In this document: positions 1 through 64,000 of the stretch, one piece after another
Position numbering within the stretch: the first letter of the stretch is position 1
Layout: the number at the start of each line of letters is the position of its first letter
Source of the DNA: Lewinella sp. W8
GTDB taxonomy: Bacteria; Bacteroidota; Bacteroidia; Chitinophagales; Saprospiraceae
Direction of reading: 5' to 3'
Length of the DNA: 64,000 bases
Assembly (NCBI RefSeq): GCF_004375085.3
Contig: NZ_SNAQ03000002.1
Location: forward strand, 1 to 64,000
Notes under the pieces: model-generated
Told to the model about the DNA's origin: nothing
The model's database searches: none
The model's input: only the letters and a program-made list of their open reading frames with translations
Made by a program: the position numbers and the translations under genes

Positions 1-90
1 ATCTTGACCAAGTAGGGGCTTACCACTTTTAAGATGGTCTGCTAACAGCTTTTGGAGATCCGCTGGTAATTTGTCTTTTGCGCTTTTCAT
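1..90 (-). CDS. N-terminal fragment of a gene cut by the left edge; possibly an IS256-type transposase
   Basis: Reading leftwards from an ATG at 90 the frame stays open for 30 codons to the window edge. The visible peptide begins MKSAKDKLPADLQKLLADHL and continues with a GKPLLGQD segment. Short lysine-rich starts followed by a GKxLxGxxG motif are what I recall from IS256-family transposases, but 30 residues cannot prove this. About 12 bases upstream of the ATG lies a sequence that could be a transposon end (see 102-127). If correct, a complete IS lies to the left of the window. Alternative: a short unrelated gene. Confidence 0.4.
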   Translation of the reverse strand, partial: MKSAKDKLPADLQKLLADHLKSGKPLLGQD

Positions 91-101
91 TCTTAAAGAT
101 A

Positions 102-127
102 GTAGACACACTTACTTGAACAGTCTC
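102..127 (-). repeat. Candidate terminal inverted repeat of the left-edge IS
   Basis: Read on the minus strand this stretch starts GAGACTGTTCAAG and continues into AAGTGTGTCTAC, ending 12 bases before the start codon of the partial gene at 1-90. A GA-initiated end with a GTGTGTC core just in front of the transposase start is typical of IS256-like ends. The partner end lies outside the window, so no inverted-repeat match or target duplication can be shown. Confidence 0.3.
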
Positions 128-169
128 AGGTTCTGGATGAATTTTACATTCCCAAGCAAATCCGCGATG

Positions 170-209
170 CATCGGATGGCCCTTCGCTTCACTCAGGAGA
201 CATCCGATG
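170..209. repeat. Palindromic intergenic element, copy 1
   Basis: A perfect 9-base inverted repeat, catcggatg (170-178) and catccgatg (201-209), encloses a loop with ctcaggag. The same arms, a nearly identical loop and the same following aacgct plus ttcttcc-rich tail occur again at 34375-34414. The stretch 128-276 holds nothing else but this element and a pyrimidine-rich tail (210-258). Confidence 0.7.
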
Positions 210-233
210 AACGCTCCTTTTTCTTCAACTTCT

Positions 234-258
234 TCCTTCTCCTTAGCCTCAGCCTTAA
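234..258 (+). repeat. Pyrimidine-rich CTTCTCCTTAGCCTCAGCC word
   Basis: One of at least six copies of a word family built from CTTCTCCTTAGCCT and CAGCCTTA. Others are near 10992, 21722, 21926, 34543 and 41757. This copy ends about 18 bases before the acetyltransferase start. Confidence 0.6.
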
Positions 259-276
259 ATCCTTATTTTCGCCTCC

Positions 277-750
277 ATGGAAATTACCTGGTCCGCCCAC
301 ACCTTCGAGGAACTTAGCGTTCATCAGCTCTACGCCATCATGGTCTTACGGCAGGAGGTATTTGTGGTGGAACAAACCTGTTGGTACCTCGACGCGGACA
401 ATAAGGACCAGGCGGCCCTGCACCTGATGGGTACCACGCCGGACGGTCGCCTGGCCGCCTACACCCGACTGCTGGACCGTGGGGTTTCTTACCCCGACTA
501 CGCCAGTATTGGCCGGGTGGTGACCGCGCCCTGGGCGCGGGGGAAGGGACTAGGCCGCCCACTCATGCAAGAATCTCTGCGGGTACTCTTCGACCGCTTC
601 GGCCGGCAGCCCGTCAAGATCAGCGCCCAGGCCCACCTGCAGGAGTACTACGGGAGCATTGGGTTTGTGGGTACCGGAAACATTTACGACGAAGACGGCA
701 TCCCGCACCGGGCGATGGTGTATCGGCCTCAGACCGATTACTCCATATAA
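277..750 (+). CDS. GNAT family N-acetyltransferase, ElaA-like
   Basis: A 157-residue single-domain acetyltransferase, about the usual size for ElaA. The N-terminal part has the ElaA-type pattern of a strand, a helix with LRQEVFVVEQ and the conserved aromatic/acidic stretch CWYLDADNKDQ. The acetyl-CoA loop follows as SIGRVVTAPWARGKGLGRPL (about residues 77-96). The C-terminal YYGSIGFVGTG segment is the usual GNAT end. It probably transfers an acetyl group from acetyl-CoA to an amine in the cytoplasm; the substrate is unknown. The 3' end overlaps the convergent gene at 738 by 13 bases. Confidence 0.9.
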   Translation: MEITWSAHTFEELSVHQLYAIMVLRQEVFVVEQTCWYLDADNKDQAALHLMGTTPDGRLAAYTRLLDRGVSYPDYASIGRVVTAPWARGKGLGRPLMQESLRVLFDRFGRQPVKISAQAHLQEYYGSIGFVGTGNIYDEDGIPHRAMVYRPQTDYSI

Positions 751-1298
751 AAAAGGGCGTAACGCTGGTACCGAACCACGACTTTCTGGCCTTGATACCA
801 GCCCGGAAGAAAATTGGGGAAATCCGCCACGCATTTTTCAATACTCTCGGCCAGCGCGAGGTGCGCCTTCGCTAACCGCTTCGGATTTTGGGTTTGTGAA
901 GGGGGAGGCACCCGGACCGAGGGTCCGTTATTCACGGAACGGCTAGAGATGGTACTGATTCGCAGGAGTTCATCCTTAGGAACCTTCAGGCCTTCGGTTT
1001 CTTTCAGGGAGAGAGTACTTACGGATTCCAAAGTAGCGACCCCGGAAGTATCAATGACAAACGTGAAGGGAACGCAGGCCATCACCCCATTTTCCCGGGC
1101 AATTCGGGGGTAACGAATGTGCTGATAGAAGGCGGCAAGGACGGGGTCGAAGTCCACCCGATCAAAATGGGACAGCCGCTTGACTTCCTGCTCGGAAAGA
1201 CTGGGCAAAGTATCTACCTGGGTGTAGAGCAGAGTATCCTGAGCGGCCAATAAAGTTGGCGCAAATAATAGTAACAGAAGTAGAGTCCGTCGATACAT
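738..1298 (-). CDS. Secreted protein with a TonB C-terminal-like domain
   Basis: 186 residues. The N-terminus MYRRTLLLLLLFAPTLLAAQ is a clear signal peptide, so the product is exported. Residues about 55-90 (YPRIARENGVMACVPFTFVIDTSG) resemble the YPxxAxxxGxxGxVxxxFxID pattern of TonB C-terminal domains. The protein lacks the N-terminal membrane anchor and proline-rich spacer of true TonB. Such free-standing domains are common in Bacteroidota and may bind peptidoglycan or partner proteins; no specific role can be assigned. It converges on, and overlaps by 13 bases, the acetyltransferase gene. Confidence 0.65.
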   Translation of the reverse strand: MYRRTLLLLLLFAPTLLAAQDTLLYTQVDTLPSLSEQEVKRLSHFDRVDFDPVLAAFYQHIRYPRIARENGVMACVPFTFVIDTSGVATLESVSTLSLKETEGLKVPKDELLRISTISSRSVNNGPSVRVPPPSQTQNPKRLAKAHLALAESIEKCVADFPNFLPGWYQGQKVVVRYQRYALFYME

Positions 1299-1407
1299 AG
1301 GGCAGGTATGATTAAAGGTCGCCGCAAAATAATGTTCTTATCGCTGACCGTACTTTGCGGAGAACTTGATTCCTGCACAACGTGTTCCCTTTAATCAATC
1401 CACTACC

Positions 1408-2682
1408 ATGCAACCACTCGCCGAAAGAATGCGCCCGCAAACGCTTGACGACTACGTCGGACAGGAGCATCTGGTGGGGCCCGGGGCCGTGCTACGCCGG
1501 GCGGTAGAGACCGGACGCCTGCCCAGCTTTATTCTCTGGGGGCCACCGGGCGTGGGCAAGACCACCCTGGCCAAGATTATTGCCGGGCAACTGGAGGTAC
1601 CCTTCTACATGCTTTCGGCGATCAACTCCGGGGTCAAGGACGTCCGGGACACCATCGACAAGGCCAAACGGGGACAGTTTTTCGACCGGGCCAGTCCCAT
1701 TCTGTTCATCGATGAGATTCACCGCTTTAGTAAGTCACAGCAAGACAGTCTGCTGGGAGCGGTGGAGGCAGGCATCGTTACCCTGATCGGAGCGACGACC
1801 GAAAACCCGAGTTTTGAGGTCATTCCGGCCCTGCTTAGTCGGTGCCAGGTGTACGTACTCGAATCCCTGGGCAAGGAAGAATTACGGGGCATGGTGGACC
1901 GGGCGCTGGCCGAGGACGAATACCTCCGCAAGCTGGACGTGACCATGGAGGATTACGACACTCTGCTCCGGTACAGCGGCGGCGACGGCCGCCGCCTCTA
2001 CAACCTCCTGGAACTGGTCACCAACGAGGCCGCCAGCGGGGCGGCGGTGACGGTAACGGCCGACTACGTCAGCGAACGCGTCCAGGAAAACCTGGCGCGC
2101 TACGACAAGACCGGCGAACAACATTACGATATTGCCTCGGCCATGATCAAAAGCATCCGGGGTTCGGATCCGAACGGGGCGGTCTACTGGCTGGCCCGCA
2201 TGATTGAGGGCGGGGAAGACATCAAGTTCATTTGCCGACGGCTCATCATTTCGGCCAGCGAGGATATCGGCCTGGCCAATCCCAATGCCCTGCTGATGGC
2301 CACCACCGCCGCCCAGGCCGCCCAGATGGTGGGCTATCCGGAAGGGCGCATCATCCTGTCTCAGGCCGCGGTTTACCTGGCGACCAGTCCCAAGAGCAAC
2401 TCCAGTTACCTCGCCATCGGCGAGGCCCAGCGGGCCGTACGGCAACACGGCGCCCTACCCGTGCCTTTGCACCTGCGCAACGCGCCCACCAAACTCATGA
2501 AGCAACTCGACTACGGGAAGAACTATAATTATTCCCACGACAATCCCGGCAACTTCAAGCAACAGGAATACCTGCCCGAGCAACTGAGTGGAACGGCTTT
2601 TTTCCAGCCCAAACCCAATAATCCCACGGAAAAGAAGATCCTCGAACGGCTGCGGGAGTGGTGGAAGGGGAGGTATTACTAG
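1408..2682 (+). CDS. rarA: Replication-associated recombination protein A (RarA/MgsA), AAA+ ATPase
   Basis: 424 residues from the ATG at 1408. An in-frame TTG at 1366 would add 14 residues with no family resemblance, so I reject it. Typical start [20 protein letters not shown], then Walker [10 protein letters not shown] (about 44-52), Walker [11 protein letters not shown], sensor 1 ATTENPSF, and the C-terminal tetramerisation region with the conserved [10 protein letters not shown] and [12 protein letters not shown] motifs. Family role: ATPase acting at stalled replication forks and gaps, interacting with SSB, clamp-loader-like fold. Full length, no odd features. The stop is followed at once by a TTGCTGG repeat word, also seen after the gene ending at 57129. 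Confidence 0.95.
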
Positions 2683-2692
2683 TTGCTGGTTG

Positions 2693-3964
2693 CTACAAAT
2701 CAAACCCGATGTCCGGGCGGTAATTCACCCCCTCCCAGCTGATCAGTTTGGCGCTGGCGTAACTCTTTTTAAGGGCCTCCTGGAAGGTTTCTCCGTAACT
2801 CGTGACGGCCAGTACCCGGCCACCGTTGGTGACCAGTTCTCCGGCTTCGTTCGTTTTGGTGCCCGCGTGAAACACCATACTGTCGGTAACCTGCTCCACG
2901 CCGGTAATGACCTTCCCCTTTTCGTAGGCTCCCGGATATCCACCACTGACGAGGACTACCGTGGCGGCCTGACGTTCATCCATATCGATGACGGCCGTAT
3001 CCAGTTGTCCGTCGGCGGTTTCCAGACAGAGTTGCACGAAGTCGTTATTTAGTCGTGCCATGACGGACTGGGTTTCCGGGTCCCCCATCCGGCAGTTGTA
3101 CTCGATGACGTAGGGGTCGTTATTGACGGAAATAAGTCCGATAAATATGAAGCCCTTATAGTCCAGTTCCCGGGCCTGAATACCTTCGAGGGTGGGCATG
3201 ATGATTTGTTGTTCTACCCGGGCCATCATGTCGGGGTCCACGAAGGGGGGATGGCTGATGGAGCCCATGCCTCCGGTATTGGGGCCGGTATCCCCCACCC
3301 CGATGCGCTTGTAGTCCTTAGCGACCGGCAGGATGCGATAGTTTTTTCCGTCGGTGAGTACGAACACGGAGAATTCGATGCCGTCCAGAAAGTCTTCCAC
3401 GACGACTTCGTTACTGGCAGCGCCGAACTTCCCCTCCAGCATGGCCCGAAGTTCTTCCTGGGCTTCGCCCACGTCGTTCAGGATGACGACGCCCTTGCCG
3501 GCGGCCAGTCCGTCGGCCTTGAGGACGATCGGGGGCCGGCGGTTTTCCAGGTACGCCAGCCCTTCGTCCAGGGTGGCGGCGGTGAAGCGCCGGTAGCCCG
3601 CCGTGGGGATATTAAATTCCGCCATGAACTCCTTAGCGTAGGCTTTACTTCCCTCCAGGCGAGCGGCCTCGGCACTGGGGCCGATGAAGCGCACCCCGGC
3701 CAGCTCCGAGTCCTGCTTGAAGTAGTCTTGCACGCCATTCACCAGGGGCTCTTCGGGGCCGCAAATGACCAGACTGATCTTTTGGTTCAGGACCAATTCC
3801 TTCAGTGCCGGAAAGTCATTGGGGTTGAGGGAAATGTTGGTCGCTAGTGAGGCGGTACCGGCATTGCCGGGAACCACAAAAAGCTGCTGGCAGAGGGGGC
3901 TCTGGGTCAACCGCCATGCGATGGCGTGCTCACGGCCACCACTGCCGAGAAGAAGGATATTCAT
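2693..3964 (-). CDS. purD: Phosphoribosylamine-glycine ligase (GARS)
   Basis: 423 residues, normal for PurD. It catalyses ATP-dependent joining of phosphoribosylamine and glycine, step two of de novo purine synthesis, in the cytoplasm. Start MNILLLGSGGREHAIAWRL is the PurD signature. ATP-grasp motifs follow: PPIVLKADGLAAGKGVVI, then VVVEDFLDGIEFSVFVLTDG, the family signature YNCRMGDPETQ (about 288-298) and the C-terminal VLVSGGYPGAYEKG domain. It stands alone and converges with rarA, with 10 bases between the stops. Confidence 0.97.
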   Translation of the reverse strand: MNILLLGSGGREHAIAWRLTQSPLCQQLFVVPGNAGTASLATNISLNPNDFPALKELVLNQKISLVICGPEEPLVNGVQDYFKQDSELAGVRFIGPSAEAARLEGSKAYAKEFMAEFNIPTAGYRRFTAATLDEGLAYLENRRPPIVLKADGLAAGKGVVILNDVGEAQEELRAMLEGKFGAASNEVVVEDFLDGIEFSVFVLTDGKNYRILPVAKDYKRIGVGDTGPNTGGMGSISHPPFVDPDMMARVEQQIIMPTLEGIQARELDYKGFIFIGLISVNNDPYVIEYNCRMGDPETQSVMARLNNDFVQLCLETADGQLDTAVIDMDERQAATVVLVSGGYPGAYEKGKVITGVEQVTDSMVFHAGTKTNEAGELVTNGGRVLAVTSYGETFQEALKKSYASAKLISWEGVNYRPDIGFDL

Positions 3965-4083
3965 GTTACTTGGGGTAGAAAGAAAGGTGGTCAGGAATCA
4001 CGAAGGTATAAACTTGTCGGGGTTTTTCAGTCTACTGACTTTCTTCCGCCATTCCCAAAGCGAGTTTGGCCGGGGGCTTGCCC

Positions 4084-4599
4084 TCACTTCGCCTGCACGG
4101 CCTGGAGGTAATAATAAATTATACCTCCGAACATCAGCACCAAAAAGCTAATCATTACGGTAGTGCTGAAGACGTTGTTCCCCGTCACCGCACTACGCAC
4201 CATAGCGTAGGTAATGTAGGCAAACATGAGGCAGCAAACCGTCCTCACGACCGCAACGGTGAGGAGGGCGATGCGGTGTTGTTCGGCGGCATTTTCCTCC
4301 GTAATCCGGACCGGATAGTTGAACCACCGGTAGCCGGAGTTGGCGATCAAACCCATGAGCCAAAAGAGCCCCAGGTTAACCACCGGCAGCACCCACGCAA
4401 TGATCTTTGCACCGTAGCCGTCAATTTCTCCCCTGCCGTTCCAGTGAATGGGAATCCGCTCCGGAAGGTCTCCATAGTACGTAGCCACGATGGCGAAGGA
4501 GAGCACCATGGCGGCCAGGGGTAATATTCGGTGGATACCCTCCTGCATGGGATTGGCTACCTGATTTCGCGGGTCATTCGGGGTGTTCAGGGTACTCAT
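4084..4599 (-). CDS. DUF1648/SdpI-like membrane protein
   Basis: 171 residues from the ATG at 4599, which overlaps the stop of the upstream gene (ATGATGA arrangement), pointing to translational coupling. A longer frame exists upstream but lies inside the neighbouring gene. The stretch ERIPIHWNGRGEIDGYGAK is the DUF1648 hallmark, preceded and followed by hydrophobic helices (four predicted: about 27-43, 65-85, 110-130, 142-162). DUF1648 is found in SdpI-type immunity and signal proteins, but this copy has no toxin-like neighbour, so its role is open. Confidence 0.75.
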   Translation of the reverse strand: MSTLNTPNDPRNQVANPMQEGIHRILPLAAMVLSFAIVATYYGDLPERIPIHWNGRGEIDGYGAKIIAWVLPVVNLGLFWLMGLIANSGYRWFNYPVRITEENAAEQHRIALLTVAVVRTVCCLMFAYITYAMVRSAVTGNNVFSTTVMISFLVLMFGGIIYYYLQAVQAK

Positions 4600-6092
4600 C
4601 ATTTCAAAATTTCGTCCGTTCCCAAATAAAGCCTTCCCTGGGTCTGGTACCAATGTCTTCGGGCGGGTATCCGCATTTTCTCGACGAGTGCTTCGTCTTC
4701 CAGGATGATGTATTCCCCGGTTCCCGGACCATCCTTATCGTGGTAGAAGGCATACCCCCGGAGGGCTTTGGTGACGGGGTCAAAGTAGAAGAACCAAATA
4801 TCCTTTCCGGTATCCGGAGCGTAGTGCACCTCCATTTCCAGCAGTTGCTCGTCGGCGAACCAGACCTGGTGAATGGTGGGCTGGATGAGGGTTCCGGGGT
4901 CCCGTAGCTTCATGGGGAGTCCCCACAGGTAGCTGTAGTAATCCCTAAGGACGTTGGTCCGGTCTTCCGTGAGGTTTAACCGTTGGCGGGTAGAGTCTCC
5001 GATGTTCGTGCGCCCGTTGTGGCTGAAGCCATACGTCCCTCCCAGGTAGCGCAGCTGAATTTTGTCTTTACCCCGGGTTTGTTGCATATCAAAGTCTCCC
5101 TTGCCGGGGTTGAAGGACAGTCGGGTGTGCCGCACGGATCCTCCCGGCCGGCTTTCGGCCAGCTGGATCAGGTGCGTACGGTTATTCCACTGACTTTCGG
5201 GATCATGGTAGGTAATACTCTCCCGAAGGAGCTCTTCCGGATCAATTTCGGTTACGATTCGCTCCCATTCCCGGAGGCTCCGCTCATTCATACTTACGTA
5301 GTGGGCATTCCCCGCCTTGCGGGCCAATTCCAGGCTCCGTTTCATCAATTGAACGCCCCGGGACGTATTTCCTAGCTTATACTCAATGATGGCCTGGTAG
5401 CGCATCCTACCGAATTGTTCTTCCCCTTCTTTTTCCCAATGGTCCATCCAGGCTTTCGCCTGCCCAAGATCCAGGTCATTATCCAGATAGTAGCGGGCCG
5501 CCAGGTAGAAATCATTGGGGTCAGCCGGGCGCTCCAGCTCTTTCTCCGCCCGGGCTGCTACCTGAGCGTCGGTGGGCAATTTCAGGGTACAACTTACGCG
5601 CCACCAACCCCATTCCAGGACCAGATCCACCGACTGCGGGTGAAGATTCATCCACCGGTATTCCAGGGTTTCGATCCTTTGGGCGAGGCGTCGGGCCTTC
5701 ACCGTTTGGCGCAGTACATCTTTAGCCGCCGAATACCCTCTGGTCCCCCAGTTGTCGGTAGCGGAATTGAGTATAAGGATCCAGTTTCCGTCCGGTTTGG
5801 GGATGAAGTAGAGGGAGTATTGTCCCGGCGCTACTTTATGCTCTCCGATCGTAGCCATCCCGGACAGCTCCAGCAGCGTATTATCGTTTGCACCGGCGCG
5901 CCATACCTGCTCCCACGGCACCAGGGCGCCAAAGATGTCCCGGCCACGAACGTTCGGACGGTGGTAGGTGACCGACAGATTGGTGTAGCCGGCCTGGACC
6001 GAATTCGTTGCCGGAGGGCTCGCGGGTGGAGCTTCAAATTGTCCAAACAACATCAGGGGGAAGCAGCAAAGGGCAAACAACAGTGGTTTCAT
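4599..6092 (-). CDS. Secreted DUF2911 protein with TPR-like middle and DUF6503-like C-terminus
   Basis: 497 residues. Signal peptide MKPLLFALCCFPLMLFGQ. Residues about 25-175 match the DUF2911 pattern: VTYHRPNVRGRDIFGALVPW, VWRAGANDNT, GQYSLYFIPKPDGNWILILN, with a WG pair near NWGTRGY. The middle part is helical (YYLDNDLDLGQAKAWMDHW, TPR-like). The C-terminal 200 residues (FNPGKGDF, LWGLPMKLRDPG, VWFYFDP-type strands, GEYIILEDE) resemble the DUF6503 lipocalin-like module. Fusion of the two modules in one exported protein is notable. Function unknown. The last codons overlap the DUF1648 gene. Confidence 0.75.
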   Translation of the reverse strand: MKPLLFALCCFPLMLFGQFEAPPASPPATNSVQAGYTNLSVTYHRPNVRGRDIFGALVPWEQVWRAGANDNTLLELSGMATIGEHKVAPGQYSLYFIPKPDGNWILILNSATDNWGTRGYSAAKDVLRQTVKARRLAQRIETLEYRWMNLHPQSVDLVLEWGWWRVSCTLKLPTDAQVAARAEKELERPADPNDFYLAARYYLDNDLDLGQAKAWMDHWEKEGEEQFGRMRYQAIIEYKLGNTSRGVQLMKRSLELARKAGNAHYVSMNERSLREWERIVTEIDPEELLRESITYHDPESQWNNRTHLIQLAESRPGGSVRHTRLSFNPGKGDFDMQQTRGKDKIQLRYLGGTYGFSHNGRTNIGDSTRQRLNLTEDRTNVLRDYYSYLWGLPMKLRDPGTLIQPTIHQVWFADEQLLEMEVHYAPDTGKDIWFFYFDPVTKALRGYAFYHDKDGPGTGEYIILEDEALVEKMRIPARRHWYQTQGRLYLGTDEILK

Positions 6093-6219
6093 AGTAACAT
6101 TGATCAGGAGAGGACCAATTTACAATTTGCGGTCTAGAAATTTTGGTATTAAATCGGGAACCCTAAAGAATATTGAGCGGGCCAAACCATGAATAGGCAA
6201 GGGAGCAAGAGGGCGCGGT

Positions 6220-6230
6220 GCGCAGGTGCA
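6220..6230 (+). repeat. GCGCAGGTGCA word, copy 1
   Basis: Exact 11-base word in the spacer between the DUF2911 gene and the downstream hydrolase. Exact copies also lie at 11334-11344 (opposite strand), 26867-26877 and 32217-32227, all in or next to spacers. Confidence 0.6.
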
Positions 6231-6290
6231 ATGAAATGGAATCCTCGTGCTTAGCCGGGACACCAAAGACGGTTCCACCAGCGCAGTGAC

Positions 6291-7226
6291 CTAATGGGAT
6301 GAAACAAACTCCAGCGCCCGTTCATCCATGGCGTTGTGGTCTTTCCCCCTGAGCGCAAAGCCGACGTGACCGCCCTCGGCGGGGGTTTCCAGGGTAATCA
6401 GCTCATGCCGGCGGGCCAGTTGGGTGGGATTACAGGCATCGGGAACGATGGGGTCATTCTTCGCGTTGACGATCAGTACCGGAGCCGTGGTCCCCTCCAC
6501 AAAATTACCGGAAGACAGGTAGGCGTAATAAGCGTTCAGATCATCGAAGCCCCCGATGGGTGCCGAAAACCACCGGTCAAAATCGCGCCACACCCGAACG
6601 TCTTTCAGTTTGGACATGTCGACCCGACCGGGAAATTGCGCCTCCTTGGCCCCGATCTTCTGGGCAAGCGCCCGGAAAAACTTGCGTCGATAGATCCAGT
6701 TGCCCGTCTGGTCCAGGCTGTCGGCGGAATGCTCGATGAACACCGGGGCGGAGAAGGCCACCCCGTGGGTGACCTGCTCGGGGCGGTTCCGCCCCATGGT
6801 GCCCAGGTACTTGAGGGTGAGGTTTCCCCCCATACTGTAGCCAACCAGCACGATCTGATCAAAATCTCCGGTATGGATGGCGTGGTTAACGACCAACTCC
6901 AGGTCTTCACTCTGACCGTGGCTGTACAGCTTCGGCGTCAGGTTCATTTCCCCGGAGCAGGAACGGCAATTCCAGGCCAGCGCATGCCAGCCATGCCGGT
7001 AAAAATACCGGGCGGCACTGGCTACGTACACCCGACTGCTATCACCCTCCAGCCCGTGTGACAGGATGACGAGTTTACGACTCGTTTCCGCTGCCTGATC
7101 CAGCCAATCCAAATCCAGGAAATCTCCGTCGGGGGTATCGATTCGTTCCCTTCGGTAGGTAACCGGAACGGAACGGAAGACGTTGGGGACGATCGTTTGG
7201 TAATGTGCACGGAAACTGTTCAGCAT
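6291..7226 (-). CDS. YheT-family alpha/beta hydrolase
   Basis: 311 residues, cytoplasmic. Nucleophile elbow GYSMGG with Ser131, oxyanion segment LSHGLEGDSS (about 55-64), the family signature WNCRSCSGEMN (about 85-95), Asp258 in NAKNDPIVP and His287 in EGGHVGFA complete the triad. Bacteroidota YheT proteins are predicted carboxylesterases of unknown substrate. No operon partner is evident: the nearest minus-strand gene starts 160 bases upstream. Confidence 0.88.
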   Translation of the reverse strand: MLNSFRAHYQTIVPNVFRSVPVTYRRERIDTPDGDFLDLDWLDQAAETSRKLVILSHGLEGDSSRVYVASAARYFYRHGWHALAWNCRSCSGEMNLTPKLYSHGQSEDLELVVNHAIHTGDFDQIVLVGYSMGGNLTLKYLGTMGRNRPEQVTHGVAFSAPVFIEHSADSLDQTGNWIYRRKFFRALAQKIGAKEAQFPGRVDMSKLKDVRVWRDFDRWFSAPIGGFDDLNAYYAYLSSGNFVEGTTAPVLIVNAKNDPIVPDACNPTQLARRHELITLETPAEGGHVGFALRGKDHNAMDERALEFVSSH

Positions 7227-7387
7227 GCTCGATTGGAGAAATTACGGTAAGGGATTGCGGCGTTCTGCCTTCGCTAAAGGACCTCAACCTGGGTGGCCAC
7301 AGAGGAGGTGTTTCGATCAATAAGGGCCGGGGCCAAAGGATTGTTTGCCGGGTCTCCGAAAAATTATTTTCCGTCCACAACGTCACC

Positions 7388-7756
7388 CTAGCGAAAATCA
7401 ACCTTGGCAAATACAATCAGCAGGAAAATGATCACCACCGTCAGGTTGCCCACTACCCCGAGGATAACCTGATGCTTGTTGTTTTTTTTGGGAGGTAATG
7501 AGCGTACGGCATTCAGTAAGCCGGAAATGGCACACATAACCCCGAATACGATAAGGGAAACCATGACGTGCGCGGTGATGTCCAGTCCGGACCACAGGAA
7601 GCCCGGCCAGGAATCCCGCACATACCTCCATAGATAAATTGCCAGCAGCAATAGATAACTCCCTGCGGCGAGTGCGAAGAGTTGCACGGCCCGAATGGCC
7701 GCCCGGTTTTGCGCCGCCGGGCGCAGATCATCCAGTATGTTGTCACGATCACTCAT
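7388..7756 (-). CDS. Small integral membrane protein
   Basis: 122 residues, starting MSDRDNILDDLRPAAQNRAA. After a polar N-terminus come three hydrophobic stretches (about 22-43, 55-78 and 97-117), each long enough to span the membrane, with a basic PPKKNNKH loop between the second and third. I do not recognise the family. Codon usage and GC content fit the neighbours, supporting a real gene. Confidence 0.65.
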   Translation of the reverse strand: MSDRDNILDDLRPAAQNRAAIRAVQLFALAAGSYLLLLAIYLWRYVRDSWPGFLWSGLDITAHVMVSLIVFGVMCAISGLLNAVRSLPPKKNNKHQVILGVVGNLTVVIIFLLIVFAKVDFR

Positions 7757-7890
7757 CTACGGGGAATACAAAAATCCAGCGTCATCGTTTTCGACGACAT
7801 CGGCATAACGTACCGGGGCAGGACCTTCTTGCCGAAAGCAACGCCTGACTCTCCACAGCGGTCAACAAAAACCGATGTCTTCAAATTGCC

Positions 7891-9105
7891 CTACTCTTTC
7901 GCCGCTTCCGCGCGTCGGATATTGCGCTCCAGGTTAGCCTTATCCTCCAGGTACTCCCGTTCGTCGATGTGGTCCCGCTGGAGTTCGAGCTTCTGTAGCG
8001 CCAGCTCGTACCAGTACTTTGCCTCGGCAAACTCCTGATGGGTTCGGTGGAGGTATCCCATATTCCGGAGCAGGCGGACGCTGTTGGGGTAAAGCGAAAT
8101 ACCCCATCCGAGTACTTCCTGGGCCAGCCCTCTGTGTCCGGCCTCCGCAAATTCATTGGCGTAAAAACTAAGCGAGCGGACGTCCGGGAAGCGAATGAAG
8201 CCGTATCGCCGCTCGGCGGCAACGTAAAACTCCTCGGCCTGCTCCCGGACCGAGCGATCCTGGTTTTTTGCGAAGGCTTCCAGGTGGGAAAGGTCCACCA
8301 TAAACTGGCGGCTCATCCGCACCAATCCGTTATTCCAGGAGGGGATCACCACGGACCAGTGGTCCGTTCCCGCCAGGATTTCCCGTTCGAAGACGAGGCT
8401 TTTGTTCTGGTGCTCGGTGATCAGGGAATCCAGGTAATCGACGTGGTTAGAAAAGTCGGCTTCATAGTTACCGACCGTCCCGTGGGAACAATAGAGATAT
8501 TTCCGAAAGTCCGTCCCGTGTTTTAACTGGGCATCGGCGTGGTAGAGCATTTGATTATTTACGTGCCCCAGGGCGGGACTGATGGCCAGGTAAGCCCGGA
8601 AGAGATCCCGTTGTTGACTGAACAGCGTTTCGGCGATAAAGGCACCGCCCCGGCTGTGCCCCACGAGGATGCGCTCCTGGTTTATCCGGTAAGTCTCTTC
8701 CAAAAGCGGTATAACTTCTTCCCGGAGGTGTTGGTGGAGCAGATGAGCCTGAGCCTTCCGGTTGCGCTCCGCCTTGGGGTCTTCGGGCAGGGGGATGAAC
8801 TCCCATTGTCGGCTATCGGAATGGATGCCCACCACGATCAGGGGCAGTGTCTGGTAGGTGTTGACGAGGTAGGCTACGTTATGCTTGGCCATGTTCCAGT
8901 ACTGCCCGGACTGGGCGTCCAGGGCAAAGACGACCGAAAAGGTATCCAGCGGGTTTTTCTCGTAGCGCTCGGGAAGATGAATGTAGATTTTGCGCTCCTT
9001 CCCGAAGGCTTCCGAGTCAATGGTGTGGGTGACGTCGCGATTGGACTGCCCCCAAAGGGAGACAAGCCCTAAGGGCAAAAGTATACAGAGGACAAGGAAT
9101 CGCAT
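7891..9105 (-). CDS. Exported alpha/beta-hydrolase (esterase D/Fes-like) with C-terminal TPR-like tail
   Basis: 404 residues from the ATG at 9105, chosen because it opens directly into the signal peptide MRFLVLCILLPLGLVSLWGQ; an upstream start at 9180 would bury it. The body matches the putative esterase family: HLPERYEKNPLDTFSVVFALD, IVVGIHSDSRQWEF, nucleophile GHSRGG, a late acidic region and the histidine in GTDHWSV. The last 100 residues (YANEFAEAGHRGLAQEVLGW, LLRNMGYLHRTHQEFAEAKY) form two TPR-like helical hairpins. Probably an envelope esterase; the substrate is unknown. Confidence 0.85.
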   Translation of the reverse strand: MRFLVLCILLPLGLVSLWGQSNRDVTHTIDSEAFGKERKIYIHLPERYEKNPLDTFSVVFALDAQSGQYWNMAKHNVAYLVNTYQTLPLIVVGIHSDSRQWEFIPLPEDPKAERNRKAQAHLLHQHLREEVIPLLEETYRINQERILVGHSRGGAFIAETLFSQQRDLFRAYLAISPALGHVNNQMLYHADAQLKHGTDFRKYLYCSHGTVGNYEADFSNHVDYLDSLITEHQNKSLVFEREILAGTDHWSVVIPSWNNGLVRMSRQFMVDLSHLEAFAKNQDRSVREQAEEFYVAAERRYGFIRFPDVRSLSFYANEFAEAGHRGLAQEVLGWGISLYPNSVRLLRNMGYLHRTHQEFAEAKYWYELALQKLELQRDHIDEREYLEDKANLERNIRRAEAAKE

Positions 9106-9189
9106 GGCGGATTGGTCTGGCTGGTCGGTCGTTACCCTAAGGACGGCAGGGGTTTTAAAAGGTGGCTTTGGGAAAGCCACCAGTCCAAG

Positions 9190-10851
9190 CTATTCAAAAA
9201 TTGGTGCCAGATGGTCCGCGGATCCCGTTAATTCCCAGTGCCCCAGGGCGATGGGGATATTGCCGATGGAATTGAGTCCGTCGAAGAAGTCCGTCAGGGT
9301 GAAAGGTTCGCTCACGGAACCTTCCCGCACCTTCGCCATTTCGGCCATGGCGGCCTCCACCTGATGCTTCCCGGTGATGTAGCTGGTGCCGTATCCGGGC
9401 TGGCGGAGATACAGGTGCTGCTCAAAAATCAACAGTTCTTTTTCGGTTTTCATCCATCCGCGCGGCGTGTATTCCGAATGGATGCCTCCGGCCTCCTCCA
9501 TCGTCATCTCGTTGGCGTGGGCGTAGAGCGATCCCAGCCCACGGGCCGCCCGCTGGGCGATCATGATGTAGACGATCTCCCGCACCCGGGGATTATCGTC
9601 GTACAGGCCAGCCTGCATAAACATTTCTTCCACGGCCGTGGCCATACCCTCGTTGCGGGAATCAAAGATGTTGTACAGCAAGGGGCCCCGTCTTACGGGA
9701 CTGGGGTTGGGCTCCGTATCCATCCGGGCCAGTTCAAACCAGTGGTAGAAATGGGAATACAGGGGGCGCGGATCGTAGTGGGCCGTGATCCAGAAAAAGT
9801 TGCGCGTCTCCTTCGGGACGAAGGCCCCGAGGTGCTCCCGCAGGGCGGGATCGAAATACTCCTTGACGGTGACGATGTCCTGATCCTCAAGGAAGGAAAT
9901 CAGGCTTACCGCCCCGGCTTCCGCCAGGGCGTCGTAGGCCTCCGGAGACTCGGCGGCGACCAGGGGAGGCAAGTCCCGGTTACGGTGTTCCTCCAGCTTG
10001 AGGGAAGCCCAGGCACGGGCCAGTTCCCGCTTGAGGATCATCACCTCATCCTCCCAGGTCAGGGGTACGAGGTGGACGTTCTGAAGGTACCAGGTGTAAT
10101 TCTCCTTACCGATGCCGGAAGGACCATCCTTTTGGTCGGCTTCGGCCTTCAACCATTCGGCCAGCTCGTCCGTGCTGCTGATGGCGGCCTCGAGGGAAGC
10201 AACAATTTCTTCGTCCTCCGCTACGCCCTCGGCCTCCAGCACTTGTCGCAATACCGCTGATTGGCCCTCGATGTCCCGAATTCCCGCCACCCAGAGGTCG
10301 CGGGCGTTGCCCGTCAGGTTTTCCCGGGCCTGGGCGTTTAGGGGAGGAATTACGGACAGATCGTCAAGCAAACGTTTTTTGTCTGCCAGCGAAAGGGGGA
10401 ACTCATACGTCCACAACTCAAGCGTGGCGTGGTGGGTGGGGCCCTCGTGGGCGGGCACGTCACTGCGGTAGGTCCACACCGTTTTGTAGTACGCCGGATC
10501 CCGTTCCCAGGGCCGGAGGATACGACGGTTAAAGTCGTAGCCGTTCATTTCCGCCCGCACCAGATGCCAATCGACGCGTTGGGGAACGGACCACCCGCTG
10601 GTATCCATCGCCATCAAACGAGCCTCCAGGGCCAGGAAGTCTGGCTGACGGCCGGTGAAGGTGGCTGCGCGGTAGTCGGGAGCCCCCTCGTAATAAGGTG
10701 GGCGCTCAAAGTCACGCCAGTCCGCAAACAACTCGGTGAGGGAAGCGTAGTCCGTGGTGGTGGCCACCTCCGGGGAAGGTGGTGTTGCCTCCGGAGCGCT
10801 ACAGTGCGCGAAAAGAAAGGACAGGAGCAGTACGGTACTGAGGAGTCTCAT
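9190..10851 (-). CDS. DUF885 lipoprotein (putative metallopeptidase-like)
   Basis: 553 residues. The N-terminus [20 protein letters not shown] contains a lipobox (FAHC), so a lipid-anchored envelope protein is expected. The body carries DUF885 landmarks: [40 protein letters not shown], an [20 protein letters not shown] helix, and the C-terminal [15 protein letters not shown] motif. In this family the glutamate-rich helix is proposed to act in peptidase activity, but an HExxH motif is absent here ([11 protein letters not shown] in its place). Length is normal. Confidence 0.85.
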
Positions 10852-11408
10852 GCAAAAGTGTTGGGTGCCCGGCCAAGATAAGTATCGATTAAGTAAGCAG
10901 GGTTTTTCTTACTCCGCTTGTTGTTTATGGCCTAGTGACATTTTTTCAACACCTCCTCTTCCTAGCAGCCTAAACGACCATTCCCGGCACTCCTCTTCAG
11001 CCTCAACCTTCTCCTTACGACCGACTTGCGGTAGGTAAGCACATTGATTTTTCATAATGATAGCATCGTGTTGCGAAGTTTTTTTTACCGGTGAAGGAGC
11101 TCTAGATTTCGTAACATCGGGCGGTAGTTGGATCTCCTTCATGGGGTGAAAAATGAAAAGTTTATGTTGCTACCTAGAGCAAGCCTTTTCCGGAAAGATG
11201 TTCTGCTACGGGAATGGCTCGGCGTGAAACACCTCGACCAGTTATGCCGCGACGTCTGAGGGGACGACCGGATTATGTCCTTCCGTCTTCATTCTTCCTT
11301 CTTCTCTCTTCCTTTGCCTTTCCCAAACACCACTGCACCTGCGCGCCGCCGCATGCTGCAAAGAACCGGTGATCCCGACGAGCTAACGGAACTCGGGACC
11401 GCCGCCCG
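10852..11408. other. Gene-free spacer with several repeat words
   Basis: 557 bases between two minus-strand genes. No convincing coding frame. It holds a CTTCTCCTTA-type word (10992-11021), a pyrimidine-rich run (11275-11325), an 11-base GCGCAGGTGCA word on the minus strand (11334-11344), and a tccgga-like hairpin element at 11371-11399 that recurs at 52640-52771. Confidence 0.6.
11371..11399. repeat. GATCCCGACGAGC / CGGAACTCGGGAC hairpin element
   Basis: tcccga (11373-11378) pairs with tcggga (11393-11398), and cgag with ctcg extends the stem with a bulge. The same word is the core of the three-copy tandem repeat at 52611-52771. It lies 10 bases beyond the CotH stop on the minus strand; there is no T-run, so it is not a classic terminator, but could protect or end the mRNA. 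Confidence 0.6.
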
Positions 11409-13013
11409 CTATTTCACCTGCTCCACCTGGAACCACTCCCGGGCCGAGCGGGCCGGTAACACCGTAGCGCTGATGCGTCCCTCGGCCACCAGAAAGTATT
11501 CCGTAATCATTTCAGCGGACAAAGACGCCACGTAACTACCGTCCGCTTCGGGCGACAGCTTGGTGTACCGGAAATTATTTGATCTGCGGGGGCGATGGGC
11601 CACCCAAACCGCCTCGGCCGGAACCCCACTCACCAGACTCACGGATACCGTTACCGAGTCACCGTCCTCCAGCGCCTGGTGGGTTTCGATCTCGGGGACG
11701 GGCTGTTTGTACAGGGGATGATCCCGCAGATATTCCCCGCGCTTTTCAAAGAACTCCTGCAGGCCAATTACGGCACCACCGGAAATGTCTACCGTATTGT
11801 GGTAATTCTGGGTGTACGTCTCCGTGGGGTACAGCGGATTAGGCTCCTGGATTACTTCGGAGGTAATCGTTTCCCGGATGGCTTCCGCCCGTTTGAGGTA
11901 CTGGCCATCAGCAAATTGCTCCTCGTAAATGGTCCGGAGATGCGCCACGTACATTTTGCGGAAAAGTGGACGATCAAAAAGGCGAAGAATGAGCGGACGA
12001 TCCTTATTGCGGTCGGAAAAGTGCAGAAAGGGACTGAGTTTCACCATTTCTTCGTTGGTGAGGACCTTATCCCGGTCCACCAGGCGGAAGCCGCCAACGC
12101 TCAGGTTCAAATCCCAGATGACCGGCCGCCAGATTCCCGTGGAATCCTGGAAGAGGTAGTAGTTGTGGCAGAAGGCTCCAAGGTAGCTGTCCAGGTTCAC
12201 GAGGGCATTGTTGAAGGCCAGCATCCAGAGGGCTTCATCCACGTTGAGCCACGTTTCGGGAGCAATTTTCTCGTTCTCCAGGTTTTTGGTCATCGCAATG
12301 AGTTCCTTCCAACCATAGTCCGATTTTTTCAACTCGTAGCGTGCCACGTAGCAAGCACTGTCGGGGCCGAGGTAGCTGAGGTTAGCGCCCAGTCCGGGGG
12401 GGCAAACCGAAGGCGGTGGGTCCTTGCTTTCCGGATCGCACTTGAACAGCAGTCCGTCTTCCGAGTGAAACTCATCCTCCCAGAATTGCTCGTCCACGGA
12501 TTCGGTCAGGTTGTACAAACCGTAGTAATCACCGTCTACCGTCAGGCGGGCGTAGTTACAGTCGGGGGCCGAAAGGTAGTCGCGGGCGATGGCGTAGGAG
12601 AGGCTTTCCCGCAAATAGCTCGGGTCCCGGAATACGTTGCTGAGCTTGAGGGTGCGGTAACGGCCCTGGACGCGCTGGTCCTTATGGGTATAGCTCACCT
12701 TGATGTTGAAGGGAAGCTTTTTCTTTTCGGCCCGTACGGGGGCGAAGTAGGAGGAGTTCCCCTTCAGTCGGACGCCCACCGAATCGAATACCTCTCCGTT
12801 AACCTTCAGGGTGGCCAGCACCCGGTCCTGGATGTTGTTTTTCTTCCAGGCGTTCAGTTTTTTCTTCCAGTGCGGGTCATCCATTTCCAGTTCAATCTCT
12901 ACGATCTTTTCCAGACTGTAGAGATCGGCTTCCGCATTTTGGGCGAGGGCGCAGGTGCCCAGCAAGCAGAAAAGAGCAATAAGGTGTGGAATACGAAGCG
13001 AGGCTGCGCTCAT
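11409..13013 (-). CDS. CotH-like protein kinase family, secreted
   Basis: 534 residues from the ATG at 13013, which opens into the signal peptide MSAASLRIPHLIALFCLLGT; an upstream start at 13064 is less likely. CotH landmarks: the strand GVRLKGNSSYF, KLPFNIKVSYTHKDQRVQG, NVFRDPSYLRESLSYAIARD, VDGDYYGLYNLTESVDEQF, LLFKCD and, for the metal-binding end, RPVIWDLNLSVGG. CotH proteins are atypical kinases, known from spore coats and fungal invasins; in Bacteroidota they are secreted and uncharacterised. The C-terminal 100 residues form a beta-rich domain (DGDSVTVSVSLVSGVP). Confidence 0.87.
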   Translation of the reverse strand: MSAASLRIPHLIALFCLLGTCALAQNAEADLYSLEKIVEIELEMDDPHWKKKLNAWKKNNIQDRVLATLKVNGEVFDSVGVRLKGNSSYFAPVRAEKKKLPFNIKVSYTHKDQRVQGRYRTLKLSNVFRDPSYLRESLSYAIARDYLSAPDCNYARLTVDGDYYGLYNLTESVDEQFWEDEFHSEDGLLFKCDPESKDPPPSVCPPGLGANLSYLGPDSACYVARYELKKSDYGWKELIAMTKNLENEKIAPETWLNVDEALWMLAFNNALVNLDSYLGAFCHNYYLFQDSTGIWRPVIWDLNLSVGGFRLVDRDKVLTNEEMVKLSPFLHFSDRNKDRPLILRLFDRPLFRKMYVAHLRTIYEEQFADGQYLKRAEAIRETITSEVIQEPNPLYPTETYTQNYHNTVDISGGAVIGLQEFFEKRGEYLRDHPLYKQPVPEIETHQALEDGDSVTVSVSLVSGVPAEAVWVAHRPRRSNNFRYTKLSPEADGSYVASLSAEMITEYFLVAEGRISATVLPARSAREWFQVEQVK

Positions 13014-13210
13014 TGGTTTGTGAGGTAATTCATCGTGAAGGTACAATCCCGGGGCTGAACCCAACGGCAGGAAGAGAAGTAGACCGGCAATTTATCGCCC
13101 GTGGCACGGGCCTGAAAATAACGAAGGCATTTATTCGACATTGCGTCTCCTCCCTTACCGGAAGCTCAGGCCGGTGAAAACAATTTTCCCCCTACCCTAC
13201 TTACCCCAGC

Positions 13211-13804
13211 ATGCAACATCAACGACTCCTACTGTTTTGTCTTGGCCTCCTGGCCTTTAGTTATCTGGCGGCTCAGGAAGCCAACGACGCGCTGCTACAC
13301 TTTAACCAGGCCCGAATTGACCATCAGCAAAAGGCCATGCTCACCCTCGGCGGATGGGCGGTGGTCAATATTGCCACCGGCCTCAGTCTGCGGAACTCCG
13401 CCGACGGCAGCACCAAGCACTTTCACGAGATGAACGCACTCTGGAATGTCGTCAATCTTGGCATCGCGGGGCTGGGATACTACGCCGCCAGCCGGGAAGA
13501 CCCGACGGCCCTGGCCACCTTCGGCACCATCCAGGAACACTACAAGTTTGAGAAGATTCTCCTTTTCAACGCCGGCCTCGACGTCGGCTATATGCTTGGC
13601 GGACTCTACCTGACCGAACGGGCCAAACGGCCCGGCGTGAACGCAGATCAGCTGAAGGGGTTCGGCAACAGTATTATGTTGCAGGGAGGATTCCTCTTTG
13701 TCTTTGACCTGGTCAATTACTTTATTTCCTCGGGCCGGACCGGCGACCTGAAGCTCCTGCTGGGACGCACCTCGGAGGGAATTGGCATGACCCTCACCTT
13801 CTGA
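13211..13804 (+). CDS. Conserved membrane protein, DUF6992-like
   Basis: 197 residues. Signal-type N-terminus (MQHQRLLLFCLGLLAFSYLA) then four hydrophobic helices: about 42-60, 76-93, 117-137 and 155-172. The mixture of HFHEMNALWN, YKFEKILLFNAGLDVGYMLGG and LKGFGNSIMLQGGFLFVFD suggests the DUF6992 family as I remember it, but I cannot verify that. Function unknown. Starts 197 bases from the divergent CotH gene, so promoters for both must lie in that gap. Confidence 0.65.
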   Translation: MQHQRLLLFCLGLLAFSYLAAQEANDALLHFNQARIDHQQKAMLTLGGWAVVNIATGLSLRNSADGSTKHFHEMNALWNVVNLGIAGLGYYAASREDPTALATFGTIQEHYKFEKILLFNAGLDVGYMLGGLYLTERAKRPGVNADQLKGFGNSIMLQGGFLFVFDLVNYFISSGRTGDLKLLLGRTSEGIGMTLTF

Positions 13805-13807
13805 CGT

Positions 13808-13839
13808 AAAAAAAGCCCGCTTCGCGGAACGAAGCGGGC
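13808..13839 (-). terminator. Rho-independent terminator of the helical secreted protein
   Basis: Perfect 10-base stem gcccgcttcg (13815-13824) / cgaagcgggc (13830-13839) with a 5-base loop. The run of A at 13808-13814 becomes a T-run on the minus strand, so it ends transcription from the gene 13880-14893. Confidence 0.9.
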
Positions 13840-13879
13840 AGTGTCTAAACAGGTGATTTAACCAAGAAAAATACGTGCG

Positions 13880-14893
13880 TTACTTACGCATGTTATAGTT
13901 CTGGTAGTTCATTGAGCCATTGGCCTGACTAATCAGGTCATTGACAATGGTTTCAGCAGTGCTGAAAAACTTATATACGTGATCCGATTGATCGGTTAGT
14001 TTTTTATCCACGTTAATTGCCTGGGCGGTTTCCTTCAGGGTGTTAATCCAGGCGGTGCGGGTAATGAAACGGTCATCACTGGCAATGTCTTCAAGGATAC
14101 CTGCGGTGGCCGTAAAGGCGGCACGCACATCATTGGCGTGGCTGAGACTCTTCCAATTCTTCGTAATGGCGTTGGCCTTCTTCATAATCATGGCACGTTG
14201 CTCGGTGAAGTTTTCTACTTCAATACCTTCGGCATCGGCCATGGCACCGGCGAGCTTTACGAGCTTTTTCAGGCCATTGCTGGTAAATTCGTGGTCAAGA
14301 CCTACGGTACCATCAATGTTAATCCGATTCCAGTTATTGAATTCATCTAATTCAACCTGGTAGCTGAGGTTTACGGGTTGAACAACCACGAGCGCAGGAA
14401 TGTATTCGGCAATCCGGGCACGAATGGCGCGGCTGCGGTACATATCTTCCATGGCAAAGAACCGGAGGGCGCGGTCGGCACCAATTTTGTCTTCGAGGCG
14501 GTCAAAGTAATCTTTCTTCAGCTCCAACTCGGCAATTTTTACTTCCCAGTAGTCTTCGATGAAGTCAGCCCGCTCATTTTCGGCGGACTTAGGACTATTA
14601 TCTTCCTTCATCTCTTCCTGGTATTCAGTCACAACGCGGTCGAGCCGTGCTTCCAGCTCATCCTGGTAGCGCTGATATTCCATGTAAATGGGCGTAAAAT
14701 CTTCCGTTTCTTCGGTAGTGAGATTGAGGGTGCGAATGGCCTGGGCGCGGATATCCATTTCTACTTTAGCATCCGTGATGCGTTCGTACTTTTCCTTTTC
14801 GGACATATCGTCGCGGTCGGGCGTCATCTGCTGGGCAAACATTGGCGTTGACAAAAGAGCCAATGCGATAAAGGTTGAAAACAAGGTTTTCAT
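13880..14893 (-). CDS. Helical exported protein, CpxP/LTXXQ-like N-terminal half
   Basis: 337 residues with signal peptide MKTLFSTFIALALLSTPMFA. Residues about 35-150 are charged and helical, with LNLTTEETEDFTPIYMEYQR, a heptad-like KVEMDIRAQ region and ALRFFAMEDMYR. This layout recalls the periplasmic stress chaperones of the Spy/CpxP type as they appear in Bacteroidota. The second half (VVVQPVNLSYQVELDEFNNW, GLKKLVKLAGAMAD) is helical and unrecognised. AT content is higher than in neighbours. A strong terminator follows. Role inferred only: an envelope protein, perhaps stress related. Confidence 0.6.
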   Translation of the reverse strand: MKTLFSTFIALALLSTPMFAQQMTPDRDDMSEKEKYERITDAKVEMDIRAQAIRTLNLTTEETEDFTPIYMEYQRYQDELEARLDRVVTEYQEEMKEDNSPKSAENERADFIEDYWEVKIAELELKKDYFDRLEDKIGADRALRFFAMEDMYRSRAIRARIAEYIPALVVVQPVNLSYQVELDEFNNWNRINIDGTVGLDHEFTSNGLKKLVKLAGAMADAEGIEVENFTEQRAMIMKKANAITKNWKSLSHANDVRAAFTATAGILEDIASDDRFITRTAWINTLKETAQAINVDKKLTDQSDHVYKFFSTAETIVNDLISQANGSMNYQNYNMRK

Positions 14894-15312
14894 TTGGTTA
14901 AAATTTATACTTTAAAAATAACTGATAAGCAATTACTTATCTTCTTTGTACATCCTTGAAACGGGTCCTTCCGTACTGCTGTTCGGTCGGGTCAGGGTTT
15001 TTTCAAAAAAAGTTCAACGTGTGGTTTCAGTCCCTCAGCCCGAGCCAAGGCATCAGGTTTCTATTCCCTGGATAGTCCGCCAAAACACTTATCCATTCAC
15101 GTTGTTATTGATGGGAGTGTCTAGTCCTGAAGGTGTTTAGCTTACCCATGAGGGTTGGTGATAATGTCCCAGCTTACGTTCCCCGGTGTGTCCTGCTACG
15201 GTTTGGCGGTGAACGCCTTTGGCCGTCACACTAAAGTCACGATCCCACCATTTTTCGCATCCCACGAAAAACACGTGAGAATCCTGTAAATCCTCGCTAT
15301 TTTTGCGCCCCT
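14894..15312. other. Divergent promoter spacer
   Basis: 419 bases between the helical secreted protein and lepA. A small inverted repeat gataag/cttatc lies at 14924-14941. No coding frame or RNA gene was recognised. Confidence 0.5.
15298..15305 (+). promoter_or_regulatory. -7 box TATTTTTG of lepA
   Basis: An exact match to the Bacteroidota -7 consensus TAnnTTTG, 8 bases before the lepA ATG. No clear -33 TTG was found at the expected distance, so this rests on the -7 box and position. It implies a very short leader. Confidence 0.45.
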
Positions 15313-17100
15313 ATGAAGCATATTCGCAATTTTTGTGTCATTGCCCACATCGATCACGGTAAGAGTACGCTCTCTGACCGCCTGCTGGACTTTACCCAAT
15401 CCGTTAGTGAGCGCGATCGGAAAGATCAGTTACTGGACGATATGGACCTGGAACGCGAGCGTGGCATCACGATCAAGAGTCACGCCATTCAGATGCACTA
15501 CAAGCATACTGATGGCCAGGAGTATGTCTTCAACATGATTGATACTCCGGGACACGTGGATTTCAGCTACGAAGTGTCCCGCTCCATCGCGGCTTGTGAA
15601 GGTGCCCTGCTGCTGGTAGACGCCACTCAGGGGATTCAGGCCCAGACCATTTCCAACCTCTTCCTGGCGCTGGAGCACGATCTGGAAATTATTCCGGTCC
15701 TTAATAAGGTGGATATGGAAACGGCCATGATCGAAGAAATGGCCGATCAGATGATTGACCTCACGGGATGCTCCCGGGAAGAGATTGTCCTGGCCAGTGG
15801 AAAGACGGGCATTGGTGTGCCGGAAATCATGCAGGCGGTAGTCGAGCGGATTCCCCCACCCAGTGGAGATCCCGAAGCCCCCCTCCAGGCGCTGATTTTT
15901 GATAGTGTGTTCAATCCATTCCGGGGCGTTATTGCCTACGTCCGGGTGAAGAACGGTAGCCTGCCCAAGGGAGCAGAGGTGCTGTTCACCGCTACTGGGG
16001 CCAGGTACTCCGCCGATGAGGTGGGCGCGATGGAACTGGAGATGAAGCCCACCAAAGGGATTGCCTGCGGAGACGTTGGGTACATCATCACCGGCATCAA
16101 AAAATCTTCGGAAATCAAGGTTGGGGATACCGTTACGCTCGCCAACAATCCGGCCGAGCAGCTATCGGGCTTTGAGGAAGTCAAGCCCATGGTCTTCGCC
16201 GGTATCTTCCCGCTGGATAACGATGATTTTGAGCCCCTGAGGGATAGCCTGGAAAAACTGCAGCTCAACGACGCCAGTCTGGTATTTGAACCCGAAACCT
16301 CAGCGGCCCTGGGGTACGGTTTCCGCTGTGGCTTCCTGGGGATGCTTCACCTGGAGATCATTCAGGAACGTCTGTTCCGGGAATTCAACATGGACGTCAT
16401 CACGACGGTTCCAAACGTTACCTACCGCATCACCGACACCAAGGGTGAGGTCCGGGAAATCCGCAATCCGGCGGAACTGCCGGAGGCCAACAGCCGGGCG
16501 ATGGTAGAAGAACCCATCATTTCGGCCCAGATCATTACCCAGACCGACTACATCGGTTCCATCATGACGCTGGCCATTGAAAAGCGGGGGACGCTGAAGA
16601 AACAGACCTACCTTAGTCCGGAAAGGGTTGAGCTCCACTTTGAACTGCCACTGGCCGAGATTGTGTTTGACTTTTATGACCGCCTGAAATCCATCTCCCG
16701 CGGATACGCCAGTTTTGATTATCAGCCGCTGGAATACCGGGAAACGGATCTGGTGCGGATGGACATCAAGCTCAACGGCGAAAACGTCGACGCGCTGTCG
16801 GCACTGGTCCACCGCTCCAAGGCCCAGAGTGTAGGTCGGGGAATGTGCAAAAAGCTCAAGGAACTGCTCCCGCGGCAACAGTTCATGATCGCCATTCAGG
16901 CGGCCATTGGCGCCAAAGTGATCGCCCGGGAAACCCTGTCGGCCATGCGCAAGGACGTTACCGCGAAGTGTTACGGTGGTGACATCAGCCGGAAGCGGAA
17001 GCTTCTGGAAAAGCAAAAGGCCGGTAAGCGAAAAATGCGGCAGTTTGGCAAGGTTGAAGTGCCCCAGAAGGCCTTCCTGGACGTCCTTAAGCTGGACTAG
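15313..17100 (+). CDS. lepA: Elongation factor 4 (LepA), ribosomal back-translocase GTPase
   Basis: 595 residues, full length. Starts [20 protein letters not shown], containing the G1 loop; switch [14 protein letters not shown]3 [16 protein letters not shown]4 NKVDM, then domains II, III and V, and the LepA-specific C-terminal domain ending with [20 protein letters not shown]. Acts on the ribosome, using GTP. The stop TAG is part of CTAG and shares bases with the stop of the convergent ribD. Confidence 0.98.
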
Positions 17101-18161
17101 CCACCGATTCGCGCAAACACCCGCAGTAAATCCGTTCCGATTTTTTCTTCCCGTAGTAACCGCACTTCTCCTTTCAGCGCTGGAGCAGCAAGTCCTGCAT
17201 TTAATTGCTGCGGACTGGTGAAGACCCTGGCTTCGTCCCAGAGTCCCTGCTGAATAAAGGCTTGCAGGAGGGCAGCACCTCCCTCCACCGTCAGATGGCC
17301 CAACCTGGCCGCATGGAGCCAACTGAGCACCTGCGGTAACGCCCCCTTCCACCCTGACGACAAGGGAACTACTTCGGCTTTAAGGTCAGGACGATCCGAG
17401 CCGGAGAACACTACGGGCTTCCGGTCCTGACGGAAAATCTTCTCCCGTCCGGTACAACGGTCTTTAGGGTCAAGTACGATCACGCGGGGAGACGGGCCCG
17501 GAAAGAGCCGGGTATTCAGGCCGGGGTTATCTTCGACGATGGTTCTCCCGCCCACCATAATGGCGGTGCTGTTGGCCCGCCAGCGGTGGACCAGCCGGCG
17601 GCTGATGGGATTGGTAAGCCAATAATCTTCTTCCCGATTCTCCGGACGCAGAAAGCCATCCGCGGATTGCGCAAACTTGAGGAGCACAAAGGGCCGTTCC
17701 TGGCTGGCAATAACCTTGCGGAACCGATTGGGTGCGAGGGTAGGCTTAAAACCATTGTACTCAGTCACCGAAACGTTGGCCTCTTCCAAAATTCCGACGC
17801 TCATGCCGTTGACGCCCGGAGTAGCATCTCGCTGGGCGAATACCACCCGCTTAATGCCGTGCCGTTGGATGAGATCCGTACAGGCACCGGAGCGCCCCTG
17901 GATGCAGCAGGGTTCCAGGCTAACGTACAAGGTGGAGTCGGGAATTTTGGGTCGGTCATCCTCCCGGACACTAGCCAGGCAATTTACCTCAGCGTGGGCC
18001 TCTCCGGCTACCTTATGGTAACCTTCTCCGATAATCCGGCCCCGAAAAACGAGCACCGCTCCTACCCTCGGGCTGTCCCCTACCCGTCCGTCGGCCAGGG
18101 CCGCCAGCTGACCGCAGCGAAGCAAAAAAGATTCGTCTCTCAACTCAACGGGACTAGACAT
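17097..18161 (-). CDS. ribD: Bifunctional riboflavin deaminase/reductase RibD
   Basis: 354 residues, usual size. N-terminal deaminase zinc site: His56-Ala-Glu58 in GEAHAEVN, Cys85 in [10 protein letters not shown] and Cys94 in SGACTDL (the family usually shows PCxxxGxxPPC; here the proline pair is SG, still consistent). C-terminal reductase domain: [36 protein letters not shown], and [19 protein letters not shown]. It performs two steps of riboflavin synthesis from the GTP-derived pyrimidine. The stop overlaps lepA by four bases through a shared CTAG. Confidence 0.93.
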
Positions 18162-18224
18162 AACACAAAATGCTTGATTACGGACAAACTTGGTGCTTTT
18201 TGATAACGATTCGGGCTAAATCGG

Positions 18225-18256
18225 GTTGACATCTGCGTTCACATAGCATAGATTTG
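18225..18256 (+). promoter_or_regulatory. Bacteroidota-type promoter of the AP2 gene
   Basis: GTTGAC (18225-18230) provides the -33 element and TAGATTTG (18249-18256) the -7 box, an exact match to TAnnTTTG, with 20 bases between TTG and TA. The -7 box overlaps the first arm of the ATTTGTGAAT inverted repeat. Confidence 0.65.
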
Positions 18257-18330
18257 TGAATATAATAAACAATAGCGCGGCCGATCTAAAGCGATTTGTA
18301 CCGCTATTTGTACTGTCTTCATTCACAAAT
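18252..18330. promoter_or_regulatory. Inverted repeat ATTTGTGAAT ... ATTCACAAAT, candidate operator
   Basis: Perfect 10-base arms at 18252-18261 and 18321-18330. ATTTGTA words also lie at 18294-18300 and 18306-18312 between the arms. One arm overlaps the -7 box and the other lies 8 bases before the AP2 gene start. Candidate autoregulatory site, by inference. Confidence 0.5.
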
Positions 18331-18338
18331 GGCTAAGC

Positions 18339-18980
18339 ATGGTAAAATCTATTCAACTCAAAAATTCAGAAGACCAGGCCCTGCTTGACCAGCAAGTGTA
18401 CGAAGAACTCCGTCAGGATCCGCACCTTAAAGAAGTAGACTTTTTCCAAAATCTTCGCAGACATTCCTCCGGTTGCGTGGTTTTCCAGAAAACGTACAAG
18501 CGATCCGGAAAGGAAAAGGGATATCGAACCGAAACCATCTACCTGCATAAACTCATCGCAGAACGCTACTTATCGGACAACCGGGTAGGCAAAAACAATC
18601 TGGTCGGTGCCAAAAATGGTAACAAGATGGATTGCCGCCTGGACAACCTGGAGTACCGGAGTCGCTCCGTGGCGAGCCGAAAGCGTAAGTCGAGCTCCAA
18701 GCTCGGATATACCGGGGTGTACAAGGAAAACAACCGGTACCGTGCGGTCATTTCGGTAGAACGCCGAAGTGTACACATCGGGATGTTTGCTACCGCCGAG
18801 GAGGCAGCGCTGGCCTACAACAAGAAGTCCCTGGAGCTGTACGGGGAATTCGGAAAGATCAACGTCATTCGTCCCCACGCTGCTTCGGGAGACGATCAAA
18901 GTTCTTCCGCTCAGCCTCCCTTCGGCCGCAAAACAAGTTCTCCGGATGGTGGCGAAGCGGGCATGGTGAGTGATAAATAG
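18339..18980 (+). CDS. AP2-domain DNA-binding protein with degenerate HNH-like domain
   Basis: 213 residues. Residues 60-110 follow the HNH_3 layout: LHKLIAERYL with His70, then VGAKNGNKMDCRLDNLEY. The usual histidine of the vdHiDgN motif is replaced by Ala91, while Asn103 is retained, so nuclease activity is unlikely. A basic linker (SRKRKSSSK) leads to an AP2 domain at about 123-170: GYTGVYKENNRYRAVISV, then FATAEEAALAYNKKSLELYG. HNH-AP2 proteins are usually homing endonucleases; this one could instead act as a regulator. The Ser/Gly-rich tail (173-213) is unstructured. It stands alone, with its own promoter. Confidence 0.8.
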   Translation: MVKSIQLKNSEDQALLDQQVYEELRQDPHLKEVDFFQNLRRHSSGCVVFQKTYKRSGKEKGYRTETIYLHKLIAERYLSDNRVGKNNLVGAKNGNKMDCRLDNLEYRSRSVASRKRKSSSKLGYTGVYKENNRYRAVISVERRSVHIGMFATAEEAALAYNKKSLELYGEFGKINVIRPHAASGDDQSSSAQPPFGRKTSSPDGGEAGMVSDK

Positions 18981-18988
18981 GGCCTGCC

Positions 18989-19684
18989 TTATTCGGGTTT
19001 TCGGGCGATCGTCATTTCTCGCTTTCCCGGGGGACCGGGAACGCCTTCCACCAGAAAGCCCGTGGCCCGCAAATTGCGTTTAAACTGCCCCTGGGCGCAG
19101 TAGGTGGTCAGCCATCCGCCGGGCCGCAGGGCCCGGAAGGCCACGGCGAGTGCCTCACCTTCCCAAAATTCCGGCTGGCTGCTGGGTGCAAAGGCATCGT
19201 AGTAAATAACGTCAATGGACCCCGCCGCGTAGCTCCGCTGCCCGTCGCGGATGAAGTCCCTCCGGAATTTTTCCAGGAAAAAATTCTCGGTGATCGCCAC
19301 CCGCTTTTCCCATTCCGCCCGGTGAAGGGGGAGAAAAGCCGACGGATCAATGTTTAGTTGTGCGGGGTAGTTCAACTGTAGCACGGTTTCTTCCGTAACC
19401 GGGTAGGCTTCGTAGGTGAAGTATTCTACGGATTGATCGGTGTATGCTTCCCGGCCGACTTCCATCACCGTCAGCAGGGCGTTCAGGCCGGTACCAAACC
19501 CCATTTCCAGGATGCGGACGGGGCGGTCCCGGACGGCCGCCAGGGCCGGCAGTAAACCGTACTTGATAAATACGTGCTGGCTCTCGGTGATGGCGCCGTG
19601 GGTACTGTGGTAGGGAACCGCGAAACGGTCATTTACCAGGGTGTGGCTGCCATCCTCCGTTAATACTCTTTCCTCGTGCTGCAT
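18989..19684 (-). CDS. mnmD: tRNA 5-methylaminomethyl-2-thiouridine methyltransferase MnmD
   Basis: 231 residues. Family landmarks: LTEDGSHTLVNDRFAVPYHS, the SAM-binding ILEMGFGTGLNALLT (about 60-74), DVIYYDAFAPSSQPEFW, and RPGGWLTTYCAQGQFKRNLR with VPGPPGKREMTIA at the end. It is the methyltransferase half of MnmC, without the FAD-oxidase half, as usual in Bacteroidota. Completes mnm5s2U34 in tRNA wobble position. Only 11 bases downstream of ytxJ, so probably co-transcribed. Confidence 0.9.
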   Translation of the reverse strand: MQHEERVLTEDGSHTLVNDRFAVPYHSTHGAITESQHVFIKYGLLPALAAVRDRPVRILEMGFGTGLNALLTVMEVGREAYTDQSVEYFTYEAYPVTEETVLQLNYPAQLNIDPSAFLPLHRAEWEKRVAITENFFLEKFRRDFIRDGQRSYAAGSIDVIYYDAFAPSSQPEFWEGEALAVAFRALRPGGWLTTYCAQGQFKRNLRATGFLVEGVPGPPGKREMTIARKPE

Positions 19685-19695
19685 AAGTCGAGTGA

Positions 19696-20025
19696 TTAGG
19701 CCGGCAGCAGGGCGTTGGCCCGAATGGAAAGGTGGGAAGCATCGTGGGTTGCCTTTCCTTCCCGGATAACCAGCACCTGCGGGGATTCGTGCTCTACGCC
19801 GAAGTGATCGGCGATGTGGTTACTGACGGAACGGAACCGATGAAGGTCGAGGTAGTAGGCCTCAAGGTCTTCTTCCCCAAAGTCCCACTCCATCTCCAGT
19901 CGCTTCTTGGCGATACTGCTGATGGGACAGGTCGTACTGTGCTTGAAGATCAGACAGGGAGTCACGCGACTGCGGTCAATGATCGTTTCTACGTCTTCCA
20001 GCGACGTAATGGGATACCATTTCAT
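19696..20025 (-). CDS. ytxJ: YtxJ-type monothiol bacilliredoxin
   Basis: 109 residues with a thioredoxin-like pattern. The active region is CLIFKHSTTCPIS with Cys33 as the only nucleophile in the TCPIS motif, which fits a monothiol bacilliredoxin; a second cysteine, Cys24, lies outside the motif. The end has SPQVLVIREGKATHDASH. The family reduces bacillithiol mixed disulphides, so bacillithiol synthesis is expected elsewhere in the genome. Upstream member of a two-gene unit with mnmD. Confidence 0.88.
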   Translation of the reverse strand: MKWYPITSLEDVETIIDRSRVTPCLIFKHSTTCPISSIAKKRLEMEWDFGEEDLEAYYLDLHRFRSVSNHIADHFGVEHESPQVLVIREGKATHDASHLSIRANALLPA

Positions 20026-20489
20026 AGTTTACTAAATGTCAGGTAGCTGTTGTCCTCCACCATCAAATGGCCATCCTACACGGCAACTTGGCTTTCCTCC
20101 CGGAAAGGCCTGATAAAAGTACCGCAGAAGTCCTGATTAAGGGTGGACTAGAAAATTGATACAGCAACCGTAACGCAGTCAACGAGGAATTCGTTGAGCG
20201 AAAAGTTGGTGGGACATCCGTAACCGCGGTTGCAGGAAGAGAGCAACAACATGGCTAAAGCGCTGAAAACAACGGAGAAACGGGGTGATTGCTTGAAAAT
20301 ATTCATGGAACTGGGAGATGTAAACGGGAGTAATTTGATCTAGTATGTCGCAATAAGACAACCGGTAATGGACCTTGTTGTTTAGGGTAGGTGACGGGGA
20401 GGAAAACTTCTTTTACTCCCGGCAACCAAACAACGTTTCCAAAATTGTCGGCCGTGGATTACTTTTGCGGCCGCAAAGATAACCCCAAT
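20026..20489. other. Spacer upstream of pdhB
   Basis: 464 bases between the ytxJ start and pdhB. No reliable coding frame: a 60-residue minus-strand frame at 20179-20361 resembles nothing. A probable pdhB promoter sits at its end. Confidence 0.5.
20436..20467 (+). promoter_or_regulatory. Candidate pdhB promoter
   Basis: TTTC (20436-20439) and TACTTTTG (20460-20467), the latter exactly TAnnTTTG, separated by 20 bases. The -7 box lies 22 bases before the ATG. Confidence 0.5.
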
Positions 20490-21473
20490 ATGGCCAGAAA
20501 AATTGCCCTCCGCGACGCTTTACGTGAAGCAATGTCAGAAGAAATGCGCCGCGACGAAAATGTCTTCCTCCTGGGAGAAGAAGTTGCTCAGTACAACGGT
20601 GCCTATAAAGTTTCCAAGGGCATGCTGGACGAATTCGGTCCCAAGCGGGTCATTGATACGCCCATTGCGGAACTCGGTTTTGCGGGCATCGGCGTCGGAG
20701 CGGCCATGAACGGCCTGCGCCCCATCGTCGAATTCATGACCTGGAACTTTGCCATTCTGGCCTTTGACCAGATCGTGAACAATGCGGCCAAAACCCTCTC
20801 TCAGAGTGCCGGACAGTTCAACTGTCCCATCGTGTTCCGGGGGCCTTCCGGATCCGCCGGACAGCTGGCCCAGCAACACAGCCAGACTTTTGAAAGCTGG
20901 ATGGCCAATACGCCCGGGTTGAAGGTTATCTCCTGTATCCACCCCGCCGACGCCAAGGGCCTGCTGAAGAGCGCCATCCGGGACAATGACCCCGTCTGCG
21001 TCATGGAGTCTGAAATGCTCTACGGTTACGAAGACGAGGTCCCCGAAGGAGAATACCTGGTACCGATCGGCAAAGCTGCCGTTCGTCGCGAGGGTACCGA
21101 CGTGACCCTGATTTCCTACAACAAGATGATCCTGCCGACGCTGGAGGCCGCCAAAGAGCTGGAAAAGGAAGGCATCTCCGCCGAAGTGATTGACCTGCGG
21201 ACGATTCGTCCGCTGGACCGGGAGACCATCATCAACTCCGTAAAGAAGACCAATCGTGCCGTCGTGGTGGACGAAGCCTGGCCCTTCGCCGGCGTGAGTT
21301 CCGAAGTAGCCTACTCCATTCAGAAATTGGCCTTCGACTACCTTGACGCACCGGTCATCCGCGTTAATTCCGCCGATACCTCGCTCAGCTACGCGCCCAC
21401 TTTCGTGGAGGAATACCTGCCAAATGCCGACAAAATCATTCGTGCGGTAAAGGAGGTTACCTACGTAAAGTAA
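20490..21473 (+). CDS. pdhB: Pyruvate dehydrogenase (or related 2-oxoacid dehydrogenase) E1 beta subunit
   Basis: 327 residues from the ATG at 20490, giving MARKIALRDALREAMSEEMR, the standard start; an upstream frame from 20391 is rejected. Transketolase pyrimidine-binding part: FLLGEEVAQYNGAYKVSKG, DTPIAELGFAGIGVGAAMNG, RPIVEFMTWNFAILAFDQI. C-terminal part: TLISYNKMI, AEVIDLRTIRPLD and VVVDEAWPFAGVSSEVAY. The alpha subunit is not adjacent, which is common in this phylum. It acts in the thiamine-diphosphate E1 enzyme that makes acetyl groups for the lipoyl E2. Followed by a strong terminator. Confidence 0.92.
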   Translation: MARKIALRDALREAMSEEMRRDENVFLLGEEVAQYNGAYKVSKGMLDEFGPKRVIDTPIAELGFAGIGVGAAMNGLRPIVEFMTWNFAILAFDQIVNNAAKTLSQSAGQFNCPIVFRGPSGSAGQLAQQHSQTFESWMANTPGLKVISCIHPADAKGLLKSAIRDNDPVCVMESEMLYGYEDEVPEGEYLVPIGKAAVRREGTDVTLISYNKMILPTLEAAKELEKEGISAEVIDLRTIRPLDRETIINSVKKTNRAVVVDEAWPFAGVSSEVAYSIQKLAFDYLDAPVIRVNSADTSLSYAPTFVEEYLPNADKIIRAVKEVTYVK

Positions 21474-21497
21474 AGGAACATCCCCCAAAAGACGCGA

Positions 21498-21535
21498 AGC
21501 CCCGATCAGGTATCCTGGTCGGGGCTGCGTTTTTT
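21498..21535 (+). terminator. Rho-independent terminator of pdhB
   Basis: A 13-base stem agccccgatcagg (21498-21510) / cctggtcggggct (21514-21526) with one G-T pair and a 3-base loop, then gcg and a T-run (21530-21535). Confidence 0.92.
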
Positions 21536-21581
21536 GCCGTTGGGCTTTCGGTCGGCCGGAGAGTACTTTCCGCTTCAACCA

Positions 21582-21991
21582 CGACCGGCATGCGGAGCAA
21601 GCCCATTACAGATAACCTCTCATAGCCTCAGCCCTTGCGACCGGCCTTCTGCTTTTGCGACCGGTATGCGCTTGCCCGACCAATCACCAATGGGGCGGGG
21701 AGCAAGCCTGCTCCGGATAATCCTTCTCAGCCTCAGCCTTCTCCTTAGTCTTAACCCCGGCTGCACCTCTACCCGGCACCGTCACCGAATTCTTATTTTT
21801 ATACGACCGGCCTGCGGAGCAAGCCTATTACAGATAACCTCTCATAGCCTCAGCCCTTGCGACCGGCCTTCTGCTTTCTCCTTTTGCGACCGGCATGCGG
21901 AGCAAGCCTACTCCGGACGATCCTCATTAGCCTTCTCCTTAGCCTTAACCCCGGCCTCCCCTCTTCCCGGCACCGTCACCGGATTCTTATC
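21582..21991 (+). repeat. Two tandem copies of a ~200-base intergenic unit
   Basis: Copy 1 (21582-21797) and copy 2 (21803-21991) share, in order, acgaccggc, tgcggagcaagcc, attacagataacctctcat, agcctcagcccttgcgaccg, gccttctgctt, a second gagcaagcct-ctccgga block, ccttctccttag, taaccccggc and ggcaccgtcaccg. Within each unit the gagcaagcc block occurs twice. A long open frame crosses the array but the peptide is low in information and I do not regard it as coding. Confidence 0.75.
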
Positions 21992-22040
21992 AAGTACGCT
22001 CAGGCTTTCTTCTTACTTTTCCCTTCATTACCTTAGCGCC

Positions 22041-23129
22041 GTGAAATTTGGCAATCGGCAACTTGACTTGGTGATGATCGGGAATTCGATCCTTTCCTCC
22101 TACGGTAACCCCGTGGCGGAATTGTACCGTGGCCTCATCAACGAGTTGGCCCAATATGGGCACCGAACCACCTTTCTCGAGCGGGAAAACAAGGACAAGT
22201 ACCAGTACCGTGACATGCTCCGGTCGCCTTACTGCGAAGTATGGACCTATCAGGATACGGACCAGTTATTGTCCGAATATCGTCGGGCGATTCAGTCGGC
22301 CGACGTGGTGATCCTGGGCAACGGCGTGGAGGAGTCCGACCGCATCGCTGCATGGATCGCCGAAGAGGCCCGCGGCATTACGGTATACTACGACAGTAAC
22401 CTGGCCCGTACCATCAAAAACCTGGAGGGCGCACTCGCCGTAGGAGACTGCTTGTCTTGCCGCACGGTCAGTAACTTCAACCTGTTCCTTTCCACGACCG
22501 GCGGCCCGGCCCTGAGCCGGCTAAAAAAGGTGCACGACGTCAGTTTTCCCCGTCCTCTCTACGAAAGCGTAGACCCCTACACTTTCTACCGTACGGACAC
22601 CGAGCGACAGTATGACCTGGGCTTTATCGGAAACCATAAAGCGGAACGGGCCGCCCAGATGGAAGACATGCTCTTCAGTCCGGCCCGGTTCACGCCCAAT
22701 CGTCAGTTTTCTCTGGCGGGGGGCGGCTACGACAAGCAGGAAAACTGGCCCCGCAACCTCACCTACCTGGAATACCTGCCCGAAACCAACCTGGTTGATT
22801 TCTACAACCGCCAGCGTTGTATGCTGGTCATCAGTCGGGCCGACCGTAAGGAACTCGGCTTTACCCCCTCCCGGCGGCTACTGACCGCCGCCGCCTGCGG
22901 CGTCCCCGTGCTGACCGAAGACTGGGAAGGCCTGGAGGAATTTTTCGAACCCCACCGCGAAGTATTCTGCGTAAACGATAAACAGGGCGTCCTCGACGTA
23001 CTTTACGGCACGGAAGAGAGTCACCGTAATCGCGTGGGCGCCGAAGCCCGACGTCGCATCCTGGGCCAGCACACCATCAGTCACCGGGCCCAGCAGCTAT
23101 TGGAGTATTTGGATGAGGTGGCGGATTAG
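22041..23129 (+). CDS. CgeB-like glycosyltransferase
   Basis: 362 residues from the GTG at 22041 (VKFGNRQLDLVMIGNSILSS); ATG at 22074 is an alternative. A longer frame begins at 21534 but its first 170 residues come from intergenic repeats. The pattern LDLVMIGNSILSSYGNPVAE, GHRTTFLERENKDKYQYRDM and the C-terminal LGFTPSRRLLTAAACGVPVL with ITEDWEGLEEFF-type ending are those of the CgeB/GT4-like spore-protein glycosyltransferases. The cytoplasmic enzyme probably decorates a protein or a lipid-linked glycan. No sugar-gene neighbours. Confidence 0.82.
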   Translation: MKFGNRQLDLVMIGNSILSSYGNPVAELYRGLINELAQYGHRTTFLERENKDKYQYRDMLRSPYCEVWTYQDTDQLLSEYRRAIQSADVVILGNGVEESDRIAAWIAEEARGITVYYDSNLARTIKNLEGALAVGDCLSCRTVSNFNLFLSTTGGPALSRLKKVHDVSFPRPLYESVDPYTFYRTDTERQYDLGFIGNHKAERAAQMEDMLFSPARFTPNRQFSLAGGGYDKQENWPRNLTYLEYLPETNLVDFYNRQRCMLVISRADRKELGFTPSRRLLTAAACGVPVLTEDWEGLEEFFEPHREVFCVNDKQGVLDVLYGTEESHRNRVGAEARRRILGQHTISHRAQQLLEYLDEVAD

Positions 23130-23202
23130 GCATGCTTTGCCAAAAACAAGGATCTTCTCCTCCCGAGGCATGTACCCATAGGGCATGAATGAAGCTTGCT
23201 CC

Positions 23203-24429
23203 CTATTTGTACTGGTCCTTCAAGTCCTGAATGGTCTTCTCTATTTTCACTTGATCTCCGTTTTTTTGGCCACCGCCTAGGTCAAGGTACTTCTGGTAGT
23301 CAGTTAGAGCTCCCAGAATATCTCCAGTGTTTTTCCTTGCCGTCCCCCGATTTTTGTAGGCTAGAGTGTAGTTCTTTCTTCGTTTTATTGCTTCCGTGTA
23401 ATCCAGAATAGCCCCCTCCAAATCACCTTTTCGGTAGCGGGCGGAACCTCGCGATATATAGGCTCTTGGCGCGTATGTTTTCACCCTTCCTACACTTAGT
23501 TGGATGGCCCGATCATAATCTGCTATCGCCGCGACCTGATCTCCCTGTCTGGATCGCATGAGCCCCCGATTGATGTAAAAATCCGGATGATTCTGTTCAA
23601 GGCGAATGGCCTCCTCATAATCCATCATTGCCCCCGTTGCGTCCCCTTGTCCTTTTCTTGCCGTGCCCCGGTTGTTGTACGCAAGAGCGTAATCAGGATC
23701 AAGTCGAATGGCCTCGTTGTAATCCTTGATGGCCCCAACAAAATCCTTCCGACCGTACTTGATATTTCCCCGATTATTGTAGGCTTCCGGATACGCTGGT
23801 CGCAACTGAATTGCCTGATCATAGGCATACTCTTTATCCTCGGGAGTTTTAGCGTTAACGGCCTTCTCGTACCATTCTTGCGCCGTTAGGGCGTTGTCCT
23901 CGATGTCTGGAGCCTCAATGGCCGCCAGCTGCTGTTCCCTTACCTTTTTCTGTACCGACTTTGTGATGGGGTGAAGCACGGTTTCCAGCGCAACGTTCAA
24001 TCGCTCGTCGCAAAGCTTTTGCATGGCGGCATCAAAATATTCAGCTGGCACCTTAAGTCCGTTGTATTTTTTAAGTGGCGCCAAATCGCCGGTTAAATGC
24101 CTGGCGATAGAGGGAGTGCCAAAACTAAACCCCTCCAAAAAAAGCGGGATGATGTTTCGTCTGGTCTTGATGGCCAGTTCGATTTCCCTCCTGAGCCAGT
24201 CGCCCGGTTCGCTGCACCGCTCGAGGGCCGAAGGCGTTAAGATGACCACAAAGTGGGCCCTTCCTTCAATATTCTGGGTGATGATCTGCGAAAAGTCTCC
24301 ACTTTTGATGCTGTTGTAATCGAAGAAAACATCATAGCCCTGACTGGTCAGGTGCTGGAAAATAGCCAGCGCCCAGGGTGTATTTGTCCGTCGGTAACTG
24401 ATGAATACGGTCTTCTCAATGCGTTGCAT
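23203..24429 (-). CDS. TIR-domain protein with TPR repeats, paralogue A
   Basis: 408 residues. TIR domain at about 5-125: KTVFISYRRTNTPWALAI, GYDVFFDYNSIKSGDFSQII, HFVVILTPSALERC, and DWLRREIELAI with Glu82, which aligns with the catalytic glutamate of TIR NAD-hydrolases. A linker with LTAQEWYEKAVNA leads to at least five TPR units (from about 195), each with AYNNRG or similar and a GDxxGAxxDYxEAI pattern. Proteins of this build may act in NAD-depleting immunity or in signalling. Close paralogue of the next upstream gene; own promoter. GC content is below that of neighbours. Confidence 0.9.
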   Translation of the reverse strand: MQRIEKTVFISYRRTNTPWALAIFQHLTSQGYDVFFDYNSIKSGDFSQIITQNIEGRAHFVVILTPSALERCSEPGDWLRREIELAIKTRRNIIPLFLEGFSFGTPSIARHLTGDLAPLKKYNGLKVPAEYFDAAMQKLCDERLNVALETVLHPITKSVQKKVREQQLAAIEAPDIEDNALTAQEWYEKAVNAKTPEDKEYAYDQAIQLRPAYPEAYNNRGNIKYGRKDFVGAIKDYNEAIRLDPDYALAYNNRGTARKGQGDATGAMMDYEEAIRLEQNHPDFYINRGLMRSRQGDQVAAIADYDRAIQLSVGRVKTYAPRAYISRGSARYRKGDLEGAILDYTEAIKRRKNYTLAYKNRGTARKNTGDILGALTDYQKYLDLGGGQKNGDQVKIEKTIQDLKDQYK

Positions 24430-24502
24430 GCACGTACGCTTGTGGGGGAATTAGGTAGAAGCAGCTTTCAGCAGGCTTTATGCCTATCAGAGGAAGGGGC
24501 TC

Positions 24503-24531
24503 CTAAGCTATGGAATATTTAAATAAACCAA
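24503..24531 (-). promoter_or_regulatory. Candidate promoter of TIR-TPR paralogue A
   Basis: On the minus strand TTG (24531-24529), 18 bases, then TAGCTTAG (24510-24503), one mismatch from TAnnTTTG. It lies about 75 bases before the start codon. Confidence 0.45.
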
Positions 24532-24555
24532 GTGTCTCCCGGTCAGGGATGCCCC

Positions 24556-25779
24556 TTACTCTCCTTTAATGTATCTTTCCTTCAACGCAAGAATGGTGTT
24601 CTCCATCTCGGCCTGATCCCCAAATTGCCGGCCACCGCCTAAGTCCAGGTAATGTTGATAGTCCGTAAGGGTGCCCAGGATGTCTCCTAAGCTGTTTTTG
24701 TCATAGCCCCGATTCTTGTATGCCAGGGCATAGTTGGGTTCTAAACGGATTGCTTCGGTAAAGTCCTGGATCGCTTCTTTTAGGTTACCCTGTATCCGGC
24801 GGGTTATCCCCCGATTGTTGTAAGCCTTGGCGTAGCCCGGCCAACAACGGATCGCCTGCGTATAATCACTGAGTGCCTGATCCAAATTCCGTTGTAATCG
24901 ATGCACATTCCCCCGATTATAGTAGGCCATGGGATAATCAGGATCCAGGCGAATGGCCTCGTTATAGTCCAAAACAGCTCCGTTCAGGTCCCCATGATCG
25001 GCACGCACCGCCCCGCGATTGTTGTAGACGATAAACAATTCGGGATTGTTTAATTCAATTGATCTGGTAAAGTCGGCAATCGCCCCCACGGGATCTCCCT
25101 GGTTGGCCCTGGCGTTCCCCCGGTTATTGTAGGCTTCGGGGTAATCGTGCTTGAGCGTTACTGCCTGGGTATAGCAGTAAATCTCATCTTCCGTGGTCTC
25201 CGCCACCATCCCCCGTTCAAACCACTCCTGCGCCGTAAGGGCATTTTCGTCTACCCTGGAAGCGTTACTGGCCGCCAATTGCTGCTGCTTCACTTGCTCC
25301 CGCACGGTAGGTGTGATGGGATGCAGAATCGTATCAAGGGCAACGTTGAGGCGCTCCGTGCGAAGCTTCTCCATGGCCGCATCAAAGTATTCAACGGGCA
25401 CCTTCAGGCCATTGTATCGTTTAAGTGCCGCTAGTTTCCCGGTAAGTTTTTCGGCAATGGATGGAGTACTAAAACTAAATCCCTCTAGAAACAGCGGAAC
25501 AATGTTTCGTTTATGCTCCAGGGCCAGCTCAATTTCGCGTCTTACCCAATCCCCTGGCTCATGGCATCGCTCCAGTGATGATGGTGTAAGGACGACCACA
25601 AAATGGGCCCTTCCCTCGATGTTCTGAGTAATGATCTGGGAGTAATCTCCGCTTTTGATGCTGTTATAGTCAAAAAAAACGTCATACCCGTGGCCGGTCA
25701 GGTAATGGTAAATCGCCAGCGCCCAGGGAGTATTGGTACGCCGATAACTGATGAAAACGGTCTTCTCAATGCGTTGCAT
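24556..25779 (-). CDS. TIR-domain protein with TPR repeats, paralogue B
   Basis: 407 residues from the ATG at 25779, matching the start of paralogue A (MQRIEKTVFISYRRTNTPWA); an ATG three codons earlier is possible. The TIR domain differs little from A (GYDVFFDYNSIKSGDYSQII; Glu82 in DWVRREIELAL). The TPR region has diverged more and carries about six units, such as YPEAYNNRGNARANQGDPVG. Separated from A by 126 bases that contain A's promoter, so the pair probably arose by tandem duplication with retained separate control. Confidence 0.9.
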   Translation of the reverse strand: MQRIEKTVFISYRRTNTPWALAIYHYLTGHGYDVFFDYNSIKSGDYSQIITQNIEGRAHFVVVLTPSSLERCHEPGDWVRREIELALEHKRNIVPLFLEGFSFSTPSIAEKLTGKLAALKRYNGLKVPVEYFDAAMEKLRTERLNVALDTILHPITPTVREQVKQQQLAASNASRVDENALTAQEWFERGMVAETTEDEIYCYTQAVTLKHDYPEAYNNRGNARANQGDPVGAIADFTRSIELNNPELFIVYNNRGAVRADHGDLNGAVLDYNEAIRLDPDYPMAYYNRGNVHRLQRNLDQALSDYTQAIRCWPGYAKAYNNRGITRRIQGNLKEAIQDFTEAIRLEPNYALAYKNRGYDKNSLGDILGTLTDYQHYLDLGGGRQFGDQAEMENTILALKERYIKGE

Positions 25780-25813
25780 GTGGTTCAACTGTCGGGACAG
25801 TATTATCGATTGC

Positions 25814-25844
25814 CGAAGCTACAAATGTTTATCAAAAACGTCAA
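25814..25844 (-). promoter_or_regulatory. Candidate promoter of TIR-TPR paralogue B
   Basis: On the minus strand TTG (of TTGAC, 25844-25842) is followed by 20 bases and then TAGCTTCG (25821-25814), one mismatch from TAnnTTTG. The box lies 34 bases before the start. Confidence 0.5.
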
Positions 25845-25996
25845 GGGGGCTAATGTCCCCGTGAGACCAACCACCATCATTGATAAGTACCACTGTCGAA
25901 GTTGGGTAAGCAAGCGCGTAGCGGATTAGGCGCTCCCGCGACCGGAAGCGCCCAAAATTCATCCAATCAAGGAGATGAGGCCGAAGGTTCCGATGC

Positions 25997-26389
25997 TTAC
26001 TCCTCGGCCGCCAGTACGCCGTTGATGTTGAGGCGCATGGCCAGGTCCATGACGCTGACGACGCCTTCGACCGGAGCGCGCTTGTCCGGAGAAATCAGCA
26101 TGGAGTAGTTGCCGCCCGCTTTCGGAGACAGGCGTGACTCCAGTTCCGGCAGGCTGATCCGACGTCCGTTGAAGTACAGGCTTCCCTGCTCGTCAATGCG
26201 TACGTCGTCGAGTTGATTACTCGAGGGGGCCGCGGGGGTATCCGAGCGACCGGGGAGCTTCAGGTTGAGGGCATTCGGTGCCACCACCGTGGAGGTGAGC
26301 ATGAAGAAGATCAGCAGCAGGAAGATGATGTCCGTCAACGACGACATATTAAATTCTGCGGATACCCTACTTCTTTTTTTGAGGCCCAT
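25997..26389 (-). CDS. exbD: ExbD/TolR-type biopolymer transport protein, copy 2
   Basis: 130 residues. The start MGLKKRSRVSAEFNMSSLTD leads into one transmembrane helix (about 18-38, DIIFLLLIFFMLTSTVV) that carries the conserved aspartate used in proton coupling. The periplasmic part ends DLAMRLNINGVLAA. Together with ExbB and a partner protein it uses the proton gradient to energise outer-membrane transport or motility. It follows the other exbD by 32 bases in the same operon. Confidence 0.9.
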   Translation of the reverse strand: MGLKKRSRVSAEFNMSSLTDIIFLLLIFFMLTSTVVAPNALNLKLPGRSDTPAAPSSNQLDDVRIDEQGSLYFNGRRISLPELESRLSPKAGGNYSMLISPDKRAPVEGVVSVMDLAMRLNINGVLAAEE

Positions 26390-26421
26390 GTTGGCGGTCG
26401 GTTTTCGTTGCCCGCAGGCGG

Positions 26422-26820
26422 TTAGCTGTTTGGTTGGGTGGCGATGATGGCCCGCGCCCGCTGGCGGGCGGCCAGGTTCATGATGGGCGTGATCCGGCTG
26501 AAGGGGACGCCGGCTTCGGCCACGATGGTCACCGTCGCCTGTTCCTTATCCTCCACCTGGCTCAGGGCGTCCGTTACGGCCCGGCCGATGGCCTGCCCCC
26601 GCACGTTGATGTTGTTCACCGTCGTGGTACCATCTTTTTCCAGCTGCACCACAATGTTGGTCGGAGCCACCGTCTGGCTGTCCGAAATCGGCAGGTCAAA
26701 GGGCTTGATCTGCACGAAGTTGGAAGTCAGCATGAAGAAGATCAGTAGCAGAAAAATGATGTCCGTCAACGACGACATATTGAATTCTGCACTGACTTTA
26801 CTTGAGCGTTTCAGGCCCAC
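26422..26820 (-). CDS. exbD: ExbD/TolR-type biopolymer transport protein, copy 1
   Basis: 132 residues. The N-terminus is nearly identical to copy 2 over 30 residues (VSAEFNMSSLTDIIFLLLIF), but the periplasmic part differs (QIKPFDLPISDSQTVAPTNI; ITPIMNLAARQRARAIIAT). Two different ExbDs next to one ExbB is the usual Bacteroidota layout and suggests a heteromeric proton channel. It lies 84 bases downstream of exbB. Confidence 0.9.
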   Translation of the reverse strand: MGLKRSSKVSAEFNMSSLTDIIFLLLIFFMLTSNFVQIKPFDLPISDSQTVAPTNIVVQLEKDGTTTVNNINVRGQAIGRAVTDALSQVEDKEQATVTIVAEAGVPFSRITPIMNLAARQRARAIIATQPNS

Positions 26821-26866
26821 GGCTGATGCTTTTTGGGTGAAGGAATGAAGAGCAATTTGGGGCGAT

Positions 26867-26877
26867 GCGCAGGTGCA
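26867..26877 (+). repeat. GCGCAGGTGCA word, copy 3
   Basis: Exact 11-base word in the spacer between exbB and exbD. Confidence 0.6.
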
Positions 26878-26904
26878 ACGGTCATCCCAAAGGAGCCGGG
26901 CAGT

Positions 26905-27609
26905 TTACTTCCCGGGTTCCTGCAGCAGATCCATGAATTCGGTCGTGGACCGTTCCATTTTGTACACGACGCGCTCTACGTTGGCCACCAGCAGGTTATA
27001 CCCGACGAAGGCCAGGATACCGATGAACAGTCCCGCGGCGGTCGTCAGGAGGGCGGAGTAAATACCGCCCGCCAGTACGTCGGGGGTAATGTTCTGGGCC
27101 GTAGACATTTCGTAGAAGGCGTTGATCATCCCCGTTACGGTTCCGAAGAAGCCGATCATGGGGGCCGCACCGGCAATACTGGCCAGGGTGCTCAGTCCCT
27201 TCTCCAGCCGGAAAATCTCCAGGTTGCCGACGTTCTCGATGGCCGCGTCAATGTCCCGCAGGGGGCGACCAATCCGTTGCAGTCCCTTGTCCACCATCCG
27301 GGCCACGGGGCTGTCGGTATTGGCGCACAGTGCCCGGGCGTTGGCCATGTTCCCGGCGGAGATTTCCATCCGGATGCGATCCATGAAGCTCTGATCGTTG
27401 GCGCGGGCGGCCTTGATGGTCGTGTAGCGCTCCACGAAGATGTACAGACCAACCACAAAGAGTACCAGCAGGATGCCGACGATGATCATACTGAGCAGAC
27501 CGGAGTCGAGCAGTACGCTAAGCAGGTTATCACTTTCCACGGCGGGCTCTTCGGGGGTATCGAGTTCCACCTGTCCCTGGAATAAAAGAAAAAGATAGGT
27601 TAGCAACAT
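26905..27609 (-). CDS. exbB: ExbB/TolQ/MotA-family proton channel protein
   Basis: 234 residues, three transmembrane helices (about 40-62, 145-167, 185-207). Conserved parts: RMEISAGNMANARALCANTD, GLSTLASIAGAAPMIGFFGTV (the MotA/TolQ/ExbB core) and ALLTTAAGLFIGILAFVGYN. First gene of the exbB-exbD-exbD operon. It forms the stator-like pore for TonB-type energy transfer in the inner membrane. Confidence 0.93.
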   Translation of the reverse strand: MLLTYLFLLFQGQVELDTPEEPAVESDNLLSVLLDSGLLSMIIVGILLVLFVVGLYIFVERYTTIKAARANDQSFMDRIRMEISAGNMANARALCANTDSPVARMVDKGLQRIGRPLRDIDAAIENVGNLEIFRLEKGLSTLASIAGAAPMIGFFGTVTGMINAFYEMSTAQNITPDVLAGGIYSALLTTAAGLFIGILAFVGYNLLVANVERVVYKMERSTTEFMDLLQEPGK

Positions 27610-27908
27610 TTGGGTGTGTTTAACGAAGGCACGGAGCTTATCTTAGGATCGATACCGGCCATCACCAGCATCGTTTGCGACACGCTCTTAACGAAGGTAA
27701 AGCGGGTTTCGTATGCCCGCAGGTTTCCAACTGAGCGAATAAAGGTAGAATTTATGGCCGTTATCCCGGGGGAAATTTTAACATTTTAGCCGCCCCAAAC
27801 CGCTCCCGCCCGTTTTCCTACCGACCATACAGCCAACCCGACCGCGCCCGCATCCGCCAGCGCCTAAACATTACCTTTACGGACGCAAAAACGGACGACA
27901 CATCAACC

Positions 27909-30674
27909 ATGTTACGCTTTCTCATCGGATTTGCCGTGCTCTGCCTGGGGGTTACTCCGCTGTCCGCCCAGTCTCCCGATTGGGCGAAAAGCAAGGTGTT
28001 TCCGGGGCAGTATTTCCTTGCCCCCACGCCCGAAATACCGCTGGCTGATGCCGGGGAGCAATTACCGGCGGCCATCGCCGCCGCCCTCGGAGATACCCGG
28101 CCCGACCAGTGGCGATTGCACCGGCGCTCCGTCGCCCAAAACCACCACCATTTCCATCACTACCAACAGGTCGTCCGGGGTTTTCCCGTCCTGGGCGGAA
28201 GCCTTCAACTTCAAATCACCCCGGAGGCGACCCTCAGGTCCGTCAGCGGCCGGTTTTTCCCCGACACCGCATTTGTTCTCCCCCAACACCTTCAGGCTCC
28301 CCAACGGGCACTCCCCCGGATACACGGAAGTCTGTCCCCCTACTATCCGCACATCGGGCAATGGAATTACCGCATCCAGGATACCGTCTGGATGCCCCGT
28401 GGCCTTTTCCCCGGACAAGCCTCCCGCCACGATCAACTCGCCTTCGTCATGGACTTTACCGAGCCGGGCGGAGTGCAGGCACACCGCATCTTACTGGATG
28501 CCGCCACGGGGAAAATCCTGGATCATTTCCCGCTGCACTGCAGTCTGGTGCGGAGGCTTTTTCACCGTACCCCATCCCGCGTCAACCTGATCTGGGAAGA
28601 GGGGCAGCCGTTCCCCGGCATTTTGGCGCAGGAAGACCAGGAGGCCCTGCTGGCCACCGAAGAAACCTACGCCCTCTTTTGGCGCACCTTCGGCCGCAAC
28701 AGCTACGACGGAAACGGTGCCCGGCTCAACATCGTCACCCAGGCCCAACTGAACAACTGCCCCAACGCCGTGGCCAGTGGCAACCGCATCAGTCACTGCC
28801 CGGGGGTGGTAACCGACGACATCGTGGCCCACGAATGGACGCACAATTACCTCGCCTCCATGAACGGGCTGGTGTATCAGTACGAAAGCGGCGCCATCAA
28901 TGAGGCCTTCGCCGACATCTTCGGTGAAGTGGTCGACCTGCTCAACGATCGCGGACTGGACGACATGGACCAGCTGCCCCGACAGGATTGTGAGGAAGCC
29001 AACGTGCGGTGGAAAATTGCGGAAGGCACCCCGGCCCTGGAGAGCCACATCCGGGATCTGTGGCTACCGGAGTGTAAAGAACACCCCTCCACCATTGACA
29101 GTCCCGATTTCGCCTGCCTGCCGCTGATGGACGATTTTGGCGGGGTGCACATCAATTCCGGACTCATCAACCGGGCCTTCAGCCTGCTGACCGATGGTGG
29201 CTCCGTGGATACCCTTACCGTCGCGGGCATCGGGCTCACCAAGTCGGCCCACATTTTCTGGCATGCCGCCCAGCATTACCTGGGGCCGGTGACCAGTTTT
29301 TCCAACCTCGCGGACATCCTGGAGCAATCCGGGCAAGACTTATTGGGCGCGGACCTGACCGAACTGACCCTCGTCAACCTACCGGCCGCCACCGCCTCCG
29401 ATGTAATCACGGCGGCGGACGTTGAACAGCTACGCCGCGCCGTCCTGGCCGTAGGGCTGCGCACGCCCCTACCCTGTGATTTCCCGCCCGCCCTCAACCC
29501 CGGCCGCCCGGAAACCTGTGCGGAATCACTCCAGGGTACCAGCCCCGTGAGCATCTTCCGGGAGGACTGGGAAAACGGCCTGCCGGCCGGCTGGGAAGTC
29601 AGCTCCGCTCCGGAAAACCCCGACTCCTGGACCGACAAATCCTGGCGGCTCACCGACCTACTACCCAACGGTCGTGCCGGCACGGGAATCCTCGCGCCAA
29701 GTCCGCAGGTGGGTAACTGCCAGCTGGATCTGGAAAACGGACTGGTGCACCTCAGCAGTCCGCCCATCGTGCTGCCCGCCGTCGCGGTGGAAGCCTTCCT
29801 GGAATTCGATCATTATTTCGCCACGGAATCCGGCCTCGACGGTGGGGTGCTCGACATTGCCCTCGGGGAAGGCCCCTTTGTACCGGTGGAGACCGCCCAC
29901 TTTACGTTCAACCCCTACGTTTCTCCCCTGGAGGGAAGCAACCTAAACGACAACCCGCTGGCGGGTCGAGCAGCCTTTCACGGCACGGATACCAACAGCG
30001 ATACGGGAAGCTGGGGAACGAGCATCGTCGACCTGACCGCAGCGGGCGTTATCCCCGGGCAGCCCTTCCGGTTGCGGTGGACCATGGGGCACGACGGCTG
30101 CAATGGGTGGGTTGGCTGGTACCTCGACGAGGTGGAGATAGGGTACTGCGACGAAGCCAGCTTGCCCGTTACCTACCGAAGCATTGAGGCCGTTGCCGAC
30201 AAGGACCGCGTGCATTTGCGGTGGGAGCTGGACCTCTCCGAAAACAATGCCGGCTTTTTCGTGGAGCGGCAGGGACCGGAGGAAAATGAATTTCGTTCCC
30301 TGGCCTTCGTCCCGGCCCGGGGCTACGCCTACGTCTACCTTGACCATGAAGTACGGGCGGGAGCCACCTACACCTACCGCCTGCGCCAGCGCGATCTGGA
30401 CGGTACGGAAAGTTACTCTCCGCTCGTGGCCGTGAGTCTGCCGGAACCAGCCCTTCGGCTGGGCCCCAATCCCGCAGGTGATTTCCTGACCGTCCATTTA
30501 TCCGATCGGGCCGGGCCCGCCACGGGAATACTTTACTCCCTGAGTGGACAAAAAATGATGGAATTCTCCCTAAAGCCGGGGGAAACCCACCGGTTGTCCA
30601 CCAGTCGTTTCCCCGCGGGCATCTACTTAATCAAGGTGGGTGATCGTCTACAAAAAGTAGAGATCCGTCGGTAA
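27909..30674 (+). CDS. Secreted M4-like (thermolysin family) metalloprotease with T9SS C-terminal domain
   Basis: 921 residues. Signal peptide (MLRFLIGFAVLCLGVTPLSA), an FTP-like propeptide (YQQVVRGFPVLGGSLQLQIT), then the catalytic domain with zinc motif HEWTH near 307-311 and the downstream glutamate in GAINEAFADIFG near 327-337. A cysteine-rich segment follows. The middle part (about 545-750) is a MAM/jelly-roll-like region (DWENGLPAGWEVS, LEFDHYFATESGLDGG). The end (LRLGPNPAGDFLTVHL, RFPAGIYLIKVGDRLQKVEI) is a type A T9SS sorting domain, so it is exported across the outer membrane. Role inferred: extracellular protein breakdown. Confidence 0.9.
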   Translation: MLRFLIGFAVLCLGVTPLSAQSPDWAKSKVFPGQYFLAPTPEIPLADAGEQLPAAIAAALGDTRPDQWRLHRRSVAQNHHHFHHYQQVVRGFPVLGGSLQLQITPEATLRSVSGRFFPDTAFVLPQHLQAPQRALPRIHGSLSPYYPHIGQWNYRIQDTVWMPRGLFPGQASRHDQLAFVMDFTEPGGVQAHRILLDAATGKILDHFPLHCSLVRRLFHRTPSRVNLIWEEGQPFPGILAQEDQEALLATEETYALFWRTFGRNSYDGNGARLNIVTQAQLNNCPNAVASGNRISHCPGVVTDDIVAHEWTHNYLASMNGLVYQYESGAINEAFADIFGEVVDLLNDRGLDDMDQLPRQDCEEANVRWKIAEGTPALESHIRDLWLPECKEHPSTIDSPDFACLPLMDDFGGVHINSGLINRAFSLLTDGGSVDTLTVAGIGLTKSAHIFWHAAQHYLGPVTSFSNLADILEQSGQDLLGADLTELTLVNLPAATASDVITAADVEQLRRAVLAVGLRTPLPCDFPPALNPGRPETCAESLQGTSPVSIFREDWENGLPAGWEVSSAPENPDSWTDKSWRLTDLLPNGRAGTGILAPSPQVGNCQLDLENGLVHLSSPPIVLPAVAVEAFLEFDHYFATESGLDGGVLDIALGEGPFVPVETAHFTFNPYVSPLEGSNLNDNPLAGRAAFHGTDTNSDTGSWGTSIVDLTAAGVIPGQPFRLRWTMGHDGCNGWVGWYLDEVEIGYCDEASLPVTYRSIEAVADKDRVHLRWELDLSENNAGFFVERQGPEENEFRSLAFVPARGYAYVYLDHEVRAGATYTYRLRQRDLDGTESYSPLVAVSLPEPALRLGPNPAGDFLTVHLSDRAGPATGILYSLSGQKMMEFSLKPGETHRLSTSRFPAGIYLIKVGDRLQKVEIRR

Positions 30675-30698
30675 AGCGTAAGAGTTTCTCCGCAATTC

Positions 30699-30728
30699 CT
30701 TGACTTTATTTATACAACCTTAGATTTG
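30699..30728 (+). promoter_or_regulatory. Candidate rseP promoter
   Basis: CTTGAC (30699-30704) and TAGATTTG (30721-30728), the latter identical to the -7 box of the AP2 gene, separated by 18 bases between TTG and TA. It lies 52 bases before the start. Confidence 0.6.
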
Positions 30729-30780
30729 CGCGTTCGTTACAATAGGGTTCGCCATAACTGCGGATACCCCAATTGAGCCT

Positions 30781-32136
30781 ATGGATACTTTAATTACCAT
30801 CGGGCAGCTGGTGCTCAGCCTGTCCATTCTTATTGTCTTACACGAATTCGGTCACTTTCTGCCGGCCCGACTTTTCGGTACCCGGGTGGAAAAATTCTAC
30901 CTTTTCTTCGACCCCTATTTCAGTCTGTTCAAGAAGCAGATCGGGGAAACCGAATACGGCATTGGCTGGCTACCGTTGGGGGGCTACGTCAAGATCAGCG
31001 GAATGATCGACGAGAGCTTTGACACCGAACAAATGGCCTCCGAGCCCCAACCCTGGGAGTTCCGGAGTAAGCCGGCCTGGCAGCGGCTGATCATCATGCT
31101 GGGCGGGGTGACGGTGAACTTCATCCTCGGGTTTCTGATCTACGGCATGGTCCTCTTCGCCTACGGCGAGGAATACCTGCCCGCCAAGAACGTCACGCCC
31201 GGAATTGCCGTTGACAGCCTGGGCTACGAGATGGGATTACGTACGGGCGACAAGATCATTTCCGTAGGGGAAGTCCCCTTCGAGCGCTTCAGCGACCGCA
31301 CCATTTTACGGGAAGTGGCCATCAACAACGCCCGGAGCATCACCGTGGAGCGGAACGGTGGCCAGGAGGACATTAAGGTGGACAATAAGTGGGCCGATAT
31401 CCTGACCCGCCACGAAAACAAATACGAGCGCCTGTTCATCCCCCGGATGCCCTTCGTCATCGGACTGGTCGCCAAGGATGGTCCGGCCGAAAAGGCGGGA
31501 CTGGTGAAGGAGGACAAGATTGTCAGCGTCAACGGTCAGCCCACTCCCTACTACGATCAGTTTACCGACTACGTAGAGGGCCGCAAGAACGAAACGATCA
31601 CCCTGGGAGTCCAGTCGAAGGATGAGGAATCGGTTCGGGACGTACAGGTTACGCTCAACGAAGACGGGATGATGCGGGTAGCCCCCGCCGCTCCGGAATA
31701 CCACTACGATACGGAACGGATTGAGTACGGATTCCTCGAATCCCTCCCCGCGGGCTACCAGCAGGGGATGGACTTCCTCGGCAATCAGTTTAAGGCCTTC
31801 GGGGAAATGTTTAAGGGCAACATCAAAGTAACCGAAAGCCTGGGTGGTTTTGCCAGTATCGGGTCCATGTTCGGTACAACCTGGGAGTGGGAACGCTTCT
31901 GGTACATGACCGCCTCGCTCTCGCTGATCCTGGCCTTCATGAACCTGCTGCCCATCCCCGCCCTCGATGGCGGCCACGTCATGTTCCTCCTCTACGAAGT
32001 CATCTCCGGCCGCAAGCCCAGCGACAAGTTCATGGAGCGCGCCACGATGGTCGGTTTCGTGATCGTCCTTGGGTTGGTCCTGCTGGCCAACGGTCTGGAC
32101 ATCTGGCGGGGCATCAAGGGCCTCATGGGCGGCTAA
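30781..32136 (+). CDS. rseP: Intramembrane RIP metalloprotease RseP/site-2 protease
   Basis: 451 residues. The zinc motif HEFGH (21-25) lies in the first transmembrane helix, with the third ligand region NLLPIPALDGGH near 390. Two PDZ-like domains occur between (GLRTGDKIISVGEVPF; AGLVKEDKIVSVNGQP). Cleaves anti-sigma factors or signal peptide remnants in the membrane. Followed by hscB, 160 bases downstream. Confidence 0.93.
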   Translation: MDTLITIGQLVLSLSILIVLHEFGHFLPARLFGTRVEKFYLFFDPYFSLFKKQIGETEYGIGWLPLGGYVKISGMIDESFDTEQMASEPQPWEFRSKPAWQRLIIMLGGVTVNFILGFLIYGMVLFAYGEEYLPAKNVTPGIAVDSLGYEMGLRTGDKIISVGEVPFERFSDRTILREVAINNARSITVERNGGQEDIKVDNKWADILTRHENKYERLFIPRMPFVIGLVAKDGPAEKAGLVKEDKIVSVNGQPTPYYDQFTDYVEGRKNETITLGVQSKDEESVRDVQVTLNEDGMMRVAPAAPEYHYDTERIEYGFLESLPAGYQQGMDFLGNQFKAFGEMFKGNIKVTESLGGFASIGSMFGTTWEWERFWYMTASLSLILAFMNLLPIPALDGGHVMFLLYEVISGRKPSDKFMERATMVGFVIVLGLVLLANGLDIWRGIKGLMGG

Positions 32137-32216
32137 ACTTACTGGCCCGGTAGGCATTCGTTGTTCCGCACGGGCACGTTTTACGGATGTCCTCAGCGCA
32201 GCATTTGGGCGTCGGA

Positions 32217-32227
32217 GCGCAGGTGCA
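32217..32227 (+). repeat. GCGCAGGTGCA word, copy 4
   Basis: Exact 11-base word in the spacer between rseP and hscB. Confidence 0.6.
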
Positions 32228-32299
32228 GCGTTGATGGCAGAGGTGCCCTGCCTTCCGGTAGTCCCCTGGAATTTTCAAAGTCTTTTTTACGTAAACGCA

Positions 32300-32809
32300 A
32301 TGGTGAACTATTTCGATTTTTTTGGTATTGCGCCCGCTCCCCGCATCGATCAGGCGGAGCTAAAACGGAAATTTTACGCCAACAGCCGCACTTTCCATCC
32401 CGACTTTCACACCCTGGCCGACGCGGCCAGCCAGGAGGAAGCCCTGGAAAAAAGCACCCTCAACAATCAGGCCTACAAAACGCTGATGAACCCCGACCAG
32501 CGGCTGAAGCATCTGCTGGACATCAACGGGGTACTCGGAGCGGAAGGCACCAATCAGGTGCCCCAGGATTTCCTCATGGAAATCATGGAAGTCAACGAGG
32601 CCCTGATGGAGCTGGAATTTGATGATGATCCGGCCGTAAAAACTAAGGTTAACGCCCTGATCGATCAACTGGAAAATGACCTGGAGCAGGAGGTGGAAGG
32701 GTTGGTCAACCATTATGACCAGGCTACTGTTAGCCCGGAAGAACTATCCCGCCTGAAGGACTACTACCTTAAAAAAAGATACCTACTGCGCCTTCGCGGT
32801 AAAATTTAG
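32300..32809 (+). CDS. hscB: Fe-S cluster co-chaperone HscB (J-domain)
   Basis: 169 residues from the ATG at 32300 (MVNYFDFFGIAPAPRIDQAE), which puts the J-domain at the N-terminus as in other HscB proteins; earlier in-frame starts lie in repeat sequence. The HPD motif sits in FHPDFH (about 33-35), then the coiled C-terminal domain with LLDINGVLG, DFLMEIMEVNEAL and EVEGLVNHYD. It delivers the scaffold to the HscA Hsp70. Next to yaaA, 10 bases apart. Confidence 0.87.
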   Translation: MVNYFDFFGIAPAPRIDQAELKRKFYANSRTFHPDFHTLADAASQEEALEKSTLNNQAYKTLMNPDQRLKHLLDINGVLGAEGTNQVPQDFLMEIMEVNEALMELEFDDDPAVKTKVNALIDQLENDLEQEVEGLVNHYDQATVSPEELSRLKDYYLKKRYLLRLRGKI

Positions 32810-32818
32810 CCGAAACAC

Positions 32819-33577
32819 ATGATCATTCTTCTTTCCCCCGCAAAGACTCTCGACATGAGCCCCGCCGAGGGCAACTATTCCGTTCCCCGGCTGCTGAATG
32901 ACACTGAAAAACTGGCTGGCATTCTGAAGAAGAAATCCCGCAGTAAGCTACAGGAACTCATGTCCATCAGTGAATCGCTGGCGGATACCAATTACCAACG
33001 CTTTCAGGAGTTTTCTCTTCCCTTTGACCAGGAGAACGCCAAACCGGCCATTCTCGCCTTCCGGGGAGACGTTTACCAGGACCTGGACGCCCCCAGCATG
33101 ACCGCCACCCAACTGGATTTTGCCGACCAGCAAATCAGAATTCTCAGTGGTCTTTACGGCTTGTTACGCCCACGGGATCTGATGCAGGCCTACCGGCTTG
33201 AAATGGGTACCCGGCTGACCAACCGACGTGGAAAGAACCTCTACGAATTTTGGGGAAATCGGATCACCAAACTGCTCAACGAAGATATTGCTGCCGAGGG
33301 CAGCGGACTGGTGCTCAACCTCGCCAGTCAGGAATACTTCAAGAGCGTAAATGCCGGAAAACTGGATGCCCGCGTACTCACCGTCCATTTCAAAGACGAA
33401 AAGGATGGCAAATACCGGGTCATTGCCTTCAACGCTAAACGCGCCCGGGGTAAAATGGCCCGGCTCATTACGGAGGAAGGCATTACCCAGGCGGAGCCCC
33501 TCAAGCAACTCGTGGTCAATGATTACGTGTACAACGAGGAACTCAGCAGCGAGAACGACTGGGTCTGGACGCGCTAG
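32819..33577 (+). CDS. yaaA: Peroxide stress protein YaaA (DUF328/UPF0246)
   Basis: 252 residues, with the family start MIILLSPAKTLDMSPAEGNY, the ADTNYQRFQEFSLPF segment, LSGLYGLLRPRDLMQAYRLE and the C-terminal FKDEKDGKYRVIAFNAKRAR. YaaA lowers free iron under peroxide stress in E. coli. Close pairing with hscB links it to iron/Fe-S handling (inference). Confidence 0.93.
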   Translation: MIILLSPAKTLDMSPAEGNYSVPRLLNDTEKLAGILKKKSRSKLQELMSISESLADTNYQRFQEFSLPFDQENAKPAILAFRGDVYQDLDAPSMTATQLDFADQQIRILSGLYGLLRPRDLMQAYRLEMGTRLTNRRGKNLYEFWGNRITKLLNEDIAAEGSGLVLNLASQEYFKSVNAGKLDARVLTVHFKDEKDGKYRVIAFNAKRARGKMARLITEEGITQAEPLKQLVVNDYVYNEELSSENDWVWTR

Positions 33578-33648
33578 CAAAGCTTGGAATTACCATTTGC
33601 TGGCCAACGATTAGGTTATCCGGAAATTTGCGCTCAACGGACGGACCA

Positions 33649-34149
33649 CTAGGCCGTCTTTTGTTTCTTGCGCAGTTTGATCGAACCGGGCACGCAGGGC
33701 CCCAACTCACTGTTTCCCCACCAGGGGCCGGAGAGTAGTAGGCCCTCTCCCGTAAAGCTCACCCGAAGCTCGTAGTGCTTCATGCACCAGGAAAGATAAT
33801 CTGGCTTCTGGGAGCGTAGAATCTTGGTTTCCGTTAAGCGCCAGGAACCATTGGGTAACTGGTTCCCACTGAGCTGCATTTCGGCCCAGATGTCGTCGAG
33901 CCGGACGTAGGCCGTTCCTCGCATGAAAATGTCGGTCTGCCGCAGCGACATGGACAATTCAAAGCGCTCCGCAATGCCTCCGGCATTTTGGTACAGTTCT
34001 CCCGTCCAGACTCCCGAAATATCGACATTGCCACCATCGGCAGCTTCTTCGTGGGGCACGGGTGCCGCCACGGATAGGGCCGGTGGGGTACCCGCCAGCG
34101 TGACGGAAAGGATGAAAATAATCAGCTGGTCAAGGGCAAGCAGGTGCAT
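33649..34149 (-). CDS. Secreted small protein of unknown function
   Basis: 166 residues with a hydrophobic signal-like N-terminus (LIIFILSVTLAGTPPALSVA) and a beta-rich body (GNVDISGVWTGELYQNAGGI, LRQTDIFMRGTAYVRLDD). Alternation of short strands recalls a lipocalin-like fold, but I cannot name a family. The last residues are basic. It is convergent with yaaA. Confidence 0.6.
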   Translation of the reverse strand: MHLLALDQLIIFILSVTLAGTPPALSVAAPVPHEEAADGGNVDISGVWTGELYQNAGGIAERFELSMSLRQTDIFMRGTAYVRLDDIWAEMQLSGNQLPNGSWRLTETKILRSQKPDYLSWCMKHYELRVSFTGEGLLLSGPWWGNSELGPCVPGSIKLRKKQKTA

Positions 34150-34152
34150 AGT

Positions 34153-34183
34153 TTTCGGGGAATTTTGAAAAAAGTTACATTTT
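34153..34183 (+). promoter_or_regulatory. Candidate promoter in front of an intrinsic terminator
   Basis: TTTC (34153-34156), 19 bases, then TACATTTT (34176-34183), one mismatch from TAnnTTTG. Divergent to the secreted protein gene at 33649. Confidence 0.35.
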
Positions 34184-34189
34184 TTTTCT

Positions 34190-34302
34190 CAAGCAAGCCA
34201 CGGAATTTAAACGGCGGGTGTCTTGTTGTCGTATACCGAGTTGATTTTCAGAGCGAACTTTTACTAACGCCCAGACTGCAAAGCAGCCTGGGCGTTTTTT
34301 TT
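34190..34302 (+). ncRNA. Candidate small RNA
   Basis: If the promoter at 34153-34183 is real, transcription would run about 110 bases and stop at the strong hairpin with T-run at 34266-34302. No open frame longer than a few codons is seen and no plus-strand gene follows. Confidence 0.3.
34266..34302 (+). terminator. Strong rho-independent terminator with no annotated upstream gene
   Basis: aacgcccag...ctgggcgtt stem with an inner ctgc/gcag pair, an aaa loop and a T-run of eight (34295-34302). The nearest upstream plus-strand gene is yaaA, 690 bases away. Confidence 0.85.
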
Positions 34303-34374
34303 GCCCCTGAGCTGTCCACCTGTTCGACCTACCTTCTACTCTCTGTCTCCTAATTCCTCAGCCAAGAATCGATA

Positions 34375-34414
34375 CATCGGATGACCCCTCGCTGCGCTCA
34401 GGAGGCATCCGATG
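34375..34414. repeat. Palindromic intergenic element, copy 2
   Basis: catcggatg (34375-34383) and catccgatg (34406-34414), as at 170-209, with the same ctcaggag in the loop and the same aacgct plus ttcttcc tail. Confidence 0.7.
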
Positions 34415-34542
34415 AACGCTTCTTCCTTCTTCTATCTTCATTCTTGTTTACCCTCAGTGCCCGCTCGGCCGACCAGTCAGCTCGTGCCTCGCGCCTGAGC
34501 GGACGAGCTCTTTCAGGAGCGTACTTCCTTCTTCTATCTTCA

Positions 34543-34577
34543 TTCTTCCTTCTCATCCTTAGCCTCAGCCTTAGTCC
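34543..34577 (+). repeat. Pyrimidine-rich CTTCTCATCCTTAGCCTCAGCC word
   Basis: Member of the CTTCTCCTTAGCCT family, ending 14 bases before the OmpA terminator. Confidence 0.55.
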
Positions 34578-34583
34578 TGGCAT

Positions 34584-34620
34584 AAAAAAAGACCCTCCAT
34601 CAGGGTAGCGATGGAGGGTC
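34584..34620 (-). terminator. Rho-independent terminator of the OmpA-family gene
   Basis: Perfect 11-base stem gaccctccatc (34591-34601) / gatggagggtc (34610-34620); the A-run at 34584-34590 gives a T-run on the minus strand. Confidence 0.92.
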
Positions 34621-34678
34621 GAAGTCTTCCCGTTACTCCGATGAGCAACGGGGTTCAAGGGATTACAAACGGTAGTTC

Positions 34679-36217
34679 TTAGTAGCCCCGTCCGGAACCT
34701 GCTCCGGCGGGAGCAGCGTCTTCGGAGGCGTTATCGTCGGCCGTCAGGAATTCTACCCGGCGGTTTACGTAGCTTTTATCGAGGGGGACGATGGCGTTTT
34801 CTTCACCGCGGTACTGCAGTACGAGGCGGCTGCGCTCAATGCCGTGCTGGGTTACCAGGTGATCGACTACGGCCTTCGCCCGGCGGTAAGACAGTACCTC
34901 GTTGTTGGCGGCGGAACCGGTACGGTCCGTGTATCCGCGAATAACCAGACGCATGCCGGCGTTACCCTGCAGTACGCGCGCCACGCTGGAGAGTGTACCG
35001 TAATCGCTGTACTTGATGGTGGACTGATTGAGCGGGAAGTAGATCATGGGGAGGTATACCTCACCACGATCGGTGGTTACCCGGGTAGTACCACCCTGGT
35101 TACCGGCCTGCATGCGGGCGATGGAGGCGTCAATCATTTCCTGGACGCGGTCTTCGGTAATTGGCTTATCGTTGCGGTTGATCACCACACCATTGGCGTC
35201 AACTTGCTCACCGGCGCGGGGGGGGAAGAAGGGCTCCAGATCCTTGTAATCGGGCACACCGTCCTTGTCGCTATCCAGCACGCGTCCCTTGGTGTCTACG
35301 GGAACACCGGCGGGGGTGTTGGCTTCCTGATCGATGGCGTCAACGACACCGTCGCCGTCAGAGTCGCGGGTAGCATCGTCTACGCGAGCGTCTACGCGGT
35401 TGATTTCATCGCGGATCGGAGAGAAGGCGTTCACCCAGTAGCTGGGCTCAGACTTCTTGGCCCGGTTGCCAATGTTGAAGTTCAGGTTGATGGAGCCGAC
35501 GTTTTGTACGTCGCGGAAGTTACCACCCAGGGTGGGGTCCGTGTTCTCGTTGTAGCCATCCAGCAGGTCTGCGCGATTACCGAAGGGTACCAGCGCCTGG
35601 TATTCGAAGCCAATGTTTACCCGGGGGCTCAGGCGGAAAGCAATACCGGCACCACCCGCTGCGTGGGCGGAGAATTCCCGGTCGAGGATGGGGTTACGGC
35701 CCTCCTGCCAGGTGTTGCCCGGTTCCTGGTATTCCGTTTCGAAGAAGTTTGCTCCGGCACCCACCATGGCGTAGATGTTCGTTTTGCGGATGTCTCCCTT
35801 AAAGCGGAAATTATTCAGAGAGACGACCACGAAGCCCGTTCCACTGATGAGGTTATTTTCGAAGCGACGGGTGCTGTTTTCGTTCTCGCCGTTGGAATTG
35901 CCGTACAGACCATCAAAGCGCAGAGAGAAAAGATGATCAAGGGATTTACGCAAGTGAATGCCAACGCCGAAGTCGGATCCGGCGTCAACGTCGCCGCCAA
36001 TCCACATGTAGGAAGGTCGGATACCAAATTCCCACATGGTACCGGTTTTCTCACCATCATCCATCGCGGCTTCTTCGCCGGTAAGGTCTTCGATGGTCAT
36101 GTCGGTAGTCTCAACGGTCTCCGTGTCATTCGTCGCCGGAACGGGCGTGCCCTGAGAGAAGAGGCCGAAAGACAGTAGCAACATTGAGCAAGTAAAAGTG
36201 AGTTGCAATAATTTCAT
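34679..36217 (-). CDS. OmpA-family outer-membrane protein with thrombospondin type 3 repeats
   Basis: 512 residues from the ATG at 36217, the start of signal peptide MKLLQLTFTCSMLLLSFGLF; the longer frame is rejected. N-terminal beta-barrel (DFGVGIHLRKSLDHLFSLRF, SPRVNIGFEYQALVPFGNRA), then TSP3 calcium-binding units (DSDGDGVVDAIDQEANTPAG; DSDKDGVPDYKDLEPFF), and a C-terminal OmpA domain (YFPLNQSTIKYSDYG, IRGYTDRTGSAANNEVLSYR) that binds peptidoglycan. It anchors the outer membrane to the cell wall. Perfect terminator downstream; a TACCTTTG -7 box candidate lies at 36376-36383. Confidence 0.92.
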   Translation of the reverse strand: MKLLQLTFTCSMLLLSFGLFSQGTPVPATNDTETVETTDMTIEDLTGEEAAMDDGEKTGTMWEFGIRPSYMWIGGDVDAGSDFGVGIHLRKSLDHLFSLRFDGLYGNSNGENENSTRRFENNLISGTGFVVVSLNNFRFKGDIRKTNIYAMVGAGANFFETEYQEPGNTWQEGRNPILDREFSAHAAGGAGIAFRLSPRVNIGFEYQALVPFGNRADLLDGYNENTDPTLGGNFRDVQNVGSINLNFNIGNRAKKSEPSYWVNAFSPIRDEINRVDARVDDATRDSDGDGVVDAIDQEANTPAGVPVDTKGRVLDSDKDGVPDYKDLEPFFPPRAGEQVDANGVVINRNDKPITEDRVQEMIDASIARMQAGNQGGTTRVTTDRGEVYLPMIYFPLNQSTIKYSDYGTLSSVARVLQGNAGMRLVIRGYTDRTGSAANNEVLSYRRAKAVVDHLVTQHGIERSRLVLQYRGEENAIVPLDKSYVNRRVEFLTADDNASEDAAPAGAGSGRGY

Positions 36218-36484
36218 AGGATCGGTTCTGGAAGGTTTAGTTTTGAGATTGGGTGTTGAAATCAGATTTGTCATAGCATAATGCCGGGGCAGGTGTGTAG
36301 TGAATGCTTAAGGAGCGGTACGTTTCGTAAAAGCAACGGTAGTTTTAAGTAAGAAAACGTGCGCTCTCGATAAGCCAAAGGTAGTAGTTGTTTTTGAAAC
36401 GGTAGCTATTTTTGGGTAACCGGATATAATTTTTTTTCGTATTAGTGAATTATCAAATGCGTTTTTTGCGCCATTTTAGCCGGG

Positions 36485-37588
36485 GTGATTACCTTGGTCC
36501 CCACTATGCACGATCTTTGGTTAACCCCACCGGACAAGCCCGAAAAGGATCTCCCGGCCTACAGCCTGGGAAAACATTTACGACCCCGCTCCCGTAAGAT
36601 TTCCGCTGCGATTATCGGTTTAGACGCCGCCATCGCGCAAAAGACACGCGAACATCTTTACACCATGAGTTGGGATTTCGGTAAGCTGAGCGTGCGCGAT
36701 CTGGGCGATCTGCGTAAGACCAACGTCGAATTTGGCATTCCGCTGCTTAGGGAGCTGCATTCTTCCGGAATAATTCCCGTACTCCTCGGTGGCAGCGACC
36801 ACCTGTTTCGGGCCCAATACCTCGCCTTTGGCGAACTGAACCGTCAGATCAATCTGCTCCACATCGACCGCCGCATCGCGCTGTCCCCTGCTGCGGCCCA
36901 AAAGGAAGTGTTGGATACCGCCGTCTACCGCCAGGGCACCAAAAAGTCCTTCCACCTCTTTCATCTTGGCGCCCAGCAGCACCTCGTAGACCCCGCCATC
37001 CGGACCCAGATGGCGGCTACCTCCCAGGAATACGTCCGGCTGGGTGCGGCCAAAGCCGCACCAGAGGAGCTGGAACCCCTGATCCGGGATGCCGACCTGG
37101 CCGGTATGAACATCGGCGCGATCAATCATCTGGAGGCCCCCGCCAGGAGCGGCTTCACGCCCTCCGGCTTCACCCTCCACGAGGCCAGCCAGCTGGCCTA
37201 CTACGCCGGCAACAGCGATAAATTATCCTCCTTCGGGCTCTACGGTTTTAACCCGGAGGGAAAATCCGACACGGAGGTCGAGCTGACGGCCAGTGCCTAC
37301 GCCCAGCTGGTGTGGTACTTCCTGCACGGCATCGCCCGGCGGCAGGGAGACTTTCCCGTCTCCACCAGGGGGCTCATGGAATACGTGGTTGATTTACCGG
37401 AGTATCACCGGCTGACCTTCTGGCGATCACCGAAGAGCAACCGCTGGTGGGTACAGGTACCCGCGAAAAAATATCGGGGGGAGGAGCGTCACCGCCTGAT
37501 TGCCTGTTCTTATGGGGATTACCAAAAGGCCACCAACGATCATTTCCTCTCGGACCGCCTGCTGATGGCCTTCCGGAGACACGGGTAG
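36485..37588 (+). CDS. Arginase-fold protein lacking metal-binding residues
   Basis: 367 residues from a GTG (MITLVPTMHDLWLTPP); ATG at 36506 is also possible. The overall order recalls ureohydrolases: GIIPVLLGGSDHLFRAQYLA near the start, LLHIDRRIALSP where DAHxD is expected, and DADLAGMNIGAINHLEAP where the second metal-aspartate loop should be. The DAHxD and DxD positions are lost, so manganese-dependent hydrolysis is unlikely. The C-terminal part (KYRGEERHRLIACSYGDYQK) is basic. Members with degenerate sites are known in Bacteroidota. Function: unknown, probably structural or regulatory. Confidence 0.75.
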   Translation: MITLVPTMHDLWLTPPDKPEKDLPAYSLGKHLRPRSRKISAAIIGLDAAIAQKTREHLYTMSWDFGKLSVRDLGDLRKTNVEFGIPLLRELHSSGIIPVLLGGSDHLFRAQYLAFGELNRQINLLHIDRRIALSPAAAQKEVLDTAVYRQGTKKSFHLFHLGAQQHLVDPAIRTQMAATSQEYVRLGAAKAAPEELEPLIRDADLAGMNIGAINHLEAPARSGFTPSGFTLHEASQLAYYAGNSDKLSSFGLYGFNPEGKSDTEVELTASAYAQLVWYFLHGIARRQGDFPVSTRGLMEYVVDLPEYHRLTFWRSPKSNRWWVQVPAKKYRGEERHRLIACSYGDYQKATNDHFLSDRLLMAFRRHG

Positions 37589-37704
37589 CCCAGCCCCAGC
37601 CTGCTCCCCAGAAATACCGTTGCACCTGTACCGGCTGAGCCGAGTATTCCGCTTCGCTTCACGGTCCCTCGCCCAAATAAGCGTCACCGCTTCACCAAGT
37701 TTCT

Positions 37705-39261
37705 CTAGCGTCGCCGTTGCTTGATGCCCAGTACTCCCAGCAGTCCCCGGGTAAATTCCCGGGCAACCGTCCGACCGATCTGACGGGTGGTGGTGGAGTT
37801 CAGGATCTTTTCAAAGGTGGATTTTTCCCGGCGGCGGGACCGCGAACTGCTGCCCCGGGCCTTCTCCCGCTGACGCTCCATTTCCGCGCGATGCTCTTCC
37901 TTGGCCGCCTCGGCTAACTTAGCCTCCAGAATTTCGTAGGCGCTTTCCCGGTCGACCTCTTTGTTGTACTTGCGGGTCAGGGTGCTGTTCTTCACCAAAT
38001 CGTCGATTTCGTGCTGGGTCAGTACGTCCATCCGGCTCTCCGGTGCCCGCAGCATGGTCCGGACCAGCGGAGTCGGTCGCCCCTTGCGGTCCAGCGCCGT
38101 CACGAAGGCCTCTCCGGTACCCAGTTCGGTCAACACCTGATCCACGTCGTAGAAATCCGTGAGGGGATAGTTTTCGCTGGCCAGTTTGATGGCCTTGCGG
38201 TCCTTGGCCGTAAAGGCCCGGAGGGCGTGCTGCACCTTCAGGCCGAGCTGCCCGAGGATGTCACTGGGAATGTCCGCCGGATTCTGGGTGACGAAAAACA
38301 GCCCCACCCCCTTAGAGCGAATGAGCTTGATGATCGCCTCCAGCTGGTCCAACAGGGCGTCAGTTGCCTCCTCAAACACCAGGTGGGCCTCATCAATGAA
38401 GATGACCAGTTTGGGTTGTTCCAGGTCGCCCTCTTCGGGGAAGGTGGCGTAGACTTCCGCCAGGAGTTGCAGCATGAAAGTGCTGAACAATTTAGGACGA
38501 TCCTGAATGTCGGTCAGGCGAATGATGGAGACAATGCCGCGTCCCAATTCGTCGAGGCGGGTCAGGTCATCGACGTCAAAGCTTACTTCGCCGAAGAAGC
38601 GGTCGGCGTCCTGGCTTTCCAGTTCGACGATGCGGCGCATAATCGCGCCGGTACTGGCCGTACTGATTCGGCCGTATTCGGCCTCCACGTCCTTTTTTCC
38701 CTCGCCGGTCAGCCACTGCAGGATTTTCCGGAAGTCCTTCAGGTCCAGCAGCGGCAGGTTGTTGTCTTCGGCGTACTTGAAGGCCACGGCGACGATACCG
38801 GACTGGGTGTCGTTCAGGTCGAGCATCTTAGAGAAGAGCACCGGGCCAAATTCCATGACGGTGGCCCGTAGTCTGGCGCCCGGTTCGTCGGAAAGGCTCA
38901 ACAGCTCTACGGGGCTGCCGCCGGCCGTGAAGGGGATACCGATGGCTTCGTGTCGTTCGTCGATCTTGGGGTGGCCACCGCTGGGCACGGCGATACCACT
39001 CAGGTCCCCCTTGATGTCCATCAGTAGGCTCGGAACACCCTGCTTCGATAGTTGCTCGGCGATGATCTGCAGGGTTTTGGTTTTTCCGGTACCGGTGGCT
39101 CCGGCAATCAGTCCGTGCCGGTTGAGGGTACCCAGGGGAATTTTCACTAGGGTCTCAGAGAGCGTCTCTTCTCCGAGCATGGCGCCGCCCAGGACGAAGC
39201 TGTTTCCCTTGAAGGTGTAGCCTTCGGTGATGACTTGACGAAAGGTATCAGTTGTTGACAT
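37705..39261 (-). CDS. HerA-like ATPase (DUF853)
   Basis: 518 residues. Walker A GATGTGKT (54-61), Walker B with VIFIDEAHLVFEEA near 285, and the family motif GLFFVTQNPADIPSDILGQL. The C-terminal end is basic and charged (EKARGSSSRSRRREKS). DUF853 proteins form FtsK/HerA-type hexamers; role in bacteria unclear. The start lies 14 bases inside the end of the nuclease gene, in the same orientation, so the two are probably translated together. Confidence 0.9.
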   Translation of the reverse strand: MSTTDTFRQVITEGYTFKGNSFVLGGAMLGEETLSETLVKIPLGTLNRHGLIAGATGTGKTKTLQIIAEQLSKQGVPSLLMDIKGDLSGIAVPSGGHPKIDERHEAIGIPFTAGGSPVELLSLSDEPGARLRATVMEFGPVLFSKMLDLNDTQSGIVAVAFKYAEDNNLPLLDLKDFRKILQWLTGEGKKDVEAEYGRISTASTGAIMRRIVELESQDADRFFGEVSFDVDDLTRLDELGRGIVSIIRLTDIQDRPKLFSTFMLQLLAEVYATFPEEGDLEQPKLVIFIDEAHLVFEEATDALLDQLEAIIKLIRSKGVGLFFVTQNPADIPSDILGQLGLKVQHALRAFTAKDRKAIKLASENYPLTDFYDVDQVLTELGTGEAFVTALDRKGRPTPLVRTMLRAPESRMDVLTQHEIDDLVKNSTLTRKYNKEVDRESAYEILEAKLAEAAKEEHRAEMERQREKARGSSSRSRRREKSTFEKILNSTTTRQIGRTVAREFTRGLLGVLGIKQRRR

Positions 39262-40150
39262 TGTTCCAACTATTTATCCGACGATCGAATTTCTTTTTGC
39301 TGAAGGGCCACAGGTCCGGGTTTCCGGAACTTTCCAGGGCCGCTTCGGTTTCGGCGGGCATGAGTTCGGCAAAGAAGTCCATGCCGGTAATGGCTTCCAC
39401 CTCGTCGATGCTCATGGCGTAATCGTAGAGGGGGTCGAAGCTGATCTGGTTGGGAATGACGAAGCCGATGCCCTTCTGTTCCGGGTCGTCGAGATCCAGC
39501 AGTACCTTAAAGTAGGCGGCCGGGACGGCGATACGGTTATTGCGGCCGATGGTCCCCTTGGGGTCCTGGGTCATTACCGGACCGGTAACGACGTAAAGTC
39601 TTTTGAAGCGATTGGCCCAATCCCGGGTCAGCTCCTCCAGTTCCCGCCATACCCCCTGATTAAACTGTCGGGCCTGGGGGCTGATGTTGGACAGCAGGAA
39701 GGTTCGCTCGGCCAGTTCCCGGTTCCAGGCGAAGTCTGCGAAGGGTGCCAGGTGGCCGCGGTCGTAGCCGGAGCCGCGGTAGTCGTTATCGGTGGCCGAG
39801 CCGTCCCGCACCAGCGGATCGCTGCGGAAATCCCGGGGGCGGTCGGTCCACTCCTGCTGGAGGTTCTTCCGTTCCAGTACGTAAGCTACCCATTCGGCCT
39901 GCTCCCATTCCTCGTCGTAACTGAGCAGGAAACCGCCGTGGTCGATGAGCTGTCCGGAGGTCCCGGCGGGAGCTATGTAGGCTTCGCCGGCGTATTCCAC
40001 CCGGTTGTCTTCCGGCGGGGTTTCCCCGCCGAATTGCTGAAACACCCACACCAGTCCCGCCAGGATGGCCCCGAAAATGCCCACCTTGACGATGGTCGTT
40101 CCGGAAGCTCCGGCTCCCTGCTGGGCGTGGTTTCTGCGCAATTTTGCCAT
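39248..40150 (-). CDS. Membrane-anchored DNA/RNA non-specific endonuclease (NUC1 type)
   Basis: 300 residues. One N-terminal membrane anchor (about 20-38, VKVGIFGAILAGLVWVF), then the nuclease with the DRGH motif around His133 (YDRGHLAPFADFAWN) and the metal-binding Asn164 in ARQFNQGVW. Substrate: DNA and RNA, sugar-non-specific. It overlaps the HerA-like gene by 14 bases. A nuclease plus a HerA-family motor resembles defence modules such as Sir2-HerA or DUF4297-HerA, but those use different nucleases; the coupling is suggestive only. Confidence 0.88.
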   Translation of the reverse strand: MAKLRRNHAQQGAGASGTTIVKVGIFGAILAGLVWVFQQFGGETPPEDNRVEYAGEAYIAPAGTSGQLIDHGGFLLSYDEEWEQAEWVAYVLERKNLQQEWTDRPRDFRSDPLVRDGSATDNDYRGSGYDRGHLAPFADFAWNRELAERTFLLSNISPQARQFNQGVWRELEELTRDWANRFKRLYVVTGPVMTQDPKGTIGRNNRIAVPAAYFKVLLDLDDPEQKGIGFVIPNQISFDPLYDYAMSIDEVEAITGMDFFAELMPAETEAALESSGNPDLWPFSKKKFDRRINSWNNVNN

Positions 40151-40306
40151 GAGGCCGAAGGTAAGGAGGGATTTTTATACTTACGGCATGTTGTCCATTT
40201 CTTGACGGGGTGCGGTTTTTTGGGTCACAAAAACGCGAAGCAGCCTCCAACTTAATTGTAACTGATCCCTCAGTATTCTACTATATTCGTGGACTTATTT
40301 TGCCTT

Positions 40307-41683
40307 ATGCGACACCTACTGATTCTATTCACTCTCTTCTCCTTTTCGCTTTCCGCTCAACCATCCGTGGAAAACATCAGTCTATCTGACCAGGCGTACC
40401 AAGCCCTGACCCAGAATGACTACCGACGCGCCATCAAATTATACCGTAAGGTCTTCAAACAGGAGCAATCCACTACCCTGGACGTAATGCGCGCGGCCGC
40501 CGCCGCCCAGGGAGCCAATCGGGTGGAGATGCGGAGCGATTTACTAAAGTATGCCTTTCTTACCGACCCTTTGGAGGCAGTGAAGGTATATGAGCTCTAC
40601 CCAGAGTTTAAAGGGCTAAGGGAATCTAACTTTTCTCGTCAGATCTATGCGTTAATGGACCAAGCTTTCCCCTCAGATATTCTATGGGCCAAATCTGGTA
40701 AAAGCACCTACATTAGTAAAGATCCGGACTATAGATATTTTGTCAGTCTTGGCCGGGAATTAATGCGGGCGGGTGATTTCAAAATGGCCTACAGTTATTT
40801 ATCCAGGGCTTCTAAAATAACGACACAAAGCCGCATTCTTCTTGTTCGCCAAGCCGCTTGTGCGGCGGTCGTCGGCGAGCTGGAAGTGGCCAAAAATCTA
40901 TTAAGCAAAGCTTTTCTACTAGCTCCCCTTAAGACGCTCAATTTGATCAAATATGGCCGCGAATTCAAGCCAATACATTATGATCAAAACTTTCAAGTCA
41001 TTTTAAACGACCTTATTGAAAGTTACTTTCCCAACTTCGACCCTAGAGTTGCTGCTGAGTTAGATGAGATTTGGGAAGATTTTATCCGTTATCGACAAAC
41101 TCAGTATGAGACTTCGCCGTCTATCAATCATTACGACGCCTACCATGTATTTTTAATTGATACCACCCTACAAAAACAGCAGGCGGTACTTGACCAAATT
41201 TGCCTAAAAAGATTACGAAACTTACTGGACTCCGTCGGTTACCCAAGCGTGGAGTTAGTGGCGGAGCGATACGACCTACCAATTCGGGTCTTCATGGTTG
41301 CAAAACCAAGCGACTGGGAAAAATACATGGACATTTTCATTGCAGAGGCAACTCGAGAAGAAATGCAAGATTTACGACTGAATTATTGTCTAGCAGAGCA
41401 CTATGATCACGCCTTGGCATTATCCGGCCAAAAACAGGTTTATGGGACCGTTGGCTATAACATTCCGGAGGAAAACCATGACCAATGGGTAATGCGAATA
41501 TGGCCGGTAATAAATAAAGATGAGATAGAACAAAGACGGGCAGCTTTGGGCTTGGACGAACTCACCTTTCGGGGAATCGAAGCGCCCCTAGAAAAAATAA
41601 AACAAGAGGCCAATATCCCCCCGATAGAAGTAATGCTGTACATCACACTTAGCCGTCATTTTTGGAATCAAGGCAGGGAATAA
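40307..41683 (+). CDS. Exported protein, DUF6624-like
   Basis: 458 residues from the ATG at 40307 (signal peptide MRHLLILFTLFSFSLSAQ). Three repeats of a TPR-like hairpin precede the DUF6624-type region (LDQICLKRLRNLLDSVGYPS, near 290) with the end KQVYGTVGYNIPEENHDQW. AT content is clearly higher than in neighbours, including the related gene next to it. Function unknown. Preceded by the divergent nuclease gene. Confidence 0.68.
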   Translation: MRHLLILFTLFSFSLSAQPSVENISLSDQAYQALTQNDYRRAIKLYRKVFKQEQSTTLDVMRAAAAAQGANRVEMRSDLLKYAFLTDPLEAVKVYELYPEFKGLRESNFSRQIYALMDQAFPSDILWAKSGKSTYISKDPDYRYFVSLGRELMRAGDFKMAYSYLSRASKITTQSRILLVRQAACAAVVGELEVAKNLLSKAFLLAPLKTLNLIKYGREFKPIHYDQNFQVILNDLIESYFPNFDPRVAAELDEIWEDFIRYRQTQYETSPSINHYDAYHVFLIDTTLQKQQAVLDQICLKRLRNLLDSVGYPSVELVAERYDLPIRVFMVAKPSDWEKYMDIFIAEATREEMQDLRLNYCLAEHYDHALALSGQKQVYGTVGYNIPEENHDQWVMRIWPVINKDEIEQRRAALGLDELTFRGIEAPLEKIKQEANIPPIEVMLYITLSRHFWNQGRE

Positions 41684-41745
41684 ACCCTCGCCCCCTAAAC
41701 AACCATTCTCGCCCCTTTTTGCATCATTCCCAAAAACACCCATCA

Positions 41746-42714
41746 ATGCGCCCCTTAACCTTCTCCTTAGCCTTAGCCTTCTCCTTAGCCTTAGTTTCCT
41801 CACTCCACGCCCAGACAACCTTCTCTTCTTCCGACCCCGCCTACGTAGACAACGTCACCGCCGGGGAGGCCGCCCTTAAAGACGGGCAGTTTGACGACTG
41901 CCTAGACTTCTACGCCAAAGCCTTTACGGTGAAGCAGACCAGCTTCCTGAGCACCCTCCGGGCCGCCGCCTGCGCACATTCGGCCGGCAAGCAGGAACTG
42001 CTCACCCAATACCTTGATCACGCCTTTTCGCTCAGTCCCGACGGCAGCATGCAGGTGTACAAGAATTACGAGGAGTTTGCTCCCTACCGCGACACCGAAT
42101 TCGATCAAGAAATGAAGACTCGGTTCCAACTGGCCTTTCCCGATTATAATCAGAAACTGGCCGACGAGCTCGCAGAAATTCGCCGTTCCGACCAGGAAAA
42201 TCGGCAGGTGATCATGGAAATCTCCAAGGAACACGGTTGGCAATCTCCGCAAATGGACTCCATGTGGGCCATCCAAATCCCCATCGACAAGGCCAATACG
42301 GCCCGCATCACGGAGATCATCGACGAAATGGGCTACCCCGGCAAAAGCATGGTTGGCGATCAATCCGGCACGGCCTTCCTCGTCATCCAACACGCCGATT
42401 TGGCGGTGCAGGAGAAGTACCTGGACATCATCACCGCTGCGGCGGACCAGGGCGAAGTCGCCTGGCGATCAGTGGCCCTACTGGTGGATCGCGTGCGCAT
42501 GCGGCAGGGAAAATCTCAGCTTTACGGTAGTCAGGTGAGCCGCGACCCCGAAACGGGAGAATCGTTCTTCGCCAGAATTGAGCAGCCCCACCAGATTGAC
42601 AGCGTGCGGGCCACCGTCGGTCTGGGTCCCATCCAGGAATACGCCGACAACTGGGACATTACCTGGGATCCGGATAAACACATTGCCCGGCATAAGGCGA
42701 TGAAGAAAGAATAG
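41746..42714 (+). CDS. Exported DUF6624-like protein with repeat-derived signal peptide
   Basis: 322 residues from the ATG at 41746. The signal peptide contains FSLALAFSLALV, encoded by two direct copies of the 18-base CTTCTCCTTAGCCTTAGC word that is also found in spacers. The body shares the layout of the upstream gene: AALKDGQFDDCLDFYAKAFT, DQENRQVIMEISKEHGWQSP, and ending with KSQLYGSQVSRDPETGES. Function unknown. It lies 62 bases downstream of its relative, probably in one operon. Confidence 0.7.
   Translation: MRPLTFSLALAFSLALVSSLHAQTTFSSSDPAYVDNVTAGEAALKDGQFDDCLDFYAKAFTVKQTSFLSTLRAAACAHSAGKQELLTQYLDHAFSLSPDGSMQVYKNYEEFAPYRDTEFDQEMKTRFQLAFPDYNQKLADELAEIRRSDQENRQVIMEISKEHGWQSPQMDSMWAIQIPIDKANTARITEIIDEMGYPGKSMVGDQSGTAFLVIQHADLAVQEKYLDIITAAADQGEVAWRSVALLVDRVRMRQGKSQLYGSQVSRDPETGESFFARIEQPHQIDSVRATVGLGPIQEYADNWDITWDPDKHIARHKAMKKE
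41757..41797 (+). repeat. Tandem CTTCTCCTTAGCCTTAG word inside a coding sequence
   Basis: Two adjacent copies of ttctccttagccttagcc code for the hydrophobic core of the signal peptide. The same word occurs non-coding at 21722 and 21926. Confidence 0.7.
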
Positions 42715-42745
42715 TATGGTAGTGGGTGGTGGGTAGTGATAGGGA

Positions 42746-45700
42746 TCAGGCGAGGCGCCGCATCCGCAGGACGAGGGTATATCCGCTGCGTTCATCGATG
42801 GTCAGATCTGCCTTCAGGCGGTCGGCCCGCATGCGCATATTATCCTTTCCCTGTCCCGTTTTTTGGGCGCGGACGCGGGTGCGTTGTTCGTCGGTAAGGC
42901 CCTGTCCGTTGGTATTGCTGCCCCGGCCATTGTCCCGAATGAACATTTCAAACACCTGCGCGGCCTGGGACAGCTCAATGTCCACCCGGCTGGCCGTACT
43001 GTGGCGCGCGATGTTGTTGATGGCCTCCTTATAGATGAAGTACACGTCCTGGCGGATGTTCCCCGCCAGTTCCCGGTCTTCGTCAAAGCCCGTTGCCCGA
43101 AAATCGTAGCGGATGTCCAGGGGAAGCAAGACCTCATCCGCGTGTTCCTGCATTCGCTGCAGGAGGTTCCCGATCGTATCGCGGCGGGAGTCGATACTCC
43201 AGATGACGTCGCTCATTTTGGACATGGCGTTGCGGCCGGCCTCCCCCACCCTGGTGAGCCGCTCCTGCATTTTCTCATCCTCCGTGCGGTTCTTGAGCAG
43301 TTCGGTCTGGAGGGTGATGCCCGCCAGCAAGCCGGAAACTTCGTCGTGGATATCGCTACTCAGCTGGGTCCGCAATTGCTCGTTGCGGAGTTTCTCGCGC
43401 AGTTTCGCCTGGAGAATACCGATGATCAGCGCGGCAAAGGCGAGAATGATGACGATTTGAAACCAGAGTTTCTCCACGACGTACTGACGCACGAAGATGT
43501 TGAGGGTACGTTCCTTTTCCCCAAAATTTCCGTTGGCCCCCGCACCCTGCACCCGCAGGCGGTAGCTTCCCGCCCGGAGATTGTTGAAACGGATGGTCCG
43601 TTCGTTCGTGAGGCTGACCCAGTCATCATTAAAGCCCTCCAGGCGGTAGCGGAACTGGCTGCTACTGGGCAGCTGCCCCGCGGGCAGGGCAAAAGATATG
43701 GCGATGCTTTTTTCCGAAGCGAAAACCGTCACCTGCCGTAGCTCTTCCAGATTACGATTGATCTTACGGTCGGAGCTTCGGCCATAAATGCTGACCTCGG
43801 TCAGCATCACGTCGGCGCCCGCCCGGCGGGCGGAGAGGTCGGCTTCCCGGAACACGGTCAGGCCATTATCGCCCCCGAAATAGTACCGACCGGTGCGGTC
43901 ACGATGGTGGGATAAGGTATGGAAACGGTCGCTGCTCAGGCCATCTTCCCGGTAGTAACGGCGGGCGGAGGTTTGCTCCAGATCCGGGGGCAGGTGCACC
44001 AACCCATTTTGGGTTGACAACCATAATCCACCGGTCGAGTCCGGCTCGATGCCCACCACAATATTGCTACTGAGCCCTTCGCTTCTTCCGTAACGGCGAC
44101 AGAATCCGCTGGTCGTGACGTACTGCAACAGGCCCCCGTCGGTGCCAATCCACCAGTTACCCAAAGTATCTTCGTAGATGACGTTAACGGAGAATTCCGT
44201 GGTGAGGTCTTCGGTGCCCGATTCATCCACCAGGCTGACCCGCTCCAGCGCCCCCACTTGTGGTTGATAGCGCAACAGGCCGCGGTTCGTCGTCCCGATC
44301 AGTATATCTCCACTCCGCAACCGTTTGAGGGCATTGATTTTCGTCCCGGACAGGGAAAAGTCAGCGACGGCCGCCTCCACTTCCTCAAAGGTCTCCTGAT
44401 CGGGGTGAAAGCGCAGCAGCAGCCCCACTTTACTGGGATCCGATACCCCCAGGTAAAGTTTTTGATCTTCGCCCAATTCCATTACCTGGGGAGGGTATGG
44501 AATGGGGAACGATCGCGTCATTCCACTGGTCAAATCATAGCGGATCAGCATTCCTCCCTTCTCTCCACCGGTGGGCTGGGCGCTTCCCCATACCGCACGC
44601 CGCGCGCCATCATAGATCAGGGAGGTTCCGGCGCGAAAATCCAGTCTGGAGCTATCCGATTGCTGGCGTAGGGGCAAGGTATCCAGCAGCGTTTTCCCCA
44701 CGTCCATGGTATAGATCACCCCATCCTCTTCCATCAGGTAAACCCTTCCCCGATCATCTTCGCAGATACCCCGCATTTTGTTGCGGAAAAACTTTTCGCT
44801 CTCGCCGACTTCCAGATAATTCCTTACCGGATTGACGTAGCGTTCAATTACGCCCAATCCTTCCCGTAGGCCGACGTAGACCGTTTCCTTAAAGCTCAGG
44901 GCCGCCATGGCGGCAATGGGACGCTCCGTGGGCAGCGCTTCTTCAAAGAGAGAGAATCTTCCGGACGTGTCCACCAGGTAATATTCATCGGCCAGTAGTT
45001 CTCCGAGGATGTCCTCCGTAGCAAGAAAGAGTAGCTGTCCGAGTTCGTCCTGAAAGAGCTGGGGGTAGCGCAGTCCGTCATCGAGCCCCGCAACCGGCGT
45101 AGGTGGGTCGCCGGATTCCGGGTTCCAGCGGAAGAGCGGATAGCCGTCGCGGAAGCTGAGGTAAACCGTTCCGTCCGGACTCTCCCCGAAAGTATAAAAG
45201 CGGCGTTGGCCAACACTGTTCCTCAGGGGCCGTTGCAGGAGTTTACCCGTAGCCCCCAGGTGGCGAAAGCCGTGCTCTTCGTCGTAAAGCAGAAACTGTC
45301 CGTTACTCAGCGGCAGCAGTTCCACCCGGGGAGCGAAGGTTTTCCAAGCATCATTGGGCTGATGATAAATGACCGTAAACTGTTCACTTACCTCCGGTTG
45401 ATCGGGCGTATACTCGTACAGGAAAGTGCCTTCCGTGCCAATCGTGACCACGAACACCCGGCCCAGGGCGTCCACTTCAATGGCCCGGGGATAGCCCAGC
45501 ACGCCCGTGCTGGGGACCAGCCGGATCTGCTCCACGGAAAAGTCCCGCGGATCAAAGCGATCGAAGTAGCCGAAGAAGTCCTGAAAGGTCACGATTAGCC
45601 CGTTTTCGTTATCGGCCCGGACCTTGTCTACGGCTCCACGGCTGAGCCGGGTCTCCAAACCGGGATCCTGCCCTACGGTGAGGAAGGACTGCCCGTCAAA

Positions 45701-45886
45701 ACGATTCAATCCGTCCATCGTCGACACCCACAGAAAACCGTCGCTCCCGATGTGGAGGCTGTTGATGTCCCGGGTAGACAGGCCATCGTTGACCGTAAAG
45801 TATTCGATACGGGGAGGTTGTGCCCCCAGGGCCAGGCTAAAGGCCAGGGCAATCAAGAATAGGTAGTGCCGAGGAGCATGCAACAA
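42746..45886 (-). CDS. Two-component sensor histidine kinase with beta-propeller sensor (Y_Y_Y type)
   Basis: 1046 residues. Signal peptide MLHAPRHYLFLIALAFSLAL, a two-component propeller sensor region (GLSTRDINSLHIGSDGFLWV, GNWWIGTDGGLLQYVTT), then the Y_Y_Y domain (FRYRLEGFNDDWVSLTNERT), a transmembrane helix near 800, and a HisKA_3-type kinase with the phospho-accepting His847 in LSSDIHDEVSG and ATPase motif RDNGRGSNTNGQG. Unlike the SusR hybrids it carries no receiver or helix-turn-helix of its own. It probably phosphorylates the regulator 8 bases upstream. Confidence 0.9.
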   Translation of the reverse strand: MLHAPRHYLFLIALAFSLALGAQPPRIEYFTVNDGLSTRDINSLHIGSDGFLWVSTMDGLNRFDGQSFLTVGQDPGLETRLSRGAVDKVRADNENGLIVTFQDFFGYFDRFDPRDFSVEQIRLVPSTGVLGYPRAIEVDALGRVFVVTIGTEGTFLYEYTPDQPEVSEQFTVIYHQPNDAWKTFAPRVELLPLSNGQFLLYDEEHGFRHLGATGKLLQRPLRNSVGQRRFYTFGESPDGTVYLSFRDGYPLFRWNPESGDPPTPVAGLDDGLRYPQLFQDELGQLLFLATEDILGELLADEYYLVDTSGRFSLFEEALPTERPIAAMAALSFKETVYVGLREGLGVIERYVNPVRNYLEVGESEKFFRNKMRGICEDDRGRVYLMEEDGVIYTMDVGKTLLDTLPLRQQSDSSRLDFRAGTSLIYDGARRAVWGSAQPTGGEKGGMLIRYDLTSGMTRSFPIPYPPQVMELGEDQKLYLGVSDPSKVGLLLRFHPDQETFEEVEAAVADFSLSGTKINALKRLRSGDILIGTTNRGLLRYQPQVGALERVSLVDESGTEDLTTEFSVNVIYEDTLGNWWIGTDGGLLQYVTTSGFCRRYGRSEGLSSNIVVGIEPDSTGGLWLSTQNGLVHLPPDLEQTSARRYYREDGLSSDRFHTLSHHRDRTGRYYFGGDNGLTVFREADLSARRAGADVMLTEVSIYGRSSDRKINRNLEELRQVTVFASEKSIAISFALPAGQLPSSSQFRYRLEGFNDDWVSLTNERTIRFNNLRAGSYRLRVQGAGANGNFGEKERTLNIFVRQYVVEKLWFQIVIILAFAALIIGILQAKLREKLRNEQLRTQLSSDIHDEVSGLLAGITLQTELLKNRTEDEKMQERLTRVGEAGRNAMSKMSDVIWSIDSRRDTIGNLLQRMQEHADEVLLPLDIRYDFRATGFDEDRELAGNIRQDVYFIYKEAINNIARHSTASRVDIELSQAAQVFEMFIRDNGRGSNTNGQGLTDEQRTRVRAQKTGQGKDNMRMRADRLKADLTIDERSGYTLVLRMRRLA

Positions 45887-45894
45887 ACCAACGA

Positions 45895-46536
45895 TCAGAT
45901 TTCTCCCTTCAATTTTTTGTGAACGACCTCCATTTTGGAGTTCACCCGCAATTTGCGGTAAATATTCTTAATGTGGTCCCGGACGGTCTCGATGCTGATG
46001 TCGAGGCGTTCGCCAATCTCGCGGTAACTGAGGTTATCTACCAGTCCCTGCACGATATCCAGCTGTCGGGGGGTAAGCTGGGTGGTGGGGTCAGCGGACT
46101 TTTTCTGGCGTTGCTGGTTGTGAAAAGCTACCACCTGCCGGGCAATACTGGGACTCATGTAGCTGCCGCCTCGGTGAACGGTGTATACCGCATCCCGAAT
46201 GATGTTGGGGTTCATCCGTTTCTTGCTGATGTACCCGAAGGCGCCGGCCTGCAGGGCCCGGAAGATGTTATCCGAGTCGTCGGAATTTGTCAGCATGATG
46301 ATGTCCAGTTCCGGCCAGCGATCAAGCAGACGGGGAATTCCCGCAATGCCGTTCATCCCCGGAAGCATAATGTCCAGCAAGACGGTATTCAGCGGACTGT
46401 CCGCGTCCAGTCCGGCCAGAAAATCCTCGACGCTGGTCGCCGCCATTTCCACGTTCACGTCTCTGGAGGCCTCAAAGCACTCTTCGACACTGGCCAGCAT
46501 AATGGGTTCGTCTTCAATTATTCCGAGGTGGATCAT
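45895..46536 (-). CDS. LuxR-family (NarL/FixJ) response regulator
   Basis: 213 residues. Receiver domain 1-125 with acidic pocket IIEDE and phospho-acceptor Asp55 in LLDIMLPGMNG, then LuxR-type helix-turn-helix LTPRQLDIVQGLVDNLSYRE. First gene of the two-component operon with the histidine kinase downstream. Confidence 0.93.
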   Translation of the reverse strand: MIHLGIIEDEPIMLASVEECFEASRDVNVEMAATSVEDFLAGLDADSPLNTVLLDIMLPGMNGIAGIPRLLDRWPELDIIMLTNSDDSDNIFRALQAGAFGYISKKRMNPNIIRDAVYTVHRGGSYMSPSIARQVVAFHNQQRQKKSADPTTQLTPRQLDIVQGLVDNLSYREIGERLDISIETVRDHIKNIYRKLRVNSKMEVVHKKLKGEI

Positions 46537-47016
46537 GGTGGTGAAGGGATTATGAATGGAGGCTAAAGGTAAAACAGAAACGACGGGATGCGGGGGACTA
46601 TTTCCCTAATCAGAGTTACCCATCGCTCATTTCCTCAAAAATTAGCCGGACTGAAACCAAGAGGGGAAGACAAAACACGCCACCAGCTATTTAGATCGGT
46701 TCTAAAAGTTTAATTCAGCGTAAATCCCCGGTAGCGGGCAATCGGAATACTTAACGAAAAAAACAGCTTGATAGATGATTACCATACATTCAATTTATGG
46801 CTGAAAAATAAAGTCAGGGGCGAGCGGTCGCGAACAATTTAATGTGGATAAAAACCATCCCTTTTCGGGAGATTAAGGCAAGCTTAAGCAATTAACATAC
46901 TAAAAATGAACGCTTAACAAATCTCCGCGATTCGTAAACCAGGGCTAATAGTGAGGTAAAAACTGCATAAGGGGCCACAGAGACCTTTGTGACAGGATTA
47001 AAACTTCAAACCCACT
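46537..47016. other. Divergent spacer between response regulator and PhoX-like gene
   Basis: 480 bases, AT-rich. TACCTTTA (minus strand 46571-46564), one mismatch from TAnnTTTG, could serve the regulator gene, but a matching -33 element is not seen. No other feature found. Confidence 0.4.
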
Positions 47017-48921
47017 ATGAGATCACTTCTCCTACTATCTATTACAATGTTATTGGGCAGTGCCCTGCAGGCCCAGCTCGTATTCCCGGGCGAAATCGAC
47101 GCTCCCGCAGACTACACCCCTACCCGGGTGGAGATGCCGGGTAGCCCACTCTCCCTTCAGGTCCTCTTCGTTGGTGGAGTAGACATGGTACAAACCACGG
47201 CAACCTACGGTAACGAAGCCGGACAGGCACACGCCAAAGAATGGCATGACTTTATCGGGTTCACCCCCGACAATACCGACGAAAGCCTCGGCTGGATTTC
47301 GGTAAACCACGAAACCATCTACCGTGACGACCGCATCGGCGACGGTGGTGGCATGACCGTCTTCCGCGTTGAGCGCGACGAGATTACCGGGCTGCTCAAC
47401 GTTGTAGACCAAACGCTGGAAGACGGCCGCGAGGGCAAATTCTTCAACGTTGACTTCGCCAACACCGTTGGGGAAACTGGCATGAACTGTGGCGGCATCA
47501 GCTCCATCGTCGACGGCCGCATCTGGACCGCCGAAGAATGGTTCCGCTCCGGCAATGCCTCCATCAACAATACGTCTGCCGGTACCTCCAACTACCCCGT
47601 CCGGGTCGGTTCCAGCACCAACCAGGGTGTCCGTGACACCGCCGAGTGGACGATTGATGCCCCCGACTTTCCGGCCTTCGACGGCCTGACCATTCCCAAG
47701 TACGAAAACTTCAATTGGATGGTCGAAATCGATCCCCGGCAGGCGAAAGCCATCCGGAAGCAGTACAACTGGGGCCGCCAGGGCTTCGAAGGAGGTGTTG
47801 TTTCCGCCGACAATAAGTACATCTACCTCGGGGTTGACGCTACGCCCGGATTCTGGCTCCGTTTCGTTGCCGACACGCCCGGAGACTTCACCAGCGGCGT
47901 TACCCAGGTGTACAAGCACGATGCCGACGAGAAGTGGATCACCATCGACAACCAGGACGCCACCAAAATGCTGAACCTGACCGACGAAGCCGTCGCCGTC
48001 GGAGCCACGATGTACAACCGGAATGAGTGGGTAGCGATTGACCCCGCTACCGGAATCATTTACTGGACGGAAACCGGTCGGGACAACCCCGGTGGTCGCT
48101 GGGCCGACGAAGCCAGTGAGGGTGCCGTTTACGCTCCTCACCACGTGGCCCGGGCCATGGAGCAGGGTGTTGCCGACCCCGGCACCGCTGAGTACTGGGA
48201 CTACTACGGCCGCGTCCTGGCCTACGACCCCGAAACCGAAGAGGTTTACGTAGCCATCGAGGGTGGCCCCTACTTTGAGGAAAGCCCCATGCAGGCCGAC
48301 TACCCCGAAAAGCACCTGTCGAACCCTGATGGCCTCAACGTGATGACCATTGACGGCAAGCAATTCCTGGTAATTTGCGAAGACCTGAACGGAGAAACCT
48401 TCGGTCGGATGCCCTTCGAAAACACGGCCGCCGGAGCGGGCGCCGGACTTGGCATTCGCCACCGGATGTGTGAGCTTTTCCTACTCGATCTGAGCATCGA
48501 TAGCGCCACCGTTGATGACCTGATTCGCCTTTCCATTACTCCACTCGGCGCCGAAATTACGGGAGCCATGCCAACGCCCGACGGCAAAAGCCTCCTGGTG
48601 AACAGCCAGCACCCAAGTACTACGAACCCCTTCCCCTACAACCACTCCCTGACCTTTGCCATCCACGGTTTTGATGACCTGACGGTGTCCAGTCTCCTTC
48701 CTCCGGACGTAGAAGACAACGACACCTTCGGTATCTACCCCAACCCTACCCTGCAGCAGGTTTACTTCAACGACATTCAGGACGTTGCCCTGTACAATAA
48801 CCAGGGACAGCGGCTGCGGGTCTACCGTAACGTCAACCAGATCGACGTGGCTCACCTGCCCGCGGGTGTTTACTACCTCCGCAGTGCCAAAGGAGAAATT
48901 GTAGAACTGGTCAAGCAGTAA
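47017..48921 (+). CDS. PhoX-like DUF839 protein with T9SS sorting domain
   Basis: 634 residues with a signal peptide (MRSLLLLSITMLLGSALQA). DUF839 pattern: IDPATGIIYWTETGRDNPGG, YAPHHVARAMEQGV, and VYVAIEGGPYFEESPMQADY with HLSNPDGLNVMTIDG. The calcium/phosphatase residues of PhoX cannot be checked by eye. The end (FGIYPNPTLQQVYFND, LPAGVYYLRSAKGEIVELV) is a T9SS sorting domain. An outer-membrane or released phosphatase is likely. Terminator follows at 48994. Confidence 0.88.
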   Translation: MRSLLLLSITMLLGSALQAQLVFPGEIDAPADYTPTRVEMPGSPLSLQVLFVGGVDMVQTTATYGNEAGQAHAKEWHDFIGFTPDNTDESLGWISVNHETIYRDDRIGDGGGMTVFRVERDEITGLLNVVDQTLEDGREGKFFNVDFANTVGETGMNCGGISSIVDGRIWTAEEWFRSGNASINNTSAGTSNYPVRVGSSTNQGVRDTAEWTIDAPDFPAFDGLTIPKYENFNWMVEIDPRQAKAIRKQYNWGRQGFEGGVVSADNKYIYLGVDATPGFWLRFVADTPGDFTSGVTQVYKHDADEKWITIDNQDATKMLNLTDEAVAVGATMYNRNEWVAIDPATGIIYWTETGRDNPGGRWADEASEGAVYAPHHVARAMEQGVADPGTAEYWDYYGRVLAYDPETEEVYVAIEGGPYFEESPMQADYPEKHLSNPDGLNVMTIDGKQFLVICEDLNGETFGRMPFENTAAGAGAGLGIRHRMCELFLLDLSIDSATVDDLIRLSITPLGAEITGAMPTPDGKSLLVNSQHPSTTNPFPYNHSLTFAIHGFDDLTVSSLLPPDVEDNDTFGIYPNPTLQQVYFNDIQDVALYNNQGQRLRVYRNVNQIDVAHLPAGVYYLRSAKGEIVELVKQ

Positions 48922-48993
48922 GCTACCAGTAAATCCTTTCCGGTTTATGCTCTTTCTGAATCATTAAGAATGAGCAATTGGTAATCAGTTATG

Positions 48994-49027
48994 CGCCGGT
49001 GGGAGAATCTCCCGCCGGCGTCTTTTT
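48994..49027 (+). terminator. Rho-independent terminator of the PhoX-like gene
   Basis: cgccggtgggag (48994-49005) / ctcccgccggcg (49009-49020) stem with one G-T pair and an aat loop, then a T-rich run (49021-49027), directly before the MauG gene. Confidence 0.88.
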
Positions 49028-49040
49028 AAGTTTTTACCCC

Positions 49041-50999
49041 ATGTCACTCTTATCCTTTTTTATACGTCTGGTCCTCTTTGCGGCGGGGTTCATTCCGCTT
49101 GGTTATGCTTTGGGGGTCGGTCATCTTCTGCCCTCTACCGACCAGATGTCTTCCGCGCTGGAAAAAACCTCCCTGGAATTCCACCAGAATCTGGACGACT
49201 TTGCGGTCACCCTGGAAAATTATCAGCGTGCCGTTGATGAACTGGCGACCTCCAGCGAGGAAATCAGAAGACTTCACCTGGAAACCAGGGCGCAATTCAA
49301 GGAGGTTGAATTTCTCCTGGAATACGCCGAACCCGCTTCCGTAAAGCGCTACCTGAACGGAGCTCCCCTGCCCAAAACCGAGCCCAGTGTCCCTGAAGTG
49401 ATCGTACTTGAACCCTCGGGGCTCCAAACCCTGGATGAGTTGGTTTTCTCCGACGAAATCGATCGTAAAGAAGTAGCTCAATTGCTAAAAAAACTTCGGG
49501 AAGACTACCGTAAGCTACACCAACAGATGCGGGGGCTGAAACTCCAGCACCGGCATATCTTCGAGGCCAGCCGGGAAGAGGTGGTGAGGATTTTCACACT
49601 CGGAGTTACGGGATTTGATACGCCCGGTTCGGGGGCCGCACTACCAGAGTCTTTCGTCGCCCTGAAAAGTCTTCAGCAGGCTTATCTGCGGTACGCACCT
49701 TCCGTGGGAGAAAAGGCCCCTACGGTCAATCGCGACATCCTCGAAGCCTTTCAACTCGGGCGGTCCCAACTCCGCGGGGGAAACTTTGATGCATTTGATC
49801 GCTTACGGTTCCTGCGGGAAGTCATCAACCCCCTCACGAAGAATCTTCCCCGGGCACAAGCCGCGCTAGAAATTGAATCCGCCGGAGACTTTAACCGGAT
49901 GCCTCGCCCCACCAATTTGTCTGCACCCTACCTGTTCAGCCCGGACTGGCTTTCGGCCGAATACTTCGCCAACCTGACGGAGAGCACCCAAAAGGAAAGC
50001 CGTCGGCAACTGGGCGAGCTACTCTTCTTTGATCCCATTCTGAGTGGTAATCTGAAGCAAAGTTGCGCCAACTGCCACCACCCCGGCAAAGCATTTACCG
50101 ACGGACTGCCCCGTAGCCTTTCCAGCGAGGGAACAAAGACCGTACTCCGGAACAGCCCCACCCTGATCAACAGCGTTTATGCGGAAAAATACTTCTACGA
50201 CCTGCGCGAAACCTTCCTCGAAAGGCAAATGGCCCACGTAGTGGCGGACAAACACGAATTTGCCACGGACTTTCTGACCATTGAGCAACGGCTAAAAGAA
50301 AGCCCCGAGTACGTATCCCGTTTTGCGGAGGCCTACGCCGACCAACCCCGCTACCAGCTGAGCAAATGGAGCATTAGTGATGCCCTGAGTCACTACGTCA
50401 TGAGTCTCCGGGGAATGAACAGTGATTTTGATAAATACGCCCGGGGGGAGCGGGAAATAATTGCGGAGCAGGTTCGTCGGGGCTTCAATCTCTTCATGGG
50501 CAAAGCCGCCTGTGGCACCTGTCACTTTGCCCCTTCCTTTAATGGGCTGGTACCTCCCTTTTACGCCGAAAGCGAATCTGAAGTGCTGGGAGTACCCGCC
50601 ACCAAAATATGGGAAAATGCGACCGTAGACGGGGATCCCGGACGGATCGCCAGTGGACGCCCGCGGGACGAAGCTTACTTCCACGCCTTTGCCTTTAAAA
50701 CCCCGACGGTGCGTAATGCCTCCCAGACGGCACCCTACATGCACAACGGGGTATACGATACCCTGGAAGAGGTGATGGATTTCTACAACCGCGGTGGCGG
50801 AGCGGGTATTGGAATCAATTTAGCGCACCAAACGCTCCCGCCCGACGCCCTGGAGCTCACCACCGAGGAGATCAGCGACGTGATCAGCTTCCTCGAAAGC
50901 CTCGACGACTTTGAGCACTTGAATCACCAACCCGAAACATTGCCCACCTTCCCCAATCATCCGGAATGGAACCAAAGAAAACCGGGGGGTACGCATTAG
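49041..50999 (+). CDS. MauG-type dihaem cytochrome c peroxidase with long helical N-terminus
   Basis: 652 residues from the ATG at 49041 (MSLLSFFIRLVLFAAGFIPL), a membrane or signal helix. Residues about 35-300 form a helical extension before the peroxidase. Haem c sites: CANCH at 342-346 and CGTCH at 491-495. The C-terminal region has KTPTVRNASQTAPYMHNGVY, family standard. It probably acts on peroxide or on a partner protein in the periplasm. It overlaps the next gene, also haem-binding, by 34 bases. Confidence 0.9.
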   Translation: MSLLSFFIRLVLFAAGFIPLGYALGVGHLLPSTDQMSSALEKTSLEFHQNLDDFAVTLENYQRAVDELATSSEEIRRLHLETRAQFKEVEFLLEYAEPASVKRYLNGAPLPKTEPSVPEVIVLEPSGLQTLDELVFSDEIDRKEVAQLLKKLREDYRKLHQQMRGLKLQHRHIFEASREEVVRIFTLGVTGFDTPGSGAALPESFVALKSLQQAYLRYAPSVGEKAPTVNRDILEAFQLGRSQLRGGNFDAFDRLRFLREVINPLTKNLPRAQAALEIESAGDFNRMPRPTNLSAPYLFSPDWLSAEYFANLTESTQKESRRQLGELLFFDPILSGNLKQSCANCHHPGKAFTDGLPRSLSSEGTKTVLRNSPTLINSVYAEKYFYDLRETFLERQMAHVVADKHEFATDFLTIEQRLKESPEYVSRFAEAYADQPRYQLSKWSISDALSHYVMSLRGMNSDFDKYARGEREIIAEQVRRGFNLFMGKAACGTCHFAPSFNGLVPPFYAESESEVLGVPATKIWENATVDGDPGRIASGRPRDEAYFHAFAFKTPTVRNASQTAPYMHNGVYDTLEEVMDFYNRGGGAGIGINLAHQTLPPDALELTTEEISDVISFLESLDDFEHLNHQPETLPTFPNHPEWNQRKPGGTH

Positions 51000-52507
51000 T
51001 ACTGCGAATTACAATCGTCTCTTTGCTCCTCGCGACGCTCCTTTATTGCCGGGGGGAACCGGGCGAGCCCGTCACCTCCGCCACGGCATCGCTGGATGAT
51101 GCTGAGTTAATTGTTATGGCCTGCGGCGGGTGCCATGCGGTACCCGAAGCAGCAGACTTACCCCGGGGTATCTGGGACACCATCATCCTGCCCCGAATGG
51201 GCCACTTCATGGGGATTTACGCTTTCCTGGAGGAAAGGGCCCAGTTACTGGCGGCCAACGAAGGGGCAAGGGAACAACTGCTGAAGGCCAATATTTATCC
51301 CGTAAAGCCTACCCTTAGGGCGGAGGAATGGCAGCGCATCCGGAACCATTACCTCACAAGTGCTCCCGCGCAGCTTGAGGTTACGCTCCTCCCAATCGTG
51401 GGTGAAGCCAATTTCACCGCACGCTTTCCGGATGTTTTCATGAGTCCGCCCAGCGCCAGCTACGTGGGGTTTCGCCGGGACGGGAGCCTGTTGATGGCGG
51501 ATATCAACAAGGGAGGACTTTTCGCCTTCGACACCTCCCTCCGGCCAAGCTTCCAGCTGGCCACGGGACCCGGCCTTACCGATCTGTTGGAGATTGATGG
51601 CACCGCCTACGGTACGGTTATCGGGTCGTTCTCCCCGACGGATGTCCCCAGTGGCAAACTGGTGGCCCTCGGGCCACGGGGGGCTACCAGTCTGGCCGAA
51701 GGCCTGCAGCGCCCCACCAGTTTGGTTGCAGCCCAACTCGACGAGGATCCGGAAAGGGAGCTGCTGGTCACGGAGTTTGGCAAGTGGACGGGAGCCTTCA
51801 GTCGGTGGGATCGCAGTCCGACGGGAGGCTTCCAACGTACCAATTTGCGGGAGGTACCCGGGGCCATCAAAGTGATTACGGAGTATGCCGACAGCACTTA
51901 TCTGGTGCTGTTTGGACAGGGGCGGGAATCCATCGTAAGGTTCACCGTTTCCGACGGTCAGCTGTCGTCTGGTGAGGAAGTACTGACCTTTCCTCCGAGT
52001 TACGGTTCTAGTGCCCTGCGCAAAATTGACTGGAACCACGACGGATATCCCGATCTGCTCTACGTAAACGGAGACAATGCCGACTATTATCCCGTCCTCA
52101 AGCCTTACCACGGCATTCGCGTATTCTTAGGCGACGAGAATGGCCGCTTTGAGAAAGCACTTTTTATTCCCTTTCCGGGCGCTTACGACGCGGTAGTCGC
52201 CGATTTCGACCTGGACGGTGACCAGGACATCGCCGCCATTTCCTTTTTCCCGGACTATCGGGGACCGGAGGCCAGCAATGCCGTCCTTTTCCAGCGGGAG
52301 CAGCCGCAGGGATGGACGGCGCAGGCCTTACCGGCGGCCGGTACGGGACGGTGGATTCGCCTGGCCGCGGGAGATCCGGACCGGGACGGGGACCTCGATC
52401 TCCTGGCCGGTTCCCTGGCAATGGAGACCGTCCCGGATCGTGGGGAGGTAGACCGATGGGTTAAACAGGGACTACCCTTCATTTTCTGGGAGAATCGGGC
52501 CAGGTAA
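50966..52507 (+). CDS. Haem c-binding FG-GAP repeat lipoprotein
   Basis: 513 residues. The N-terminus has a lipobox-like LLATLLYC, then a haem site C53GGCH57 (VMACGGCHAVPEAADLPRG) and, from about 340, FG-GAP/VCBS repeats (DWNHDGYPDLLYV; VVADFDLDGDQDIAAISF; GDPDRDGDLDLLAG) with calcium-binding Asp pairs. One haem site indicates a monohaem cytochrome fused to a beta-propeller, perhaps an electron partner for the peroxidase. Starts within the end of the MauG gene (34-base overlap), so co-translation is probable. Confidence 0.85.
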   Translation: MEPKKTGGYALVLRITIVSLLLATLLYCRGEPGEPVTSATASLDDAELIVMACGGCHAVPEAADLPRGIWDTIILPRMGHFMGIYAFLEERAQLLAANEGAREQLLKANIYPVKPTLRAEEWQRIRNHYLTSAPAQLEVTLLPIVGEANFTARFPDVFMSPPSASYVGFRRDGSLLMADINKGGLFAFDTSLRPSFQLATGPGLTDLLEIDGTAYGTVIGSFSPTDVPSGKLVALGPRGATSLAEGLQRPTSLVAAQLDEDPERELLVTEFGKWTGAFSRWDRSPTGGFQRTNLREVPGAIKVITEYADSTYLVLFGQGRESIVRFTVSDGQLSSGEEVLTFPPSYGSSALRKIDWNHDGYPDLLYVNGDNADYYPVLKPYHGIRVFLGDENGRFEKALFIPFPGAYDAVVADFDLDGDQDIAAISFFPDYRGPEASNAVLFQREQPQGWTAQALPAAGTGRWIRLAAGDPDRDGDLDLLAGSLAMETVPDRGEVDRWVKQGLPFIFWENRAR

Positions 52508-52610
52508 ACCAACCACCGGAGTAATATCTCTAAAAACCCCAATTCACTGCCCCACCAAAGGGCCCCGGCACCTGCACGCCGTTGCCCAAAGGCTAGTCGC
52601 ACAAGCACGT

Positions 52611-52771
52611 CGTTGCATTTCCTTAGAAATCAACGATCCCGACGAGCACTACGGAACTCGGGACCGTTGCATTTCCTTAGAAATCAACGATCCCGACGAC
52701 CACTACGGAACTCGGGACCGTTGTATTTCCTTAGCAATCAACGATCCCGACGAGCATAGCGGAACCCGGAC
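52611..52771 (+). repeat. 54-base tandem repeat, three copies
   Basis: Copies at 52611-52664, 52665-52718 and 52719-52771 (the last one base short). Each has cgttgcatttccttag, aaatcaacg, then GATCCCGACGAGC and CGGAACTCGGGAC (or a variant), the element also found at 11371-11399. Copies 1 and 2 differ by one base (gagc versus gacc). Confidence 0.9.
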
Positions 52772-52825
52772 CTCACCCACAAATTCACCGGGAGGAGGCT
52801 CCGGCGGTCACCCAGTCCAGCGAAT

Positions 52826-52858
52826 TTTCACTTGCTAATCCATAAAATCATACCTTAG
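52826..52858 (+). promoter_or_regulatory. Candidate fabH promoter
   Basis: TTTC (52826-52829), 21 bases, then TACCTTAG (52851-52858), one mismatch from TAnnTTTG, ending 28 bases before the ATG. Confidence 0.4.
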
Positions 52859-52886
52859 CCCACCTTTCAAAAGTTAAACTACGATT

Positions 52887-53963
52887 ATGCCCTTTAGTAC
52901 GATTACGGGAATCGGTCATTACGTACCGAAAAATGTGGTGACCAACCATGACCTGACGAAAGTGATGGAGACTAGTGACGAGTGGATTCGCGAGCGCACG
53001 GGAATTGAGGAGCGCCGCTACATCGACAAGGGAAAAGAAACCACCACGACGCTGGCCGTAAACGCCAGCGAGAAGGCCATTGCCAGTGCCGGAATCGACA
53101 AGGAAGAGATCGACCTGATCATCTTCGCCACCCTGAGCCCGGACTACTACTTCCCCGGAGCGGGCGTCCTTCTGCAGCGGGAGCTTGGCATCGCGAACAC
53201 GGAAATTGCCGCCCTGGACATCCGCGCCCAGTGCTCCGGATTCGTGTACGGACTGTCCACCGCCGACGCCTACATCCGCTCCGGTATGTACAAGAAAATT
53301 CTGCTGGTCGGTGCCGAGGTGCACTCCGTCGGACTTGACTTTACCACCCGCGGCCGCAACGTTTCGGTCATCTTCGGCGACGGCGCCGGTTCGGTGATCA
53401 TCGAAGCCACCGAAGACGAAGGCAAGGCCGTACTGGCTACCTCCATGCACTCAGACGGCACCTACGCCGAAAAACTGAGCTACATCTACCCCGGTGCTCA
53501 CGGTGGCTACTTCCTGGAGAAGTACGCCATCGAAGGATTCGACGTCGAATACGGAGAACCCGAATACGGGGGCTACTTCTTTAACCAGGACATGATCGAC
53601 AAGGCCCGCATCTTCCCCCACATGGAGGGGCAGGCGGTATTCAAAATGGCCGTCCGGAAGTTCCCGGAAGTCATCATGGAAACCCTCACCAAAGCCGGTC
53701 TCGGGGTGGGTGATCTCGACATGCTCATCCCCCACCAGGCGAACCTGCGCATCAACCAGTTCGTGCAGAAAACGATGCGCCTGCGCGAAGACCAGGTGTA
53801 CAACAACATCATGCGTTACGGCAACACCACCGCCGCCTCCATCCCCATCGCCCTGAGCGAAGCCTACGGGGAAGGAAAGGTTAAAAAGGGCGACGTCGTT
53901 ACCCTGGCGGCCTTCGGCGCCGGCTTTACCTGGGGCGCTGCGGTAATGAAGTGGGGGATTTGA
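52887..53963 (+). CDS. fabH: 3-oxoacyl-ACP synthase III (FabH family)
   Basis: 358 residues, about 40 longer than E. coli FabH. Catalytic triad: Cys116 in IRAQCSGFVYG, His283 in LIPHQANLRI and Asn313 in YGNTTAASIP. The extra length is mostly an insertion between about 195 and 250 (YIYPGAHGGYFLEKYAIEGF). It starts fatty-acid synthesis with acetyl-CoA and malonyl-ACP, or acts on a longer acyl chain. The stop TGA is embedded in the TTTGATG tandem repeat. Confidence 0.92.
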   Translation: MPFSTITGIGHYVPKNVVTNHDLTKVMETSDEWIRERTGIEERRYIDKGKETTTTLAVNASEKAIASAGIDKEEIDLIIFATLSPDYYFPGAGVLLQRELGIANTEIAALDIRAQCSGFVYGLSTADAYIRSGMYKKILLVGAEVHSVGLDFTTRGRNVSVIFGDGAGSVIIEATEDEGKAVLATSMHSDGTYAEKLSYIYPGAHGGYFLEKYAIEGFDVEYGEPEYGGYFFNQDMIDKARIFPHMEGQAVFKMAVRKFPEVIMETLTKAGLGVGDLDMLIPHQANLRINQFVQKTMRLREDQVYNNIMRYGNTTAASIPIALSEAYGEGKVKKGDVVTLAAFGAGFTWGAAVMKWGI

Positions 53964-54000
53964 TGTTTGATGTTTGACGTTTGATGTTTGATGTTTGATG
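53959..54000 (+). repeat. TTTGATG heptamer tandem array
   Basis: Six adjacent 7-base units (53959-54000), five tttgatg and one tttgacg. The first contains the fabH stop codon. The end of the array joins repeat R1. Confidence 0.85.
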
Positions 54001-54288
54001 TAATTGGGAGTTAGTTCCTGACGAGGGGTAATTGATCACCAGCTAAATGCCATAATGGTCAATTGACCTTTGACGTAGTTGGGAGTTGATTCCTGACGAG
54101 GAAAAATTGATCGTGTCGGCGGAACGCGCGGACGGACAATGTGCCCTTTGAAACGTTACGGATCACGTCCTTTAATAAGAATGACCGTTCTGGCTGGTGG
54201 CCGGGACGGTCATTTTGATTTTTGAGGTATGACGTTTGATGTTTGAAGTAGTTGGGGCTTGTTACCTAACTAGGGAAAACTGACCATT
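53994..54288 (+). repeat. Three interspersed copies of a 47-base repeat, R1 to R3
   Basis: R1 53994-54040, R2 54069-54115, R3 54242-54288. All share tttga-gta-ttggg, ttcctgacgagg (degenerate in R3) and the final attgatc-like end. R2 and R3 flank the terminator at 54180-54222. The wider spacer 53964-54628 (665 bases) contains no convincing gene. Confidence 0.7.
54180..54222 (+). terminator. Rho-independent terminator downstream of fabH
   Basis: aatgaccgt (54180-54188) / acggtcatt (54206-54214), perfect 9-base stem with a GC-rich inner part, then tttgattttt. It may serve fabH, 217 bases upstream, or an unseen short transcript. Confidence 0.75.
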
Positions 54289-54628
54289 CGCGACACCTAC
54301 GAGCAGCTCGTTTCACTCGACGGCTTGAAGGAGCGTTTTAGGGAAAGTAGTATTGCCGGTCCTCCGAGCTGTCTATACTGGGCCGGAGGCCCGAAATGCT
54401 GCTCGCAGGTCTCGGCGTTAGATGGCCTGCGTTCGATAAGACACTACGGAAAGTTATTCTTCAACGGCACCTCGAAGCCCAGCGGCCTGACGAAGTCGGC
54501 CGATTCCTTTGAGGGTGCCACCGGGGGATCAAAAAAGGAAACGAAATGAATAATTTCCGAGATAACGAAGACTGGTATAGGGTGAAAATTTTTTTGCTAA
54601 ATAACGGTTCCAGACGGGATAAGGACGG

Positions 54629-55369
54629 TCATTTTCCTTTTACTAATGAATAGCCAACGCCCCCACTAAAGGTAGGTCCTTCCCTTACTTTAAAGGCTGT
54701 CGATTGCTCATTCATACCAAGTCTGACATTCCCAAACAAGCTCCAACGACCTGATTGCCACCCCAATTCTATTACGGGTAATACCTGGAAAAATGATTCG
54801 TCGAAAACCATATCATTTCGCTGCGATATCGGCTCATCAAAAACTTCATATACTGGGCTACTCCCAGATTGATCTCGCAGTCGAAAACTATACTCGCCCC
54901 AGATAATTTGTGAGATTGGAGCCTTTAGATGAAAAACCTGCGCTCCTGCCCCAATTTTGAACGAATTCCCAAGGCGGTAAAAAGCCATCAAATCCGTACC
55001 GATGATTTTCATTCTGAAGTCATAGGTAATGGATTCGTAATTGACGTTGTCCTGATACTCATTAGTCCTGTAGTAAATCAGGGTAGTATTCAAGAAATGG
55101 TGCTTTCCAACGGTAGAAAACAATCTTATCTGGCTACTCCATTTGGAATTGAATAGATTAAAATTTCCACGGATCCCAATTGTAGGAGAAATCATACTTT
55201 CTGAATGCACAAATGGTATTGAACCATCCCCATACATTTTAACAGTATTTGTCCTGGCTCCTCCCTCAACTACTAAGGAGAATTGCGCTGAAAGTTGCGT
55301 CCAGGAGAGAAACGCAAATAGGATGATGAACCCGGCCGTTTGGATTTTTTCACAAAAAGGGATATGCAT
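54629..55369 (-). CDS. Outer-membrane beta-barrel-like protein, unknown function
   Basis: 246 residues. Signal peptide with FIILFAFLSWTQLSAQ; alternate residues in short strands follow (SLVVEGGARTNTVKMYG, WSLFGNVRLGMNEQ, GGVGYSLVKG), consistent with a small barrel. AT content is clearly higher than the surrounding genes, a possible sign of transfer. I do not recognise the family. Confidence 0.6.
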   Translation of the reverse strand: MHIPFCEKIQTAGFIILFAFLSWTQLSAQFSLVVEGGARTNTVKMYGDGSIPFVHSESMISPTIGIRGNFNLFNSKWSSQIRLFSTVGKHHFLNTTLIYYRTNEYQDNVNYESITYDFRMKIIGTDLMAFYRLGNSFKIGAGAQVFHLKAPISQIIWGEYSFRLRDQSGSSPVYEVFDEPISQRNDMVFDESFFQVLPVIELGWQSGRWSLFGNVRLGMNEQSTAFKVREGPTFSGGVGYSLVKGK

Positions 55370-55450
55370 AGGTGTAATTAGGCTTTAACTCTTCACAAAG
55401 TACACGAAACTACTATTCCACGTAATTTTTTTGAGCGCCTAATCACCCCC

Positions 55451-56746
55451 TCACACCACCTCCGCCACCGTAAAGATGCTCCCTCCCACGAAGACCAGAT
55501 CCTCTTCATCGGCGGCTTCGAGGGCGGCGGCGTAGCCCGCCGCCACGCTGGGGTAAGCCTCCCCGATCAGGTCGTAGGCCCGGCCCGCGAGTTGGAGCTG
55601 GTCGGCGGCGAGGCCACGGGGAATGTCCGCCTTGACGAAGTAATATTTGGCGGTAGTCGGGAACAGGGGCAGGGCTTTACTCAGGTCCTTGTCGTTCACA
55701 ACCCCGAGGACGATGTGGAGGGGTTTACCAAAGGCCACCAGTCGATCGACCACCGGCCCGAGCCCTTCGGCGTTGTGGGCGCTGTCGGCGATTGCGCGCG
55801 GGCCGGAGGCCCGCAACACCTGCCAGCGACCGAGGTAGTGGGTGGTGGCCGCCACCTTGCGCCAGCCGGCCAGGATGGCCTCTCCGTTGGGCAGTAATCC
55901 CTTGCCGTAGAGGGCCAGCAGGGCCGCGTAGGCGGTCAGCAGGTTCTTGCCCAGATGGGGCCCGGAGAGGTCGGTGGTGATCTTGAGTTCCCGGTCCAGG
56001 TTGGGCATGCCGATGCTGTACTGGTTATCCAGACTTCCCTCCTCGGCCCGCAGGGTTTTGATGCGGTAGGCCTGGTCGGCAAAGACGATGGGTGCCCGCT
56101 CCTGGCGGGCCTTGTCGCGGAAAACGGATTCCGTTTCCGGGTGGGTTTCACCGATGACCACCGGCACGCCGGGCTTGATAATGCCGGCCTTTTCCCCGGC
56201 GATGAGGGGCAGCGTATCCCCGAGGAACTGCATGTGATCAAACCCGATGTTGGTGATCACGGACAGGGCCGGAGTGATGACGTTGGTGCTGTCCAGTCTT
56301 CCTCCCAGGCCGACTTCAATGATGCACCAATCGGGCGACTGCCGGGCAAAGTAATCAAAGGCCATCGCCACCGTGATCTCGAAAAAACTGGGCTGGACAT
56401 CGAGGGCAGCGGCCCGTAAGCGCTCCACAAAGTCCGTCACTTCCCGCTCGGGAATCAGCGTTTTGCCGATCTTGATCCGCTCCCGAAAGTCCTTGTAGTG
56501 GGGGCTGGTGTACATCCCCACGGAGTATCCGTGGGCCTGGAGGGCCGCCGCAAGGAGGTGGCTTACCGTCCCCTTCCCGTTGGTGCCGCCCACGTGAATG
56601 CAGCGGAGGTCGCGGTGCGGATTGCCCAACCATTCCAGCAGGATGCGGATGTTGGTCAGGTCTTTTTTCATCGCCGATGCGCCCGCGCGTTGGTACATCG
56701 GAAGCTGAGTGAAGAGATAATCGATCGTCGCCTGGTAGTCGGCCAT
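55451..56746 (-). CDS. folC: Bifunctional folylpolyglutamate synthase/dihydrofolate synthase
   Basis: 431 residues, a Mur-ligase-like ATP-binding protein. P-loop GTNGKGT (54-60), FFEITVAMAFDYFARQSPDW, IIEVGLGGRLDSTN (metal site), NIGFDHMQFLGDTLPLIAGE with the KAGI motif, and the C-terminal HNAEGLGPVVDRL. It adds glutamate to dihydropteroate or folates. It stands alone. Confidence 0.95.
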   Translation of the reverse strand: MADYQATIDYLFTQLPMYQRAGASAMKKDLTNIRILLEWLGNPHRDLRCIHVGGTNGKGTVSHLLAAALQAHGYSVGMYTSPHYKDFRERIKIGKTLIPEREVTDFVERLRAAALDVQPSFFEITVAMAFDYFARQSPDWCIIEVGLGGRLDSTNVITPALSVITNIGFDHMQFLGDTLPLIAGEKAGIIKPGVPVVIGETHPETESVFRDKARQERAPIVFADQAYRIKTLRAEEGSLDNQYSIGMPNLDRELKITTDLSGPHLGKNLLTAYAALLALYGKGLLPNGEAILAGWRKVAATTHYLGRWQVLRASGPRAIADSAHNAEGLGPVVDRLVAFGKPLHIVLGVVNDKDLSKALPLFPTTAKYYFVKADIPRGLAADQLQLAGRAYDLIGEAYPSVAAGYAAALEAADEEDLVFVGGSIFTVAEVV

Positions 56747-56802
56747 CTAAATTCAGTTTAAAGCGTTACACCTTAACAAACGTCCGAACACAAAGATTGA
56801 CC

Positions 56803-57129
56803 ATGTCGCGTAAAGCCCAGATTGAAGCACTTTTGGCCCAGAGCCCTAACGACGCCTTTCTACGTTTTGCTCTGGCCAAGGAACATGAAAAAGTGGGCGA
56901 GGACGCAGGTGCAAAGGACATCTACGAAGCCTTGATCCGCGATCAACCCGAATACGTGGGCACCTACTACCACCTCGGCAAAACGCTGGAGCGACTACAA
57001 GAAGAAGCCGCCGCCTGGCGGGTCTATTCCGCGGGCATTGAAATCTGTAAAAAACTCGGCGAACGCCACGCCATGAGCGAGCTGGCCGGTGCTCGCATGG
57101 AACTGGGCGACGAGGAGGATTTTGGCTAG
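56803..57129 (+). CDS. Small TPR protein
   Basis: 108 residues from the ATG at 56803 (MSRKAQIEALLAQ). Two TPR-like units follow: NDAFLRFALAKEHEKVGEDA and YVGTYYHLGKTLERLQEEAA. An EDAGAKDIYEALI motif lies between. No signal peptide, so cytoplasmic. Function unknown. The stop TAG is followed by two TTGCTGG words (57130-57143). Confidence 0.7.
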   Translation: MSRKAQIEALLAQSPNDAFLRFALAKEHEKVGEDAGAKDIYEALIRDQPEYVGTYYHLGKTLERLQEEAAAWRVYSAGIEICKKLGERHAMSELAGARMELGDEEDFG

Positions 57130-57148
57130 TTGCTGGTTGCTGGTTAAG

Positions 57149-57607
57149 TTAGCCTCCAATGAAGCGCCATTTGGCGTAGGTACCGACGTAGCCCAGTTCG
57201 TCCAGTTCATCGTCGGAGTATCGGTCCATCAGCTTATCCTCGGGCTGCTCTTTGGCCGCCGCGTAGGCGTCTTCCAGAAAATCAATACAGTTATACCCGA
57301 CGAGAAAGTAAAAAGAGGGATTTTGCTCTTGTTTGGCCAGGAATTGCTTCAATCGCTCAAACTCTTCCCCGGATAAGGGGATCGTCTTGGCGATTTGCCG
57401 CACGTCCGCTGCGGCCCGGTTTTTCTCCAGCCTTGTGCGGTCCTTGCGCAACTGTCCTTCCCCGAGCAGAACCTCCTTTTTCTCATCAAATTTGGCGGGA
57501 TAGAAGCCGTAAACGTCTCCGTCATCACTTCCCGCCGGGAGTAATTCGATGTAGGCGTGCCCCGCTCGGAGGTCGTCCAGATAAACTTTCATTCTTGCCT
57601 GCTCCAT
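57149..57607 (-). CDS. Small protein with His and Cys sites of a papain-like fold
   Basis: 152 residues from the ATG at 57607; 57592 (MKVYLDDLRAGHAYIELLPA) is as likely. The motif GHAYIEL near residue 17 and FLVGYNCIDFLEDAY near 112 place a histidine and a cysteine as in permuted NlpC/P60 or LRAT-type cysteine enzymes. No other domain is visible. Possible role: peptide or lipid hydrolysis in the cytoplasm or periplasm. It is the last gene of a four-gene minus-strand cluster. Family is unconfirmed. Confidence 0.5.
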   Translation of the reverse strand: MEQARMKVYLDDLRAGHAYIELLPAGSDDGDVYGFYPAKFDEKKEVLLGEGQLRKDRTRLEKNRAAADVRQIAKTIPLSGEEFERLKQFLAKQEQNPSFYFLVGYNCIDFLEDAYAAAKEQPEDKLMDRYSDDELDELGYVGTYAKWRFIGG

Positions 57608-57664
57608 ATTACCGGAACGCGGAGATGGCCAATTTGCTCGTTTTACCTGTCCCAAAGTGCCTAT

Positions 57665-57994
57665 TTAAGCGGAAGCACAACGCACGCAAAAGGGGCTTTC
57701 GGGCATCAGTAGCAACCGCTGGGTGGGAATCGGCCGGCCGCAGCGCTTGCAAATGCCCAGCTTCGGATCATCGAGGTTGGACTGCATCGTCTTCAGTCTA
57801 TCCAGCTTCCGCCGCGCGGTGCGCAGCGCGGCTTCGGCCACCGCCTTATTGTTGATCGCGTCCATCCGGGATACCCGGCCGATGGCGTCGTCCGGCGAAA
57901 CGGGAGCCGACATCTCTTCGTAACCCGCGATCTTCCGTTCCGTTTCGGCGATGAGTTCGTCCAGTTTGGCCGCCAGTTGTTCTTTGTCAATCAT
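57665..57994 (-). CDS. TraR/DksA-type zinc-finger protein
   Basis: 109 residues. C-terminal C4 zinc finger: ICKRCGRPI (cysteines near 87 and 90) and ESPFCVRCASA near the end. The N-terminal coiled part (LDELIAETERKIAGYEEM) contains an NNKAVAEAALRTARRKLDRL helix. DksA proteins bind RNA polymerase and modulate transcription with (p)ppGpp. Third in the cluster after the GH65 gene. Confidence 0.87.
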   Translation of the reverse strand: MIDKEQLAAKLDELIAETERKIAGYEEMSAPVSPDDAIGRVSRMDAINNKAVAEAALRTARRKLDRLKTMQSNLDDPKLGICKRCGRPIPTQRLLLMPESPFCVRCASA

Positions 57995-58003
57995 ACCATA
58001 AAG

Positions 58004-58570
58004 CTAACTACGGAGCGGGTGACCAATCTCCTTGAGGTGAGCGGCCCAGTCCAGTTGTGCCCTCAACAAGCTGCCCAGGTAGTCCGTGTGCCGCTGCAGT
58101 GGAGGTTCCAGGTAGAAACTCTGGGGCCGGTATGCTTCCTCATCCGAAGCGATGAGTTGATTCCTGAACCGAACTTGATAGACAAATTCACCCCGGTATT
58201 CAATCAATTGGAAGCGGTAAATGCTGTTGGTGTCATCGTAGAAGAAGGCTCCCGTTGTCGAATGTTCCAATGCGGCACCGGAATGGTGGGCCAAAAGCCA
58301 GGCCGTTAAGAAATTTTTCAGATCGGACAGTAGCGCTTCCACTTCTTTCCGCACGGGAGCGTACTCCACCCTTACTGTTTCCGCTACGCGCAGGCCTTCC
58401 CGGAAATCACCGATCAGCCAGCCCCTAGCGCGGAGATGCTGGAAAATTTGCCCTGTTTTATCGTACCCGTGTCGGGAAAAGACTTGCTCGAAAATCCTTC
58501 GGTCGAGCTTCGTTGAAGTAAGTAGGCGATAGACGTCAAGTCTCGACAGCGGTGTTGGGATATTCTCCAT
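58004..58570 (-). CDS. Protein of unknown function in the GH65 cluster
   Basis: 188 residues. N-terminal helical part (LSRLDVYRLLTSTKLDRRIF, resembling a small winged-helix), then mixed strands (GAFFYDDTNSIYRFQLIEYR). I do not recognise the family. It lies 9 bases before the DksA-type gene and 5 bases after GH65, so the three form one transcript. Confidence 0.55.
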   Translation of the reverse strand: MENIPTPLSRLDVYRLLTSTKLDRRIFEQVFSRHGYDKTGQIFQHLRARGWLIGDFREGLRVAETVRVEYAPVRKEVEALLSDLKNFLTAWLLAHHSGAALEHSTTGAFFYDDTNSIYRFQLIEYRGEFVYQVRFRNQLIASDEEAYRPQSFYLEPPLQRHTDYLGSLLRAQLDWAAHLKEIGHPLRS

Positions 58571-58575
58571 CGCCC

Positions 58576-60612
58576 CTACTCTACCGTGAAGGTTTTGCCT
58601 TCAGGTCCTACCCCCGAAATGGTTAATGACTTCCAGGATTTTGGCAGCCACCCGCCGCGCTGTTCGATGCCCTGGTCGGTGAACTCCAGTCCGCCGAAAC
58701 CAAAGATGACGGATTGGAGCATCCCGCCGGCTCCGGTGGCGAAGTAGGGGTTGGTGCCGCCGGCCGTTTCGGCCAGGACGCCAAAGGGGGGCACTTCGTT
58801 GGGCTGGTAGCTCTTCCGGAAGAGCTCATAGGCCTTTTCCTCTTCTCCCAGTCGGGCGTAGAGCAGGGCCAGGATGGCCGCGCCCATGGCGGGGCCGTCG
58901 GGACTCAGCCGGGGTTCGTAGTACTTCAGGTCGCGGCGGATGTCAGCGGGATCACGGACGATGTCCATTGGCCACGACAGCAGATTAACGTCGGCTTGCT
59001 TGATGAACGCGGTATCGAAAGTGGCGTGCTCCTTGGTCGTGCCGTCCGGGAATTTGAGGATGGGGATATTCTCCGCCACGTGGGCCCAGTCGGGATCGGG
59101 CGTCACCCCCACCACTCCGGCGGCCTGGGTGGCCAGCCGTAGAACCGTAATGGCCATGCCGTTGGTGTAGGCATTATTGTCGATGTTTTCCTCCCATTCG
59201 TTGGCTCCGATGACGTTCTTGATGTCGTAAGCGCCGGGCCCGTTGCGCTCCACCCTGCTGGCGAAGAAATCGGCCACCTCCATGATCACGGGCCAGCCGG
59301 TGGATCGTAGCCACTCTTTGTCGCCCGTAGTCTGGTAGTACTTCCACATGGCCCAGGCCACGTCACCGCTGATGTGGTGCTGGAAGGGGCCGGTCAGGGC
59401 CCAGACGGGCGTGTCTTCCGAACCGTCGTCGGCGCTCTCCCAGGGGAACATTGCCCCGCGGTAGCCGTGGGCGAAGGCGTTCATCCGGGCCGCCGGCAGG
59501 CGGTCGTAGCGGTACTGCATGATGGACCGCGCCATGCCGGGCTGGAGGGCCAGCAAGCCCGGGTACATCCAGATTTCCGTATCCCAGAATACGTGGCCGT
59601 TGTAGCCCAGGCCGCTCAGGCCCATCGGGCTCAGGCTGTAGGCCTGGCCCTCCCGGGCGAAGCTGTAGAGGTGATAGAGCGCCGAGCGCACCGCTACCTG
59701 ATCGCGGAGGTTCCCCTCGATTTGTATGTCCGACTTCCACAATTCCGTCCAGGCCTCCCGGTGCCGCCGCAACAGGCGGTCCATGCCCTCGAGCTTGGCG
59801 AAGATGGTCAGCCGCTCCGCTTCGTTGAGCGGATCGGCGAAATGCTCGCTGGCCACCGAACTGCCCACGACGGCGAAGGTGTACGTCTCGCCGGCCGCCA
59901 AAGATTTCCGGAATTTGGCCAGGTGGCGGTTAAAGTCCCAGTCTTCGTGGATCACCCGCGGCTCCTCACCGTGCGCTTCGGGAAAAATGAAGCTGGTGGA
60001 GGCGGCTACCTGATGGGCGCCGGTCGGGCTATCAGCAAAACTGGTCATCAGGCCAATGAGGACATGCGGACGATCAATTTCGCTGTAGGTGTTCCGGACG
60101 TCCCGCAAGTGATTCGGGGCTTCGATCACGGAAATCGGACTGATCTCCACGGCTCTTTTGGCGGATATTTGCACCTGCGCCATCGCCGTAAAGGGCAAAT
60201 GCCGCAAGGACATCAACGTGTGTTTTACCGACACTTTATCCCCCACCTCAAAGCTGGTGACCAGTTCGGCGGTCCGCATATTGAGCTCCTGCCGGAAGTT
60301 GCTGATGTGCTGCGGCCCCACCCGCATACCGTCCACGTCCAGTTCCATATTCATGTGATTGAAGGTCTTCAGGATGTTGGACACCCGTCCCCGCTGGTAG
60401 TTATCGTAGACCCCATTCAGGACGACGTCCTGTACCTTCATCGGTTCTGGGCTGGAGACCAATCCCACCATACCATTGGCCACCGTGATGCCGTAATAGT
60501 TATCGGGGTCAATGTCCGTGGCGGGAATGGTCCACTGGGCCCGGAGCGGAGCCCAACTCATTCCCGTAATCATGAGGATGACAAATAAACATCGCGTGGA
60601 TAACGGCTGCAT
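58576..60612 (-). CDS. Secreted GH65-family glycoside hydrolase or phosphorylase
   Basis: 678 residues with a signal peptide (MQPLSTRCLFVILMITGMSW). Substrate core: GYNGHVFWDTEIWMYPGLL and RGAMFPWESADDG, typical of GH65. The catalytic-acid region is NVIGANEWEENIDNNAYTN near 470. The arrangement GYNGHVFWDTEIW resembles animal ATHL1 (PGGHG) more than typical phosphorylases; hydrolysis of alpha-glucosidic linkages is possible. Export also argues for a hydrolase, since phosphate-dependent cleavage normally serves cytoplasm. First gene of the cluster with 58570, 57994 and 57607. Confidence 0.87.
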   Translation of the reverse strand: MQPLSTRCLFVILMITGMSWAPLRAQWTIPATDIDPDNYYGITVANGMVGLVSSPEPMKVQDVVLNGVYDNYQRGRVSNILKTFNHMNMELDVDGMRVGPQHISNFRQELNMRTAELVTSFEVGDKVSVKHTLMSLRHLPFTAMAQVQISAKRAVEISPISVIEAPNHLRDVRNTYSEIDRPHVLIGLMTSFADSPTGAHQVAASTSFIFPEAHGEEPRVIHEDWDFNRHLAKFRKSLAAGETYTFAVVGSSVASEHFADPLNEAERLTIFAKLEGMDRLLRRHREAWTELWKSDIQIEGNLRDQVAVRSALYHLYSFAREGQAYSLSPMGLSGLGYNGHVFWDTEIWMYPGLLALQPGMARSIMQYRYDRLPAARMNAFAHGYRGAMFPWESADDGSEDTPVWALTGPFQHHISGDVAWAMWKYYQTTGDKEWLRSTGWPVIMEVADFFASRVERNGPGAYDIKNVIGANEWEENIDNNAYTNGMAITVLRLATQAAGVVGVTPDPDWAHVAENIPILKFPDGTTKEHATFDTAFIKQADVNLLSWPMDIVRDPADIRRDLKYYEPRLSPDGPAMGAAILALLYARLGEEEKAYELFRKSYQPNEVPPFGVLAETAGGTNPYFATGAGGMLQSVIFGFGGLEFTDQGIEQRGGWLPKSWKSLTISGVGPEGKTFTVE

Positions 60613-60907
60613 GATACACGAGTTGAAAGCAAAACAATAAGGTAATGGCCAAAGCTACAAAATTGACGGGAGCAGAAAAATGGACTTCCAGAGAGGGGCT
60701 TTCCCGCGATTGCCGGCCACTTTCTTCCGGGAAAACCTTACCTTATGTGGTGATTTACTCCGGGACCAAAGCGGAAACTAAGGATAGTTAATACGCCACC
60801 AATCGATCAGGAAATACTAATCCGGGAAAAATTTTGGCCTTCAGGGTAAGAATTCTCCGCGCCGATTGATGAGCTACTGACACTCACCACCATCAATCGT
60901 CCCGATC
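60613..60907. other. Divergent spacer before the PKD protein gene
   Basis: 295 bases between the GH65 start and the PKD protein start. It must hold promoters for both. No clear consensus element found. Confidence 0.4.
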
Positions 60908-63900
60908 ATGAAGCATCTCTTACGAATTGTTCTCCTTACCGTTCTTTTCACCAGCTTCAACCTCACGCTACATTCTCAGGAAGACATTCCTCCGCTAGAA
61001 CTCTGCCAGGAATACGGCACCATCAACATTGGTAATGCCCTGGAGGGAACCGGACTGGAGGGAAGCATCGCCTTCCCCATCGATTTTCAGAGTATTTGCC
61101 TGCGGTTTGACGACCTCGGCAACATTTCCCTTTCTCCCATGGCCACCGAGGAAAGGTGCTGTGGCCCGATTGGCCCCATTGTCTTTCGCATCGAAACCTC
61201 CACCGGCGCACAGCTTTTCCGGGAGGTAACGGTCATTTTGAAGTGTGGGGAAAAACCCGACTGTGGGCTCGTCGACCTGGACGAACTCGCACAGGACCCG
61301 ACTGGCAACCCCGACGAACCGGGAAATCTGGATTGCATCAATGCCTGTGAAAACAGCAAGGGTACCTATCTGTATACGGAAACGGACGGACTGGACTACA
61401 ACTGGACCGCCACGAACGGAACGGTGATGTATGACCCCGCCATTCCGGGACAATTAATGGTTACCTGGGGACCACTGGGCCCATCAGCCCTGACGGTGGA
61501 AATTGTTAACCCCGCCACCGGAGAAATTGTCGAAACCCGGGCCTACTGCGTTAACCTTACCGAAGCACCGGACGCCAGCTTTACGGCAACCACCGAGGCT
61601 TGCCTGGATCAACCCGTTTCCTTTACCAATACCTCTACGGGAGCGCCCGCTAGCTACGATTGGGACTTCGGTGACGGCACCTTCGTGACCAACGTCACGA
61701 ACCCCACCCACGTATACACTACTCCCGGCACCTACACCGTCACCCTCTACGCTACCTCCGAAGGCGGGCTTAATCCCGACGGAAGTCAGGCCTGCTGCTG
61801 CGTGGATTCTATCCAGCAGGACATCATCATTGATCCCCTCCCCGGTCCCGGCATCTTCTGGATTTCCACCCTTTGCGAAGGCGATGTCAGTAAGTACTGG
61901 ACCGACGCGACGGGTTGTGATGATTATGAATGGACGGTATCCGCCAACGGTACCATCATGGGCCCGGCCACCGGAGACACCATCATGGTGCAGTGGGGAA
62001 GTGGTCCTTCCGGGACCATTACCCTGGCAGTTGACGACTGCGACCAGGCCTATTGTGATTCGCCCACGGAGGTAATTGTCCCCATCATTTCCACCGTCGG
62101 CGACATTGCCGGCCCCACCGAGGTTTGCAAGGGCCAGAGTGCCAGCTATTCACTGCCAAAGTGGATGACGGTTACCTACGACTGGGAGGTAAGCGACGGC
62201 ACGATCAACGGAGATAATGACGGGCACGTGGTGAACATTACCTGGCCGGAGGTGCCGGGCACTTACGTGATTGAGGTCAGCTACGGCAGCGATTTCCTGA
62301 ATGGCCTTCCCAATCACGAAGGAGATGATTGCTACGGTACCGCCCGACTGGAGGTAACGGTGCTGGGGGACTTTAACATCGTAGGGCCCAACCAGGCCTG
62401 CGTGAATCAGACCAGCTTCTTTTTTGGCAACAGTGATTTTGGGGGCGCCACCTTCGATTGGAGCATTGACGGCTTCCCCGCTTTCGATCAGTCGGGCATC
62501 AGCGGATACTCCGTTGACTGGAGCCTGCTGCCAGGTCCCGGAATTTACACCGTGATCGCAACGGCCAATAGCCCGGGTCCGGGAGATTACTGTGTACCCA
62601 CCCAAACCCAACTGGTCATCGTATCGGAGGCCATTGACCCGACCATCGACGGTCCGGCGGACTACTGTGTCGGCGAGCCCGTGGTATACAACGTACCCTC
62701 CCCCGCCGCCGGATACAGCTACTTCTGGACGGCCACCGGCGGTACGGTGACGGCCGGAAATGGCGGTCCTACCGTAACGGTTGAGTGGACGACCCTGACC
62801 GGGGCCACCCTGACGGTGGTGGGCCAGGACGGTGATGCGCCCTTCTGCCAGTCCAATCCCTTCACCATTAACCCCGTCACCAAAGACTTCGTGGGCAGCC
62901 CCATCATTACGGGGCCAAATGGCTGCACCAACAGCCTGGCTACTTACGGCATTAGTGTCCCGCAACACCCTGACGCTACTTACGCCTGGTCCGTTAGTCC
63001 GGACAGCCTCGGCAGCGTGATTGCGGACGGGGACACCCCCACGCCCACGGTGCAGTGGAACGCCGACGCCGGAACGCCCACCATCAGCGTTACGATCTCC
63101 CTTTGCGGTCAGGATCTTGTCCTGACCGAAACGATTACCCTCACCGCTCCGGTAGAACCTATCATCACGCAAATCGGTGATTTATGTCCCGGAGGATCGG
63201 TCGACCTGCAGGTGCAGGCGGGGCTAACGGTAACCTGGAGCCCCGGAGGTTCAACCGCTAACCCGCTGACGGTAACTACTCCGGGTAACTACGTGGCCAA
63301 CACCGTTGACGCCAACGGTTGCCCGGCGGTAGCGACCTACGAGGTTGAAGAGGTAGACGGCCCCGCCGTTGACCTTTCGGCCGACGGTCCGCTGGAGATT
63401 TGCGTAAACCAGGTGCCCATCCCGGTCAGTACGACCCTCACGGCAACGACCGATGCGGCCAATACCATTGAGTGGTTCTGTGGCCCCGACTCTCAGGGCC
63501 CGGCGGCGGTAGGTAATACTACCTTCACCCACTTCTTCAACGATACTCCCGGAGTGTTCGCCTACGTCGCCGTGGTTACCGACCCGAACGGCTGTACGAC
63601 GACCTCCGACCCCATCATCATCCGTCACACCATTTGCTGTGGGGAGCCCTACAAATTTATTTTCCCCGACCAGCATACGGCCTTCGGAACCCCCCGTAGT
63701 CCAGACTGCGACATCTGGGACCTGGACGCCACCTTCCCCCCTGACTCCGTCGATGCCGACGGTTGGGACCTGAGCAATCTGCCCGACGACAGTCAGGTAC
63801 TGGGTCCATTCGGAGTCAACGGCCTGAGCGTGCGGCCGTCCGAAGCGGGATGCTGGGACGTTTACCACCGCATCTCCGTCTGGAGTGAACCCAATACCAC

Positions 63901-64000
63901 CGTCTATACCGACCAGAACGGTCAGGATTCCATAGTCGTGGATTCCATCCTCTGCAGTCGGGAGCTTCCCGTGAAAATTTGCGTGCCCTTCCTGGCCGAT
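60908..64000 (+). CDS. Very large secreted PKD/Ig-like repeat protein, 3' end outside the window
   Basis: The frame from ATG at 60908 stays open for 1031 codons and reaches the end of the window. Signal peptide MKHLLRIVLLTVLFTSFNLT. A canonical PKD unit lies at about 220-290 (YDWDFGDGTF, THVYTTPGTYTVTLYA), followed by at least six related Ig/PKD-like units that repeat YxWxVSxxGT and WxxxPGTYV patterns (for example YDWEVSDGTING; YFWTATGGTVTAG). Cysteine-containing segments occur. This layout fits T9SS-exported adhesins or gliding-type surface proteins of the Bacteroidota; the expected C-terminal sorting domain is beyond the window. Confidence 0.85.
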   Translation, partial: MKHLLRIVLLTVLFTSFNLTLHSQEDIPPLELCQEYGTINIGNALEGTGLEGSIAFPIDFQSICLRFDDLGNISLSPMATEERCCGPIGPIVFRIETSTGAQLFREVTVILKCGEKPDCGLVDLDELAQDPTGNPDEPGNLDCINACENSKGTYLYTETDGLDYNWTATNGTVMYDPAIPGQLMVTWGPLGPSALTVEIVNPATGEIVETRAYCVNLTEAPDASFTATTEACLDQPVSFTNTSTGAPASYDWDFGDGTFVTNVTNPTHVYTTPGTYTVTLYATSEGGLNPDGSQACCCVDSIQQDIIIDPLPGPGIFWISTLCEGDVSKYWTDATGCDDYEWTVSANGTIMGPATGDTIMVQWGSGPSGTITLAVDDCDQAYCDSPTEVIVPIISTVGDIAGPTEVCKGQSASYSLPKWMTVTYDWEVSDGTINGDNDGHVVNITWPEVPGTYVIEVSYGSDFLNGLPNHEGDDCYGTARLEVTVLGDFNIVGPNQACVNQTSFFFGNSDFGGATFDWSIDGFPAFDQSGISGYSVDWSLLPGPGIYTVIATANSPGPGDYCVPTQTQLVIVSEAIDPTIDGPADYCVGEPVVYNVPSPAAGYSYFWTATGGTVTAGNGGPTVTVEWTTLTGATLTVVGQDGDAPFCQSNPFTINPVTKDFVGSPIITGPNGCTNSLATYGISVPQHPDATYAWSVSPDSLGSVIADGDTPTPTVQWNADAGTPTISVTISLCGQDLVLTETITLTAPVEPIITQIGDLCPGGSVDLQVQAGLTVTWSPGGSTANPLTVTTPGNYVANTVDANGCPAVATYEVEEVDGPAVDLSADGPLEICVNQVPIPVSTTLTATTDAANTIEWFCGPDSQGPAAVGNTTFTHFFNDTPGVFAYVAVVTDPNGCTTTSDPIIIRHTICCGEPYKFIFPDQHTAFGTPRSPDCDIWDLDATFPPDSVDADGWDLSNLPDDSQVLGPFGVNGLSVRPSEAGCWDVYHRISVWSEPNTTVYTDQNGQDSIVVDSILCSRELPVKICVPFLAD

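Follow-up and report, generated by a model that had tools for sequence, protein, structure and literature searches.

The gene at positions 18339–18980 of the window (the whole 64 000-nucleotide stretch of Lewinella sp. W8 DNA analysed here) probably encodes a nuclease-dead, AP2-based DNA-binding regulator that was domesticated from a homing endonuclease and occupies its own promoter. The domestication, which the initial annotation had suggested, is well supported: the HNH half has lost its catalytic pair in all members examined, the gene sits in one chromosomal neighbourhood, purifying selection on the copies of relatives is strong, and the predicted structure has an intact AP2 fold. DNA binding by the family protein, and likewise autoregulation, repression and the choice of targets, are proposed from sequence. 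The gene, its parts and its two neighbours are as follows.

18339..18980, + strand: gene for the putatively nuclease-dead HNH-AP2 protein, 213 amino acids
18339..18515, + strand: N-terminal beta domain, residues 1–59 (boundary approximate)
18516..18686, + strand: degenerate HNH_3 domain, residues 60–116 (boundary approximate)
18606..18611, + strand: codons 90–91 (Gly-Ala), Asp-His in viral relatives
18705..18866, + strand: AP2 domain, residues 123–176, three strands and a helix
17097..18161, − strand: ribD, divergent neighbour and conserved partner locus
18989..19684, − strand: MnmC2-type tRNA methyltransferase gene, convergent neighbour

Domain layout and the HNH site

Taken as a single sequence, the protein is barely recognized by domain libraries. 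Pfam HNH_3 scores 20.4 bits, under the cut-off of 24.8, Pfam AP2 (PF00847) gives no match at E up to 1, NCBIfam returns no families, and neither a LAGLIDADG domain nor an HTH appears in the Pfam and NCBIfam scans. A search with PF00847 at E 1e-4 matched none of 60 genomes, our own included; it missed the window gene itself and is therefore a weak search. At the family level the picture is clearer: in a 40-row alignment HNH_3 was found in all 40 members, PF00847 in 5 of them (E up to 0.1, best 8.6e-7) and PHROG_99, labelled 'HNH endonuclease', in all 40 (E up to 0.01). The 40-row family profile also recovered plant AP2 chains (7wq5, E 4.8e-8; 2gcc, E 9.2e-6), the AtERF1 match being placed at positions 121–173, and the best stretch of each plant chain aligns with the AP2 half only of the window protein. 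There was, in addition, a weak profile match (E 0.32) to an HNH homing endonuclease chain, 1u3e, which we take to be I-HmuI.

The AlphaFold model of the protein has a mean pLDDT of 89.8, with block means of 54–68 from residue 181 onwards. When the model was submitted to Foldseek, the best match was the WRI1 chain 7wq5_A (E 1.5e-4), the sole match passing E 0.001; TEM1 was also found, and 1gcc (AtERF1) aligned over 58 columns with a TM-score of 0.78 on the target, 1.5 Å rmsd, probability 1.00 and E 9.4e-3. The claim of an intact AP2 domain is thus borne out by the modelled fold and by the family profile. Since no HNH nuclease occurred among the 50 best Foldseek structures, the HNH assignment rests on sequence. 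Pfam, the profile hits on AP2 structures and the fold agree on HNH_3 followed by AP2 in one chain. No known RNA family matched positions 14900–22000 at E up to 0.5.

Residue 91, within LVGAKNGNKMDCRLDNL, is Ala in the window protein, as the initial annotation had noted; the neighbouring metal Asp, which it had overlooked, is also replaced (Gly90). H70 and N103 of the degenerate domain are retained. His91 is missing from all 44 orthologues of related genomes and from all 80 orthologues of named genomes (best 80 of 371), the 80 all carrying Gly90; the two sets (L001–L045 and L046–L125) overlap in some species. It is likewise lacking in 20 chosen order-level loci, as read off the sequences. In viral HNH-AP2 relatives covering the site, in contrast, His91 is kept in 68/71 and Asp90 in 63/67 (the viral set being the best 80 of 292 loci, near-copies included). 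Alignment A2, which omitted L123, L137, L142, L183 and L200 from 86 candidate rows beside the window, gives the same division: Gly90 without His91 in 51/51 family rows, Asp90 in 30/31 and His91 in 31/31 viral rows. The catalytic Asp-His pair is gone in every family member examined. A working HNH kept by relatives of the same domain order had been named as an argument against domestication; the viral relatives do keep the pair and the orthologues do not.

Three of the 71 viral rows have no His91. L133 shows His in A2, L169 is another, and L142 is a genuine case: its HNH-AP2 protein, on a viral contig (L142:2440–3312), is also without the Asp-His pair (NITFKTDNRSDFRLENL). In a quick tree of 117 rows, which excluded L142 and for which the two pair columns were set to be dropped (the base of the column numbering being unchecked), the His-less family forms one side of one branch (SH-aLRT 100), and the site requires one change of state (shuffled mean 28.9; 0 of 500 shuffles as low). 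With L142 added and the columns retained, the family still lies on one side of a branch (support 92); the two-state count remains 1 change and a three-group count gives 2, the minimum possible. The position of L142 itself means little because its branch is very long, and both trees are quick ones with long-branch warnings. Most simply, the pair was lost once, and with it, presumably, cleavage activity.

Seven basic residues, R40, K51, K96, R107, R109, R114 and R116, are invariant among the 51 family rows but not among the viral ones. In a wider set of 44 rows R40, K51 and R114 stay fixed and K96, R107, R109 and R116 occur in 38–42 rows. Such residues in and around the dead HNH half would fit a present role for it in gripping DNA. 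Within the N-terminal beta domain L7, K8, N9, R40, H42, S43, Q50 and K51 are invariant. Alignment A1 held 40 of the 44 orthologues (L017, L020, L024 and L026 were left out).

Promoter, inverted repeat and congeneric motif

The initial annotation had described a built-in operator upstream of the gene, and the promoter words and both arms of a perfect 10-base inverted repeat do sit where it placed them.

18226..18231, + strand: TTGACA, candidate −33/−35 element, 17 nt before TAGATTTG
18249..18256, + strand: TAGATTTG, −7 element of Bacteroidota type (TAnnTTTG)
18252..18261, + strand: left arm of the inverted repeat, ATTTGTGAAT, overlapping the −7 element
18256..18278, + strand: diverged copy, in the window, of a motif found in congeners (GTGAATAACAcAAACAATaCGTG); candidate operator close to where transcription presumably starts
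18294–18299 and 18306–18311, + strand: two more ATTTGT words
18321..18330, − strand: right arm of the inverted repeat, ATTCACAAAT on the + strand

TAnnTTTG is the Bacteroidota −7 consensus (PMC7366714). It is present in 10/16 leaders of the genus (resample mean 1.75, maximum 7; 500 resamples) and in 27/90 leaders overall (mean 13.1, maximum 23; 200 resamples).

The inverted repeat is weak evidence for an operator. Of 2000 first-order Markov resamples of the 177-base leader stretch, 40 contained a perfect 10-bp inverted repeat (about 2%), as did 14 of 718 window tiles (also about 2%). Four or more ATTTGT words, counting both strands, occurred in 0 of 5000 resamples, with the caveat that the word was chosen afterwards; some 6-mer reached four copies in 45 of 2000 resamples, and ATTTGT is not enriched in other leaders (51 against a resample mean of 37 and a maximum of 56). 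The repeat was rejected as a conserved operator: of 97 leaders only one, the window's own, contains either arm without a mismatch. This search covered the + strand of 250-base leaders, 97 of 124 being kept after short ones and copies were dropped, with start codons picked by position in scripts (60 GTG, 31 ATG and 6 TTG).

A genome-wide regulon marked by the repeat arm, for which a search had also been suggested, is not apparent either. The 6.18 Mb genome has 10 copies of ATTTGTGAAT, 6 on the forward and 4 on the reverse strand (2 for the backward control), and two of the 10 are the arms themselves; six of the eight other sites fall within a reading frame that ranks among the four longest of its stretch, the remaining two (L233 and L235) look intergenic, and a palindromic site with a gap of 0–6 bases is found nowhere in the genome.

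A different element is shared with congeners. It is a TAnnTTTG promoter, followed in a few of them by GTGAATAACAcAAACAA, and it overlaps the left arm of the inverted repeat; that arm, ATTTGTGAAT, consists of the end of the −7 box running into the first bases of the window's motif copy, and the right arm is window-specific. The string GTGAATAACAcAAACAAtaCGTG, shortly after TAnnTTTG, is common to L010, L012 and L003 (1–2 mismatches), L022 having 6 and the window 7. The shuffles of the window's copy (20) gave a mean of 10.65 mismatches and a minimum of 9. Taken alone, the window's copy is nevertheless weak, because three leaders outside the genus (L019, L078 and L079) also reach 7. A clear motif is present in only 3–4 of the 16 genus leaders, and L003, L010 and L012 are close kin, so that descent alone could explain what they share. 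When genomes were searched with GTGAATAA at up to 1 mismatch, 5 of 21 were hit (the backward control hit once): in G013, G016 and G020 the sole hit is an exact one beside the family gene, G002 and G015 have one-mismatch hits away from the gene, and our own genome has none.

Among non-Lewinella loci another word was noticed: AGAGAGC is found on either strand in 16 of 91 leaders (resample mean 1.3), for example L015, L068 and L075, often directly before a GTG start, and might serve as a signal for translation or as another operator word.

Chromosomal setting, distribution and selection

The gene is settled at one chromosomal neighbourhood. Among named loci with 1200 or more bases of flank, 66 of 77 have ribD upstream in divergent orientation, as do 33 of 44 loci of the related-genome set; an MnmC2-type gene follows in convergent orientation in 44 of 73 named loci whose flank is long enough and in 18 of 41 of the other set, a figure that is too low since some short overlaps were assigned to the wrong side there. 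Five congeners have no copy of the gene, and in these ribD follows mnmC on the same strand with 18–257 bases between the matched ends. In the corresponding loci (L240–L244) ytxJ, mnmC and ribD are close together on one strand, in an operon-like arrangement.

This association raises the question of whether a DNA-binding regulator would act mainly on ribD, and hence on riboflavin synthesis, or on a distant regulon, autoregulation being unimportant. The frequency of divergent ribD and the way in which gene and ribD context change together in the five congeners speak for such a target, but ribD is retained where the regulator is absent, TAnnTTTG on the ribD strand occurs in only 1 of 16 intergenic regions of the genus, and the congeneric motif lies nearer the start of the AP2 gene. 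We consider this unlikely, although it is the strongest of the alternatives to a regulator of its own promoter.

With respect to homing mobility, the neighbourhood is the same in most loci, yet the gene is sporadically absent from an empty site in the five congeners. A quick ribD tree of 26 rows implies 5 presence changes, at least 3 of them forced by starred branches, which means several losses or moves of the gene. It is simpler to assume that an accessory gene was lost repeatedly, and past homing-like gain may have contributed to some extent. Sporadic absence at one site does resemble a homing locus, and the protein could be a variant HNH enzyme that still cuts with relocated residues (H42, H70, C46/C99, D98, N103 and K51). 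H42, H70, C46, C99, D98 and N103 are fixed in 80/80 named orthologues and could supply a relocated active site. Against continued nuclease activity stand the absence of Asp-His from every family row and the agreement between protein and RibD distances (Mantel r 0.56; maximum of 999 permutations 0.18), which favours vertical descent, though protein and RibD have the same nearest neighbour in only 39 of 76 loci. A relocated site therefore seems to us improbable.

Across genomes the family is accessory. At E 1e-8 it was matched in 43 of 100 genomes, our own included (15/20 congeners, 22/40 from the rest of the family and 5/39 from the rest of the order), and its absence from 5 of the 20 congeners means that it is dispensable. 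A profile search matched 63 of 298 genomes of the order, one with six matches. Phylum-wide, 6 of 395 genomes match, again with our own, and the two from outside the order (L210 and L211) are weak and read VDH and IDH, i.e. intact sites. The named relatives include Neolewinella, Lewinella, Phaeodactylibacter, Flavilitoribacter and Saprospiraceae MAGs. As a separate observation, the order-level genome G195 (68% complete) holds six HNH-AP2 relatives without Asp-His (L212–L217), which points to expansion of the family in one lineage. Paralogues were not seen in our own genome (G000), for which the family-wide searches list one match. The idea of a plasmid gene was rejected, as no plasmid match turned up.

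A dead relative of a mobile nuclease with so patchy a distribution might also serve as a blocker, occupying a genomic site and shielding it against active HNH-AP2 endonucleases or phage, with no role in transcription. However, a search of our own genome with HNH_3 (PF13392) at E 0.01 returned only the window gene, plasmids gave no match, and the 30 matching phage records are all under 60% identity, none covering more than 80% of the query; we regard a blocker as very improbable.

Relatives' copies are under strong purifying selection, dN/dS being 0.00–0.12 in 12 of 13 chosen pairs; the thirteenth, the sole pair with the window's copy, was saturated, and several others have dS above 1. Over 76 loci the mean distance is 0.29 for the protein and 0.56 for RibD, so that the protein varies about half as much. 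A decaying relic without function, as the lost catalytic pair and the absence from some congeners might suggest, is largely refuted by this selection in the 12 pairs of relatives and by 18 invariant columns across the 40-row alignment, and scarcely deserves credence.

Proposed history and comparison with known systems

We propose the following for a self-regulating protein of this kind. A homing-endonuclease lineage with the N-terminal domain, HNH_3 and AP2 would have become fixed between ribD and mnmC2 in an ancestor of this Saprospiraceae/Lewinellaceae group. The catalytic Asp-His pair would then have been lost, most simply once, and the protein retained under strong selection as a sequence-specific DNA-binding protein, gripping DNA through the AP2 sheet with the aid of the basic surface that newly became conserved on the dead HNH half. 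Its most likely target would be its own promoter, where, once bound, it would obstruct RNA polymerase; it might also act on the divergent ribD and on distant genes. A broader proposal, offered tentatively, is that these proteins form a bacterial clade of AP2 transcription factors that might have arisen from a nuclease-dead HNH-AP2 enzyme independently of plant AP2/ERF, and that might control both themselves and ribD from the shared intergenic region.

Among the closest known systems are the phage and bacterial HNH-AP2 homing endonucleases, termed 'IPA-HNH' in PMC10448857. HNH_3 and AP2 occur in the same order in both, PHROG_99 matches residues 56–182 with E 5.3e-23, and some viral HNH-AP2 loci match almost over the full length (L126 and L198, for example, from residue 2 to 177). 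Unlike these enzymes, the window family has no Asp-His pair, occupies a settled chromosomal locus and carries extra fixed basic residues.

Two precedents exist for the type of regulation proposed. WhiA/DUF199 is presented in PMC3781837 as a degenerate LAGLIDADG protein acting as an autoregulator. The window protein would work similarly, with a degenerate homing endonuclease part coupled to a domain for DNA binding, but WhiA combines LAGLIDADG with HTH whereas here HNH is combined with AP2. According to a passage of PMC2988022, I-TevI of phage T4 binds an operator over its own promoter and represses it; I-TevI is, however, an active GIY-YIG enzyme, while the window protein has lost its catalytic pair.

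Plant AP2/ERF factors are thought to be related to HNH-AP2 homing endonucleases (PMC5318435, PMC10448857). They share the AP2 fold with the window protein (1gcc, 7wq5, 7et5), which differs in having a conserved HNH half attached. For the plant factors the step from nuclease to regulator has so far been inferred. If our reading is correct, the bacterial family displays that step as an intermediate, with both domains kept, the pair gone, a settled address and strong selection, and would offer a present-day counterpart to the origin proposed for the plant factors, with the ancestral nuclease half still in place. The idea is testable in named Neolewinella strains, and we found no description of a bacterial family of this kind in open-licence PMC papers. 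For annotation there is a warning: PHROGs label the protein an HNH endonuclease despite the loss of its catalytic pair.

Other genes in the window were noted in passing. On the − strand, positions 11409–13064 encode a CotH kinase-like protein of 551 amino acids (PF08757, E 2.7e-42), and 23203–24429 and 24556–25788 are adjacent similar genes whose products have an N-terminal TIR_2 domain and C-terminal TPR repeats, possibly with a part in signalling or defence.
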